The translations under genes were made by a program, and so were the position numbers. Of a DNA stretch of 46,818 nt, positions 1-46,818 are shown piece after piece; within the stretch, counting starts at the first letter, position 1; the number at the start of each line of letters is the position of its first letter. Origin of the DNA: Scytonema tolypothrichoides VB-61278 (GTDB taxonomy: Bacteria; Cyanobacteriota; Cyanobacteriia; Cyanobacteriales; Nostocaceae); assembly GCF_000828085.3 (NCBI RefSeq), contig NZ_JXCA02000002.1, forward strand, positions 410,453 to 457,270, read 5' to 3'. The notes under the pieces are model-generated. The model was not told the origin of the DNA and made no database searches. It was given only the letters and a program-made list of their open reading frames with translations.

Positions 1-1
1 T

Positions 2-1264
2 GGAGAACAAGATTATATTGAAATTGTCAGTCGGGATAAAGACGAGCAAAAGTTTTTAGAAACTTTGAGCGCAACTGAAAATATAGATATTTCTACTGCT
101 GTTGAACGCAAAGGTTGGGAAGGTGACTTTGGAGAGAAGTACATAAGACAACCAATTAAGCCCAAACTAAGTAATGAGTTGGGTGATGGTTCGACAAATA
201 TTTACTCAAACTCCTTTAATTCTGCAAATTTTAGTCATCCAGCCTTACCCTCATCTGGAGGCGCAATTATCCGGACTGGCGCTTCAGCAATAACTCAATC
301 TTCAAACAATTCACGGAGGTTACCTCTTGCACAAATAAAAGACTTAAAACCATTACACCGTCTTGCAACACTGGAAGAAATTAGTGGATTCTTCCGTCTT
401 GTCATTCCTGGGAATACTCCAGTTCCAGGTATGGCGACAACTCGCTTGCGTAACAGCACTGCTGAGGAAATCTTCAACAACTATAAACACCTGATGACAA
501 AAGACGAATATATAGTTGGTTTAGATGATGAAAATCATCCTGTAACATCTAGCTGGAGTGAAATTCCCCATCGCCTAGTAGCTGGGGTACCTGGCGCAGG
601 AAAAAGCAATTTTCTGAAATGGATCATTTTCCAATTCTTATACGTTAACCCAAAACGTACTGTTTATATTGCTGATTTCGGTGGAGTTGACTTTCAATGG
701 TTAAATCATATGGGAGTTCATGTTGAGATTGAGACAATTCCAGAGAATTGTCCAAATTTAGTAGATAAAATTCATCAGGAAGAATACGAAAGACGCTTAC
801 AGTTAATGCAGGAGTATGGAGTCTCTAACCTTAAAGAATTGCAGGACGAAGGAGTTGAAATTGACCGTACACTCTGGATTATTGACGAAGCCGCTGACAT
901 TGCAGATGTTTCCAGTAAACTGCGCGATACCATTGAAAAGCGACTAAAAGAGTATGCTCGTAAAGGGCGTAAATATGGAATTCATGTCATTTACTGTACC
1001 CAAAGACCAACAACTGAAGTTATAACTAAACAAGTAACAGACCAATGTGAAGAAAAAGTCGTTTTTAGGGTGAGTCCAGATGCTAGCTATCGGATATTAG
1101 AAGATGCGATCGCAGGCGATATACCCAAAGATGCTAAAGGTAGAGCTTATTTGAATGGTTATGCTGGTCAAATGTTTGTGAATACTCCTCTCATAAAAAT
1201 GCCTATTGGCTCAAAAGTCAAAATATCTGACACTCTTTGGGCTAATATTCACATCAACAAATAA
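2..1264 (+). CDS. FtsK/SpoIIIE (HerA-FtsK class) ATPase, 5'-truncated by the window edge
   Basis: The reading frame is open from base 2, so the gene starts outside the window; the TTG at 65 is only the first start-like codon. Counting from that codon, a low-complexity region (to about residue 90) precedes a RecA-like motor: Walker A GVPGAGKSN near residues 174-182, a strand reading YIADFGGVDFQWLN, Walker B LWIIDEAADIAD near 268-279, and a sensor segment IHVIYCTQRPTTEVITKQV, typical of FtsK 'TQRP' motors. Such motors pump DNA or, in type VII-like secretion, protein. No membrane segment or FtsK gamma domain is visible in this part. It lies 31 bp upstream of two small helical-protein genes on the same strand, probably one operon. 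It is not the housekeeping FtsK as far as seen: the motor is short and the context is accessory. Confident for the ATPase class, not for the function. Confidence 0.85.
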   Translation, partial: GEQDYIEIVSRDKDEQKFLETLSATENIDISTAVERKGWEGDFGEKYIRQPIKPKLSNELGDGSTNIYSNSFNSANFSHPALPSSGGAIIRTGASAITQSSNNSRRLPLAQIKDLKPLHRLATLEEISGFFRLVIPGNTPVPGMATTRLRNSTAEEIFNNYKHLMTKDEYIVGLDDENHPVTSSWSEIPHRLVAGVPGAGKSNFLKWIIFQFLYVNPKRTVYIADFGGVDFQWLNHMGVHVEIETIPENCPNLVDKIHQEEYERRLQLMQEYGVSNLKELQDEGVEIDRTLWIIDEAADIADVSSKLRDTIEKRLKEYARKGRKYGIHVIYCTQRPTTEVITKQVTDQCEEKVVFRVSPDASYRILEDAIAGDIPKDAKGRAYLNGYAGQMFVNTPLIKMPIGSKVKISDTLWANIHINK

Positions 1265-1295
1265 ATCTTTTTGAAAAATAACTGGAGATACTTAC

Positions 1296-1514
1296 ATGAG
1301 TCTTTCATCCGATATTGAAGAGTTCCGTTCAATGATTAGTAGAATTGTTGACCAACTTGAGGAAATTAATTCATCATCTAGAACCATTCCTGAAACCGAC
1401 GTAAATCAGCTAAGTAGAAAATTTTCAGGACTTATGGATAATTTAGGAGAAATAGACAGGGAACTACGCTCTGCGACTGATGCACTTGAAGATGTCCGCT
1501 CACGTTGGGGCTAA
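1296..1514 (+). CDS. 72-residue helical protein ending in Trp-Gly, first of a tandem pair
   Basis: The product is unrecognised. It is 72 residues long, acidic, and predicted by eye as two amphipathic helices (about 4-26 and 34-68) around a Ser/Thr/Pro turn, ending in RSRWG. The ATG is preceded by CTGGAGA at a normal distance. The next gene begins with a homologous module of exactly the same length: both start M-[ST]-L-[ST]-x-DIE-[EQ]-F, share LEE[IV]N at residues 21-25, and put WG at 71-72. A small helical hairpin encoded directly after an FtsK-type ATPase recalls the WXG100/ESX arrangement, but no WXG sits in the turn, so that is only an analogy. It could equally be an adaptor subunit of the ATPase. 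Confidence 0.7.
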   Translation: MSLSSDIEEFRSMISRIVDQLEEINSSSRTIPETDVNQLSRKFSGLMDNLGEIDRELRSATDALEDVRSRWG

Positions 1515-1518
1515 AAAA

Positions 1519-2292
1519 ATGACTCTTACTGATGATATAGAGCAATTCCAAACGCATACTGCTAAGTCAAGCGAAACATTAGAAGAAGTCAATCAGCTTG
1601 CAAATAAGCTTTTTGAATGTTCCACAGATGAATTAGCCTCACTGTTCGCTAAAATAGAAAGCTTATGCGATCAAGCCCAAATTGAAATTAAATATACTGC
1701 TGATTGTCTCGTTGAAATTAATAAAAGTTGGGGTTCTGCACCTCTCCAGCATTATTCAAATAAGCAACTCAATACTAATAAGGCGACTGTCTCAACAGTT
1801 AAAGGTGAACATTCATCTGCGCAATCAACAACCGTATCTGAGAATGAGACTAAACAAGTAGAATCTGGTGATTTAGCACCTCTGATTGAGCAAGCTAAAG
1901 AACTTTTAGACAAGGCTGTAGATGTATGTGGAGAATTTCTCAATGAAGCTGTTAAGACTGGTAAAAATCTGCAAGCAAGTCTGATGATAGTAACATCGCT
2001 TACGAGTGGATTTCTTACAAAAACAGTTAAGTTTGTTGATGATGTTGTCGATGGAATTTCATCATCAATAGAAATAAGTAATCGTGTTGTGTCTCAGCCG
2101 GGTATGCCCTTATCAGAAAATTCCTCGTTTGCAGTCATCAAAGAAATATCAGATAAAACTGAGGAGTATTTTGGCGTAGATGGTGAGCTAGCGGCTGCAT
2201 ACGAGATACAGAAAGACCAAGAAGAAAAGGAAAGAAAAAGAAAGGGTGCTGCACAATCAAGAGATGATTCTCGTGGGGCAAGTAGTAAATGA
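1519..2292 (+). CDS. Protein with N-terminal 72-residue Trp-Gly module and long helical C-terminal extension
   Basis: I place the start at ATG 1519, 4 bp after the previous stop; an in-frame start at 1480 would add residues overlapping the upstream gene and break the alignment with it. Residues 1-72 are a paralogue of the preceding protein (DIEQF near the N-terminus, LEEVN at 21-25, NKSWG at the end). Residues 73-125 are Ser/Thr/Asn-rich linker. Residues from about 126 form helices with a more hydrophobic stretch (SLMIVTSLTSGFL) that is too polar for a confident membrane segment, and the tail is charged (EEKERKRKG). It is probably co-transcribed with the ATPase. No known family was recognised. 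The architecture suggests module duplication followed by gain of an effector or anchoring region. Confidence 0.7.
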   Translation: MTLTDDIEQFQTHTAKSSETLEEVNQLANKLFECSTDELASLFAKIESLCDQAQIEIKYTADCLVEINKSWGSAPLQHYSNKQLNTNKATVSTVKGEHSSAQSTTVSENETKQVESGDLAPLIEQAKELLDKAVDVCGEFLNEAVKTGKNLQASLMIVTSLTSGFLTKTVKFVDDVVDGISSSIEISNRVVSQPGMPLSENSSFAVIKEISDKTEEYFGVDGELAAAYEIQKDQEEKERKRKGAAQSRDDSRGASSK

Positions 2293-2348
2293 TTTTGCTA
2301 TTTTATTAAGCAGAATTTTTCAAATAAATAAAGATAATGAACACTTTT

Positions 2349-4109
2349 TTAACTTCTTAGATATCCTCTAAGAAATCTGTTGCGGTACTCTCTATAAGCC
2401 TGATTAATTGCTTGCATTGCAGCTTTTGCCTGGGTAGAACTGTTGACATCAGGATGGTATCGCCTTGCTAATCTCAGGTAGGCACGTTTTACATCCTTTG
2501 GATTGTCAGTCTTTTCTACACCCAAAACTTCCCACCATTCTCCAGATGGTATAAACTCAAGTATGGATTCATCACTTTCAGAGATTTGACGCCAAATCTT
2601 AATGGTGCCGCTTTTTCCACCACTCACCAGCGTCTTGCCATCATTACTGAAGGCAACGGGACTGCACCCAGAAAGAGTTTGTAGCAGTTGCCCAGTTCGT
2701 AAATTCCAAATATTAATGATACCGTCTGCGCTGCTACTTGCAAGGGTTTGTCCATCTGAGTTGATGGCAACAGATACAACCGATGCTGAGTGTCCATTTA
2801 GAGTTTTGAGCAATTCTCCAGTGTGGAGATTCCACAGTTTGATGGTAGTATCTGTACTACCACTAATTAGAGTTTGATTATCAGGACTAACAGTAACTGT
2901 ATTCACTGCTCCTGAATGTCCTCTGATAATATGAGATTGCCCCCAATTTTTTAAATCCCAAATTCTGATAGTTTTATCAGCGCTTCCACTGGCAAGAATT
3001 TCGCCATTGGGACTAAAAGCAACAGACAAAACAGCGTAGTCGTGTCCATTCAAGGTACGTTTTAGTTTTCCTGTATATCGTCCCCAAATTTTGATAGTCT
3101 TATCGGCACTACCACTTGCTAGGATTTTTCCGTCAGGGCTAAAAGCAACTGAATAAACAAAGCCATTATGACTGTAGGGAGAGTTCAAATCAAAGAGTGT
3201 ACTGAGAAATTTTTTTGTGTCTAAATACCAACTGCTGATTTTACGAGCGACACCTCCACTGACAAGTGTCTTACTATCGGAGGTGATAGCAATAGATAAA
3301 ACCGCCTCTTCAAGCCCTGCGAAAGTGTAAAGCCATTTTCCTGTTTTTAAGTTCCATAGACGAACTGTTGTGTCATTGCTTGCACTAGCTAGGGTTTGGC
3401 TATCGGGAGTGATGGCGATCGCATTCACCCCAGCTGTATGTCCCCTAAGAATCTGGACACATCTCCAAGTTTCAGATAATGCTTCTTTGGGAAAGACAAC
3501 TTCTGCTTTAATATTAGGAGGAGAAGTTTGAGTTTTTTTGTGCAATTCTTTCTTGAGCATCTGTAACTCATCCTCAACTTCCAGAGCGGCAAATTTTTGA
3601 TTGAGATCTTCACCAGTCAAAAATGCTTCTAACTCCATCACGGCTGCAGAATAAGCATCCATCTGCAAGATTTTCTCTTCCATCCTGTCGAAAACCTGTG
3701 CTGGTGTTTCTCTTGTTCCGGTTTCGTCTAACAACTTGGCAATACCATAGGCGGCGAGTCCAACCACTGCACCAATTCCTGCCATAGGAACTGTGCCAAT
3801 ACCAAAAGCTAAACCTATTTTGGGTGCGACTAATCCCACACCACCAACAACACTAGAAACACCAGCACCGCCTATTGCGCCAATTCCCATTGCACCATAA
3901 GCAGCTGCATCTCCCTCTCCTATTGCCCTAAAAACACCAAAAGCAGCAGCACCAACGACAGCGCCAGCACCGACTACAGGAACTGTGCCAATTCCAACTG
4001 CCCCAAATCCTCCGGCTAATCCCATCCCGCCTACTGTTGCAGAAACACCAGCGCCTGCTATGGTTCCTCCTGCAATAAATGCTGCACCAGTTTTGGAGTT
4101 GTGTGTCAC
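2349..4109 (-). CDS. Glycine-zipper / seven-bladed WD40 / J-domain protein
   Basis: 586 residues in three parts. Residues 1-130 are two copies of a Gly/Ala/Val-rich zipper (pattern AGGTIAGAGVSATVGG) likely to insert in or associate with membrane. Residues 136-195 are a charged probable coiled coil. Residues 218-515 hold seven WD40 repeats (blades ending VRLWNL, IKIW, IRIWDL, IKLWNL, INIWNL), enough for one closed propeller. Residues 524-586 are a J domain with the Hsp70-stimulating HPD at 552-554. The zipper is shared with the separate protein at 5012-5419. The start is GTG with GAGGA 9 bp upstream; an ATG at 4138 opens a 10-codon frame whose TGA overlaps this GTG, so either a coupled leader peptide or a small indel in an A-run is possible. 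Likely role: recruiting an Hsp70 to a membrane-bound complex (inference). Confidence 0.85.
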   Translation of the reverse strand: MTHNSKTGAAFIAGGTIAGAGVSATVGGMGLAGGFGAVGIGTVPVVGAGAVVGAAAFGVFRAIGEGDAAAYGAMGIGAIGGAGVSSVVGGVGLVAPKIGLAFGIGTVPMAGIGAVVGLAAYGIAKLLDETGTRETPAQVFDRMEEKILQMDAYSAAVMELEAFLTGEDLNQKFAALEVEDELQMLKKELHKKTQTSPPNIKAEVVFPKEALSETWRCVQILRGHTAGVNAIAITPDSQTLASASNDTTVRLWNLKTGKWLYTFAGLEEAVLSIAITSDSKTLVSGGVARKISSWYLDTKKFLSTLFDLNSPYSHNGFVYSVAFSPDGKILASGSADKTIKIWGRYTGKLKRTLNGHDYAVLSVAFSPNGEILASGSADKTIRIWDLKNWGQSHIIRGHSGAVNTVTVSPDNQTLISGSTDTTIKLWNLHTGELLKTLNGHSASVVSVAINSDGQTLASSSADGIINIWNLRTGQLLQTLSGCSPVAFSNDGKTLVSGGKSGTIKIWRQISESDESILEFIPSGEWWEVLGVEKTDNPKDVKRAYLRLARRYHPDVNSSTQAKAAMQAINQAYREYRNRFLRGYLRS

Positions 4110-4152
4110 TTGTTTTTGTCCTCTGTAGTTTCAGTCATTTTTTAAAAATTGA

Positions 4153-4617
4153 TCACACTTCTTCCATATTCATAAGAAAGAATAAGCCAGAATTGGTATT
4201 TCTTTCTATAAGCATAGCTATCCGATTGTTAGTTCCAAATAATTGAGATGCTAAATTAATTCCTAGAATGTGAATATTCAGAGTTGGTCTGATGACGAGA
4301 TAAACTGTATCCTCACCTCTGACTTCTGGTGCTTTACATATTTCGATTTCTAGAGAAGGATATACAAACGATGGCATTTTTTGGAAAACTGTCTGAAACC
4401 AACAAATTAGCTGTTTTTTATCCTGGTTTACATAAGAGTTACTATAATAATTGTCAGATATTAAGCTTTGAAGTCTTTGTACGTCTTTGGAGTCAATTGA
4501 TTTTTTGAAATCCCTAAAAAATAGCAAGATATCTCCTTCTAAACCATAAGGATTCCATCTGGTTTCATGTGCTTCACGAAATAAGGAAATTCCGGCTTGA
4601 AAAACATCAAATAACAT
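4153..4617 (-). CDS. Possible NTF2-like/SnoaL-type protein of unknown function
   Basis: 154 residues without signal peptide or clear membrane segment. The segment FFRDFKKSIDSKDVQRLQ followed by LISDNYYS resembles the first helices of NTF2-like cone folds, and the second half alternates strands (TVYLVIRPTLNIHILGINLA). This is a weak fold-level guess. The gene sits between the HNH nuclease gene (21 bp) and the WD40/J-domain gene (43 bp) on the same strand, so all four minus-strand genes from 5419 to 2349 are likely one transcript. NTF2-like proteins sometimes act as immunity proteins beside nucleases, which would fit but is not shown here. Confidence 0.55.
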   Translation of the reverse strand: MLFDVFQAGISLFREAHETRWNPYGLEGDILLFFRDFKKSIDSKDVQRLQSLISDNYYSNSYVNQDKKQLICWFQTVFQKMPSFVYPSLEIEICKAPEVRGEDTVYLVIRPTLNIHILGINLASQLFGTNNRIAMLIERNTNSGLFFLMNMEEV

Positions 4618-4637
4618 AATATTAATTATACTCAGTC

Positions 4638-5015
4638 TTACTTTTTAAAGAAACGCGCTCCCTTACCACGATTGCAATCTGTACACAGTGTTTGTAAGTT
4701 GCTGAGGTCATTACTGCCACCTTTGGAAAAAGGCACGATGTGGTCAACTTCTAATTGCATTTGCTGACTAGTACGACCACAAAAAACACATTTGTAACCG
4801 TCTCTGTGTAAAACTGACACACGAACTGATGCGGGAATGTGGCGGGAGCGTTTAGTACTATCTTGCTTTGGTTTAGCTCGGGATTTGATAGCAGCAGACT
4901 TTTTCACCTTTGGCTTTTTAGATTTATCAGCATTTTGACTGTTAGCCTGATGAATCAAATCCCGGATAAAACCACGCACTAATTTCTGGACAGGATTGGG
5001 AGTCTGTTTTGTCAC
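4638..5015 (-). CDS. HNH endonuclease
   Basis: 125 residues. The first 60 are Lys-rich and likely bind nucleic acid. Residues 60-121 are a compact HNH fold: zinc-type CxxC at 76-79, DH at 91-92 with catalytic His92, Asn106, and a second CxxC at 111-114. This is the McrA-like HNH arrangement used by nicking and restriction-type nucleases and by mobile-element nucleases. The start is a GTG that overlaps the TGA of the upstream zipper gene (GTGA), implying translational coupling and an approximately stoichiometric partnership. Substrate and biological role cannot be read from the sequence. Confidence 0.85.
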   Translation of the reverse strand: MTKQTPNPVQKLVRGFIRDLIHQANSQNADKSKKPKVKKSAAIKSRAKPKQDSTKRSRHIPASVRVSVLHRDGYKCVFCGRTSQQMQLEVDHIVPFSKGGSNDLSNLQTLCTDCNRGKGARFFKK

Positions 5016-5419
5016 GACTTATCAAACAGCTTTTTCAAACCATAAGCTGCTAGTCCAACTACCGCGCCAGCTGCTATAACAGGCGCAGCACCAATAGCAA
5101 CAGCAGTTCCTCCAACAGCTAAACCCATACCTCCAACTACAGCAGAAACTCCAACTCCAACTGCTGCTCCTCCTGCAACTGCACTTATAGCTGTGGCGTC
5201 TCCCTCTTCTATTGCTTTTTTCGCTCCATAAGCAGCTGTGCCAATAACTGCACCAGCAGCAGTCACAGGAGCCATACCAATTGCTACGCCTCCAAAACCT
5301 CCAACTAATCCCATACCACCAACTACTGCGGATACACCAGCACCCGCTATAGTTCCTCCAGCTACCAATGCTGTACCTTCTACTTTATCTTTCTGTTCTT
5401 CGTTCTGATGGTTTGTCAT
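5012..5419 (-). CDS. Stand-alone glycine-zipper protein
   Basis: 135 residues: a short charged head (NEEQKDKVEG) then two tandem ~50-residue Gly/Ala/Val repeats, each containing a GVSAVVGGMGL core and a short charged linker (KKAIEEGDAT, KKLFDKS). It is homologous to residues 1-130 of the WD40/J-domain protein two genes downstream. Glycine zippers pack membrane helices and occur in pore-forming and envelope-stress proteins. It is first in the minus-strand unit and overlaps the HNH gene by four bases. Alternatives: a membrane anchor that docks the other zipper protein, or a pore. No specific function can be assigned. Confidence 0.75.
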   Translation of the reverse strand: MTNHQNEEQKDKVEGTALVAGGTIAGAGVSAVVGGMGLVGGFGGVAIGMAPVTAAGAVIGTAAYGAKKAIEEGDATAISAVAGGAAVGVGVSAVVGGMGLAVGGTAVAIGAAPVIAAGAVVGLAAYGLKKLFDKS

Positions 5420-5711
5420 TATTTTACTTATGCGTACTTAAGTGTATTATCTACAACTTAAGCAATAAAACTGTTACTGTCCAGGAAGAATCAATAAAAT
5501 ATTATCTCATCTTCTTAAAGTTTGTTTAAAGGTTTAAAGTAGTCTTTGTTACATAAAAATTTTACTCGGCACAGATAACTTTAGACATTCCAGACATACC
5601 TTGCAGTATAGTCTGGAATTTCGTCAACTTATTTACAATCAACTCTAAAAAAAATCACGGTGAGTATTCATTTCTAAGTAAACAAGAAAATGAAAGAAAA
5701 ATAGCTCCTAC
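5420..5711. other. Intergenic region without recognised gene
   Basis: AT-rich spacer between the end of the PsiE gene and the start of the zipper gene, both on the minus strand. It should contain the promoter of the zipper/HNH/NTF2/WD40 unit. A short inverted pair around 5584-5624 (TTCCAGAC near 5587, GTCTGGAA near 5611) could form a hairpin on either strand. Nothing else stands out. Confidence 0.4.
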
Positions 5712-6260
5712 CTAATGAATAATCTCCTCATATTGAGTTGAATGTGACATTTTATTTCCGTTTTCCTGTTGCTCATCATCACTGTGGTTAAGAGCGCTAT
5801 GCTTAGTCTTACTAGTCATGTCATCCATGTGTGGCGTCTTGGCACAAACTAACAGTAGCGCCCCCAAAATAAACAGTAAGCCACAAATGGATGCAGCCTG
5901 AACCCAAGAAATTTCCAGTGCCCCGTGAACAATGACTTCTCGCAGTACAGATACTATTGATACTTCCACTGCTACCCCTACAGCGATGCTATGCTCCTGT
6001 AAGTACACCATTAGAAGTCGAAATAACTCGACCAAAATCAACAAAAATAGTATTTTTGCAGTTACTTGTTGATGATTTAATGGTAATTTAAATTGGGTAA
6101 ATATCTCCCATAACTCCATCACCATGTAAGCAAATAAACCGAAACACAGTACAATCACAATTAAATCTTGGAAAGCCTCCATATTGCGAACAATTCGATG
6201 TCTGTCAATCCAACGATTGCGAAATAAATATTGACTCTTCTGGCGCTTATGTATTGGCAT
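5712..6260 (-). CDS. PsiE-family (phosphate-starvation-inducible) membrane protein
   Basis: About 182 residues with four hydrophobic segments: near LIVIVLCFGLFAYMV, ILFLLILVELFRLLMVYL, VEVSIVSVLREVIVHG and ASICGLLFILGALLLVC. The ELFRLL...VYL...VSVLREVIVHG pattern is characteristic of the PsiE family. The cytoplasmic tail is His/Asp/Ser-rich and not conserved. I choose ATG 6260 because GGTGAG lies 7 bp upstream; a GTG at 6272 is the longest alternative. The gene appears monocistronic. No Pho box was recognised upstream, so phosphate control is not supported here beyond the family name. Confidence 0.75.
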   Translation of the reverse strand: MPIHKRQKSQYLFRNRWIDRHRIVRNMEAFQDLIVIVLCFGLFAYMVMELWEIFTQFKLPLNHQQVTAKILFLLILVELFRLLMVYLQEHSIAVGVAVEVSIVSVLREVIVHGALEISWVQAASICGLLFILGALLLVCAKTPHMDDMTSKTKHSALNHSDDEQQENGNKMSHSTQYEEIIH

Positions 6261-6415
6261 TTTCATTCTCACCGGGACAACTACAGAGCAAATTAATCAG
6301 TCTACCTAATGCTATGAACAAGAATTAGAGTTTCTTTGAGAATCATCTGAATCACAAGCATCAGACAAAACTTATTTGTCATTGCTTGCAAAATCTCTTC
6401 AAACAAGCTTATTCG

Positions 6416-6529
6416 TTATTTTATGTGGTTCATAAAATAACGAAATGCTTTAAAAATATAGCTGGCACAATCTCCGAAAGAGTGTCGTGGAATGAACACT
6501 TTTTCTCTTTTATGAGAGATTATTTGAGA
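6416..6529 (-). pseudogene. Decayed copy of the 3' end of the GH15/phosphorylase-kinase-like gene
   Basis: The minus-strand frame from 6529 to the TAA at 6416 has no start codon but ends with GDCASYIFKAFRYF, matching the last residues of the large gene at 6882-10097 (RECASYVVKAFRFL). At DNA level, bases 6445-6500 visibly align with 6921-6976, including runs such as ATAGCTGGC. This is best read as a remnant left after a tandem duplication of the gene's end, or of a second paralogue, with most of the copy lost. It carries no functional domain. Confidence 0.6.
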
Positions 6530-6583
6530 CTAAAATTTGGGTTTAATCCCTCTTAATGTTATAGCCCGGGTAAACTGGCTTGG

Positions 6584-6742
6584 TCAGTGTAGCTGAGGTA
6601 GTACATTTCGTAATTCATCCGCAAGACGTAAAGCATTCTGGACTAAAGGCTGTGCAATGCGAAAGTCTGCTTGTGCTAGTGCAGCTAACAGTATATGGCA
6701 ATCCTCCGCAGATTTGTGTGAAATTGCCTGCGCGTAGCGCAT
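6584..6742 (-). CDS. Small hypothetical protein (52 residues)
   Basis: From ATG 6742 the frame encodes 52 residues with a helical, Ala/Leu-rich pattern (AEDCHILLAALAQADF, LVQNALRLADELR). A TTG at 6775 would add 11 residues, but that codon lies inside the 6761-6788 hairpin. No ribosome binding site is convincing. The composition looks protein-like rather than random, and it sits between the decayed GH15 tail and the intact gene, so it could be a real small gene or another piece of lost coding sequence. No family recognised. Confidence 0.35.
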   Translation of the reverse strand: MRYAQAISHKSAEDCHILLAALAQADFRIAQPLVQNALRLADELRNVLPQLH

Positions 6743-6760
6743 AAATCGGGCACCCTCAGA

Positions 6761-6788
6761 TTCCCGACTTCGCAAAATTTGTCGGGAA
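6761..6788. repeat. Perfect 8-bp inverted repeat, terminator-like
   Basis: TTCCCGAC and GTCGGGAA flank a 12-base loop, followed on the plus strand by TTTTGTTG. It resembles a factor-independent terminator reading rightwards, but no plus-strand gene precedes it. It may be a small interspersed element. Confidence 0.4.
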
Positions 6789-6849
6789 TTTTGTTGTTCA
6801 CGAATAATTTAGGAGTGCTGAAGAGTTTTTAAAAATTTTGTTTTCAGAA

Positions 6850-6874
6850 GGTGCCTTAACCAGAGTACGGCACC
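6850..6874 (-). terminator. Possible terminator of the GH15-like gene
   Basis: On the minus strand, just after the stop at 6882, GGTGCC and GGCACC form a 6-bp stem around a 13-base loop; a T-rich tract follows about 15 bases later. The stem is short, so this is a weak call. Confidence 0.35.
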
Positions 6875-6881
6875 CTACGTC

Positions 6882-9800
6882 TTAAGCTGCTATATCTTGC
6901 CCAAACTCTGTCAAGAACCTGAATGCTTTGACAACATAGCTGGCGCACTCTCTGGGAGAGGTGTTGTAAAACGATCGCCAAGCACTGGCTTTATCTTCAT
7001 CATAGCGATCGCTTCTTTTCGGATGATTTTCTAACCATGCTAATCGCACAGCATGACCAACTAACACATCCAAAACGATATATTCTTCAATTTGTAAGTT
7101 GGGGTTGTTGGATGCAATTGCTGCTAATTCTGTTAATGCCTCAATATTAACTTGTCGGTATTCGGGAGCCTCAATTTTATTTAGCAAATGCTCTACTTGC
7201 AAGGCAAAATTCTTTTCTCCTGCTGTCATTTCTGATAAAATGACTTCGCTATCCAAACGGTTGCGGCGTTCTAGCTTATCGCCAATCACTAAGCCTTTGC
7301 AATGTTCCATCACTAGCCAAACTTGCTTGAAAAAGTCTTTTGGAACACGTCCTGTTGCTCCCTCGGCTTGGCGGAACCGTCGCCAACCGCCTGATGGAAC
7401 ATCTATTTCATCTCCTTTGGATGGTGCTACCATCCAATCTATGTCACTTTCTTTTTGTTTGACGTGCAGAGATTCTTGCTGGCGTAATTGCTGACTCATG
7501 CTGACGTATTCAAATAATACCTGACGTAGCCGTGTTTTCACTTCAAAAGGTGACAGTTGCATGAGGTGTTCATAAGCCTCATCCTGAGTGAGATTTAACT
7601 CTTGTACCAGTTCGCTGGTAATCAACAGAATCATGTAACCAACTCTGAGTGTGAGTAGTCCTTTAAACAGTTCTGGTTCTGTCTTGATTAAAGCACTGAG
7701 ATAAATTAGAATTTCTTGAGTCAGAACGCGATCGCTTATATCTTCCCGACAAAAGTCATTAATTTTCTCAACAATTTCGCTATGCGACAGAGGAAGAGTG
7801 ATGAGTGAATCTTCGCTATAAGCTTTACCCACAGCAATTTGCTTACCGCGCACCACAATACTTGTCACCACGTCCGACAAGCCAATATCGTTCATTTGTC
7901 GTAACCCAGCAGCACGGCGCACAACTGCCCAAACGCCGGAATCACCTGCTTTAGTGTAAACTTCATCCAGCAAATCTGCTACAGTGACGGGGCGTCCAGG
8001 TCCACCAAAGCCTGTATCAAATTCTAACCCTTCCAAACGAACTAAAGTTTGCAATAACTCTATTTGCTCGTAGAGATTCTCTGATGAACGCAAAGAGGAA
8101 AGCAACAATCCTAAGTTTGTTTCACACTCCATTTGGAATTCTTGAGTATGCTTTAGGAGCCAATTCCCTTCTGGATTGTAAATCAGATACGAACAGCGAG
8201 GCGCAGCATCTTTGATGGAAGATAGAGAATATTCAAAATCTTCTTGCAGAAAATCAATCCGTTGTGTTCCAGCAGTCAACATCAATTGATTAAGACGTCC
8301 CAATTTTACCCGTACACCGTTACAAACGCCGTCTTTCAGTTCTTGCATGAGAGCAAGTAATGCCTCACTACCTGTTTCCAACATGGTGTGAGTTAACATT
8401 AAAGTGAGGATAGGACGCCCTAAATCAATCCAGTATTTTTGAATGTAAGCAAGTTCACTTCTGATTTGATAGACCAAAAAATGGTAATCAAGAGTTAAGT
8501 AAAACACTTGAGCATCCAAAAACGAGGGCAAAAAGACAACTGTCTCGCCACGAATACGAAAAATCTTAGATGTTGTCAGACTTCTCAAACGTCGGACTGG
8601 ACGTCCTGTTAAACCAAGTTTATCGTTACGTCCAACTTGGGTATAAATAGCTGAAAGATCATCTGCTTGTCGGACTTGAATTGGTTCTACTTGCTTGGGT
8701 GTTTGTGTTTCAATCCCATGAACTGCCAGTTTTGCTTGTAAATCTTCATCTTCTGCAAGTAAAGCGATTTGTACGACAGCTTGCTGGTTTTTACCGATGC
8801 ATAAATACCTTCCCAATGGGTCAATATCTCCAACAGCTATCAAACCTTCACTTAACATTTGACCGAGAAAATACAAACTCTGCGCCCACACAAGAGGAAG
8901 ATTCTCGTTAGGTAAACGCGGCTGACTTTGAGGTTCTAACTTCTCTGCTTCTACAGATTCTTCTGGAACATAAAAAAGTTCTGGAACAAGATGTAAACCA
9001 TCACGTTCAATCAATAAAGATTCTAAACGCTCTTGGTAATGTTTCACTTGCGCTTGTTCACCGCGAAACAAACCATCTAGAAATAAATAGGTGAAAAATA
9101 AAGGCCATTCACACTCAATATGCTCGAATTGTTTGAGTTCCAATGGTTCGTAATGCAAGCGGTTTTTATCTTCTAAAACTGTCTGGTGTCCATCACGCAA
9201 GAAGCGCTTGCAGCCGTATTTTCCTTCAAGTTTATTGATAATATCATTGCGAGTGCGTTCTCGCAGTTCCACATCTTCTACAGCAAATGCTGGAAAACTA
9301 ATAACGCTCAACAGCGCCGCATCGATTTCTTTTGATGACGATTCTCTTGGTAATAGAGATTCTAGCGTAATCCTGGCACGAGCAATTTCATCTGGTAGCG
9401 CGTGAATAACCGATGCTTGACAACCATGTACGCCAAATAAATCCAAACCATTAATCGCTTCCAATGCAGCTTTTGCCATACCTATAGAACTGGCATTTAA
9501 TTCTGCATTGCCATGATTAATTTTATTACCTCGTTCCCAAATACCGTAATCTGGAGTACGGTACGCTCGTCCAATGTAGTAAACTAAATTTTGGACGAAA
9601 TTCACTTCATCAAATGTGTAAATGATCTGCAATCCTGAAGCAGTCATTTGCGCCAATATCAGGATAAATATTGATGTCGCATCTAATTGCAAATGTCCCC
9701 ATTCGTCATCACCAACAACAATATCACCCGTAGCTGTGTTGTACTTGGCGTGTAAAGCATCCAACGGAGACTGAGTGTGCTTGAATTGCTCTAATTTAGC

Positions 9801-10097
9801 ACTTTGACGCATCATGGCAAACAACAAGCCCCGCATCAGCTTAACAACGCTGTGTTCTAGCTCATATTTGCGTCCTTTGTCTTCGTCAACTTTGCGGTAG
9901 GCGATCGCCAACCCCCACACTGCCAGAATACTGTAAACGTTATCACGTACCCAAGCATCAGTATAATCGCCGTGGGCAGTTATCGCCGTACTTGCTGGTA
10001 ACAAACCTGTAATTGGGTTCTGACGAGCAAGGATAATTGTCTTAATTTGCTGATAATAACACTCAAGACGAGCTTGCAGTTGAGTGGCTGTTTTCAT
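6882..10097 (-). CDS. GH15-fold protein related to the phosphorylase kinase alpha/beta subunit
   Basis: 1071 residues. The N-terminal ~420 residues form a GH15 (alpha/alpha)6-barrel-like region with family signatures AHGDYTDAWVRDNVYS, DDEWGHLQLDATS, QMTASGLQIIYT, YGIWERGNKINHGNAEL and ECEWPLFFTYLFLDG. These and the later blocks (GVWAVVRRAAG, EMTAGEKNFALQVEHLL, APEYRQVNIEALTELA) match the order of the regulatory alpha/beta subunits of animal phosphorylase kinase along nearly the whole protein. Known GH15 enzymes hydrolyse alpha-glucans; the cyanobacterial family is commonly annotated as a glucoamylase-like hydrolase, but the reaction is not proven by the sequence. A role in glycogen turnover is an inference. 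The ATG at 10097 begins MKTATQLQARLE. Apparently monocistronic. Confidence 0.85.
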   Translation of the reverse strand: MKTATQLQARLECYYQQIKTIILARQNPITGLLPASTAITAHGDYTDAWVRDNVYSILAVWGLAIAYRKVDEDKGRKYELEHSVVKLMRGLLFAMMRQSAKLEQFKHTQSPLDALHAKYNTATGDIVVGDDEWGHLQLDATSIFILILAQMTASGLQIIYTFDEVNFVQNLVYYIGRAYRTPDYGIWERGNKINHGNAELNASSIGMAKAALEAINGLDLFGVHGCQASVIHALPDEIARARITLESLLPRESSSKEIDAALLSVISFPAFAVEDVELRERTRNDIINKLEGKYGCKRFLRDGHQTVLEDKNRLHYEPLELKQFEHIECEWPLFFTYLFLDGLFRGEQAQVKHYQERLESLLIERDGLHLVPELFYVPEESVEAEKLEPQSQPRLPNENLPLVWAQSLYFLGQMLSEGLIAVGDIDPLGRYLCIGKNQQAVVQIALLAEDEDLQAKLAVHGIETQTPKQVEPIQVRQADDLSAIYTQVGRNDKLGLTGRPVRRLRSLTTSKIFRIRGETVVFLPSFLDAQVFYLTLDYHFLVYQIRSELAYIQKYWIDLGRPILTLMLTHTMLETGSEALLALMQELKDGVCNGVRVKLGRLNQLMLTAGTQRIDFLQEDFEYSLSSIKDAAPRCSYLIYNPEGNWLLKHTQEFQMECETNLGLLLSSLRSSENLYEQIELLQTLVRLEGLEFDTGFGGPGRPVTVADLLDEVYTKAGDSGVWAVVRRAAGLRQMNDIGLSDVVTSIVVRGKQIAVGKAYSEDSLITLPLSHSEIVEKINDFCREDISDRVLTQEILIYLSALIKTEPELFKGLLTLRVGYMILLITSELVQELNLTQDEAYEHLMQLSPFEVKTRLRQVLFEYVSMSQQLRQQESLHVKQKESDIDWMVAPSKGDEIDVPSGGWRRFRQAEGATGRVPKDFFKQVWLVMEHCKGLVIGDKLERRNRLDSEVILSEMTAGEKNFALQVEHLLNKIEAPEYRQVNIEALTELAAIASNNPNLQIEEYIVLDVLVGHAVRLAWLENHPKRSDRYDEDKASAWRSFYNTSPRECASYVVKAFRFLTEFGQDIAA

Positions 10098-10465
10098 AGT
10101 TAATTTTCTACTCTGTTTCCGGAATGCAACCCTGAGACGGTGAAGTAAATTATGTCAGCAAAACCAAAACCACCTTTGTAGTAGGCAGTTGTTTTGTGGA
10201 TCTAAATGAAAAATGAATCGTCGTCTCCTGTCAATATACAAGTTAGCTTTCCCATTTTTAAAGAAAGATACTCAAAATGTCAATTTTTTTCAAATCTTTA
10301 TCAGCAAGTCGGCTACTTTCTCTTTATCTTAAAATTAGTTTTGTTAATACTCAATAAGGAAAAACTTCTACATAATGCTCATCACACGGGGGAATTAACT
10401 AGATAAATTGTCGTTTCTAAAAACAGAAAACACATATAGAAGTACTCTTTTTGAAAAAGAGTTAA

Positions 10466-10603
10466 TTTCTGTTTATACGTTATAACCAAGATAATTCTCC
10501 ACTAAGAAAAGTTGTTTACTCCCAAGTTAAAGTCAACGGCAAGACTGAACTGATACCAATCGAGTTATATGCCGATGGCTCACTTGAGCTGATTATTGTA
10601 TAA
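10466..10603 (+). pseudogene. Orphan 45-codon frame, possible remnant of a small protein gene
   Basis: The frame lies between two stops and has no ATG, GTG or TTG at a sensible place, yet its last part reads like a real beta-rich protein end: VYSQVKVNGKTELIPIELY, then ADGSLELIIV and a stop. A perfect hairpin follows 33 bp later, as after a real gene. It may be the 3' end of a decayed small gene. No family recognised. Confidence 0.3.
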
Positions 10604-10635
10604 AAACTAAAATTTCAGATTCCTCCTCAGATTAT

Positions 10636-10662
10636 CCTCCCATAACCAAAAGTTATGGGAGG
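10636..10662 (+). terminator. Perfect 11-bp hairpin
   Basis: CCTCCCATAAC and GTTATGGGAGG pair perfectly around the loop CAAAA. The following bases (TTACTTAATATTTC) are only moderately T-rich. Its position after the orphan frame suggests a terminator on the plus strand, though it could be a repeat element. Confidence 0.5.
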
Positions 10663-10734
10663 TTACTTAATATTTCTTGCAAGCAACGCTCGGTAATATC
10701 AAGTGCAGCAAATAAGAGCTCGCTTTGCTTGCTT

Positions 10735-10870
10735 GCAGAGAACAAGGGAGAAAAAGAATTATTGTCCATTAGCTCTTTTCTCCTCATATAGGATGCTCCC
10801 CACTCCCCTGCTTCTTTTTTTCTCCCCCGCTTCCTTCCCCTGTTCCCTCTGTCTCTGTGTTTCTTCGTTG
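10735..10870. repeat. Polypurine/polypyrimidine interspersed repeat (copy 1)
   Basis: On the plus strand the tract runs from AGAACAAGGGAGAAAAAG to CTCCCCACTCCCCTGC and further C/T-rich sequence. The same order (ACAAGG-rich part, then CTCCCC-rich part) recurs in the ccmM-ccmN gap and inside ccmN, and is a familiar junk-repeat type in filamentous cyanobacteria. Confidence 0.5.
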
Positions 10871-11301
10871 ACAACATGCCCCAAAAGTGTGGAAATTGCC
10901 GCGAATTCTCAATCTAGATCCACTGGCTTATGGTTGTGATCTCATACACGAGCAGTAGAAAAGGATGACTGCGCAAGTTGTACGCGAACGCCGCCTTTGC
11001 GATCGCTCGCCTAAAGTGAAAATTTTGCCAGAAAATAATATTATCATTAGCCTCCAGTAAAAATCTTTACTTGAAAAAAATTCTCCAGAAATCAACTTGT
11101 ACGCTTGACACAGACACTCAGAGTAGTAAAATCTACACAAATCAATAGGCATCAGGGTGATGAAAGATTCAACTGAAGTGGAATTGAACTTTCATTTTCT
11201 GACTTTCGGTATCTACCGGATAACACTATTCCGGGTTAGGATTATGAATTAGCGATGCCATTTAATTAATTGGTAATCGATGTTGAATTTCTGAGATTTT
11301 A

Positions 11302-11391
11302 TGGACCGAAGTCCACAAGACGGCAGTACTAACCTCCTCTGATCTGGCGAGTTTGTCTCCCAGCGCGGGGGAGGCATTTGGAGGTTTGATC
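11302..11391 (+). promoter_or_regulatory. Structured mgtE 5' leader that can sequester the Shine-Dalgarno
   Basis: Directly upstream of the mgtE ATG (11392), AACCTCC at 11331-11337 is the exact reverse complement of GGAGGTT at 11380-11386, which contains the ribosome binding site. Inside, TCTCCC (11356-11361) can pair with GGGGGA (11367-11372). Upstream, TGGAC and GTCCA (11302-11315) form a hairpin with CGAA loop. Together this looks like a cis-regulatory RNA in which the RBS is alternately hidden and free. A metal (Mg2+ or Mn2+) ligand would fit the gene, but I do not recognise the M-box or yybP-ykoY consensus, so the ligand is unassigned. Confidence 0.55.
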
Positions 11392-12747
11392 ATGCTCATG
11401 CAAGACGTTCGCAATTCGGCTGTTGACATTGCTGACTTAAATCAGCTCAAATTGGATTTGAATGGTACACAACCGGTAGATGTGGGAGAGTACATTACAC
11501 AATTGCCCGAACAACAGCGGGCGATCGCATTCCGTTTACTCAATAAACACCAAGCAATTGATGTCTTTGAATATCTACCTTCAGAAGTACAGGAACAAAT
11601 CATAAATTCCCTGCACGATGTTCAAGTTGCACAAATTGTCGAGGCGATGAGTCCCGATGAACGTGCAGAATTGTTTGATGAGTTACCCGCTGGAGTTGTC
11701 AAACGCCTGTTGCAAGAACTGAGTCCAGAAGAACGGCAAGCCACAGCAACGATTCTCGGCTATGCTGAAGGCACCGCAGGACGCGTGATGACAACAGAAT
11801 ACGTGCGGTTGCGGGATGGATTGACTGTCGGAGAAGCTTTGAGTAAAATCCGCCGTCAGGATGAGGATAAGGAGACGATTTACTACGCCTACGTCACGGA
11901 CGATAACCGCAAGCTGGTGAGTGTTGTGTCGCTACGACAGTTACTGTTTACCTTTCCTGAAGTTCTGATCAGAGATATCGCTAGCACTCGCGTCATTAAG
12001 GTAAGAACAGAAACGCCTCAGGAAGAAGTTGCCCAAATGATGAAGCGATATGACTTAATCGCTGTCCCTGTGGTTGACCGAGAAGAGAGACTGGTGGGTA
12101 TTGTCACAATTGATGATGTGGTGGATATTTTGGAAGAAGAAGCCACAGAAGATATTCAAAAACTGGCGGGTGTGAGTGGCGGTGATGAACAGGCTTTTTC
12201 GTCTCCTCTGATAACTCTTCGCAAGCGCTTACCGTGGCTATTTGGAGTTATGTTGCTCTATATTGGAGCATCTAGTGCGATCGCTCCTTTTCAGTCAACA
12301 ATTTCAATGGTGCCAGTGCTGGCTGTGATTATGCCGCTTTTCTCCAACACAGGTGGTACTGTGGGTATTCAAGCTTTAACAGTGACAATTCGTGGACTTG
12401 GTGTGGGAGAAATAACACCCGAGGATACTTTCAAAATTCTCCGTAAGGAACTTCAAGCAGGATTGGGTACAGCGGTAGCACTAGGACTGACTATGGTTAT
12501 GCTTTCCTTGATTTGGGCACCACCTCAAGAACGTTGGGTGTCGTTAATTGCAGGAACGGTGATGGCAATCAATACTCTTGTAGCTGTCACTTTAGGGACT
12601 TTACTACCAATGGGCTTGAAGCGACTCAAACTTGACCCAGCCTTGGTTAGTGGACCTTTGGTGACAACAATGCTAGATGCCGTTGGTTTTATGATTTTCT
12701 TAACGCTGATTTCTACGGCTTTGCATGTTTTCGACTTAAAACCATGA
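11392..12747 (+). CDS. mgtE: Magnesium transporter MgtE
   Basis: I take ATG 11392, 7 bp after GGAGG, rather than the longer TTG frame from 11353, giving 451 residues. The order is typical of MgtE: an N-terminal superhelical domain (LPEQQRAIAFRLLNKH, VAQIVEAMSPDERAELFDEL), two CBS domains (around VGEALSKIRRQDED and MMKRYDLIAVPVVDRE), a plug helix, then five membrane segments starting LPWLFGVMLLYIGASS with NTGGTVGIQALTVTIRGLG, the pore-lining motif of the family. MgtE is a Mg2+-gated inner-membrane Mg2+ channel; cytosolic Mg2+ bound by the N and CBS domains closes it. The structured leader upstream suggests translational control as well. Confidence 0.93.
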   Translation: MLMQDVRNSAVDIADLNQLKLDLNGTQPVDVGEYITQLPEQQRAIAFRLLNKHQAIDVFEYLPSEVQEQIINSLHDVQVAQIVEAMSPDERAELFDELPAGVVKRLLQELSPEERQATATILGYAEGTAGRVMTTEYVRLRDGLTVGEALSKIRRQDEDKETIYYAYVTDDNRKLVSVVSLRQLLFTFPEVLIRDIASTRVIKVRTETPQEEVAQMMKRYDLIAVPVVDREERLVGIVTIDDVVDILEEEATEDIQKLAGVSGGDEQAFSSPLITLRKRLPWLFGVMLLYIGASSAIAPFQSTISMVPVLAVIMPLFSNTGGTVGIQALTVTIRGLGVGEITPEDTFKILRKELQAGLGTAVALGLTMVMLSLIWAPPQERWVSLIAGTVMAINTLVAVTLGTLLPMGLKRLKLDPALVSGPLVTTMLDAVGFMIFLTLISTALHVFDLKP

Positions 12748-12759
12748 GCTAATAGACTC

Positions 12760-12806
12760 AGAGGACGCAAAGCATTTTCCTTGTGTTTGTGATGCGTCCT
12801 CTTTAA
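12760..12806 (+). terminator. mgtE terminator
   Basis: AGAGGACGCA (12760-12769) and TGCGTCCTCT (12793-12802) are perfect 10-bp arms, followed by TTAAATCTTCT. The loop is 23 bases, but position 12 bp after the stop and the T-rich end support a terminator. Confidence 0.65.
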
Positions 12807-13152
12807 ATCTTCTATGGCTGCTTTTTTCGCCAATATGATTGTTTTTTGGATATTAACGTAAGTTGCTAATTAGTGCCCCGAAACCGTATTTTTGGATAAA
12901 AAAAGTACGTTTTAAAGTAATTTAAAACACTATTTTTGTGATTTTTGTACTTAAAAAAAGGCGCTTTTTGATATGGCAGTCGCCACAATTGTTAGGACAT
13001 TTCCCTGTTAAGAGTTAAGAGTTCCCTCTTAATCAAAGTACGATGTCCTAAACGATATGTCTGTTGCTATAACTAGCAACTTGGGTTATTAATCATTGTT
13101 TAGTATTCCACACCGCTATGCAGTATGGTATTCTCAATGAGAATACCTCTAC
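12807..13152. other. Intergenic region with nested inverted repeats
   Basis: Contains a nested fold: TTAGGACAT (12992-13000) with ATGTCCTAA (13043-13051), and inside it TTAAGAG (13008-13014) with CTCTTAA (13026-13032). The inner sequence CCCTGTTAAGAGTT recurs upstream of cupB (about 27642-27660), so part of it is an interspersed repeat. It lies beyond the 3' end of the HetZ-like gene and could end that transcript. No gene seen. Confidence 0.45.
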
Positions 13153-14757
13153 TTACTCCTGAGTTCTTAAAGCTTGGGCTACCAGGTAAACTTTAGTCCA
13201 TTCACCCATTGCTTGATGCATTTTAAGTTTTAACTGGGAAGCTGCGTCTTCTATGGAATAACCTGCTTTACGCAACTCTAGGACTTGGCGCTGTATAGGT
13301 GTTAATTGTTCATACAATTGTTGCCATTGCTTAGGTGTCAGCCCCAAGTTGTGTTCTTTCAAGGAAATTGCCAACCAACTATCTACCAATTCTGATTTCC
13401 CTTTGAGGGCAAATACACGTACAGCATGGTAACTAATTTTTTCTCGGAGTCGATAGACTTCCTTGATTGGTTTATTTAGTTTTTTGGCAATCTCATCTTG
13501 AGGCTTACCTTGGAGATAGAGTCGCAACCACTCAACAGCTTCAAGTCCGAGATTTTCTTGTAAATAATCCTCAAATTCCTGCTGAACTGTTTTACGCAGT
13601 GCTTGTTGTTCTTCTATCTCTTGTGCCTCTTGATATTCAGCTACTGCTTGAGTATCAACCAAATTGACTCGATTCTCATTGTCATCAGTAAGAACTTCCT
13701 CAGAGACAAGTCTCACTAAGTTTTGAGTTGGCACTTGGGTTAAGCCACCACGTTGAGTTCTTCTCAAATAATTTACAAAACGATACGCTAGTAAAGGTTG
13801 ATTGCGTACAGGTCGCAAACAATATTCTTCTACATTGGCAAACAGTAGAGCATTCCTGAGTCTAGTATCAGTTGTACATTCTGAAATAGAAACCATTTGT
13901 TGTTGTATGTAGTTATCACTTTGGAGTAACTCTTGGATAACTTCTTGCAGTACATCCAGCACTGTCCGTTGGCGATCGCGACTCAAGGCAATCCAAGTTT
14001 GGATCTTATGACGTAACGTCACCAAACTCCCCAATCGAGTGATCAAGTTGCGGTAAGCACGTTCTCTGGCAATTCCTAAGTAACGCTGACGCAAAATCTT
14101 GTAGCGGTACTCCATAGCTTGTTTGGCGATATCCAGTTCCTTTGAATTCAGTATCTCAAACCGATCTAAGTCACTTCCCACAAGCCATTTGACTATACTT
14201 TCTCTATTGGCAACACTTTGTTCTGGACATTCGAGATCCAGACGTTTTCGCCAATGTTGCGCCAGTTTTTCCGCCTCCAAAACCATAGTGAGATTGCGCT
14301 CCTCGAAACCCTGTGTTGTAGAAACGCCATACTGCCCATATCCAGCAGCAATGTACATTTGTGCCGATTTCTTGGACAACACCGTATTCTGTGAAGTTGC
14401 AATTCTCTGTTCAGTTGAAGCTAAAACCTGCACATCTTGGACAGGAATACCCAATATCTCAGTTAGCTTGCCTTCTTTTAACAAAGCTAATATTCGCTTT
14501 AATCCTTCTTGAGAGCCTTCCAAAACTAGTTTCACACTACCTGCCTCAATTCTCTGTAGTGTCAAGGATGCATCTCCTGAAATTTGACGCAAATGAGCAA
14601 CAAGAGCTTCTGCTAGTGGCTTGTTAACTTCATCTACAGTGGCACTCAATACTAATATATATTTAGCTTGCTCTGGAGAATTCTTTACGTATTTTTTTTT
14701 TCGTAGAGAACTGGAGTTAAATGCTCTGGAATACCTTGTAGTTGAATCTCCACACAA
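13153..14757 (-). CDS. Adaptor-domain plus HetZ-like protein, 5' end tied to the CHAT gene by an A10 tract
   Basis: The first ~24 codons of this frame overlap the CHAT gene out of frame and are probably not natural protein. Real homology seems to begin at KYILVLSATVDEVNKPLAEA; residues 33-112 form a small alpha/beta domain ending SVKLVLEGSQEGLKRI and ILGIPVQDV, of the kind that links CHAT, STAND and other effectors (family name not certain). From about residue 158 the protein resembles the HetZ-related group: REYRYKILRQRYLG-like helices, RLGSLVTLRHKIQTW, then two helix-turn-helix-like segments at the end (KPQDEIAKKLNKPIKEVYRL; SIEDAASQLKLKMHQAMG). HetZ acts in heterocyst differentiation. An internal ATG at 14286 with GAGGAG 12 bp upstream would give a 377-residue HetZ-like protein alone. 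Product boundaries are therefore unsettled. Confidence 0.65.
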   Translation of the reverse strand: MCGDSTTRYSRAFNSSSLRKKKYVKNSPEQAKYILVLSATVDEVNKPLAEALVAHLRQISGDASLTLQRIEAGSVKLVLEGSQEGLKRILALLKEGKLTEILGIPVQDVQVLASTEQRIATSQNTVLSKKSAQMYIAAGYGQYGVSTTQGFEERNLTMVLEAEKLAQHWRKRLDLECPEQSVANRESIVKWLVGSDLDRFEILNSKELDIAKQAMEYRYKILRQRYLGIARERAYRNLITRLGSLVTLRHKIQTWIALSRDRQRTVLDVLQEVIQELLQSDNYIQQQMVSISECTTDTRLRNALLFANVEEYCLRPVRNQPLLAYRFVNYLRRTQRGGLTQVPTQNLVRLVSEEVLTDDNENRVNLVDTQAVAEYQEAQEIEEQQALRKTVQQEFEDYLQENLGLEAVEWLRLYLQGKPQDEIAKKLNKPIKEVYRLREKISYHAVRVFALKGKSELVDSWLAISLKEHNLGLTPKQWQQLYEQLTPIQRQVLELRKAGYSIEDAASQLKLKMHQAMGEWTKVYLVAQALRTQE

Positions 14758-15263
14758 CCAAACCTATAAGCTTTTTCTATAGAACGATTGGCACCTAGTG
14801 CTTTGTAGAAACCGACAGCGAATGCGATTGCCGCTTGATCACCAATTGCTTGGTTCATGCCAATAACAAAGTCAATATGCTTAGCAATTGCCTTTGCCTG
14901 AGTTTCTGAATAACAAGCATTCAAAACTACACAATTTACTTGTTCATTTACCAGTGCAAATAATGCAGCTAGAGCTTCAGGTATTACGGGCTGAATTTTC
15001 CCTAGTTCATCCTCGAAGCATAGCTCGCCAGTGTCTGTGCCATGACCAGAAAAATGTACAATATGAGGCTCAATATCCAGTATTGCCTGACTGATATCTG
15101 CTGGACGAACCGACACTCGTTGCTCTAGCACAAATTTTTCTCGCTGTTTGGCTAGTTGCAACCTTTGTTGGATATCTCGCAATTCTTGCCCTAGGCGTAA
15201 CCGAGAAGCATTGCTAGGGTCAGATGTCAAAAATAGAATTTTAATAAAATTATCACTGTTCAT
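14685..15263 (-). CDS. CHAT-domain (caspase-like) protease
   Basis: 192 residues. It begins with the usual start of this group (IKILFLTSDPSNASRLRLG), then a helix (ELRDIQQRLQLAKQ) and the two catalytic blocks: HFSGHG with His74 and VVLNACYS with Cys117, the His/Cys dyad of clan CD proteases. CHAT is named from Caspase-HetF-Associated-with-TPRs; HetF is needed for heterocyst differentiation in Nostocales, and other CHAT proteins are effectors in defence and cell death. The domain is complete and ends with PEHLTPVLYEKKNT within an A10 run. One more A would join it in frame to the downstream adaptor/HetZ-like protein. Substrate unknown. Confidence 0.88.
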   Translation of the reverse strand: MNSDNFIKILFLTSDPSNASRLRLGQELRDIQQRLQLAKQREKFVLEQRVSVRPADISQAILDIEPHIVHFSGHGTDTGELCFEDELGKIQPVIPEALAALFALVNEQVNCVVLNACYSETQAKAIAKHIDFVIGMNQAIGDQAAIAFAVGFYKALGANRSIEKAYRFGCVEIQLQGIPEHLTPVLYEKKNT

Positions 15264-15471
15264 TCATTCTCGCACAAATCCAGTTGCCTACCAATATACC
15301 TTTGGAGTAAGTGCTCTCATTGAGCTATCCTACATTCAATTTATAATACGATTCCTTTGTCACTACCTTACGACCCCATCATCCAAAGTCGCACTAGCTT
15401 TAATATTTTGAGAAGACAGGTGATAATTTCCTCTTAGTTTTGACAAGGTTAATGGACAACACACAACTTGG

Positions 15472-17112
15472 CTAAAAATCCAAACCAACAACTGTTAACT
15501 CAGGTGGATATTCAACAAAAAACTGATAATAGATCTCACGTTTAGCCTCTGGTGGAAGAACTAAAGACCATTCCAATATTCCCATTTCACCAAGCTGAAT
15601 TTGCGGATTACTACGGTTGATGCGGACTTTAATTTGTTCGTTCCGACTAATTGGTAATTGTTCAATGACTTTTAAATTTGCTTCTTGATTTTGTAAGTTA
15701 GTTATAACTATCCGATAGCTATAAGTAATCCTTCGATTGTTGCCAATCAGTTTTTTGTCTACCTGACGTTCTACTAAATCACGCTCAATTTTGAAACCTT
15801 CGTCAACTCCTAAATTCAGCTTGAACTCTTGCCCTGGTGCAACATTCTCTAATTGAGTTGTTCCGACAAATGCATTATCTCGGAAAATATTCGCTTTTCC
15901 TGGTAACAAAGTTATACCATTGCTACTGTTTTTCACATTTGCTTGTAGATAAGCAAAGCTAATCAAGCGTGGTATTGCCACATACTCAAAGCTACAAGGG
16001 AAATCGTTTTTAAAAATTGTCGTTTTATGAGGTGCGCCGTCACTGGGAATGTTTCCACTACTCTTCACCTCAAAAGTGACTGCACTTCCTTCTCTAAAAA
16101 CTTCTGCAATCAGGGTTTGTGCACTTACGAAATTTTCCTCTAGTTGTTCGGTTTCTAGTGTTGTATTACCATCTCCACTGGCAGAAGGAGCCATAGCTAC
16201 AGAAGGAGTTTGTATTGGTGCTACTCTTCGCATACGCAAAACCTCGGGTGGACGCAGTATGTCGATATACCAAGGTTCAAGTTTGGGTGGTAAAGTTCCC
16301 AGTCCAAGTTTTGCGGTAGACAGAGTCAGAGAAACGTCCATCCAATCTTCACCAGTGCTTTGGGTTACTTCAGCCAGATAGGTGAGATTGATGGAATTGC
16401 GACTTGTATTGACTCGCAAGTCATACAGAGGAGTCCAACTAGCGCAACTGACTACGTAAGAGACTTCTAGGTCAAATTCTCCAGCACCCGCAGGCTCAAT
16501 TGCCACACTCAAGGTAAAACTTTCCTTAGGTGATGGTGTTTGTACTTGTTGCCATTGTTGACGTAGAACTTGTAGCTGCTTGTCTAGTTCTTGCTGTTGG
16601 ACTTTGCACTCTCCTGTAGCAATAGCATATTCGCTGTACTGGCTTCCCAGAAAGTTGAGAAAATCCAAAGTTTCGCTCAAGCTAAGATTTTTCCGCGACA
16701 GACTCTGTGCAAAAGGTTCCTCTGTTTTTTCACGTAAACCTTCAATAAACTTTGACTGCAAAGCCAAAGCATCGATTTGTGCTTGCAGGAGGTTCCATTC
16801 TGCTTCTAATTGCTGAATTTGCCTTGTTAAATGAGTCAACCGTTCGGCGAAGGGTTCCGTGGAGAAAACTCGCTCTGTGCTGACTCCCGATAGATGTACG
16901 ACAACTTCACCTGTACCACTAACCCTAACTGACTCAGTTTCCATAGTCACTGGCAGTTGGATAATTTTTAACTCTCGTTCTTGTGCGGTGAGTGTGATCA
17001 TCCGTGAAGGTTGTGCACTAGCAACAAGTGCGATTGCACCTCGTCGTGTCACAAGGGCTTGGTCAGTATAGACTGTCACAGATACAATTTCGGTTTCTAC
17101 TGTTTTTTGCAC
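15472..17112 (-). CDS. MuiA-family (DUF4140/DUF4139) protein
   Basis: 546 residues. The N-terminal DUF4140-type region (VTVYTDQALVTRRGAIAL, VRVSGTG) is followed by a coiled coil (about 90-190, Gln/Glu-rich) and a C-terminal beta-rich DUF4139 region (DLEVSYVVSCASWTPLYDLR, LTYLAEVTQSTGEDWMDVSL, and IEQLPISRNEQIKV near the end). The family is annotated 'mucoidy inhibitor MuiA', but its biochemical role is not known. There is no signal peptide, so it is probably cytosolic. The start is GTG with AAAGGAAG 8 bp upstream. It faces the same way as the CHAT gene with a 208-bp gap; a functional link is not indicated. Confidence 0.85.
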   Translation of the reverse strand: MQKTVETEIVSVTVYTDQALVTRRGAIALVASAQPSRMITLTAQERELKIIQLPVTMETESVRVSGTGEVVVHLSGVSTERVFSTEPFAERLTHLTRQIQQLEAEWNLLQAQIDALALQSKFIEGLREKTEEPFAQSLSRKNLSLSETLDFLNFLGSQYSEYAIATGECKVQQQELDKQLQVLRQQWQQVQTPSPKESFTLSVAIEPAGAGEFDLEVSYVVSCASWTPLYDLRVNTSRNSINLTYLAEVTQSTGEDWMDVSLTLSTAKLGLGTLPPKLEPWYIDILRPPEVLRMRRVAPIQTPSVAMAPSASGDGNTTLETEQLEENFVSAQTLIAEVFREGSAVTFEVKSSGNIPSDGAPHKTTIFKNDFPCSFEYVAIPRLISFAYLQANVKNSSNGITLLPGKANIFRDNAFVGTTQLENVAPGQEFKLNLGVDEGFKIERDLVERQVDKKLIGNNRRITYSYRIVITNLQNQEANLKVIEQLPISRNEQIKVRINRSNPQIQLGEMGILEWSLVLPPEAKREIYYQFFVEYPPELTVVGLDF

Positions 17113-17349
17113 AGCCGATGCTTCCTTTGTTAGTCACTGTCAGTTTTCTCTCATTGTGCATGCTTTTGCTGGTTATTTAATGGTGTTGTGGACTGTCTGT
17201 TGACTGACAGCTGCCTTAAGCCAAATACGTCCTCCATGTTTGCTGAAATGGGGAATTGCTAAATCGTTGATGATTTCAATCCAAAGGCAGATGCTTTACT
17301 GATTTAAAAATGTTACAGAAGTCAGTCTTCTAAATAAACTTATACCTCT

Positions 17350-18288
17350 CTAACTATTTTCGTCTGCGTGAAAAACACTAGAACCTATTGTTTGATTTGC
17401 AAATTGCTTTGCAGCATCTAGTAGATACTCAAAATAGGTACGAGCAACGATAGAAAGTTGCTTACCAGCTAGGTAAACCATGTACCAATTCCGTTGGATG
17501 GGAAAGTTTTCTACATCCAGAATAGTTAAATCTTTACTATCTGTCGTTAAAGTGTGTCGAGATAAAACGGAAATTCCTAAGCCACCAGCAATTGCTTGCT
17601 TTATCGCCTCGTTGCTCCCCAGTTCCAGCTTAACCTTGACCATCACTTTATGCTCATCGAATAATTTCTGCACAGCTCGCCTTGTTCCTGAACCTGGTTC
17701 GCGCATAATAAAAGGTTCATCCGCAAGACGTTCAATGGAAATATTTTTTTGCATTGCCAGAGGATGATTCGCTGGTGCTATAACGACCAAGGGGTTTTCT
17801 AAAAATGGCTGATAATTGACATCCAGATGTTCTGGAACTTGGCTCATTATATACAAATCATCCATATTGCTGCTCATGCGTTCCAGAATGCCTTCATGAT
17901 TTGTCACTTGCAGGGCGATATCAATTCCTGGGTAAAGTTGGCAAAATGAACCCAATAAACGTGGTACGAAGTACTTAGCTGTAGTAATGACTGCCAAGCG
18001 CAACTGTCCTTGCTTTAACCCTTTGAGATCTGCCACTTTCATTTCAAATTGGGCAATTGTGTCGAAAATCTGCCGACAGGTGGTAAACAGTTCCCGTCCT
18101 GCTTCTGTAAGATAGAGGCGCTTTCCCACCTGCTCAAACAAAGGCAATCCAACTGATTTTGTGAGTTGCTTAATTTGCATGGAAACAGTGGGTTGAGTGA
18201 GAAAGAGTTCTTCTGCGGCACGAGTAAAGCTACCGTGCCGCGCCGCAGCCTCGAACACCTTCAACTGGTGCAGCGTCGCTTGGTTCAA
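17350..18288 (-). CDS. LysR-type regulator of the CmpR/RbcR group
   Basis: 312 residues. N-terminal winged helix-turn-helix (LHQLKVFEAAARHGSFTRAA, QPTVSMQIKQL) and a periplasmic-binding-like effector domain with CbbR-type landmarks (TTAKYFVPRLLG, ALQVTNHEGILERM, MREPGSGTRRAVQKLF, LELGSNEAIKQAIAGGLGIS). It resembles CmpR, which in cyanobacteria senses photorespiratory or Calvin-cycle metabolites and controls carbon-uptake genes, more than the Rubisco regulator proper. The start is TTG, supported by AAAGGAGA 7 bp upstream. It lies 662 bp after ccmO on the same strand; the conserved linkage with ccm genes in Nostocales makes a role in inorganic-carbon control likely. Confidence 0.85.
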   Translation of the reverse strand: MNQATLHQLKVFEAAARHGSFTRAAEELFLTQPTVSMQIKQLTKSVGLPLFEQVGKRLYLTEAGRELFTTCRQIFDTIAQFEMKVADLKGLKQGQLRLAVITTAKYFVPRLLGSFCQLYPGIDIALQVTNHEGILERMSSNMDDLYIMSQVPEHLDVNYQPFLENPLVVIAPANHPLAMQKNISIERLADEPFIMREPGSGTRRAVQKLFDEHKVMVKVKLELGSNEAIKQAIAGGLGISVLSRHTLTTDSKDLTILDVENFPIQRNWYMVYLAGKQLSIVARTYFEYLLDAAKQFANQTIGSSVFHADENS

Positions 18289-18949
18289 GGGCTATTCTCC
18301 TTTAATAGTGATTTTTATAGATATAAATTTAGTATCACTGAACACTTGAAATTGATATAGCTTTGCTCATCCAAAAGTTACAAGTTGTGACGTTCTCAGG
18401 CTGCCTTGGGGCAATTGAAGGAGATTGTTGCTTTGGGAATATAAGACGGACGTTCTATACATAGATAAAACTCTATGAAAACTATTTTAATAATGGTATT
18501 TCCCTTATCAACTGAAAAAAGTTATGATTCAAACTAGCAACAACAGCGTAAGACACCTTCCAGCCAAGGTTACACACCTTGATCCTAGATAGCTCAAGTT
18601 ACGAGTTATGAGTGATGAGTGGTTCGTCATTTGTGAGCCAGTGGGGTAAGTCCAGCACTGTTTTGAGGGTAACCCGAAAGCGGGTGACTGGTGAGACCAG
18701 CGCTGCAAGAGGGTCTCCCGACCTAGGCGACTGGCGAACCCGATAGCCGTAAGGCGTGGCGTTAGCCATAGGGCATACGACTGTTCCCTGTGCAAGTGCA
18801 TGCCTGCAGGGCGAATGAACAGATCCCGAGGGTCATTTGTAAATGCAAAAGACAAAGGACTCATTCCTCGAAGCCAGTTTGCTTAACCAGGAAAACGTCT
18901 ACACAACTGACTACTCTTAGCTCTTAACTCTTAACTTTTTCACTCGCGG
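18289..18949. other. ccmO-regulator intergenic region with an interspersed repeat
   Basis: The 660 bp after ccmO contain the regulator's likely promoter (18290-18480, AT-rich) and a GC-rich repeat element (about 18660-18830). The open frame 18529-18864 runs through the repeat and is not a plausible gene. Confidence 0.5.
18660..18830. repeat. GC-rich interspersed repeat (copy A)
   Basis: Contains CCAGCGCTGCAAGAGGGTCT, CCCGAC, AGGCGACTGGCGAAC and GCCGTAAGGCGTGGCGTTAG. Parts recur at 34300-34345 and 35360-35410 with the same order of words (CCAGCGCTGC, GAGGGT, CCCGAC, AGGCGACTGGCG). This is a non-coding, fold-back-rich family common between genes of filamentous cyanobacteria. Confidence 0.6.
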
Positions 18950-19720
18950 TCATTCTTCGGTCATTTTTAGAGGTAACCTTGATAAATCTGGCAATTGTAC
19001 TAACTCTGTTTCTGCGACTTGCTCCTTGATGTTGACGGGTAACTTTAACGGTTGACGTTCTTCTATCCAGCAACTTGCAACTGGCAAAGTTTGCTCCAAC
19101 TCCTCCAATGGTCTTGGAATGACCATTACTGCGTTCAACTCTCCAATGCGTTCTGCCTCGTACATGCCAGCTTCTACTGCCATCGCGACATTTGCCACCG
19201 ACCCACGAATAATGGCTGTACACAAACCCGCACCAATTTTTTCGTAAGCTGCCAATTGGACATCGGCAGCTTTCAACATGGCATCTGCTGCTCCCACCAA
19301 CGCTGGAAATCCCCTCGTTTCTACTAAACCAATTGCTTGATTGCTCAGGCGGTTGTAGCTGTCTTGAGAAAGTGCACTCAGGCGGCTGTTGATAGGCAGT
19401 ATCACTTCTAGGTTGGGATAAGGACGGGGAATGACCAAGCTAGAAACCAACTGACCAAATTGTTCAGCAGTTTGCACACCAGACTCTACCGCCAGACGTA
19501 CATCAGCTATCCCACCCCTGACGATCGCAGTACAGTGACCACTGCCAATTTTCTCATATCCAACCAGGTGAACTCCAGCTGTTTTCAGCATCATATCCGC
19601 TGTACCAACCATTGCTGGAAAACTGCGGGTAGACACTAATCCCAGCGCACTTTCACTGAGTGTGTCTCGACGGCGCGATGCCTGGATATTGGTTATAGAC
19701 CTTTGACTGTATGCCTCCAT
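18950..19720 (-). CDS. ccmO: Carboxysome shell protein CcmO (tandem BMC)
   Basis: 256 residues containing two BMC domains in tandem: LGLVSTRSFPAMVGTADMM...[18 protein letters not shown] and IGLVETRGFPALVGAADAM...AAYEKIGAGLCTAIIRGS. CcmO is needed for shell assembly of beta-carboxysomes; the double BMC lets it form pseudohexamers among the CcmK tiles. A short Arg-rich N-terminal extension and a ~50-residue tail flank the pair, as usual. The ATG at 19720 has GGAGA a few bases upstream. It is the last ccm gene of the operon, 65 bp after ccmN; in many unicellular strains ccmO is encoded elsewhere or fused differently in order, but this linkage is usual for filamentous strains. Confidence 0.93.
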   Translation of the reverse strand: MEAYSQRSITNIQASRRRDTLSESALGLVSTRSFPAMVGTADMMLKTAGVHLVGYEKIGSGHCTAIVRGGIADVRLAVESGVQTAEQFGQLVSSLVIPRPYPNLEVILPINSRLSALSQDSYNRLSNQAIGLVETRGFPALVGAADAMLKAADVQLAAYEKIGAGLCTAIIRGSVANVAMAVEAGMYEAERIGELNAVMVIPRPLEELEQTLPVASCWIEERQPLKLPVNIKEQVAETELVQLPDLSRLPLKMTEE

Positions 19721-19785
19721 TTCAATTCTCCAGGGTAATCAATTGTTAGTTGCTCTTTGATTGCTGACAACTTAACAATTAACAC

Positions 19786-20460
19786 TTATTCAGGTTCACC
19801 GTCAGATATTGGTTGGTTCAACGCTTGTTTATGGGGAAACAACGTCACCAGCAGCCTTTGTATGCTTTCTTGCCCGTAAATGTAACTACCTATTTGAGAG
19901 TCCTGAGTGGAAACTGGGGCGGATAAGGAAGATGAGGGAGAGATGGGAGATGATTCCTCCTTGTCCTTGTGTTCCCCTGTCTGTTTGTCTCCTTGTCCTT
20001 TTTGTCTGCCTGTCCCATTTTCTGACTCCGTACTACTGGAAGTAGGGTTAGTTGTGGATGATTCCGACTGGGTTGTTTGTTGAGTCTGTGTAGGAGATTC
20101 AGAAATACGGCGACTTGTATCTCCCAGAACAGAACCTGCGGGTACGACTTGTCCCGGCTCAACAGAACAATTAAAAATTGTTGTTGCTGCCCCAATACAA
20201 GCATTCGCCCCTATTTTGCCTTGACCAACCATCAAAAGACCAGCTCCCAGGTTTGCTCCTGCTTCTATTTCTAGGGTTCCTTCATGGATTTGGAGAATTG
20301 ACCCCATACCAATACAGACCCCCGAACCAATAATTATTTTGCTGTTTGGAGCTGCTTGGAGTATCACACCTGGTGCAAGTACTGCACTTGGATGAATTAT
20401 CACCTCGCCACTTATATAAGAATCAAAGTCATAACTTGGGCGCAGTGGCGGCACAGACAT
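19786..20460 (-). CDS. ccmN: Carboxysome assembly protein CcmN
   Basis: 224 residues in the expected three parts. Residues 1-125 are left-handed beta-helix hexapeptide repeats (GEVIIHPSAVLAPGVILQA, VCIGMGSILQIHEGTLEI) that bind CcmM. Residues ~126-190 are a Ser/Thr/Gln/Lys-rich linker. The C-terminus holds the encapsulation peptide, an amphipathic helix around IYGQESIQRLLVTLFP that recruits CcmK shell tiles. The linker's middle (GRQKGQGDKQTGEHKDK) is encoded by a purine-rich stretch that looks like the intergenic repeat next door. CcmN bridges the CcmM/Rubisco core and the shell. ATG 20460 starts MSVPPLRPSYDFDSY. Confidence 0.92.
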   Translation of the reverse strand: MSVPPLRPSYDFDSYISGEVIIHPSAVLAPGVILQAAPNSKIIIGSGVCIGMGSILQIHEGTLEIEAGANLGAGLLMVGQGKIGANACIGAATTIFNCSVEPGQVVPAGSVLGDTSRRISESPTQTQQTTQSESSTTNPTSSSTESENGTGRQKGQGDKQTGEHKDKEESSPISPSSSLSAPVSTQDSQIGSYIYGQESIQRLLVTLFPHKQALNQPISDGEPE

Positions 20461-20484
20461 GATATGTAACCTCGGAAGCCTTTG

Positions 20485-20585
20485 AATTAGGGGGGAGTGA
20501 GGGAGTTGGGGAGTCGGGGAAGTTTCTCTAGCTCATTGGCTCCTGTTTCTCCTTGTCCCCAGCTCTTTTTGTTTGTCCCTTTGTC
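20485..20585. repeat. Polypurine/polypyrimidine interspersed repeat (copy 2)
   Basis: Fills the ccmM-ccmN gap. On the minus strand it reads GGGACAAAC, GGGGACAAGGAGAAACAGG, then CTTCCCCGACTCCCC and CTCCCTCACTCCCC. Same word order as copy 1 at 10735-10870. Confidence 0.5.
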
Positions 20586-22250
20586 TTATGGGCGTTGGAT
20601 AATTGTTTCCAGTACGCGACGTTTAGCTTTAGGCTCAATACCAATCAGTCGCACGTACTCCCCTTGGTATTGATTTAGATAGTTTTCTAATGCTGCTGCG
20701 GCTTGTTGTGCAGAACGAGTCTGAATTTGCCCAGCGCTTGACCACGAACCTGTGCGAAAACGTCGCTGGTCTACGTGTTCTACGCTAATGTTATACCCAC
20801 CATTGATGAGTTGCTGTAGCTGTTCTACGACATCGGAACTGAGGCGGGTACTGGTTGCTGTTCCTGCTGATCTGGCAGAATAATTGACCGGCACCTCACT
20901 AGCTGGTGCACTCGCTGTAGACTTAGAACTGCCGGATGAGCCAACAGGGTCGTTAGGACGTTGGATAATGCTTTCTAATACGCGCCGTTTAGCTTTGCGG
21001 TCAATACCAATCAAGCGTACGTACTCACCTTGATGATTTTCCATACATTCTTCCAATGCGCTGACAACTTCTTGTGTGGAAGTGACTTCAATAGGCTGGC
21101 AGCTTTGCCATGAACCTGTACGGAAGCGACGCTCATCTACGTGTTCTGTACCAATTTTGTAACCAGCTGCAAGAAGTTGTTGTACTTGGTCTAGAGTTTC
21201 GGCACTGAGTTTACCACTACCACTGCCGTTGCTGTAACCATTATCGCTGTAGCTTTTGTTTGTTTGATTGGTAGGAGCTTTGAAGTTAGCAGGCGCATTT
21301 ACGACTCCATCTGGGCGTTGGATAATGGTTTCTAACACGCGCCGTTTACCCTTGGGGTCAATGCCAAAAAGGCGGACGTAGTCGCCAGAGTGATCTGCTA
21401 AACAACTTTCTAAAGCTGCGATCGCCTCACCAACTGACCTTGCTTGTATTGGTGTACAACTTTGCCAAGAGCCAGTACGGAACCGCCGCTGGTCTACGTG
21501 TTCCGTACCAATTTTATATCCTTGATCTAACAGATAACGTACTTGATCGACTGTTTCAACACCCAAGCTACTTCTTGCCACGTCATTACTCCTTTCAAAC
21601 CCATTATTGCTTGTATAAGATTTAGTCAATTCCTTCCGAACAGTACTTATACACTTACTATCCGCCGCACAGATGTAACCAGAGCGCAAGGCCTGATTAA
21701 TCCCAACCACATGATGAGCAAATTGTTTATCGCGTGCCTGCACATCTGGTAAACGATCCGCTTGCTGCTGAGTCGTAATGATTGATCCAGAAGGTACGTA
21801 TTTACCCGGTGGTATTTCCACATCTTGAATCAGAGTATGCATCATGACGATGCAACCTTCTCCGACTCTGGCGTTGAATACTGTGGAGCGAAAGCCAATG
21901 AAGGAATTATCCCCAACATAAGCAGGTCCATGAATGAGCGCCATGTGCGTAATGGATGCATTCGTGCCAATCCATACAGAGTACTCATTTTGGTCATCAC
22001 CAATGACTCGACCTTGGTCTAACCCATGAATCACAACACCATCTTGAATGTTGGTGTTTTCACTTATGTGAAAGGGTGTGCCTTCATCCGCTCTAATCGA
22101 AGTTCCCGGAGCAACGATTACATTTGCGCCTACAAATACATCCCCAATAATATTAGAAAAGGGATGCACAAACGCTGTTTCATGGATGTTTGGCTCAGCT
22201 AAAGTTTTTGACCACGGGGTTGGGGGTGCCGCCGTGCTGCGGACTGCCAT
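20586..22250 (-). CDS. ccmM: Carboxysome scaffold and gamma-carbonic anhydrase CcmM
   Basis: I use ATG 22250 ([13 protein letters not shown], the canonical start) with GAGGAGG 9 bp upstream; the frame is open to 22283 but those residues are not conserved. 554 residues: an N-terminal gamma-class carbonic anhydrase (residues 1-200) with metal-binding His75, His102 and His107 and the Cys194/Cys200 pair of active homologues, then three Rubisco-small-subunit-like repeats (about 228-315, 350-436, 468-554), each with EHVD[QE]RRFRTGSW. Repeats 1 and 2 carry the GSWQSC cysteine and a second Cys (ESC, EEC), the redox switch known in other CcmM; repeat 3 lacks both. The full protein links Rubisco to CcmN and shell; the short form condenses Rubisco. 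No ccaA is in the window, so this CA domain may be the working one. Confidence 0.95.
21579..21595 (-). promoter_or_regulatory. ccmM: Internal ribosome binding site and GTG for the short CcmM isoform
   Basis: Within ccmM, on the minus strand, AAAGGAGT (21595-21588) is followed 6 bases later by an in-frame GTG at 21581-21579, codon 224 of the full protein. Initiation here would give 331 residues made only of the three small-subunit-like repeats, matching the known CcmM35-type isoform, which in Synechococcus also starts at an internal GTG. The site lies exactly between the carbonic anhydrase and the first repeat. Confidence 0.75.
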
Positions 22251-22373
22251 CGCTAGATTCCTCCTCTGTATCTCCTTTGTCAAAGTCCTTTGTCAAAAGT
22301 CATTTGTTTACAGCTAATGAACGGCAGATGCTCTACTTGGGGAGCCACTGCACTGCCTCCTAATGACTAGTGA

Positions 22374-22676
22374 CTATCTATACTGGTCTTTTTTGCTGTA
22401 AATCACACGCTCTTGAACGTGGACTGTATCAATTATTGCCACTACTGCTGCGTCTACTGGACGTTGTTCGTTACCCAGAACTTGACGGGCAGCACTACCG
22501 CGACTAATAAGTACCCACTCATCTACTCCCGCACCCACACTATCAGCTGCCACCTCGTATTCTGGCAAAATTTGTCCTTCTTCATCTACTAATTGCAACA
22601 GCAGTAGCTTGACACCTCTGAGACTTGGGTCTTTTTGAGTGCTCACTACTGTGCCGCGAACTTTAGCAATTTGCAT
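22374..22676 (-). CDS. ccmL: Carboxysome shell vertex protein CcmL
   Basis: 100 residues of the EutN/CcmL family: MQIAKVRGTVVSTQKDPSL, LLLLQLVDEEGQ, DSVGAGVDEWVLISRGSAAR and VDAAVVAIIDTVHV. CcmL forms pentamers that cap the vertices of the icosahedral shell. ATG 22676 is 6 bp after the ccmK1 stop, so translation is probably coupled to ccmK1. Length is normal for the family. A 123-bp gap separates it from ccmM. Confidence 0.95.
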   Translation of the reverse strand: MQIAKVRGTVVSTQKDPSLRGVKLLLLQLVDEEGQILPEYEVAADSVGAGVDEWVLISRGSAARQVLGNEQRPVDAAVVAIIDTVHVQERVIYSKKDQYR

Positions 22677-22682
22677 GACAGA

Positions 22683-23030
22683 TTATGGTCTTCTGTTGCC
22701 GAAGGGACGAATTGCGTTCACATTCTCCCGGAACTGTTCTACGTCTTCTGTATAACGAATTGGCAGCACATATTCCAGGTTTTCGTGAGGACGAGCAATG
22801 ATGTGGGTAGACAGCACTTGTCCACCATTGACTCGCTTAACTGATTCAACTCCAGCAGCAACTGAAGCTTGTACTTCAGAAACGTCTCCTCGAACAATCA
22901 CGGTTACGCGACCGCTACCAATTTTTTCGTAGCCTACTAAAGTCACGCGGGCTGCTTTCACCATCGCATCTGCTGCTTCTACTACTGCAGGAAACCCTAA
23001 AGTTTCCACCATTCCTACTGCAATTGACAT
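22683..23030 (-). CDS. ccmK1: Carboxysome shell hexamer protein CcmK (CcmK1-type)
   Basis: 115 residues, one BMC domain: [40 protein letters not shown] with the pore-lining KIGSG, then [19 protein letters not shown]. The C-terminal extension ([13 protein letters not shown]) is longer than that of its neighbour, as in CcmK1 compared with CcmK2. It makes hexameric facet tiles whose central pores pass bicarbonate and sugar phosphates. Second gene of the operon. The 1/2 naming follows usual order and is not proven by sequence alone. Confidence 0.93.
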
Positions 23031-23108
23031 AAGTTTTAATCCTTTGTTTTTAAGATTTGAATACAGCCGCAGTCCAATAGGGCAACCCCGACAACAATTT
23101 CAGATTTT

Positions 23109-23147
23109 TCAAGCCGTCAGCACTTGGGCTGTTGGCTGAAAGCTTGA
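23109..23147 (-). promoter_or_regulatory. Intercistronic hairpin between ccmK2 and ccmK1
   Basis: TCAAGC/GCTTGA (23109-23114, 23142-23147) and TCAGC/GCTGA (23117-23121, 23135-23139) stack through a symmetric 2x2 internal loop, with a 13-base apical loop. On the transcribed strand there is no T-run, so it is more likely an mRNA stabiliser or processing site than a terminator. Such a site would let ccmK2 be made in excess. Confidence 0.45.
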
Positions 23148-23212
23148 TTTTTTGCAGTTGCTTTGTGCCGCTTAATTCTAGCCCAGCACTGAAGAGCGAA
23201 AATCCAAAATTG

Positions 23213-23521
23213 CTAAGTGCGGAACTGCTCCACGGCTTCGGTGTAACGAATAGGCAGTACGTATTCCAGGTTTTCGTGAGGACGAGCAATGATGTGAGTG
23301 GAAAGCACCTCACCGCCATTGACTCTTCTAGCTGCTTCCACTCCAGCAGCTACTGAAGCTTGCACTTCAGAAACGTCTCCTCGGACAATCACAGTCACCC
23401 GAGCACTACCGATTTTTTCATACCCTACTAGAGTAACGCGAGCGGCTTTCACCATCGCATCAGCAGCTTCAACCACTGCCGGAAACCCTTTTGTTTCAAT
23501 CATTCCAACCGCAATTGGCAT
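23213..23521 (-). CDS. ccmK2: Carboxysome shell hexamer protein CcmK (CcmK2-type)
   Basis: 102 residues, one BMC domain with [35 protein letters not shown] and the ending [10 protein letters not shown], which matches the length and tail of CcmK2, the major facet tile. It is about 85-90% identical by eye to the following ccmK over the shared domain, indicating tandem duplication. The start ATG is at 23521. As first gene of the operon it follows the 630-bp divergent promoter region and is separated from ccmK1 by 182 bp containing a hairpin. Confidence 0.94.
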
Positions 23522-24152
23522 CGCAGAACTCCCACAAATTTAATGCAATATACTGTCAGGTGGAAAATTTTTGACGGGGATGCTCATCTTGAGCTTTCAA
23601 ACCTTTCCAAATTAAGCATAGAAAAGCTTGGCGTCCCTGACAATATAAATTACCATATTAGTTTATAATAAACTTAATTAAAAAAAATTAATATTATTTT
23701 ATAAGCACACTTCTGCTCAACCGAACTTCACAGATTACTAGAGCAGACACTTCTGTTTTATAATTTTTTTATACTATCTGCTGAAACAGGTTCATAAAGG
23801 TGCAAATTCTGGCTCAAGACGAATGACGGAAAACGATATGGGTGTTAGAACAGTTCTTCCCTAGCTGTAACTCTTTGTGAAGACAATTAGAATAAAGTAT
23901 ATAATTTCTTATTATAACCCTTATAAACTAGAATCTTTTAGCTAGAAAATCTTGCTGTCAAAAGAAAGACAAGTAAGGGGTAAGAAAAAATATATTATGA
24001 AAGATACGATATTTTTGTTTGTGTTTTCGATACAAACAATGAAAGAATAATTATAAATAAGAAAAATTGAATTGTTCAAAGCAGAAACTAGGATAAATCA
24101 TTTCATAAACTGAAAAAGGAATTCTTGCTCAAAGCTGTAAAGGAACATTTGA
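23522..24152. promoter_or_regulatory. Divergent control region between the ccm operon and ndhF4
   Basis: 630 bp, strongly AT-rich in 23640-23700 and 23880-24120, with no gene. It must hold promoters for both the carboxysome operon (minus) and the CO2-uptake operon (plus). AGTTTA-TAA-TAAACT at 23660-23674 is a perfect interrupted palindrome with the T/A ends of a LysR-type site, and a CmpR/RbcR-like regulator is encoded at the end of the operon. Its use as operator is an inference. Confidence 0.5.
23660..23674. promoter_or_regulatory. Candidate LysR-type operator (interrupted palindrome)
   Basis: AGTTTA, three-base spacer TAA, TAAACT. The extended context is ATTAG...CTTAAT. It lies about 140 bp upstream of ccmK2 and 480 bp upstream of ndhF4. 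Palindromes are frequent in AT-rich DNA, so support is modest. Confidence 0.3.
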
Positions 24153-26009
24153 ATGAATCAGATTCTCTTTTCAACAAGTTGGTGTATACCTTTTTATGGG
24201 TTAATAGGTGCCCTGTTGACTTTACCGTGGGCAATAGGATTAATTCGGCGCACAGGACCAAGACCAGCTGCTTATGTCAACTGGTTAACAACCTTTTTGG
24301 CTTTTATCCACAGCCTGTTCGTACTCGTTGATATTTGGAATACAGAATCACAAAGTTTTTTGTTTACCTGGTTCAAAGCTGCGGATTTTGAGATATCTTT
24401 TGCTTTAGAAGTTTCGCCAATTAGTGTTGGGACAACAGTTTTAATTACAGGGTTATGTTTACTGGCATTAACTTACGCCCTTGGTTACATGGAAAAGGAC
24501 TGGGCGATCGCGCGTTTCTTTGGGCTGATGGGGTTTTTTGAAGCAGCGCTAAGTGGCTTAGCTATCAGTGACTCTTTATTTCTCAGCTATGCCCTTCTGG
24601 AAATGTTGACTCTTTCGACTTACTTGCTGGTGGGTTTCTGGTATGCTCAACCGTTAGTCGTCACAGCAGCACGAGACGCATTTTGGACTAAGCGTGTGGG
24701 AGACTTGTTGCTGCTGATGTCAGTTGTGACGCTTTCCACCCTAGCAGGTAGCTTGAACTTTTCTGACTTGTATGAATGGGCGCAGACGGCAGATTTAAAT
24801 TCAACAACATCAACTTTATTAGGTTTAGGGCTGATTGCAGGACCTGCGGGTAAATGCGCTCAATTTCCACTACATTTGTGGTTAGATGAGGCGATGGAAG
24901 GTCCTAACCCCGCTTCAGTGATGCGAAACTCTTTGGTGGTGGCTGGTGGGGCATATGTGTTGTTTAAACTACAACCAGTTTTAGCACTGTCGCCAGTCGC
25001 ATTAAATGCTTTAATTATCATGGGTACAGTCACGGCAGTTGGTGCATCGTTAGTTTCCATCGCTCAAATTGACATCAAACGAGCGCTTTCTCACTCCACA
25101 AGTGCATACATGGGTTTAGCGTTTTTAGCAGTCGGGATGCAGCAAGGTGGAGTTGCTTTGATGCTGCTGCTGACTCATGCGATTGCCAAGGCACTGTTAT
25201 TTATGAGTTCTGGTTCAGTTATATTTACTACCAATACTCAAGATTTAACAGAAATGGGCGGTCTGTGGTCAAGGATGCCAGCAACCACCACAGCTTTTGT
25301 TGTCGGTTCTGCTGGAATGGTGACACTGCTACCACTAGGAAGCTTTTGGGCGATGTTAGGATGGGCAGATGGCTTGGCTTTCGTTAGCCCTTGGGTCGTT
25401 GCTGTCTTAGTAGTGGTCAATGGTTTGACGGCATTAAATTTGACACGCCTATTTCGCTTGATATTTTGGGGTCAGCCACAACCAAAGACTCGTCGTACTC
25501 CAGAAGTTGGTTGGCAAATGGCATTACCAATGGTCACGCTGACGATAATGACCTTGCTATTACCCTTGATGCTACAACAATGGTATCTCTTACCTGATTG
25601 GGAAAGTATAAATTGGATTGTTGTAACGTTGTTAGTATCCTCTACAGTCCTGGGGATAGGGATAGGGTCTAACATTTATCTGCACAAAGCTTGGTCAAGA
25701 TCCAGAGTCCTTGCTTGGAGATTTTTGCAAGACTTGTTGGGTTATGACTTTTACATTGACCGACTTTATCAGGTGACAGTCGTTAGTATAGTCGCAGTGC
25801 TTTCTAAAATTTCAGCATGGAGCGATCGCTATCTCGTAGATGGTTTCATTAACTTAATTGGATTTGCAGCAATTTTTGGTGGACAAACTTTAAAATATAG
25901 CGTTTCTGGTCGCTCTCAAGGATACCTCTTGACCATCCTTGTAGGCATTAGCCTCCTAGGTTTTCTCATCAGTTGGTCATTAGGCTTGCTGAATACATTG
26001 CCATTTTAA
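24153..26009 (+). CDS. ndhF4: NDH-1MS' CO2-uptake subunit NdhF4
   Basis: 618 residues of the NuoL/NdhF proton-channel family, with many membrane helices, LALTYALGYMEKDWAIARFFG, the conserved GPAGKCAQFPLHLWLDEAMEGPNPASV-type block (here split for length; HLWLDEAMEGPNPASVMRNS visible) and KRALSHSTSAYMG. The assignment to the F4 (constitutive, lower-affinity) rather than F3 form rests on the downstream cupB-sized gene and on the neighbouring ccm cluster. It belongs to the thylakoid NDH-1MS' complex, which uses photosynthetic electrons to hydrate CO2 to bicarbonate. AAGGAAC lies about 7 bp before ATG 24153. The first gene of the ndhF4-ndhD4-cupB unit. Confidence 0.88.
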   Translation: MNQILFSTSWCIPFYGLIGALLTLPWAIGLIRRTGPRPAAYVNWLTTFLAFIHSLFVLVDIWNTESQSFLFTWFKAADFEISFALEVSPISVGTTVLITGLCLLALTYALGYMEKDWAIARFFGLMGFFEAALSGLAISDSLFLSYALLEMLTLSTYLLVGFWYAQPLVVTAARDAFWTKRVGDLLLLMSVVTLSTLAGSLNFSDLYEWAQTADLNSTTSTLLGLGLIAGPAGKCAQFPLHLWLDEAMEGPNPASVMRNSLVVAGGAYVLFKLQPVLALSPVALNALIIMGTVTAVGASLVSIAQIDIKRALSHSTSAYMGLAFLAVGMQQGGVALMLLLTHAIAKALLFMSSGSVIFTTNTQDLTEMGGLWSRMPATTTAFVVGSAGMVTLLPLGSFWAMLGWADGLAFVSPWVVAVLVVVNGLTALNLTRLFRLIFWGQPQPKTRRTPEVGWQMALPMVTLTIMTLLLPLMLQQWYLLPDWESINWIVVTLLVSSTVLGIGIGSNIYLHKAWSRSRVLAWRFLQDLLGYDFYIDRLYQVTVVSIVAVLSKISAWSDRYLVDGFINLIGFAAIFGGQTLKYSVSGRSQGYLLTILVGISLLGFLISWSLGLLNTLPF

Positions 26010-26048
26010 TCCCCTTGTCCCCCCCTTCACCTTACCGACTTGTTTCCT

Positions 26049-27551
26049 ATGCTCAGTATTTTGCTTTTGGTGCCGTTGATCGGTGCGGCTTTGATCGGTT
26101 TCTTGCCTTTTGGCATGACACCAAAACTTTCTCGTAGAGTCGCTTTGGTTGTTGCGAGTATCGCTTTCTTGTGGACTGTAGTCATTTCAAGCCAGTTTAA
26201 TCCTGGGGAAATGAATCAACAATTTACCGAATTCCTACCTTGGATAGATGCTTTAGGATTAAATTATTATCTTGGAATAGATGGTTTGTCATTACCCTTG
26301 TTGCTGTTAAATGGCTTATTGACTTGGATCGCCATTGACAGCACCGATGAAAATCTTCAACGTCCGCGATTTTACTACAGTTTGCTGCTGCTGTTAAACG
26401 CTGGCGTGACTGGAGCGTTCATGGCACAGGATTTACTGCTATTTTTCTTGTTTTACGAGATCGAACTGATTCCCCTGTATTTCCTGATTGCGATTTGGGG
26501 TGGTGAACGACGGGGCTATGCAGCGACTAAATTTTTGATTTACACCGCTGTTTCTGGGGTGATGATTTTAGCAAGTTTTCTCGGCATGGTTTGGCTGAGT
26601 GGTGCTTCTAGCTTTGCTTTGGATGCCTTGAATACGAGCGTTTTGTCGCAAGAGACACAAGTCTTACTCTTGTTAGGAATATTAATTGGTTTTGGCATCA
26701 AAATTCCCTTAGTTCCTCTGCATACTTGGTTACCAGATGCTCACGTTGAGGCTTCCACACCAATTTCTGTATTATTGGCTGGGGTACTGTTGAAGTTAGG
26801 AACTTACGGCTTACTGCGGTTTGGGATGAACTTGTTGCCGAATGGTTGGAGTTATCTAGCCCCCGTTTTAGCAACGTGGGCAGTTATCAGCGTGCTGTAT
26901 GGTGCATCGTGTGCGATCGCCCAAAAAGACATGAAAAAAATGGTAGCATACAGTTCCATTGGACACATGGGCTATGTGCTTTTAGCCGCTGCTACTGCAA
27001 CACCTTTGAGTGTCTTGGGATGCATCATGCAAATGATTAGTCACGGGTTAATTTCAGCCCTGCTGTTTTTACTGGTAGGAGTTGTGTATAAGAAAACAGG
27101 AAGCCGTGATTTAGAAGTTCTCCAGGGACTCCTCAACCCAGAACGAGGTATGCCTGTGATTGGAAGCTTAATGGTTTTGGGAGTGATGGCAAGTGCTGGT
27201 ATACCAGGAATGGTGGGATTTATTGCTGAATTTATCATTTTTCGCAGCAGTTTTGCAGTTTTCCCAATCCAAACTCTGTTATCTATGATAGGTACTGGCT
27301 TAACTGCTGTTTACTTCTTAATTCTCATGAACCGTGCCTTTTTTGGGCGTTTGTCTGCACAAGTCGTCAATTTGCCACGCGTGTCTTGGGGCGATCGCAT
27401 CCCCGCTGTGGTTTTAGCTGTGCTGATTGTCATTTTTGGAGTCCAACCCAATTGGCTTGTGCGTTGGACTGAACCGACAATGACAGCAATGGTTAATACA
27501 CCAAACCCTGTGGTAACGGTATCCTTTGTCAAGGAAAAAGCTAAAACTTAA
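26049..27551 (+). CDS. ndhD4: NDH-1MS' CO2-uptake subunit NdhD4
   Basis: 500 residues from ATG 26049 (MLSILLLVPLIGAALIGFLP); a TTG at 26040 would add three residues. The NuoM/NdhD family landmarks are present: YYLGIDGLSLPLLLLN, LFFLFYEIELIPLYFLIAIW with the conserved Glu of TM5, KIPLVPLHTWLPDAHVEAST and KKMVAYSSIGHMGYVLLA with the key Lys. It is an antiporter-like proton-pumping subunit of the CO2-uptake NDH-1 complex and is paired with NdhF4 and CupB. It begins 39 bp after ndhF4 and is likely co-transcribed. A strong hairpin follows its stop. Confidence 0.9.
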   Translation: MLSILLLVPLIGAALIGFLPFGMTPKLSRRVALVVASIAFLWTVVISSQFNPGEMNQQFTEFLPWIDALGLNYYLGIDGLSLPLLLLNGLLTWIAIDSTDENLQRPRFYYSLLLLLNAGVTGAFMAQDLLLFFLFYEIELIPLYFLIAIWGGERRGYAATKFLIYTAVSGVMILASFLGMVWLSGASSFALDALNTSVLSQETQVLLLLGILIGFGIKIPLVPLHTWLPDAHVEASTPISVLLAGVLLKLGTYGLLRFGMNLLPNGWSYLAPVLATWAVISVLYGASCAIAQKDMKKMVAYSSIGHMGYVLLAAATATPLSVLGCIMQMISHGLISALLFLLVGVVYKKTGSRDLEVLQGLLNPERGMPVIGSLMVLGVMASAGIPGMVGFIAEFIIFRSSFAVFPIQTLLSMIGTGLTAVYFLILMNRAFFGRLSAQVVNLPRVSWGDRIPAVVLAVLIVIFGVQPNWLVRWTEPTMTAMVNTPNPVVTVSFVKEKAKT

Positions 27552-27561
27552 AAGACTAATC

Positions 27562-27605
27562 TTAGGTTTGTAGAATGTGCCCAAATGCATACTACAAACC
27601 TAACT
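27562..27605 (+). terminator. Perfect 12-bp hairpin between ndhD4 and cupB
   Basis: TTAGGTTTGTAG (27562-27573) and CTACAAACCTAA (27592-27603) pair perfectly around an 18-base loop, followed by CTTTTAATTT. It could be a partial terminator or an mRNA processing hairpin that lowers cupB expression relative to ndhF4-ndhD4. A 12-bp perfect stem that far into an operon is unusual. Confidence 0.55.
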
Positions 27606-27692
27606 TTTAATTTAGCTGTCTTAAATAATTCGTGAAATTCCCTGTTAAGAGTTCCCTGTTCCCTATTTTCAAGCTAGATAGGAGAAATAGCA

Positions 27693-28856
27693 ATGGTAAA
27701 CATTAAAAATAAACCTGTTAACTATCCATTATTTGAGTATATCGAGCGATTAGAGTCAGGAGGAGCATTACTTCCTGATACTCCAGAAAATGTGCTAGAA
27801 GTCGTCGGCATTCTGAAAAGTTACGGCATCGTTTTAGATGCTTACTCTAAAAATCTCATTTATGTTGCTGAACATCAATTTTTAGTATTTTTCCAATTTT
27901 GGAAATACTTTAATGGAGACTTTTCTTTTAAAAAACTACTACGGCATTGGTGGCATGACAGAATTAATTTTGAATATGCCGAATATTGCATGAAGAGTAT
28001 GATATGGCATGGCGGCGGTGGCTTAGATCAATACTTAGATTCAAGAGAATTTGAAGAGAGGGCGCAAGCTGTTATCGCAGCCAAATTTAAAAACAATCCC
28101 ATCATCAAGGGAGTTAATCAACTTTTCCCAGATTTTTTAACAGAACAGTTGCGTGTCAGTTCTTACTCCACTGGTTTAGGTCAATTTTGGCGTGTGATGG
28201 CTGATATTTTCCTCACTTTATCAGACCGTTATGATCAAGGTGAAATCAAATCTATTCCTGATGTTGTAGATCATATCAAAGCAGGTTTGGTAGCAGATGC
28301 CAGCAAGCCGATTACCTACGCCGTTAAAATTCGGGAAAAAGTTTACGACATTATTCCTAAATCTACTGGTTTAACATTTCTTGCTGATACAGCAATACCT
28401 TATGTAGAAGCAGTTTTCTTCCGAGGAACAGCTTTTCATGGCACAGTTTCATATAATGCCCAAGCTTATCAAATTCCTCCTGATCAATCTCGGTTTCAAT
28501 ATGGTGCTTTGTATGCGGATCCCTTACCCATTGGCGGTGCAGGTATTCCTCCTACCTTATTGATGCAAGATATGCGTCATTATCTTCCAGATTATTTGCA
28601 CGAAGTTTATAAGCGTAGTCGTCGGGGAGAAGATGATTTGCGAGTTCAAATTTGTATGAGTTTTCAAAAATCGATGTTTTGTGTGACGACAGCAACGATT
28701 TTAGGACTCATGCCTCATCCAGTGGATACTCAAAATCCAGATGAGCAAAAGACAAATCGAATTTATATGCAAAAGTGGCTTGATAGGTTAAAAACTTCGC
28801 GTTTAGAACAGGTGAACGACCAGTCTAACTTTTGTTTGGTATCATATCCACAATAA
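27693..28856 (+). CDS. cupB: CO2 hydration protein CupB (ChpX)
   Basis: 387 residues, soluble, matching the CO2-hydration protein family by FWKYFNGDFSFKKLLRHWWH, KSMIWHGGGGLDQYLDS, IIKGVNQLFPDFLTEQLR, YCTGLGQFWRVM-like YSTGLGQFWRVMADIF and FQYGALYADPLPIGGAGIPP. The length fits CupB (about 385) better than CupA (about 440). CupB binds the NdhD4/NdhF4 arm and carries the zinc site that hydrates CO2; conserved His and Cys/Arg candidates include those in WHGGGG and HWWHD. TAGGAGA precedes ATG 27693 by about 8 bp. A 141-bp gap with a hairpin and a repeat word (CCCTGTTAAGAGTTCCCTG) separates it from ndhD4. Confidence 0.9.
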   Translation: MVNIKNKPVNYPLFEYIERLESGGALLPDTPENVLEVVGILKSYGIVLDAYSKNLIYVAEHQFLVFFQFWKYFNGDFSFKKLLRHWWHDRINFEYAEYCMKSMIWHGGGGLDQYLDSREFEERAQAVIAAKFKNNPIIKGVNQLFPDFLTEQLRVSSYSTGLGQFWRVMADIFLTLSDRYDQGEIKSIPDVVDHIKAGLVADASKPITYAVKIREKVYDIIPKSTGLTFLADTAIPYVEAVFFRGTAFHGTVSYNAQAYQIPPDQSRFQYGALYADPLPIGGAGIPPTLLMQDMRHYLPDYLHEVYKRSRRGEDDLRVQICMSFQKSMFCVTTATILGLMPHPVDTQNPDEQKTNRIYMQKWLDRLKTSRLEQVNDQSNFCLVSYPQ

Positions 28857-28895
28857 TTGCCACAAGACAAGACATGTCATCTGATACGAGATGAT

Positions 28896-30377
28896 TCATG
28901 CTTTTACTACCTTTAGAGTTCTTAAGCTTGTATCAGCACAACCGCTGATAAATCCACCCAACTCCTGAATGTGTTGTAAATACTCTAAAGCACATGGGGA
29001 AATCATTTCTCCAGGCATCAAAATGGGAATTCCTGGTGGATATGGACAAATGATTTCCGCACAAATGCGTTCTGAGGTTTGTTTGAATGGCAAGTTTTCT
29101 GTAGGAGCAAAAAAAGCTTCACGAGGCGAAAGATGTATTGAATTTCCTGTGATGCTAAACAAATCCTTTGCTTCCCTCATTAATAGGGAGTAGGCAGGAG
29201 ATGGAGTTTTTCGATACTCTTTACTAAGAGTACTAAAAGCTTGCACAAGTTGTTCAATATCCTTTTGGGTATTACCCAAACTGATGATGAAAGTCAGATG
29301 TTGGAGTGATGAAAATTCAGCCGTAACACCCAGCTTGTCATTAAGAATTTCCTCAGCTTCAAAACCAGTCAAACCTAAGCCAGAAACAGTGATGGTTAAT
29401 CGGGTTTTATCTAAAGCAACAAAACCAGCAGATGTCTCATCAAGAGAGATTTCCAAAACCGATAAACCAGGAATTTGACTAATACGAATTCTCGCTTCTT
29501 GGGCTAGTTCTAATGTGCGAGACATCAACTCTTCACCATCAAGCGCCATCTGCTGACGGGCTGCATCCAGAGAAGCTAAGAGTAAATAACTAGGACTTGT
29601 GGATTGTACGAGTTGCAACGCTTTACTAATACGGTCAATATCTATGTTGTTACCTTGAACATGCAACATTGATGCTTGAGTCAATGCACCTAGTACTTTG
29701 TGAATAGATTGTACGCTGATATCAGCACCTGCGGCTAAAGCTGGAGTGGGTAGTTGGGGATGAAAGGCGAAGTGTGCACCATGTGCTTCATCCACAATTA
29801 AGGGGATGTTATGTTGGTGGGCAAGGGAGGCTATCGCCTCCACATCTCCACACACACCGTAGTATGTGGGGTAAACCATAAATACTGCTTTCGCATCAGG
29901 ATGCTGTTCCAACGCTGAGCTTACAGCCCTGGGAGTGATACTATGAGCAATATCTAAAACTGAGTCATATTCTGGATGGATAAAAATTGGGATAGCGCCA
30001 GAGAGAATTAAACTTGCGATCGCAGAAGAATGCACATTCCGAGGCAAAATTATCTTATCACCTGTACCGCAAGTCGCAAGAATCGCCGCTTCAATTCCAC
30101 AGGTAGAACCATTGACAAGAAACCAAGTCTGTGATGCACCAAAAGCTTCAGCCGCGAGTTGCTGTGCTTGCTGAATCACCCCACTTGGTGCAAAAAGGTT
30201 ATCTAATTCTGCTAATTCTGGCAAGTCAGCACCAAACACAGCTTTGCCAAAAACATCACTTAAGGATTTAGAAATTCCTTGTCCTCGCTTGTGCCCTGGG
30301 GTGTAAAAAGGAGCGTGAGGATGTTGTGCGCAGGCTTTGAGGGTGTCTAATAAGGGTGTTTGGTTTTGATTTCGCAT
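28896..30377 (-). CDS. PLP-dependent Orn/Lys/Arg decarboxylase, short (SpeA/Cad-like) type
   Basis: 493 residues of the fold-type I decarboxylase family. PFYTPGHKRGQG near the N-terminus, FLVNGSTCGIEAAIL, the PLP-ring stacking and Asp block LIVDEAHGAHF (Asp196) and the Schiff-base lysine in SVQSIHKVLGALTQ (Lys227) are all present, and the ~100-residue C-terminal domain has the family motif CPYPPGIPILMPGE. Short homologues without the N-terminal wing act on arginine or lysine; the substrate cannot be decided here. Likely role: polyamine (agmatine/cadaverine) synthesis in the cytosol. It faces convergently towards cupB, with 39 bp between, and starts 19 bp after the DJ-1 gene stop, so the two are probably co-transcribed. 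Confidence 0.88.
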   Translation of the reverse strand: MRNQNQTPLLDTLKACAQHPHAPFYTPGHKRGQGISKSLSDVFGKAVFGADLPELAELDNLFAPSGVIQQAQQLAAEAFGASQTWFLVNGSTCGIEAAILATCGTGDKIILPRNVHSSAIASLILSGAIPIFIHPEYDSVLDIAHSITPRAVSSALEQHPDAKAVFMVYPTYYGVCGDVEAIASLAHQHNIPLIVDEAHGAHFAFHPQLPTPALAAGADISVQSIHKVLGALTQASMLHVQGNNIDIDRISKALQLVQSTSPSYLLLASLDAARQQMALDGEELMSRTLELAQEARIRISQIPGLSVLEISLDETSAGFVALDKTRLTITVSGLGLTGFEAEEILNDKLGVTAEFSSLQHLTFIISLGNTQKDIEQLVQAFSTLSKEYRKTPSPAYSLLMREAKDLFSITGNSIHLSPREAFFAPTENLPFKQTSERICAEIICPYPPGIPILMPGEMISPCALEYLQHIQELGGFISGCADTSLRTLKVVKA

Positions 30378-30396
30378 TTTGGCATTTTTCGTGTCA

Positions 30397-31101
30397 TTAT
30401 TTTTGATTGCCCCCTAACCGAATTGCTGCTTGCTGAGACTCTGACAATATTGCTTCAAAAATTTCTACACCCGCACGTTTGACAAGTTTTGTAACTGCGC
30501 CTGCTGTTTCAGGAGAACCAGCATTAAATGGTGGAGCTGGATTATACTCCAAAAACAATTGGATGAATTTTGCTGTCTCTTCACCCCAGAGTTGGGCTGC
30601 AACGACAAGTCCAAAGTCAATACCTGCGGTAATACCCCCACCTGTGATGCGGTTTCTATCAACGACAACACGTTCATGACTCACTTCAACTCCCATGCAA
30701 GTCAGACAATCCCGAAACATCCAATGACACCCTGCTTTGTAGCCTTGGAGTAATCCAGCTGCTGCCAGAATCAGCGAACCCGTACAAACTGAGGTGATGT
30801 ATTGAGCATTTTTTGCTTGTTGTTTTAAGAATTCTAGCACTTCCAAATCACGCATCATTGGAACAATTCCCATCCCACCACCTGGAACACAGATGACATT
30901 CAATTGTGGACAATCAGCAAACGTTGTTGTTGGATGAAGAACCAAACCACTCATATCTTTTACAGGTTCCAAATTTTTCCAAATCAAATGTACGTGGGCA
31001 GCAGGTATTGTGGAGAATACTTGGTAAGGTGCAGTCGCGTCTAATTGGGTAAAGTCTGGGTAAATTAACAAACCTATGTTGTATTCAGTTGAGCTGGTCA
31101 T
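30397..31101 (-). CDS. DJ-1/PfpI-family protein, isonitrile hydratase-like
   Basis: 234 residues with a class I glutamine-amidotransferase-like fold: YPDFTQLDATAPYQVF (Asp16), CVPGGGMGIV, and the nucleophile elbow ITSVCTGSLILAAAG with Cys106. Spacing and the downstream HWMFRDCL and RITGGGITAGIDFGL blocks resemble isonitrile hydratase (InhA), which turns isonitriles into N-formamides; GlxA-type regulators share this domain but carry an AraC helix-turn-helix, absent here. A separate AraC gene is next upstream on the same strand, so the pair may represent that regulator split in two genes. Activity is inferred from motif only. Confidence 0.8.
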   Translation of the reverse strand: MTSSTEYNIGLLIYPDFTQLDATAPYQVFSTIPAAHVHLIWKNLEPVKDMSGLVLHPTTTFADCPQLNVICVPGGGMGIVPMMRDLEVLEFLKQQAKNAQYITSVCTGSLILAAAGLLQGYKAGCHWMFRDCLTCMGVEVSHERVVVDRNRITGGGITAGIDFGLVVAAQLWGEETAKFIQLFLEYNPAPPFNAGSPETAGAVTKLVKRAGVEIFEAILSESQQAAIRLGGNQK

Positions 31102-31198
31102 AATTATTTTGTCAAATATTTGTTTTTACCAGCCTCACTGTAGCAAACATAAAAGTAACAATCTTGTAGATTCTTGAGATTTTTGCAGTAAATTCTTG

Positions 31199-32089
31199 CT
31201 ATTGTGAGCGCATGGCTTTTGGAGTGAGTCCAACCAAACGCTTGAAGTGCTTAGTCAAATGACTTTGGTCTGTAAAGCCGCACTCTAAGGCAACTTCAGC
31301 AATGCTTAACTCTCGGTTTTTCAACAAAACTTTTGCTCGTTCTATTCGCTGTTGAGTCAAATATTTATGAGGAGTCATGCCAAGTGATTGTTTAAATAGA
31401 TGACAAAAATAGTAATGACTAATTCCTAAAATTTCGGCGATATCTGCTAACTTGATATCTTGGTCAAGATGTGTATTGATGTAGTCAATTGCTAGTTGTA
31501 ACTTGTTCTTGGCAAGACCGTCGCTGTAAGCTCTGATTACTGGTTTACGGTTAGCATAAGCTTGGAGCAAACGAACTGCTAGCATTGTCGCAGCCGATTC
31601 ACCAAACAGCCTGCTTGAAGAATATCCAGTTTCAATCTCTGCTTTTAGTGCTTCTGCTGTGTGCTGAATAACAGGGTCAATAATAGAAAATTGTGGGATG
31701 AGTTCGATAAAATCTCCCTTCATTGACTCATAGACTACTTTTTCCAAAAACTTGGGGCAAAGGGTAACTATCAAAAATTCTCCTTCTCTGTCCCAACGTA
31801 GCCACTGGCTAACGTTAGCAGGGGTTAATTGAATGACACTATTGTCTACGAGCTGAGTCCTTGATTTTCCATCTTTTCGGACTTCTAATTGGAATTGATT
31901 GTAGGCAAGCGCTAGGACATGATGTGTTAAATAGTGTTCAGTAGTAGAATGAGCGGGATGACAATAGTAAAATATCTCAATACTTTCCCATCCTGCTTGC
32001 TGACTCGATAGAATTGGAGCTTGAGGCAAAATTTGAACAGATTCCTCTTGCTTGATTAAATTAACCATAAGCAGTTCACTATCACTCAT
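31199..32089 (-). CDS. AraC-family transcriptional regulator
   Basis: About 296 residues from ATG 32089; TTG 32119 and ATG 32068 are alternative starts and no ribosome site decides. An N-terminal cupin-like sensing half (LTHHVLALAYNQFQLEV) precedes a C-terminal pair of helix-turn-helices: LADIAEILGISHYYFCHLFK with LGMTPHKYLTQQRIERAK, and LSIAEVALECGFTDQSHLTK with HFKRLVGLTPKAMR. It sits upstream of the DJ-1-like and decarboxylase genes (98 bp gap), all on the minus strand, and may regulate them. Ligand unknown. Confidence 0.88.
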   Translation of the reverse strand: MSDSELLMVNLIKQEESVQILPQAPILSSQQAGWESIEIFYYCHPAHSTTEHYLTHHVLALAYNQFQLEVRKDGKSRTQLVDNSVIQLTPANVSQWLRWDREGEFLIVTLCPKFLEKVVYESMKGDFIELIPQFSIIDPVIQHTAEALKAEIETGYSSSRLFGESAATMLAVRLLQAYANRKPVIRAYSDGLAKNKLQLAIDYINTHLDQDIKLADIAEILGISHYYFCHLFKQSLGMTPHKYLTQQRIERAKVLLKNRELSIAEVALECGFTDQSHLTKHFKRLVGLTPKAMRSQ

Positions 32090-32281
32090 ACCAGAGCCGG
32101 AGTTTCTCACATTTATCAAAAGTATTTTAGACTACAAAGGATTTGGCGATACTCGCAGCGTCAAGCTTTCGGCTTATCGTTCTTTAGGGAAAAACTTTTT
32201 GGTTTACTGATATTGGAAGATGTCGCTAGTATGTATTGTCATCTAGGTTGGTAAAGTCGCATGATTTAAGTAGACATTACC

Positions 32282-32479
32282 ATGATTTATCCCAATCCTG
32301 GAACCTTACCCGAACCACAGATTCCTAATCCATTACCAAATCCACTACCCAATCCTGAACCATCACCAGAACCAAGGATTCCCCAGCCCATACCAGCACC
32401 AGTTCCAGAACCTGTACCTACTCCTATTCCTCAACCAGTTCCAGCACCTATTCCTCAAACAGTTCCAGCACCTGTTTGA
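32282..32479 (+). CDS. Small proline-rich repeat protein
   Basis: 65 residues made almost entirely of P-x-P-x dipeptide periodicity: PNPLPNPLPNPEPSPEP early and IPAPVPEPVPTPIPQPV late. It begins at ATG 32282 with no clear ribosome binding site, and ends 66 bp before ychF. The repetitive DNA makes a chance open frame possible, but the frame keeps proline at every second position throughout, which favours a translated extended polyproline-II peptide. No signal peptide, no known family. Confidence 0.4.
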   Translation: MIYPNPGTLPEPQIPNPLPNPLPNPEPSPEPRIPQPIPAPVPEPVPTPIPQPVPAPIPQTVPAPV

Positions 32480-32545
32480 AACTCCTTGCTAGTAGTTTTG
32501 TTTTAAGATTACGTTTGGTACCAAATCCAGAATTTTAAATCTAAG

Positions 32546-33637
32546 ATGCTACGAGCCGGAATTGTCGGACTCCCCAACGTTGGAAAATCGACTTTGTTTA
32601 ATGCCGTGGTTGCCAATGCCAAGGCAGAAGCAGCCAACTTCCCTTTTTGTACTATAGAACCGAATGTCGGCGTTGTCTCTGTGCCGGATGAGCGGTTAAA
32701 TGTTTTATCGAAGATTTCCTCCTCAAAACAAATTGTTCCGGCGCGTGTTGAGTTTGTAGATATTGCCGGTTTGGTTAAAGGTGCTAGCCAGGGTGAGGGA
32801 CTGGGTAACCAATTTCTCTCCCACATCCGCCAAGTTGATGCAATTGTTCATGTCGTGCGTTGTTTCGAGAATGATGATATCATTCACGTTGCCGGTTCAG
32901 TTGATCCAGCACGAGATATTGAAATCATCAATTTAGAGCTTGGTTTAGCTGACTTGGCACAAATTGAGCGGCGGATAGAACGCACCCGCAAACAAGCCCG
33001 TACTAGCAAAGAAGGACAGATGGAATTAGCTTTGCTGGAAAAATTAGCTGCTGCATTAAATGAAGGAAAATCAGTACGGCAAGTTAGTTTGACCGAAGAA
33101 GAAGCCGAGATTATTAAACCACTAGAACTGCTCACTTATAAACCGATTATTTATGCTGCTAATGTGTCTGAAGATGAATTGGCAACAGGCAATGAATATG
33201 TAGAGAAAGTGCGGCAAATTGCATCTACTGAAAATGCACAAGTTGTAGTAGTTTCTGCTCAAGTAGAATCGGAATTAATCGAATTACCAGAGGAAGAACG
33301 GGCAGAATTCTTGGGATCTTTGGGTGTAGAAGAAGGTGGTTTAAAATCCCTAATTCGCGCTACTTATACTTTGTTAGGTTTGCGTACTTATTTCACCACA
33401 GGAGAAAAGGAAACTCGTGCTTGGACTATTACAGCAGGCATGTCAGCACCGCAAGCAGCTGGTGTGATTCACAGCGATTTTGAACGAGGATTCATTCGGG
33501 CAGAGACTGTTGCTTATAAAGATTTAGCCACAGCGGGTTCAATGAATGCCGCCAAGGAAAAAGGGCAAGTTCGCAGTGAAGGAAAAGATTACATCGTGCA
33601 AGAAGGCGATGTGATGTTGTTCCGCTTTAATGTGTGA
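32546..33637 (+). CDS. ychF: Redox-regulated ATPase YchF (Obg family)
   Basis: 363 residues, the normal length. G1 AGIVGLPNVGKSTLFNAV, G3 FVDIAGLVKGASQGEGLGNQ, an NxSEDE in place of the usual NKxD (YAANVSEDEL), which favours ATP over GTP, a coiled-coil insertion (IERRIERTRKQARTSKEGQ) and a C-terminal TGS domain (YFTTGEKETRAWTI...VMLFRFNV). YchF/OLA1 is a universal ribosome-associated ATPase linked to oxidative-stress responses. ATG 32546 starts MLRAGIVGLPNVGK directly. Monocistronic, followed by a bidirectional terminator. Confidence 0.97.
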   Translation: MLRAGIVGLPNVGKSTLFNAVVANAKAEAANFPFCTIEPNVGVVSVPDERLNVLSKISSSKQIVPARVEFVDIAGLVKGASQGEGLGNQFLSHIRQVDAIVHVVRCFENDDIIHVAGSVDPARDIEIINLELGLADLAQIERRIERTRKQARTSKEGQMELALLEKLAAALNEGKSVRQVSLTEEEAEIIKPLELLTYKPIIYAANVSEDELATGNEYVEKVRQIASTENAQVVVVSAQVESELIELPEEERAEFLGSLGVEEGGLKSLIRATYTLLGLRTYFTTGEKETRAWTITAGMSAPQAAGVIHSDFERGFIRAETVAYKDLATAGSMNAAKEKGQVRSEGKDYIVQEGDVMLFRFNV

Positions 33638-33662
33638 TTTTGTTGAAATTCAAGTAAACACC

Positions 33663-33691
33663 AAACCCAGTTTGTTTAATAAACTGGGTTT
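33663..33691. terminator. Bidirectional terminator between convergent ychF and GNAT genes
   Basis: AAACCCAGTTT and AAACTGGGTTT (11 bp, perfect) around the loop GTTTAAT. The A and T ends make U-runs on both strands. Its right arm touches the stop codon of the GNAT gene. Confidence 0.8.
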
Positions 33692-34208
33692 ATTCATTGG
33701 GCTTGAGGACTAACTCCATAAATATCCAAGACGAACGATATTTCTCAGAAATTTCACTTTTTTCAGTGTATGGCAAAATCTCCTGAAATCCAAGGCTACG
33801 ATAAAGTAGCTGTGCTTCCTTTGGAAAAGGAGCAGTATCCAAGCGAATTCTTGCATAGCCTATCTGATGAGCTTCATGAATAATCGCTTGCAATAAAGAC
33901 TTACCTATTCCTTTTCGGCGAAACTCTGATCTGACATACATCCTTTTTATCTCGCCTACATGCTCACCAATTTTTCGCAAGCAAGCACATCCTGCTATTT
34001 CATTTTTATATTCTCCCAGCAGCAATCTTCCTTCTGGTGGTAAAAACTGTTGGAGTTTTGCCATCTCTTGCTCTAACAATGCGTTAACATCATAACTAAC
34101 GTTGAATTGATGTTGAAACATAAAATGAGACCAGTTAAAGTATTCACAAAACAATTCCTGGACATAGGTCTTATGTTCGTCTGTCTCTACTTGTAGAATC
34201 TTGAGCAA
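33690..34208 (-). CDS. GNAT-family N-acetyltransferase
   Basis: About 172 residues. I place the start at TTG 34208 because GGAGGAG lies 6 bases upstream of it; an upstream TTG at 34226 would put that ribosome site inside the gene. The GNAT fold is clear: motif D/A region IAGCACLRKIGEHVGEIKRM with the acetyl-CoA pyrophosphate loop RSEFRRKGIGKSLLQAI (R/QxxGxG/A type) and a C-terminal IRLDTAPFPKEAQLLYRSLG. Substrate (small molecule or protein amine) unknown. Confidence 0.85.
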   Translation of the reverse strand: MLKILQVETDEHKTYVQELFCEYFNWSHFMFQHQFNVSYDVNALLEQEMAKLQQFLPPEGRLLLGEYKNEIAGCACLRKIGEHVGEIKRMYVRSEFRRKGIGKSLLQAIIHEAHQIGYARIRLDTAPFPKEAQLLYRSLGFQEILPYTEKSEISEKYRSSWIFMELVLKPNE

Positions 34209-34299
34209 AATGGACTCCTCCACCAAGCTATTAAAAATGTTATCAAACCAAGCTGCGTTTCAATTACCATTACCACATCCCCTCTCCGCGAATTCGGAC

Positions 34300-34345
34300 A
34301 GGGGTGCCCGATAGCGTAGCGTGCCGTTAGGCATAGGGCGGGGTG
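34300..34345. repeat. GC-rich interspersed repeat (copy B, partial)
   Basis: GGGTGCCCGATAGCGTAGCG then TGCCGTTAGGCATAGGGCG. The CCCGATAGC and GTTAG-CATAGGGC words also occur in copy A (18740-18775). Located between divergent GNAT and 2OG-oxygenase genes. Confidence 0.5.
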
Positions 34346-34405
34346 AAGTGTAAATCATGAATGCAACGCCCGTATCAGTGACTATCAAATAAATAATAAA
34401 ATAAT

Positions 34406-35323
34406 ATGCTTAAAATTCCAGTTATTGATTTTTCTCCCTTCACCACAGATAAAGCAACAGCAAAGCAAACTGTCGTTCACCAAATCTATCAAGCTTGCCA
34501 TGAAATAGGATTTATGTATTTAAAAAATACAAACATATCAAATGACTTCATTCACCAAGTACTTCAACACAGCAAAAACTTCTTTGATTTACCTTTAGCA
34601 GAAAAGCAGCAGTTAGCTTGGAGTGATGAATTTAGCAATCAAGGTTACGTTGATCTTGAAAGAGAACGTCTTAACCCCAACAACCCAGGAGACTTGAAAG
34701 AGGCGTTTAATATTGGTAAACAAAAGGTAATAGATATAGATCTCACAGAGAAATTATCTTCTCCTGCAAAAAACCCTCATATTCTCAACTTCTACGAAGC
34801 TTGTACAGAACTTGCTAACAAAGTGTTGCAAGCGATCGCTTTAGCTTTAGATTTGCCACAAGATTTTTTTACAACAAACCATAACCAGCAAAATCATACT
34901 TTGCGACTGCTGCACTATCCATCTTTGTCGCAGCCACCCAAACTACGACAAGTTCGCGCGGGTGAACACTCCGACTATGGCAGCATCACCTTGCTATTTC
35001 AAGATGAAGTTGGGGGATTAGAAATACGAACAGCATCAGGAGAATGGATTGCAGCTGCACCAATTCCTGATACTATCATCATCAACACTGGCGATTTAAT
35101 GGAACGCTGGACAAATCACGTGTTTTGCTCAACCAAGCATCGAGTGATGATTCCAAATGATGATACACTCAAGCAGTCAAGATATTCTGTAGCATTTTTC
35201 TGTCATCCCAATGACAATACAGAAATTGCTTGTCTAAAAAGCTGTCAAAGGGATAAATCAGCTATCTATCATCCTATTCTTGCAGGAGAGTATCTTTTAA
35301 GCCGCTTACAAGCAACTTATTAA
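34406..35323 (+). CDS. 2-oxoglutarate/Fe(II)-dependent oxygenase (isopenicillin N synthase family)
   Basis: 305 residues. N-terminal DIOX_N-type region (IPVIDFSPFTTD, CHEIGFMYLKNTNIS), then the double-stranded beta-helix with Fe ligands His188 and Asp190 (GEHSDYGSITLLFQD) and His245 (STKHRVMIP), and the 2OG-binding Arg259-x-Ser261 (RYSVAFF). All catalytic residues are present. Family members oxidise small molecules (gibberellins, flavonoids, beta-lactam precursors, amino acid derivatives); the substrate here is not evident and no biosynthetic cluster surrounds it. Confidence 0.88.
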   Translation: MLKIPVIDFSPFTTDKATAKQTVVHQIYQACHEIGFMYLKNTNISNDFIHQVLQHSKNFFDLPLAEKQQLAWSDEFSNQGYVDLERERLNPNNPGDLKEAFNIGKQKVIDIDLTEKLSSPAKNPHILNFYEACTELANKVLQAIALALDLPQDFFTTNHNQQNHTLRLLHYPSLSQPPKLRQVRAGEHSDYGSITLLFQDEVGGLEIRTASGEWIAAAPIPDTIIINTGDLMERWTNHVFCSTKHRVMIPNDDTLKQSRYSVAFFCHPNDNTEIACLKSCQRDKSAIYHPILAGEYLLSRLQATY

Positions 35324-35336
35324 GCAATACAGTCTA

Positions 35337-35453
35337 ATGTAGAGACGTTGCATGTGAGTCCAGCGCTGCGGGAGGGTTTCCCGACAGCCAGGCGACTGGC
35401 GTTCGCCCTCAGGCGTGCGCTTTGCGCATACCCGGAGGGCAACGTCTCTACAT
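35337..35453. mobile_element. 117-bp fold-back (MITE-like) element
   Basis: ATGTAGAGACGTTGC (35337-35351) and GCAACGTCTCTACAT (35439-35453) are perfect 15-bp terminal inverted repeats. The interior carries the copy-A repeat words (CCAGCGCTGCGGGAGGGTTT, AGGCGACTGGCGTTC). No coding capacity. Terminal inverted repeats plus small size suggest a non-autonomous element; no transposase is seen in the window and target duplications are unclear. Confidence 0.65.
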
Positions 35454-35500
35454 TCTGTGAAATTGTTAGCAACAATCCTTAACTGAACCGTATTGACTTA

Positions 35501-37396
35501 TTAAAAGGTGAAGGTGGTGCGGAGTACGCCTACAGTTGTCGTATCATTTCTACTGTTGCCTTCAGGATTGAACAAAACAAATGCTCCAGGAGTAATGCTG
35601 ATATTGTCACTCACTTTAAAACGATAATAAGCTTCTAAGTGGTAAGGAACAGCCCGCCGCGTACCATCAGGGGTCAGTCTAGCATCACCATCTGCAGAGG
35701 TGCGATAAAGTGGCTGTCCAAAAATAATCCCCGCATTGTTTCCTGGTTTGAATAAATCATTGAAGTGCAATCCCGCCATCCAACTTGTGAAGGTAGTAGA
35801 AGCATCAACACGACCAGAAGAATCATCAACAAACATTGCTGCACCGTAGCCAGATAAAGCAACTTTTGGAGATAAACGCCAAGTTACTGTACCGCCAAAG
35901 GAGTTTAGTTCAACTGGTGTTCCCAATGAAACACCAGCCAAAGCATTAATATCACTACTGCTTAATCCTGTCCCTAGGATGTTGATTTCGTGATAACTGT
36001 GGGCATAGTTGAAAGCAATATCCAGGGAACTGCTTGGTTTAAAGGTTAATTGTGTTGCTACAACACTACTACCTCCAAACACGCCTGCTCCTAAAGGTGT
36101 GTTAGCAGCAGAGGTAGCAAGATTGGCATTTGCACTGCCATACAAAGCTCTGAGATCCACCTGCTTTGATATGTCAAAAATAAATCCCGCAGCCGATGCC
36201 AAACCAGTACCCGAAGTACCACCGGAGACACGCACCACAGGGTTCAAACCTGCAAAGCGAGAAATCGCTTCTTGTCCTTCACCAGCAAAAGGTGTGATGG
36301 CAGGAAAAGCATCCGACACTTCCGCCGCAGTCCCAGCAAACAAAGTTAATTTTTTAGCGATGGGAAAGATATAAAGCAGTTTGTAAAGCTCAATGTCATT
36401 GCTACCCGTGCTCGACAAAGTCTTAACATCAAGGCCAGGAAATTGCGGTTCAAAACCGACACGAGCGCTACTGGCACTAAATCCTGACGGAGCTAATCCT
36501 AAAGATTCTTGAAGGCTACCGCGACCGTCCGAACCGCCTAAAAAGTTATAAGCTTGCAAACCAGTAATCAGTAAGTCTTTGCCTGTGAAGCTTGTGTTGA
36601 GATTCAACCGCACTCTATTTGTCAAAATGATATTTGGATCATTCCTACCAGGAGCGCCTCCTGTGGCACCAATAGCTGCTATGATAGCCTCACCACTCAA
36701 TTTAGTCGTTGTGGAAAACTGATTAGCTTGCAATTCTGCCGTGCGAGCTTCTACAACATCTACCCGACCTCGCAGTGTCGCCAGTTCTGCGGCGAATTCT
36801 TCTTGCAGTCTCTGCAAGGTGCCTAAATCCTCTCTTTTCACCAAATCAGCAGTCGCTGTGGCAACAAGTTCGTTGACTCGATTGAGACAGGCGTTTAAGC
36901 CAGCAGCAAATTCATAGCGAGTCATCGCGCGATTACCTCGATAAGTGCCATTCGGATACCCGGCAATACAACCGTAACGCTCAACTAGAGATTGCAGTGC
37001 TTGAAAAGCCCAGTCCGTAGGCTGTACATCAGACAATTGCGATACAGATGTGACTTGTGCTATGACATTTGATGCGGGGACTCGATTTGGAAATTTTGCA
37101 GTTAGCCCTAAGTTGTTGCTTGTCTGCTTCTGATTCAAAGTAGGTGAATCTTGTTGTTTGCTATCCGTAGATACAATGAATTTTCCCTGAGTTTGGCTGC
37201 GTTTTTCTATGTCATTAATACTGCCTATACTTTCAGTTAAAGTACTGCTATTTTGTGGTAATTGTTCTGCCGCGTAATTAATTTTAGATGTGTTATTTGC
37301 AATATCTAAATTCGGTATTACTTGTGCAGATAATGGTTTGGCAATTAAACATAGAAAACTTGCTCCGCTGGCAGAGGCTAGTAAAAATCTTCTCAT
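35501..37396 (-). CDS. SLH-domain outer-membrane porin (iron uptake porin/OprB type)
   Basis: 631 residues. A signal peptide (MRRFLLASASGASFLCLI, cleavage after PLSA) is followed by a ~90-residue Ser/Gln/Asn-rich linker, one S-layer homology domain (DVQPTDWAFQALQSLVERYG, TRYEFAAGLNACLNRV), a coiled coil (LQRLQEEFAAELATLRGRVD) and an OprB-like beta-barrel to the C-terminal Phe (LRTTFTF). This is the architecture of the main cyanobacterial outer-membrane channels, where SLH binds pyruvylated peptidoglycan-linked polymer and the barrel passes ions or small solutes. Iron specificity is family annotation, not read here. The 650-bp upstream region may carry its control sites. Confidence 0.9.
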   Translation of the reverse strand: MRRFLLASASGASFLCLIAKPLSAQVIPNLDIANNTSKINYAAEQLPQNSSTLTESIGSINDIEKRSQTQGKFIVSTDSKQQDSPTLNQKQTSNNLGLTAKFPNRVPASNVIAQVTSVSQLSDVQPTDWAFQALQSLVERYGCIAGYPNGTYRGNRAMTRYEFAAGLNACLNRVNELVATATADLVKREDLGTLQRLQEEFAAELATLRGRVDVVEARTAELQANQFSTTTKLSGEAIIAAIGATGGAPGRNDPNIILTNRVRLNLNTSFTGKDLLITGLQAYNFLGGSDGRGSLQESLGLAPSGFSASSARVGFEPQFPGLDVKTLSSTGSNDIELYKLLYIFPIAKKLTLFAGTAAEVSDAFPAITPFAGEGQEAISRFAGLNPVVRVSGGTSGTGLASAAGFIFDISKQVDLRALYGSANANLATSAANTPLGAGVFGGSSVVATQLTFKPSSSLDIAFNYAHSYHEINILGTGLSSSDINALAGVSLGTPVELNSFGGTVTWRLSPKVALSGYGAAMFVDDSSGRVDASTTFTSWMAGLHFNDLFKPGNNAGIIFGQPLYRTSADGDARLTPDGTRRAVPYHLEAYYRFKVSDNISITPGAFVLFNPEGNSRNDTTTVGVLRTTFTF

Positions 37397-38046
37397 GGCA
37401 ACTCCTACACACTGAAATAGAGAAATTTAGACTGCGATCTCAAAAAAACAATGGTTAAGTAAAATCAAGGTAAACTGTGCGACACAATATTGTTTGCTTC
37501 GCCTTCCTTGTCCCTCAGAAAAAAGTTTTCTTTTAGTGAATTGACTAACCACTTTATGAGTAATTACCGCAAGTGTTTAATTATCATAAATCTATTTACG
37601 TCAATAATTAACACAAGCTGTTATTTGTAATTTTTATAATTATTATCTAATCAAGTATTGGTCTATTTATCATAGCGTTCAAATTTGTATTATTAATTAC
37701 AAAATATGATTACACCTACTTCACACAAAATTTTACTGTATATTTGCGGTATTTTTTGAGCTAAGTTGTATATGTTTCGTAAAAATTATCAGTTTTTGGT
37801 AAATTTTAGAATAATTTCTTGTCCAAGAGCCTAGTAATTTTACTATAGTCATAGTCAAAAATATAACTTATGCTTCATACACAGGGATAGGGTTAATATC
37901 TTTTTATCATTTTTTGATACATAGGTAGATTTTATGTAGCTTTCGCAAAAGTAGCCTGAAAATTACGGAATCGCGATAGTTTCTTTTGTATTTTTTATTA
38001 AGAGTCTCACAACAGAGAGAAGCAAACTAAATATTAAGAGGATTTT
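37397..38046. other. AT-rich divergent intergenic region
   Basis: 650 bp between the porin and the PEP-CTERM gene. Very AT-rich, no open frame of note, no recognised repeat. It should contain both promoters and probably a long porin 5' leader. AGAGGA just before ATG 38047 serves the PEP-CTERM gene. Confidence 0.45.
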
Positions 38047-38961
38047 ATGAAGCAATATCTGAGATTTGCCAAGCGGTTTCCCCTACTGTTTACTCCATTG
38101 GTAGCGACTTCTGTGCTTTTCACCTCACCCAGCCAAGCTGCTACTTTTGCTTTTTCTGATGGAGAATTAAGTTTGACAGATTTCAACGGAATTCTTTCCA
38201 CAGAATTTAACAGCGACAATAATGGAGAGACCAAAGGTATTACTCTGGGTAAGAATGATTTTGTCAACTTGCAAAATATTCCAACTGTAGAGACGTCAAA
38301 TTCTCCACCAAAAGCATTTACTGATGTTGTCAGTTCAGTGAGTGGTGAAGGTAGAAACTACACAGGATTCGTAAAAAGCGATTCGGAAATTGTCGGTAAT
38401 TTTGATATAGGTGCTGGGAAAAGCTTTTCTTTCAATTTCTCCTCTTTTCTAAACCTAGGAACACAAATAGATGCATCTCCAGTAGAGAACGCTCAAGCAA
38501 AAGGAGACATTGCTTTCTATTTATACGATACTTCAGATATACCAGAACAAACTCTTCCTGACTTTATTACTGGTTTATTAGACAATCCAAACAGCGTCAA
38601 GAAAAGTCCGCTTTCCTTCTTTTCTCTGGCTGGGAATATCAATACTCTTGGTAATGATTTTCTGAGCAAAAAAAATAGCTCAGATATTACCTTAAGCGAG
38701 AGTTATAAAGAAGTTGATTTGGAAGGAAATGAAGAAAAGACTCTGGCTGAGTTTCGGGGATACTTCCAACGCTATTTTGAAAAACAAGCAAATATAACAT
38801 TGATTGCGACTAGGAGAAGTCAGGCGAAAGTTACAGCACCGGAACCTTCAACCAGTTTAGCTTTAGTACTATTTTTGGGATTACTAGCTGTAGCTAAAAA
38901 AGGTAGATTTCGAGCAAAACATTTAAAGATATCTTCGGGAATTAAGATGGTTAAATTGTAG
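38047..38961 (+). CDS. PEP-CTERM sorted exported protein
   Basis: 304 residues. Signal peptide MKQYLRFAKRFPLLFTPLVA with a likely cut after PSQA, then a ~220-residue beta-rich domain (IVGNFDIGAGKSFSFNFSS, AFYLYDTSDIPEQTLPDF, ANITLIATRRSQAKVTAP), and a C-terminal PEP-CTERM tripartite signal: PEPS, hydrophobic LALVLFLGLLAVA and a basic KKGRFRAK end. Such proteins are cut and anchored by an exosortase at the cell surface or exopolysaccharide. Function of the central domain unknown. The next gene is a tandem paralogue. AGAGGA 5 bp upstream supports the start. Confidence 0.85.
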   Translation: MKQYLRFAKRFPLLFTPLVATSVLFTSPSQAATFAFSDGELSLTDFNGILSTEFNSDNNGETKGITLGKNDFVNLQNIPTVETSNSPPKAFTDVVSSVSGEGRNYTGFVKSDSEIVGNFDIGAGKSFSFNFSSFLNLGTQIDASPVENAQAKGDIAFYLYDTSDIPEQTLPDFITGLLDNPNSVKKSPLSFFSLAGNINTLGNDFLSKKNSSDITLSESYKEVDLEGNEEKTLAEFRGYFQRYFEKQANITLIATRRSQAKVTAPEPSTSLALVLFLGLLAVAKKGRFRAKHLKISSGIKMVKL

Positions 38962-39014
38962 ATAGTAATGACGTCAAGATCGATACTAAAAATTTGCAAA
39001 GAGGTTTTTTTCTT

Positions 39015-39896
39015 ATGGCGACTCCAAACCCAGCTACTTCTGCACCCTCTGCGTCACCTAGTCAAACGGTGACTTCTGCTCTTTCTTATGGAGATTTCTT
39101 TTTAACAAACTTAAGTCAAAGCTTTGCCACTATTAACAGTGATAATCAGGCTGATACCTCAGCTACTGCAGATGGTGGTACAGCGACTGTTTACAATAAC
39201 GCAGTCGTAGAAACTGATGATACAAAAGTATTGACTTTTGCAACTAGTTCCGCTTCTGGTGAAAATAAAGATTTTTTTGCATTAGCTGAAACTCATGCAA
39301 TTATTGTTGGTAACTTGTTTATAGATGCAGGTAAAACTTTGTCTTTCAATTTTACATCGACATTAGACTTGGAAACCTTAAAAAATGCATCACAGCAGAT
39401 AGATAATGCCAGCGCTATTAGAGAGGTTTCCTTCTTTTTATACGATACTTCTGATATAGCAAAAGAAAATCTTCCAGACTATCTTGCCAATTTACTATCC
39501 GACCCAGATAGCATTGAAAAAAAACCTTTAGTGTTCTTTTCTCTATCTGGAAATTTAAACACTTCGGGTAATGATAACTTTTTGACAAGCAAGAAAAGCG
39601 AAAATGTAACAATCAGTTCTGAATTGAAAGATTCTAATTTTGCCGGAACTCAAAAATTTGCTAGTATTTTTGTCCGTGGTTCTGTAAAACGCTCTTTTAA
39701 TAATCAAGCAAATATAACTTTAGTTGCTTTGAGAAGAGGTCAAGCAAGAGTCACCGCACCTGAACCTTCACCTACTTTAACTTTACGCTCAACGAAGCCT
39801 AAATTACTGGGCGTTGCTACCCAAGGTAGACGTCAAGGTGCGACTTCAAATCGTTTTTCCGATAGAAAGACCATGAAAGTTACTGTTGGAAAATAA
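39015..39896 (+). CDS. Paralogue of the preceding protein without signal peptide and with degenerate PEP-CTERM
   Basis: 293 residues from ATG 39015 (AGAGG 10 bp upstream; a TTG at 38994 is less likely). The central domain aligns with the previous protein (IVGNLFIDAGKTLSFNFTS, SFFLYDTSDIAKENLPDYL, ANITLVALRRGQARVTAPEPS). The N-terminus (MATPNPATSAPSASPSQTV) has no hydrophobic core, and after PEPS the hydrophobic helix is replaced by polar sequence (LTLRSTKPKLLGVATQGRRQ). Both export and sorting signals are therefore missing, although the body is intact over ~230 residues. It may be a cytosolic derivative, or one exported otherwise, or an early pseudogene. Confidence 0.75.
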   Translation: MATPNPATSAPSASPSQTVTSALSYGDFFLTNLSQSFATINSDNQADTSATADGGTATVYNNAVVETDDTKVLTFATSSASGENKDFFALAETHAIIVGNLFIDAGKTLSFNFTSTLDLETLKNASQQIDNASAIREVSFFLYDTSDIAKENLPDYLANLLSDPDSIEKKPLVFFSLSGNLNTSGNDNFLTSKKSENVTISSELKDSNFAGTQKFASIFVRGSVKRSFNNQANITLVALRRGQARVTAPEPSPTLTLRSTKPKLLGVATQGRRQGATSNRFSDRKTMKVTVGK

Positions 39897-39993
39897 TTGC
39901 GGTAGCATGACAATCTCATGATTAAATTGATTGGAGTTGGAGTAACACCAAAGAGGGAGAATATCTTTTGAGCCTGTTTATGAAAGATATTCA

Positions 39994-41155
39994 ATGAAAA
40001 CCTACGACTGGATTGTTGTTGGTGCTGGTATTACGGGTGCTGCACTCGCCTACGAACTGGTAAAAAAAGACTGCAAAGTGCTTTTACTAGAACAATATGC
40101 AACACCACGCAATGCAACTCGTTATAGTTATGGTGGTTTAGCTTTTTGGTGTGGTGTCACTCCACTCACTCGCCAATTGTGCGACGAGGGTATCGCACGT
40201 CACCGCATCCTGTCGGAAGAGTTGGACGCTGATACTGAGTTCCGAAAGCTAGATTTATTGTTGACCATTTCCGCCGATACAGATCCAGCAAGTGTAGCGG
40301 CGTCTTACACTCGTTTTGCTATCCCTCCCAAATTACTCAGTTTGAAGGAAGCCTGTGAATTAGAACCTCTGTTGAATCAGGAGGTTATTGCAGGTGCTTT
40401 AACAGTCAAACACGGTCACATCCATCCTGGAAAAACCACCACTCGCTTACATCAACGCCTTTTTGCGTGCAGGTGGTGAAATGGTGATTACCCAAGTTCT
40501 GCAAATACTACCAAAGGCAGTGACAACAACAAAAGAAATATACTACACTGCTAACACTGTAGTGTGTGCTGGTGGATTGAGCCGACAGCTCCTCAAATCA
40601 TCAGGCATTTCCACCAAGCTGTATTTCACTCACGCAGAAATGATTGAAACTCCGCCTGTAGATATACAACTGCGTACCATAGTCATGCCAGCAAATCTTA
40701 AAAGGTTCCAATTAGAAGCCGATTCAACTAAAAATGAGGAATTGTGGAACCAATCAGACCTTGAGATGGTACCACCTATCTTAGATGCAGGCGCAGTTCA
40801 ATTCCGAGATGGTAGTCTTCGCCTTGGTCAAATCAGCCGCGCCATCACAAATCCTCACGCCAACGTTGACTCCAAGCAAAGCGAAGCTGAGTTAAGAGCA
40901 AGCATCGGAAAAATTTTACCGAAATTAAACAAATTACCGGGAACTTGGCACCATTGTTTGGTGTCATTCAGTAGTGATGCACTTCCCTTGATTGGTCTTA
41001 TCCCAGAGCACGAAAGTGTTCACGTTTTTTCTGGTTTTAGCAATCCCCTTGTGATTGTGCCTCCTCTGGCACAACGCTTTGCTGATTCGGTCTTTGGAAT
41101 CAAAGACGAAATTATTACCAAATTGTCCCCTGTTCGTTTTCAAAATTTGTCGTAG
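39994..41155 (+). pseudogene. FAD-dependent oxidoreductase (DAO/glycine-oxidase family), frameshifted
   Basis: The first frame (39994-40479) has the dinucleotide-binding fold VVGAGITGAALAYELVKKDC and proceeds to HGHIHPGKTTT, then shifts out of phase and ends. A second frame (from about 40443, annotated start 40463) continues with AYINAFLRAGGEMVITQV and the rest of a DAO domain (TVVCAGGLSRQLL, ALPLIGLIPEHESVHVFSGF) to 41155. One extra base near 40440-40445 (ACTCGCTTAC) explains the break; without it the protein would be about 386 residues. So this is either a recent pseudogene or a sequencing error. Related enzymes oxidise amines or D-amino acids with FAD. Both halves look otherwise undegraded. 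Confidence 0.8.
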
Positions 41156-41237
41156 CGTCTATAATAAAATCTGATATTTCAGTAACTTGCTACAAGTACT
41201 GTACATACAGGAATTCCTTTTTCTAACACGAACAACC

Positions 41238-41633
41238 TTAAATATAGAATCTGTTGGTACCGTTTGCTGGGATAATCTCTTGTTCCTCTACCACGGCTTT
41301 GACTGCATCAGATGCAGCAAGAGCTTCAACACCAGCAGCAGAAATTTCAACAGGAATTGTGCCTAAGGCATCTGGACTTTCAGCTAACTGTATGCCTCCA
41401 AATTCCTGTAGAATTTTGCGTATGTAATCTAGGGCTTGTCTGGCTGAGTTGCGTATTCCTTCCACAGCAGCTTTGCGTTCCGCGCGTGAGTGCCGTAAGC
41501 TTATTGGCTTATCCAAATTTTCTAGCCTTAAAAATACAATCACGCTAACCTTCTGTTGAGGCGCTAAATTGTTTAGCCGACACGCAAACTCAGAACTAAT
41601 CTTGTTTTTCCCAATTGTCTTGTTATGATACAT
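41238..41633 (-). CDS. Inhibitor-I9/propeptide-like protein downstream of the subtilase
   Basis: 131 residues without signal peptide. VSVIVFLRLENLD, a charged helix (RAERKAAVEGIRNSARQALD), IRKILQEFGGIQ and EISAAGVEALAASDAVKAVVEEQEI give the beta-alpha-beta-beta-alpha-beta order of subtilisin propeptides (I9), ending on the typical short strand 'VEEQEI'. The subtilase gene lies 21 bp upstream and its own N-terminal region has a similar strand pattern, so this separate copy may fold, block or direct the protease. This is a fold inference from sequence pattern. Confidence 0.65.
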   Translation of the reverse strand: MYHNKTIGKNKISSEFACRLNNLAPQQKVSVIVFLRLENLDKPISLRHSRAERKAAVEGIRNSARQALDYIRKILQEFGGIQLAESPDALGTIPVEISAAGVEALAASDAVKAVVEEQEIIPANGTNRFYI

Positions 41634-41654
41634 GATGCACTTCCCTGCTAGTCC

Positions 41655-43007
41655 TCAACTAAGAGCACTCAAAGCTTCCAAGGGTTGGAGTAAACCCCAA
41701 CCCCATCGGTTATCAGGACGACGACCAGTTCCCCCTGGATGTTTTGCCGTTTCCTTCAGTACATTCATAATATCTGTCACAGTTGCTGTTGGCTTAGCTG
41801 CCATTAACAAAGCTGCAACACCTGCAACATGGGGAGTTGCCATAGAAGTGCCATCCATATAGTTGTATTCGTAGGTTCCTTGAGAGGTTTTCGTCGGTGG
41901 TATGCACGAGTAAATCAGAGCACCTGGGGCAACAACATCTGGCTTTGTTACCACACCATTTGGCTCGTCTCCAGGAAACACCAGACTCGCCCCGCTACTA
42001 AAGAATGCGACATCAACCTTGTTGTTTGGCTGTTTTTCTATTGCACCCACACTGAAAGCGTTATAAGCATTGCCGGGTGAGCTAGTATTACCGTGGTTTT
42101 CGTTGCCGATCGCAACTACAGGTAAAATACCATACTGCGTCACTAATATGTCAAGTACCTCAGCAAACAATGGTTCGTAGTAACTTAAACCAAGGGACAT
42201 GTTGATAATATCAGCCCCTTTTTCGATCGCCCAAGAAATACCTTCCAACAAGGTTCGTAAAGTCGTATCACCTATTAGAACACCACCAACTAGCAAATTA
42301 GCTTGCGGTGCAACGCCAATAGAGAGACCTTTTGGGGTTTTACCTCCGGCGATCGTGCCACAAACATGAGTACCGTGCTGTCCAGAGTCAAAAGCTGGCT
42401 TGGCATTAATCCGCCGACCTAGTGGATCAATGACCACAAAATCTTTGACTCGTTTTTCGAGTGCTGGATGGGCAGCATACACGCCTGTATCTAGTACCGC
42501 CACATTAATGTTCTCACCCGTGGTTGTTTCCCATAATTTAGGAATCTCAAGCTGTTTCAATCCCCAGGTAATGTTGTCATTGTTTTCCTCAAGGAATAAC
42601 TCAGAATACTCCACTTTCCGGGGTTGGATGAGATGAATTTTTTGATTTGGCAAAATAGCAACCACATTAGGTTGTTCCACCAGGGCTTCTAGAGTTTTGG
42701 GAGTCACTTCAACTGTCGCCATTGGCATTGCGCCAGAACCGATAGTAGAAACCTCTAAAGGTTCATTTTGATATCCCATGTCTTCAGTCGCTTCCTGGTA
42801 CTGATCAAAAAGCTTTGCAGCTGCTTGATTAGCAGCCCGCTTTTGAACCTCAACCAGCCGATTTTTGAGTTCACGCAGACGACCTCGTGGCGGCAAACCT
42901 TCAACTGGCGGCGCTTTGTAGATCACAATTGCATCCCGCTTGTCATCACGCCCCATCTCGGCTAGAAATGGCTCGAAAGCTGGCGATATCTTATTTTCTG
43001 GATTCAT
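41655..43007 (-). CDS. S8-family subtilisin-like serine protease
   Basis: 450 residues, full catalytic set: Asp173 (VAVLDTGVYAAHP), His211 (SGQHGTHVCGTIAGG), oxyanion Asn302 (VVAIGNENHGN) and Ser388 (DGTSMATPHVAGVAAL). Residues ~25-125 resemble an I9 propeptide (DAIVIYKAP ... VVAILPNQKIHLI). There is no signal peptide, so it is probably intracellular or leaves by a non-Sec route. AGAGGT lies 9 bp before ATG 43007. It forms a two-gene unit with the propeptide-like protein. Substrate unknown. Confidence 0.92.
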   Translation of the reverse strand: MNPENKISPAFEPFLAEMGRDDKRDAIVIYKAPPVEGLPPRGRLRELKNRLVEVQKRAANQAAAKLFDQYQEATEDMGYQNEPLEVSTIGSGAMPMATVEVTPKTLEALVEQPNVVAILPNQKIHLIQPRKVEYSELFLEENNDNITWGLKQLEIPKLWETTTGENINVAVLDTGVYAAHPALEKRVKDFVVIDPLGRRINAKPAFDSGQHGTHVCGTIAGGKTPKGLSIGVAPQANLLVGGVLIGDTTLRTLLEGISWAIEKGADIINMSLGLSYYEPLFAEVLDILVTQYGILPVVAIGNENHGNTSSPGNAYNAFSVGAIEKQPNNKVDVAFFSSGASLVFPGDEPNGVVTKPDVVAPGALIYSCIPPTKTSQGTYEYNYMDGTSMATPHVAGVAALLMAAKPTATVTDIMNVLKETAKHPGGTGRRPDNRWGWGLLQPLEALSALS

Positions 43008-43435
43008 TGCGATCTACCTCTTCTTCAATTTATTTTCATCGGCTTAGTTTTTTACCATAGTGTGATTGCGGAATTTTTACTCTATCTCCTGTATTATTTT
43101 TTCAGACAAATGTTCCCTGCTCAGGAATCCCGGCAGGGAAAGATGTCTAAGCTGTCTACCAGTAGAGCAATTCCCGCTTTGTCAATAAGCCACTATGGAA
43201 GTGGACGAAATTCTCGTCCATCTGTCTTCTACCTGCTTTTAAAAATAGCAAAAATTTAAATATTATGAATTTTTGGCGATTTTTTTCCGATTTTGCTCAA
43301 AAATATGTTACCCATTAACTAAATAAATTCTCATCACAAAAAATAAAGTGTATAAATATACTTTATCCCACTTAAGTATAAAAGTGTTGAGAGTGCTATA
43401 AACTTTCAAAGTCGTTCAGCCTTGTCTGCTACCCT
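43008..43435. other. Intergenic region without convincing gene
   Basis: Holds the subtilase promoter side and the 3' end of the membrane/coiled-coil gene. The 65-codon plus-strand frame 43062-43259 lacks a ribosome site and conserved look. AAAGTGTATAAATATACTTT at about 43345-43364 is a near-perfect palindrome, followed by a related CACTTAAGTATAAAAGTG. Confidence 0.45.
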
Positions 43436-44176
43436 TTATTTGATATAGTGCTGCATTTGTGCTTCTCTATCAATTTTTTCTGAAGCCAAAAGCTCTGCTG
43501 CTTCTTGTAAAAGCTGATTCTGTTCTTGTTGAATTTCCTCTAGTCGAGTGGAAATTTCTACCAATCTTTGTTGGTTATCCTTGTGAATAGGAGAGATTGT
43601 AGGTAGTACCGTTGGTATACTATCAGTGGTTTTCGTATCGGTCAGTTGCTTAAAGACCAAGCTACCAACTTTGGTAAATGATACAAAGCTGAGCCTTGCA
43701 ACAGCTTGAAGTAATTTCAAAGGAACTTGCAAAACTGATAAACTGGCTGACTCAACTATACGACCAATAGCTTTGATGAGGCTCCAAATAACAGCAAGGG
43801 CAAAAACTAGAATCACTAAACTGATGATTGGGTGGTTAGCCGCCCAGCCGAGAATTTGAACCAGCCGCAAAAGTGTAGGATGTTGCTCAAACCAATCACT
43901 CATAGCAGAATAAATAGCTGTTTGAACCGCCACCGATGTTGTATTCTTTACTTGATCAGCTGATTGCAATGTTTGTTCAACAGAAGCTTTAGCTTGCTCA
44001 AGGGTTGTCGTCACTGTATCAACAGTGCGATGAGTTGCTTGAGATGCCGTTTCTTGCCAAGACTGCCCAATCTGTTGTGCTGATGTCGTTAAAGAGTTAA
44101 CACTTTGGTTAAGAAAATCTTTCGTGTGCTGAAAACCTAGACTTATATTTTTACAAAGTTCGGCTAGAAGTGCCAT
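43436..44176 (-). CDS. Membrane-anchored helical/coiled-coil protein of unknown function
   Basis: 246 residues from ATG 44176; a TTG at 44206 would lengthen it by ten. The N-terminal ~90 residues are a Thr/Gln/Ala-rich amphipathic helix (HRTVDTVTTTLEQAKASVEQ) resembling apolipoprotein/LEA-like repeats. One strong membrane segment follows (HPIISLVILVFALAVIWSLI), perhaps with a re-entrant helix, and the C-terminus is a coiled coil (RLVEISTRLEEIQQEQNQLL). It could shape or tether membranes. No family recognised. Confidence 0.7.
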   Translation of the reverse strand: MALLAELCKNISLGFQHTKDFLNQSVNSLTTSAQQIGQSWQETASQATHRTVDTVTTTLEQAKASVEQTLQSADQVKNTTSVAVQTAIYSAMSDWFEQHPTLLRLVQILGWAANHPIISLVILVFALAVIWSLIKAIGRIVESASLSVLQVPLKLLQAVARLSFVSFTKVGSLVFKQLTDTKTTDSIPTVLPTISPIHKDNQQRLVEISTRLEEIQQEQNQLLQEAAELLASEKIDREAQMQHYIK

Positions 44177-44934
44177 AGGGTATTTCACAACGGACACTGA
44201 AACCAAGATGAAGAACTTGATTCAATGTAACCAAAAATTTGTCCGGTTGATTATCAATTTTCGGCGATGATATATTCTATCCCTAGATATAAGTGCATTG
44301 ATAATAGCTGTTTGTATTTGTCCATTCATCTTTACTCATAAGATGGTCGTCACAGGCTTGTAAAATGATTGAGTACTCTCAAAAATTAGTGCACGATGAT
44401 CTTGAAACGAATTTCTTTTTCTACTTAGACATAAAATTTACAATTCATCCTTAATTGATAATTAATGATCTTTCCTAGGTTAGAAGATATAGACAAGTAC
44501 TATTTGTTACAAATAAAACAGAAATGATTTGAAATAGCAGGCGTTAAGCGCCTGTAAATCCACTACCCATGCACTTATCCAAAGGTTATTGCTAGGGAAC
44601 ACCGACCTTAGCTTTGACGTCAAAATAGAAGAAACACATAGCCCAGTCTTTTATCAAACTCATATGCCTTAGTGCAATGTATTAACCTCCTGATAAGCAA
44701 TCTCTGCTCATCAATTAGCTTATTTTTGGCACATTCTTGCAAATTAGTAAGCTTTGCCCTTATTCACATAATAAAAAGACACTGTCACACAAATAATACA
44801 TAAAATAAGATGCTCATCTTCCATATGAAGATTTACAACCTATGTTACGAGCATGACATCTGAGAAAAAAGTCTTATAACCCTATTATTTGACTCGGGAA
44901 CACTTTTTTTGAGCTATACACTGTCACAAGTCCC
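44177..44934. other. AT-rich divergent intergenic region
   Basis: About 750 bp, no gene. A small hairpin CAGGCG-TTAAG-CGCCTG lies near 44540, and an ATCTTC-CATAT-GAAGAT palindrome near 44816-44832, about 100 bp before the secreted-protein gene, may be a regulator site. Confidence 0.4.
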
Positions 44935-45600
44935 ATGAATTTCATTATCCGTTTGCTGAGTGTATTCAGCCTGTCTGTATCTGCGTTAGCAGCCTCTACC
45001 AACGTTGCAAGAGCGCTGGAAACTCCAACGACTCCCCAAAAGACAACAACACAACAAAATCTTTGTTCTTCCGATACCGTGGAGAATTTGCTGCCAACAG
45101 CCGTAGGTAAGCAAAGCCCTTCTCCACTTTCCTACCTGGCAAAGGCAGGTTTTACACAGAAGCCAGATGGTTCTTGGGTTTGTTATGTCAGAGATCAGAC
45201 AAAACAGAAGCGCTATTACACCTTGTTCAAAGTCCAACAAGTCAATGGAGCGCTTGTAGCTAGTTCGTTTCTAGAAAATGGGACTCTGGCTGAGGGACAG
45301 GATGCTCGCAGCTTGGAGTTGTTTATGAGCCTGATTTCAAACTATACGAGTGCAAATCAAGGGGATCGTCAAGGAATTCAAAACTATTTAGAATCTTTTA
45401 TTTCTCTAGTCAAGCAAGGAAAAGTACCTCCGTCGGGTCGAGGATATCTTTTTGACCTCACAAGCCGTGGATTTGTGGTATATCAATCCATTACACAAGG
45501 ACAACTTCAGGGCACTGCAATCACGATTAACATTACCTCGCCTCAAAATTTTGACTCTTCTCCAGTTTCTCAGGCGAAATCCCCCCGAGGCAGAGTGTAG
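44935..45600 (+). CDS. Secreted protein of unknown function
   Basis: 221 residues. A Sec signal peptide (MNFIIRLLSVFSLSVSALAA, cut near ARA) is followed by a Thr/Pro linker and a ~150-residue domain with two cysteines (NLCSSD and SWVCYV) that may form a disulfide, plus a YYTLFKVQQVNGALVASSF strand region and a helical LELFMSLISNYTSA. No known family. It precedes another secreted-protein gene by 109 bp in the same direction, so they may be co-transcribed. Ends RGRV. Confidence 0.75.
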   Translation: MNFIIRLLSVFSLSVSALAASTNVARALETPTTPQKTTTQQNLCSSDTVENLLPTAVGKQSPSPLSYLAKAGFTQKPDGSWVCYVRDQTKQKRYYTLFKVQQVNGALVASSFLENGTLAEGQDARSLELFMSLISNYTSANQGDRQGIQNYLESFISLVKQGKVPPSGRGYLFDLTSRGFVVYQSITQGQLQGTAITINITSPQNFDSSPVSQAKSPRGRV

Positions 45601-45709
45601 AAAAATTTAACATCAAAACGAAATTAAAAAAACTCCCTCAAATAATCTTTTCGAATTTGAAATTGGTTTTTCGTTAATTCCCTACTGCCTTGTTTACTGG
45701 AGGTTCATC

Positions 45710-46818
45710 TTGTTTAAGTCTCGTATTACAAAAACTGTCATTGCATTTTCATCCTACATGGCGGCAATACTGAGTGGACCTCAGCAGGCACTTGCTCAGC
45801 TCAGTATTGGACATTACGGTGTCCAGCCAGGACTGGAGTCAAATTATCTGCGATATCAACTCTCCGGCCAGGATTTGAGTAAAATGCGAGTCATTCCTGG
45901 ATGTAGCGTGGGATTTGGTGCTGCTTGTAACAAGTCTGGAGCAGTACTACAGCAATTAGTGGAATCTAATAACGGACCTAGTTACAATGACCTCTTGATC
46001 CGAGCAGCTGGAGGACAGCAAAACTTTCAAAATTTTGCCTCTTTCTACGGAAATAATCCTAACCTTGAAAAGATACCGTATACCTCATTCTGGCAAAACG
46101 ACAGTCCTTATATTATGGATGGGTATCGCTATACTCTTGGGCAAACAGTTAGTCGGACACCCCAAGCAGGTCTAGGACAGGTAACCAAGAACTTTTACTG
46201 GTCACCTGAAGGATCAGGGAATTCGCTTGATCCTCGCAGTGGCTTACTCAACCTAAAATACTCCTATGGGCGTTTGCTTTTGGAAGAAGTCGCAAAAATT
46301 CCCAATTGGAAGCAGCAGATTCAGTCTCAAGATTTGCCGCCAGAGGTCAAGCAGTATTATGTGAGTAACGTCTCTCAAGGGTTGCGTGCCTTGAACAGTG
46401 GCAATGAGGAGCAACTAGAAGGGAAGCTTCTTGATGTCCTCTCCGCACCATACACGCCAGAGGGAGCTCCGTTCAACCGTCCGAATGCTGGTATTCCTCA
46501 AGAGTTTGACCAGATTGTTGGGCAAGGTCTTCCAGGAGATGTCCTTGTAGCGGGACTCCCAATATTGCCTGAGGGAGATGTGATTAGCCAAGAAATTGCT
46601 CCTATTCCTGAAGGAGATGTTGTCACACGAGGCGGAGGTGGCGGATTCCCATACTGGGCACTCGCTGGTATTCCCTTAATTCTTCTACCTTTTCTTTTTG
46701 GCGGTGGGGATGATGATTCCTCAAGAAATGTCGCTGTAACACCACCCCCAACCGGTGAAACACCACCCCCAACCGGTGAAACACCACCCCCAACAGGTGT
46801 AACACCACCCCCAACAGG
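45710..46818 (+). CDS. Secreted, C-terminally membrane-anchored protein with Pro/Thr tail, 3'-truncated by the window edge
   Basis: The frame from TTG 45710 is open to the window end (369 codons visible). GGAGG lies 6 bp upstream of the TTG, an ideal spacing. A signal peptide (TVIAFSSYMAAILSGPQQALA, cut after ALA) precedes a ~270-residue unrecognised domain (LSIGHYGVQPGLESNY; two Cys in IPGCSVGFGAACNKSGA; tryptophans in SFWQNDSP and KNFYWSPEG), a PEGD-repeat linker (LPEGDVIS, IPEGDVVT), a Gly stretch, one hydrophobic segment (FPYWALAGIPLILLPFLFGG), acidic DDD, and TPPPTGE repeats. The hydrophobic segment followed by a Pro/Thr tail would leave the tail on the other side of the membrane or be a sorting signal. 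Function unknown. Confidence 0.8.
   Translation, partial: MFKSRITKTVIAFSSYMAAILSGPQQALAQLSIGHYGVQPGLESNYLRYQLSGQDLSKMRVIPGCSVGFGAACNKSGAVLQQLVESNNGPSYNDLLIRAAGGQQNFQNFASFYGNNPNLEKIPYTSFWQNDSPYIMDGYRYTLGQTVSRTPQAGLGQVTKNFYWSPEGSGNSLDPRSGLLNLKYSYGRLLLEEVAKIPNWKQQIQSQDLPPEVKQYYVSNVSQGLRALNSGNEEQLEGKLLDVLSAPYTPEGAPFNRPNAGIPQEFDQIVGQGLPGDVLVAGLPILPEGDVISQEIAPIPEGDVVTRGGGGGFPYWALAGIPLILLPFLFGGGDDDSSRNVAVTPPPTGETPPPTGETPPPTGVTPPPT
46739..46818 (+). repeat. 21-bp tandem repeat coding TPPPTG[EV]
   Basis: ACACCACCCCCAACCGGTGA is most of the 21-bp unit; copies start at 46739, 46760, 46781 and 46802, the last cut by the window edge. The third-base changes ACC/ACA and E/V swaps show mild divergence. Slippage could change the tail length between strains. 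Confidence 0.85.

What the first reader, a model, noticed from the sequence alone, without database searches (positions are those of the whole stretch)
2..2292. FtsK-type ATPase operon with a duplicated 72-residue Trp-Gly helical module
Seen: the two genes after the ATPase begin with modules of exactly 72 residues sharing DIE[EQ]F, LEE[IV]N and a terminal WG; the second carries a 185-residue extension. Known: small helical hairpins next to FtsK-like motors are the hallmark of type VII-type secretion. Inference: this could be a compact secretion, DNA-handling or conflict system using WG rather than WXG adaptors.
Basis: partly seen in the sequence, partly recalled or inferred. Interest (0 to 1): 0.7.

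Follow-up and report, generated by a model that had tools for sequence, protein, structure and literature searches.

The report
Cyanobacterial ATPase-driven polymorphic toxin cassette
A four-gene cluster in a cyanobacterium, whose relatives carry interchangeable bacterial toxins with matching antidotes, looks like a small ATP-driven toxin-delivery system that resembles, but does not belong to, type VII secretion; the copy in this genome carries a tip of unknown function.

Summary
In detail: gene C (72 aa) and the first 72 aa of gene D are homologous modules behind an FtsK-type ATPase (gene B). Sequence left of the window adds a fourth gene, A (HEAT-like, hydrophobic C-terminal segments). All 28 distinct loci mapped with this ATPase keep the order B-C-D; 25 show A upstream.

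The new finding is the tip of D. Outside the window's family it is exchanged: MafB19-type deaminase followed by Imm1, EndoU followed by MafI, GIY-YIG, and tips without a library match. Orphan toxin-immunity cassettes occur. Two genomes with 95.9% identical ATPases carry unrelated tips. MafI was found in 8 of 24 cassette genomes, one copy each, always inside the cassette. This is the signature of a polymorphic toxin system.

Most likely B and A export D, with C as partner, in a type-VII-like way. But the T7SS tests (ATPase domain number, membrane anchoring, WXG100, YukD) were not met, so it is not filed there. Export itself is untested. The window copy has an uncharacterised helical tip and no recognised immunity gene, so its own cargo is open. 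The literature searches listed returned no description of it.

The parts
2..1264 (+). Gene B, FtsK/EssC-like ATPase, C-terminal 420 of 683 aa (N-terminal part lies left of the window, L005 11666-13717)
   Evidence: PF01580 58.8 bits > 24; complete ORF in L005
584..607 (+). Walker A of gene B (GVPGAGKS)
   Evidence: read in sequence; G, G and K columns invariant in 12 of 12 aligned B proteins
872..889 (+). Walker B of gene B (LWIIDE)
   Evidence: read in sequence; D and E invariant in 12 of 12
1296..1514 (+). Gene C, stand-alone 72-aa helical module ending in WG; presumed partner or adaptor
   Evidence: directly after B in 28 of 28 loci
1519..1734 (+). Gene D, N-terminal 72-aa module homologous to gene C
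   Evidence: predicted hairpin H3-30, H36-71, pLDDT about 70
1735..2292 (+). Gene D, 185-aa C-terminal tip, predicted helical at low confidence, function unknown; occupies the position held by toxin domains in relatives
   Evidence: no Pfam or NCBIfam family above cut-off; same tip in a cousin operon; mean dN/dS 0.49

Best explanation
The feature is one copy of a conserved four-gene cassette of cyanobacteria: A, a HEAT-like protein with hydrophobic C-terminal segments; B, a soluble FtsK/EssC-type ATPase with one recognised ATPase domain and its own N-terminal domain; C, a 72-aa helical hairpin; and D, the same hairpin fused to an exchangeable effector tip. Proposed mechanism: C and the D module pair as homologous hairpins; this pair is the address that B recognises; A holds B at the cytoplasmic membrane; ATP hydrolysis by a B ring moves D out of the cell, or into a neighbour, where the tip acts; sibling cells are protected by the immunity gene that follows D. 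Shown: gene order, homology of the modules, hydrophobic segments in A and none in B or D, toxin tips, immunity genes, orphan cassettes and tip exchange in relatives. Inferred: pairing of C with D, docking, recognition by B, export, and killing of competitors. In the window copy the four reading frames are open (apart from a few ambiguous bases in B), but the tip is of unknown activity and no immunity gene was recognised.
For: Order B-C-D in 28 of 28 distinct loci with this ATPase, A upstream in 25; the other three are G424 and G765 (contig ends) and UBA999 (B itself 5'-truncated). Tips: MafB19-deaminase 36.9 and 39.8 bits (cut-off 27), each followed by Imm1 at 52.3 and 40.2 (cut-off 22.4); EndoU 44.2 (cut-off 25.3) in G765, followed by MafI 58.4 (cut-off 31); GIY-YIG 23.9 (cut-off 22.6) in G379, 20.0 (below) in UBA2566. 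Orphans: EndoU 40.3 (G506) and CdiA_C 45.7, cut-off 26.6 (G417); MafI 58.3 behind the former. MafI in 8 of 24 cassette genomes, one copy each, all 8 inside the cassette; 0 of 14 control genomes (places compared). Exchange: G696 and G712 have B 95.9%, C 97.2%, D module 87.8% identical and unrelated tips (E 0.43); G765 tip matches the G506 orphan (86%) and their MafI genes match (97%); G424 tip matches the G551 orphan (78%) and the following genes match (47%, 6e-54). By hydropathy A has at least one membrane-like segment in 20 of 24 loci scored; B none in 29 of 29 rows; D none in 29 of 29 (28 distinct loci). Mean dN/dS in the window's family 0.19-0.49.
Against: No export, outer-membrane step or killing was observed, and no gene for crossing the outer membrane was recognised in the cassette. 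By sequence the closest solved relative of B is a 'DNA translocase coupling protein' (6o1w, 98.6 bits), ahead of FtsK (73.0) and the T7SS ATPase YukB (63.5). Models of defence ATPases match the ATPase part about as well (SspH 64.4, mad8 64.0 bits over most of that model). The window's D has no recognised toxin, and none of the 6 cassettes of its family has a recognised immunity gene (ORF lists; two same-strand neighbours scanned: a 79-aa ORF in G092 without a match and a recombinase in G134; Imm1 sought in 5 and MafI in 3 of the 6 genomes, none at the cassette). A cousin ATPase with the same N-terminal domain sits in an operon with an Hsp70 gene and carries the same tip, which would suit an intracellular role. 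MafI also follows D proteins with other tips, so toxin-immunity matching is imperfect. Most neighbours proposed as immunity genes have no library match. The GIY-YIG call is marginal. The 'REase-like' tip is my reading of a PD..DxK-like motif; 3 of its 7 members were scanned without a significant hit. One D-module pair reaches dN/dS 1.06. The model of B is unusable (pLDDT 39.8).
Confidence: 0.6

Rival explanations
1. Intracellular conflict system: A and B form a membrane-associated sensor that holds D through the hairpin module and releases the effector inside the cell on phage attack; the immunity gene acts as an antitoxin.
For: Nuclease and deaminase effectors suit it; the ATPase part matches defence ATPase models (SspH 64.4, mad8 64.0 bits, several HerA models); a cousin ATPase sits beside an Hsp70 gene and others beside Hsp70- or kinase-like genes read by eye; no outer-membrane component recognised.
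Against: Orphan toxin-immunity cassettes and tip exchange. EndoU with MafI (PMC4287609) and CdiA_C (PMC3482391), passages read, are known from delivered polymorphic toxins. A dedicated, co-travelling immunity protein is what neighbour-killing needs.
Confidence: 0.2
2. The window's copy is a toxin-less derivative: the tip is a structural or membrane-acting part shared with a chaperone-linked cousin machine, and the operon serves a housekeeping role in Nostocaceae. This can be true of the window copy while the best explanation holds for the cassette family.
For: Tip conserved at 59-89% identity to the window's in the other 5 cassettes of the family, no recognised immunity gene, no toxin family; same tip on a different duplicated helical module in G092 (E 6.8e-10), in an operon with Hsp70.
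Against: Patchy distribution (7 of 192 family genomes) and a decayed second copy in the own genome argue against housekeeping. Membrane-depolarising T7SS toxins exist (abstract starts seen), so a toxin is not excluded.
Confidence: 0.3
3. DNA translocation: B is a conjugation-type coupling protein and C and D are accessory factors.
For: Best PDB sequence match of B is a DNA translocase coupling protein.
Against: No relaxase or mating gene recognised by eye in the mapped loci (not searched by family); no B homologue in 72,556 plasmid records at E 1e-15; toxin tips are unexplained.
Confidence: 0.05

Closest known systems
Type VII secretion (T7SSa/b, Esx, LXG toxins with Lap partners)
   Same: FtsK-superfamily ATPase; small helical protein encoded next to an effector that begins with a helical domain; variable toxin tips with immunity genes. 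Lap proteins form complexes with LXG domains as targeting factors (PMC9600955, abstract).
   Different: One recognised FtsK domain instead of several; B lacks membrane segments; no WXG100 over cut-off in 14 genomes; no linked YukD; a HEAT-like membrane protein instead of the Ecc/Ess set; WG at the end of helix 2; host is a diderm cyanobacterium.
Solo WXG with three-domain YueA-like ATPase in cyanobacteria and others (Zhang et al. 2012, PMC3482391, footnote; passages read)
   Same: FtsK/HerA ATPase with a small helical partner, in cyanobacteria.
   Different: [quoted passage not shown] here one FtsK domain is recognised and toxins are attached.
Maf system (MafB/MafI)
   Same: EndoU-type tip, MafI-family immunity, extra toxin-tip cassettes (PMC4287609, passages).
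   Different: MafB has its own N-terminal domain, and some MafB have a putative signal peptide; an ATPase cassette is not part of what I read.
Type-2 cousin cassettes (1011-1079-aa ATPase; G092, G053, G054, G041, G023, G327, G608, G107)
   Same: N-terminal domain of B shared; two coiled-coil-like proteins follow the ATPase; in G092 the window's tip is shared.
   Different: Different ATPase part (HerA-like), different helical modules, no toxin recognised by eye; one A-like protein carries FKBP.

Membership tests
FtsK/HerA ATPase superfamily (gene B) | FtsK_SpoIIIE domain with Walker A and B | tested here: met
   PF01580 matched in 12 of 12 members scanned; window copy 58.8 bits > 24; motifs invariant
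Type VII secretion system | Membrane-bound EccC/EssC ATPase with several NTPase domains (PMC11217815, Discussion read) | tested here: not met
   0 of 29 B rows show a membrane-like segment by hydropathy; Pfam marks ATPase-type matches only in the C-terminal half of the window's B
Type VII secretion system | EsxA-type WXG100 protein | tested here: not met
   Gene C 16.6 bits against a cut-off of 27.3; 0 of 14 cassette genomes over cut-off, two with weaker hits (21.0 and 19.4 bits); control over cut-off in 1 of 14
Type VII secretion system | EsaB/YukD ubiquitin-like protein | tested here: not met
   1 of 14 genomes over cut-off (G424, in a 937-aa ORF on another contig), none beside a cassette
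WXG100 family | WXG in the turn of a ~100-aa hairpin (position recalled, not from a call) | tested here: not met
   72 aa; predicted turn at 31-35, WG at 71-72 at the end of helix 2, pLDDT about 70; below the family cut-off
Polymorphic toxin system (cassette family) | Constant N-terminal module with exchangeable C-terminal toxin domains | tested here: met
   in relatives
Polymorphic toxin system (cassette family) | Immunity gene directly downstream, and orphan toxin-immunity cassettes | tested here: met
   Imm1 and MafI over cut-off; orphans, in part of the relatives
Polymorphic toxin system (window copy itself) | Recognisable toxin tip and immunity gene | tested here: not met
   no family over cut-off for D; next gene is an antisense WD40/DnaJ-domain gene
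Any secretion system | Export of the substrate dependent on the ATPase | not testable with these tools
   needs an experiment

The most novel reading that the evidence does not exclude
A previously undescribed protein-export machine of diderm cyanobacteria: a soluble single-domain FtsK-type motor docked on a HEAT-like membrane protein, which delivers polymorphic toxins addressed by a duplicated 72-residue hairpin, and which arose separately from type VII secretion by the same logic.
Probability: 0.45. Interest if true: 0.85.

Novelty: new variant of a known kind. Interest (0 to 1): 0.72.

Why it matters
For toxins associated with T7SS neighbourhoods, PMC3482391 (passage read) names only firmicutes, actinobacteria and chloroflexi. 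A four-gene toxin cassette with an FtsK-type motor in diderm cyanobacteria would show how small such a system can be and would separate the essentials (motor, paired hairpins, tip) from the lineage-specific parts. It also gives a concrete, testable route by which cyanobacteria may compete with each other, and candidate new toxin and immunity families.

Tried and rejected
Filing the module as WXG100: below cut-off, aligned to the second helix only. Filing the system as T7SS: fails on ATPase domains, membrane anchoring, WXG100 and YukD. PADLOC: the ATPase part of B matches SspH (64.4 bits, a small part of that long model), mad8 (64.0 bits, most of the model) and HerA models; C gives 19.5 bits to part of PbeC; not taken as membership because the rest of those systems was not seen, but kept as evidence for the intracellular rival. 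Weak module hits outside ATPase loci (E 1e-4 to 1; E 3e-4 to 7e-4) were treated as chance coiled-coil similarity: for three of them (G054, G057, G151) I looked at 15-19 kb around and found no B; the rest were not followed. The G308 D extension looked similar by eye to the window's tip, but the comparison failed (probability 5%; tip profile E 0.6). Fold search with the D model: no match at E 0.001 or better. The structure model of B was too poor to use. The WD40/DnaJ neighbour as a cassette part: rejected, since among the mapped loci it flanks only G000 and the fragment in G111. Plasmid-borne spread: no match. Occurrence outside Cyanobacteriota was not tested properly; the one genome-contig scan used two narrow peptide patterns and found 7 loci.

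G564 and G551 are nearly identical; both count in the 28 loci, but G564 was left out of the 27 and its A was not scored. G111 (ATPase fragment at a contig end) is not counted in the 28. UBA999 is counted although its B is 5'-truncated. G735, G597 and G592 are reported apart. Rows of the module profile used come in part from genomes it then searched: 7 of the 24 hit genomes supplied rows, 17 did not as far as the handles show.

Full report
OBSERVATION. The window starts inside an ATPase gene. Searches confirm three consecutive plus-strand genes: B (2-1264, open at the left end), C (1296-1514, 72 aa) and D (1519-2292, 257 aa). C and the first 72 residues of D share the quoted motifs and both end in WG; they are 25% identical. 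The window lies at G000 C2:410453-457270. The stretch to its left (L005) completes B to 683 aa and shows a further upstream gene, A, of 644 aa with weak HEAT matches (22.5 bits, below the cut-off of 27) and hydrophobic C-terminal segments.

IS THE DUPLICATION REAL. A profile of 27 C proteins recovers the D module in 27 of 27 D proteins, over 69 to 72 of its 72 positions, at 16.5 to 63.7 bits. Shuffled D modules (5266 scored of 5400) reach at most 10.7 bits. Counting the printed rows, WG closes the D module in 20 of 27 and G is kept in all 27; C ends in WG in 18 of 27, and 1 more ends RWGR. In the predicted D model the module is a hairpin, helices 3-30 and 36-71, pLDDT about 70, with WG at the end of the second helix. 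In WXG100 proteins the motif lies in the turn between the helices (recalled knowledge), so the resemblance to WXG is only nominal.

CONSERVED CASSETTE. Searches of the family (7 of 192 genomes with the ATPase at E 1e-30, the own genome and a contig-end fragment in G111 included), of the phylum (386 genomes) and of the order (21 of 388 genomes at E below 1e-234; the best E of any other genome is 4e-55), with the named loci, gave 28 distinct loci that I mapped. All 28 have C and D directly behind B, and 25 have an A homologue upstream; G424 and G765 lie at contig ends, and in UBA999 B itself is truncated. In the reverse direction, the module profile found 24 of 376 order genomes at E 1e-10 or better. 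Of these, 21 have the ATPase, G735 has it cut at the contig end, G597 has a 5'-truncated D next to a transposase ORF, and G592 has a fragment of A and no B in 18 kb. I saw no intact stand-alone module operon. Seven of the 24 genomes supplied rows of the profile.

THE TIP OF D IS EXCHANGEABLE AND IS A TOXIN IN RELATIVES. Pfam hits over cut-off: MafB19-like deaminase in G377 and UBA999, each followed by an Imm1 immunity protein; GIY-YIG in G379 (just below cut-off in UBA2566); EndoU in G765. A free EndoU gene follows D in G506 and a free CdiA_C gene follows D in G417. The 88-aa gene behind EndoU is a MafI-family immunity protein in both G506 (58.3 bits) and G765 (58.4 bits; cut-off 31). A genome-wide search found MafI in 8 of 24 cassette genomes, a single copy each time; comparing places, every one lies in the cassette. 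Imm1 was found over cut-off in 3 of 14 genomes: in G377 inside the cassette, in G149 and G089 elsewhere in the genome. Several other small genes behind D (for example those of G417, G424 and G761) have no significant library match and are immunity genes only by position.

TIP SWAPPING. G696 and G712 have B 95.9%, C 97.2% and D module 87.8% identical, but their tips are unrelated (E 0.43). The G765 EndoU tip matches the orphan of G506 (86% identity), and the MafI genes behind both are 97% identical. The G424 tip matches an orphan in G551 (78%), and the genes behind both are related (47%, E 6e-54). One tip is named by eye only: that of G506, G417 and five others has a PD..DxK-like motif; 3 of the 7 were scanned (G417, G506, G761) without a significant library hit.

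HOW IT PROBABLY WORKS. By hydropathy A has at least one membrane-like segment in 20 of 24 loci scored; in two of the other four (UBA2566, G586) a small separate ORF with such segments lies between A and B. B and D have none in 29 of 29 rows each (28 distinct loci). B is thus a soluble motor that would need a membrane dock, and A is the obvious one. C and D-module, as homologous neighbours, probably pair; this resembles the complexes of LXG toxins with their Lap partners (PMC9600955, abstract read). The tip, being swapped together with immunity genes, is the cargo that acts on competitors. Steps shown: gene content, order, homology, hydrophobic segments, toxin and immunity families, exchange. 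Steps inferred: pairing, docking, recognition, export, killing.

THE WINDOW'S OWN COPY. Its tip has no library hit, is 59-89% identical in the other 5 cassettes of the family and changes as expected under purifying selection (mean dN/dS 0.49; B part in the window 0.19, C 0.35, D module 0.45 with one pair at 1.06, A 0.39). No immunity gene was recognised: the next gene here is antisense; in the five relatives the ORF lists show two same-strand neighbours, a 79-aa ORF in G092 without a library match and a recombinase in G134; Imm1 (5 of the 6 genomes sought) and MafI (3 of the 6) are not at these cassettes. The tip profile hits one other full-length protein: a 351-aa protein of G092 whose first 177 aa resemble the preceding 177-aa gene (30%, 2e-19), behind a 1046-aa ATPase sharing the N-terminal domain of B. 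The logic 'helical partner, then the same helix module plus tip' therefore exists twice with different modules. In one search the same profile also hits the remnant in the own genome and, weakly (E 7e-4), G115, which was not followed. Whether this tip is a toxin without a recognised antidote or a structural part is open.

COMPARISON WITH KNOWN SYSTEMS. T7SS is defined by a membrane-bound multi-domain EccC/EssC ATPase, a WXG100 protein and usually a YukD-type protein (PMC11217815, Discussion read). All three were tested and not met. Zhang et al. [quoted passage not shown] The present cassette differs on both counts. Literature searches whose listed rows (titles and starts of abstracts) gave no description of it: 1 of 1 listed; 1 of 1; 20 of 51; 10 of 10; 20 of 141; 25 of 25; 12 of 17; 15 of 243; open-licence PubMed Central only. 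The passages of PMC7159879 that I read describe NTP-dependent conflict systems without this cassette; those passages are not the whole paper.

WHAT SPEAKS AGAINST. The best PDB sequence match of B is a DNA translocase coupling protein (98.6 bits), ahead of FtsK (73.0) and YukB (63.5). Defence ATPase models match its ATPase part at 64 bits. A cousin ATPase lies in an operon with Hsp70 (435.9 bits), and others near genes that look Hsp70- or kinase-like by eye, which would fit an intracellular role. MafI follows tips other than EndoU. No outer-membrane component was recognised. The structural models add little.

VERDICT. A confirmed observation that leads to a new variant of polymorphic toxin system with a type-VII-like logic. 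Confidence 0.6 in the full export mechanism; higher, about 0.9, that the cassette family carries exchangeable toxins.

Noticed in passing
L006 about 8276-11544 (G000 C1 about 1404275-1407543): A second, decayed copy of the cassette in the own genome: A-like gene of 562 aa, B without its ATPase part, a shortened C, only the tail of D. It lies beside a serine recombinase gene (PF00239 40.4, PF07508 46.8 bits); G092 (intact copy) and G134 (A and B fused) have the cassette between the same flanking genes, with a similar recombinase.
   Followed up: partly
window 2349-4109 (-) and 5012-5419 (-): Glycine-zipper-like repeats (by eye), in the first gene joined to WD40 repeats (232 bits) and a C-terminal DnaJ domain (51.2 bits); among the mapped loci the gene flanks the cassette here and in G111 only.
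   Followed up: partly
L196 4556-14529 (G092): A cousin operon: 504-aa TPR protein with a DnaJ match just below cut-off (25.6 against 27.8), 1046-aa ATPase, 177-aa helical-looking protein, 351-aa protein (same module plus the window's tip), 651-aa protein, Hsp70 (435.9 bits).
   Followed up: partly
L098 5850-12683 (G041), L096, L097, L099, L146, L214: Type-2 cassettes: A-like protein (with FKBP domain in G041, 128.1 bits), 1044-1079-aa HerA-like ATPase, two coiled-coil-like proteins of about 125 and 181-189 aa; in L099 the A-like gene comes last. No toxin recognised by eye.
   Followed up: partly
L209-L213: Further large ATPases related to the type-2 ATPase beside genes that look Hsp70-like, kinase-like or glycine-rich membrane proteins by eye, in other Nostocaceae.
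   Followed up: no
L179 5817-10580 (G592): Decayed locus with a fragment of A, an orphan with a GIY-YIG-like motif (by eye), and a module-bearing protein that shares the pre-tip linker of G424 (E 9e-27) but ends in a different stretch.
   Followed up: partly
window 4638-5015 (-): Small HNH endonuclease gene (PF14279 59.7 bits against 27.5).
   Followed up: partly
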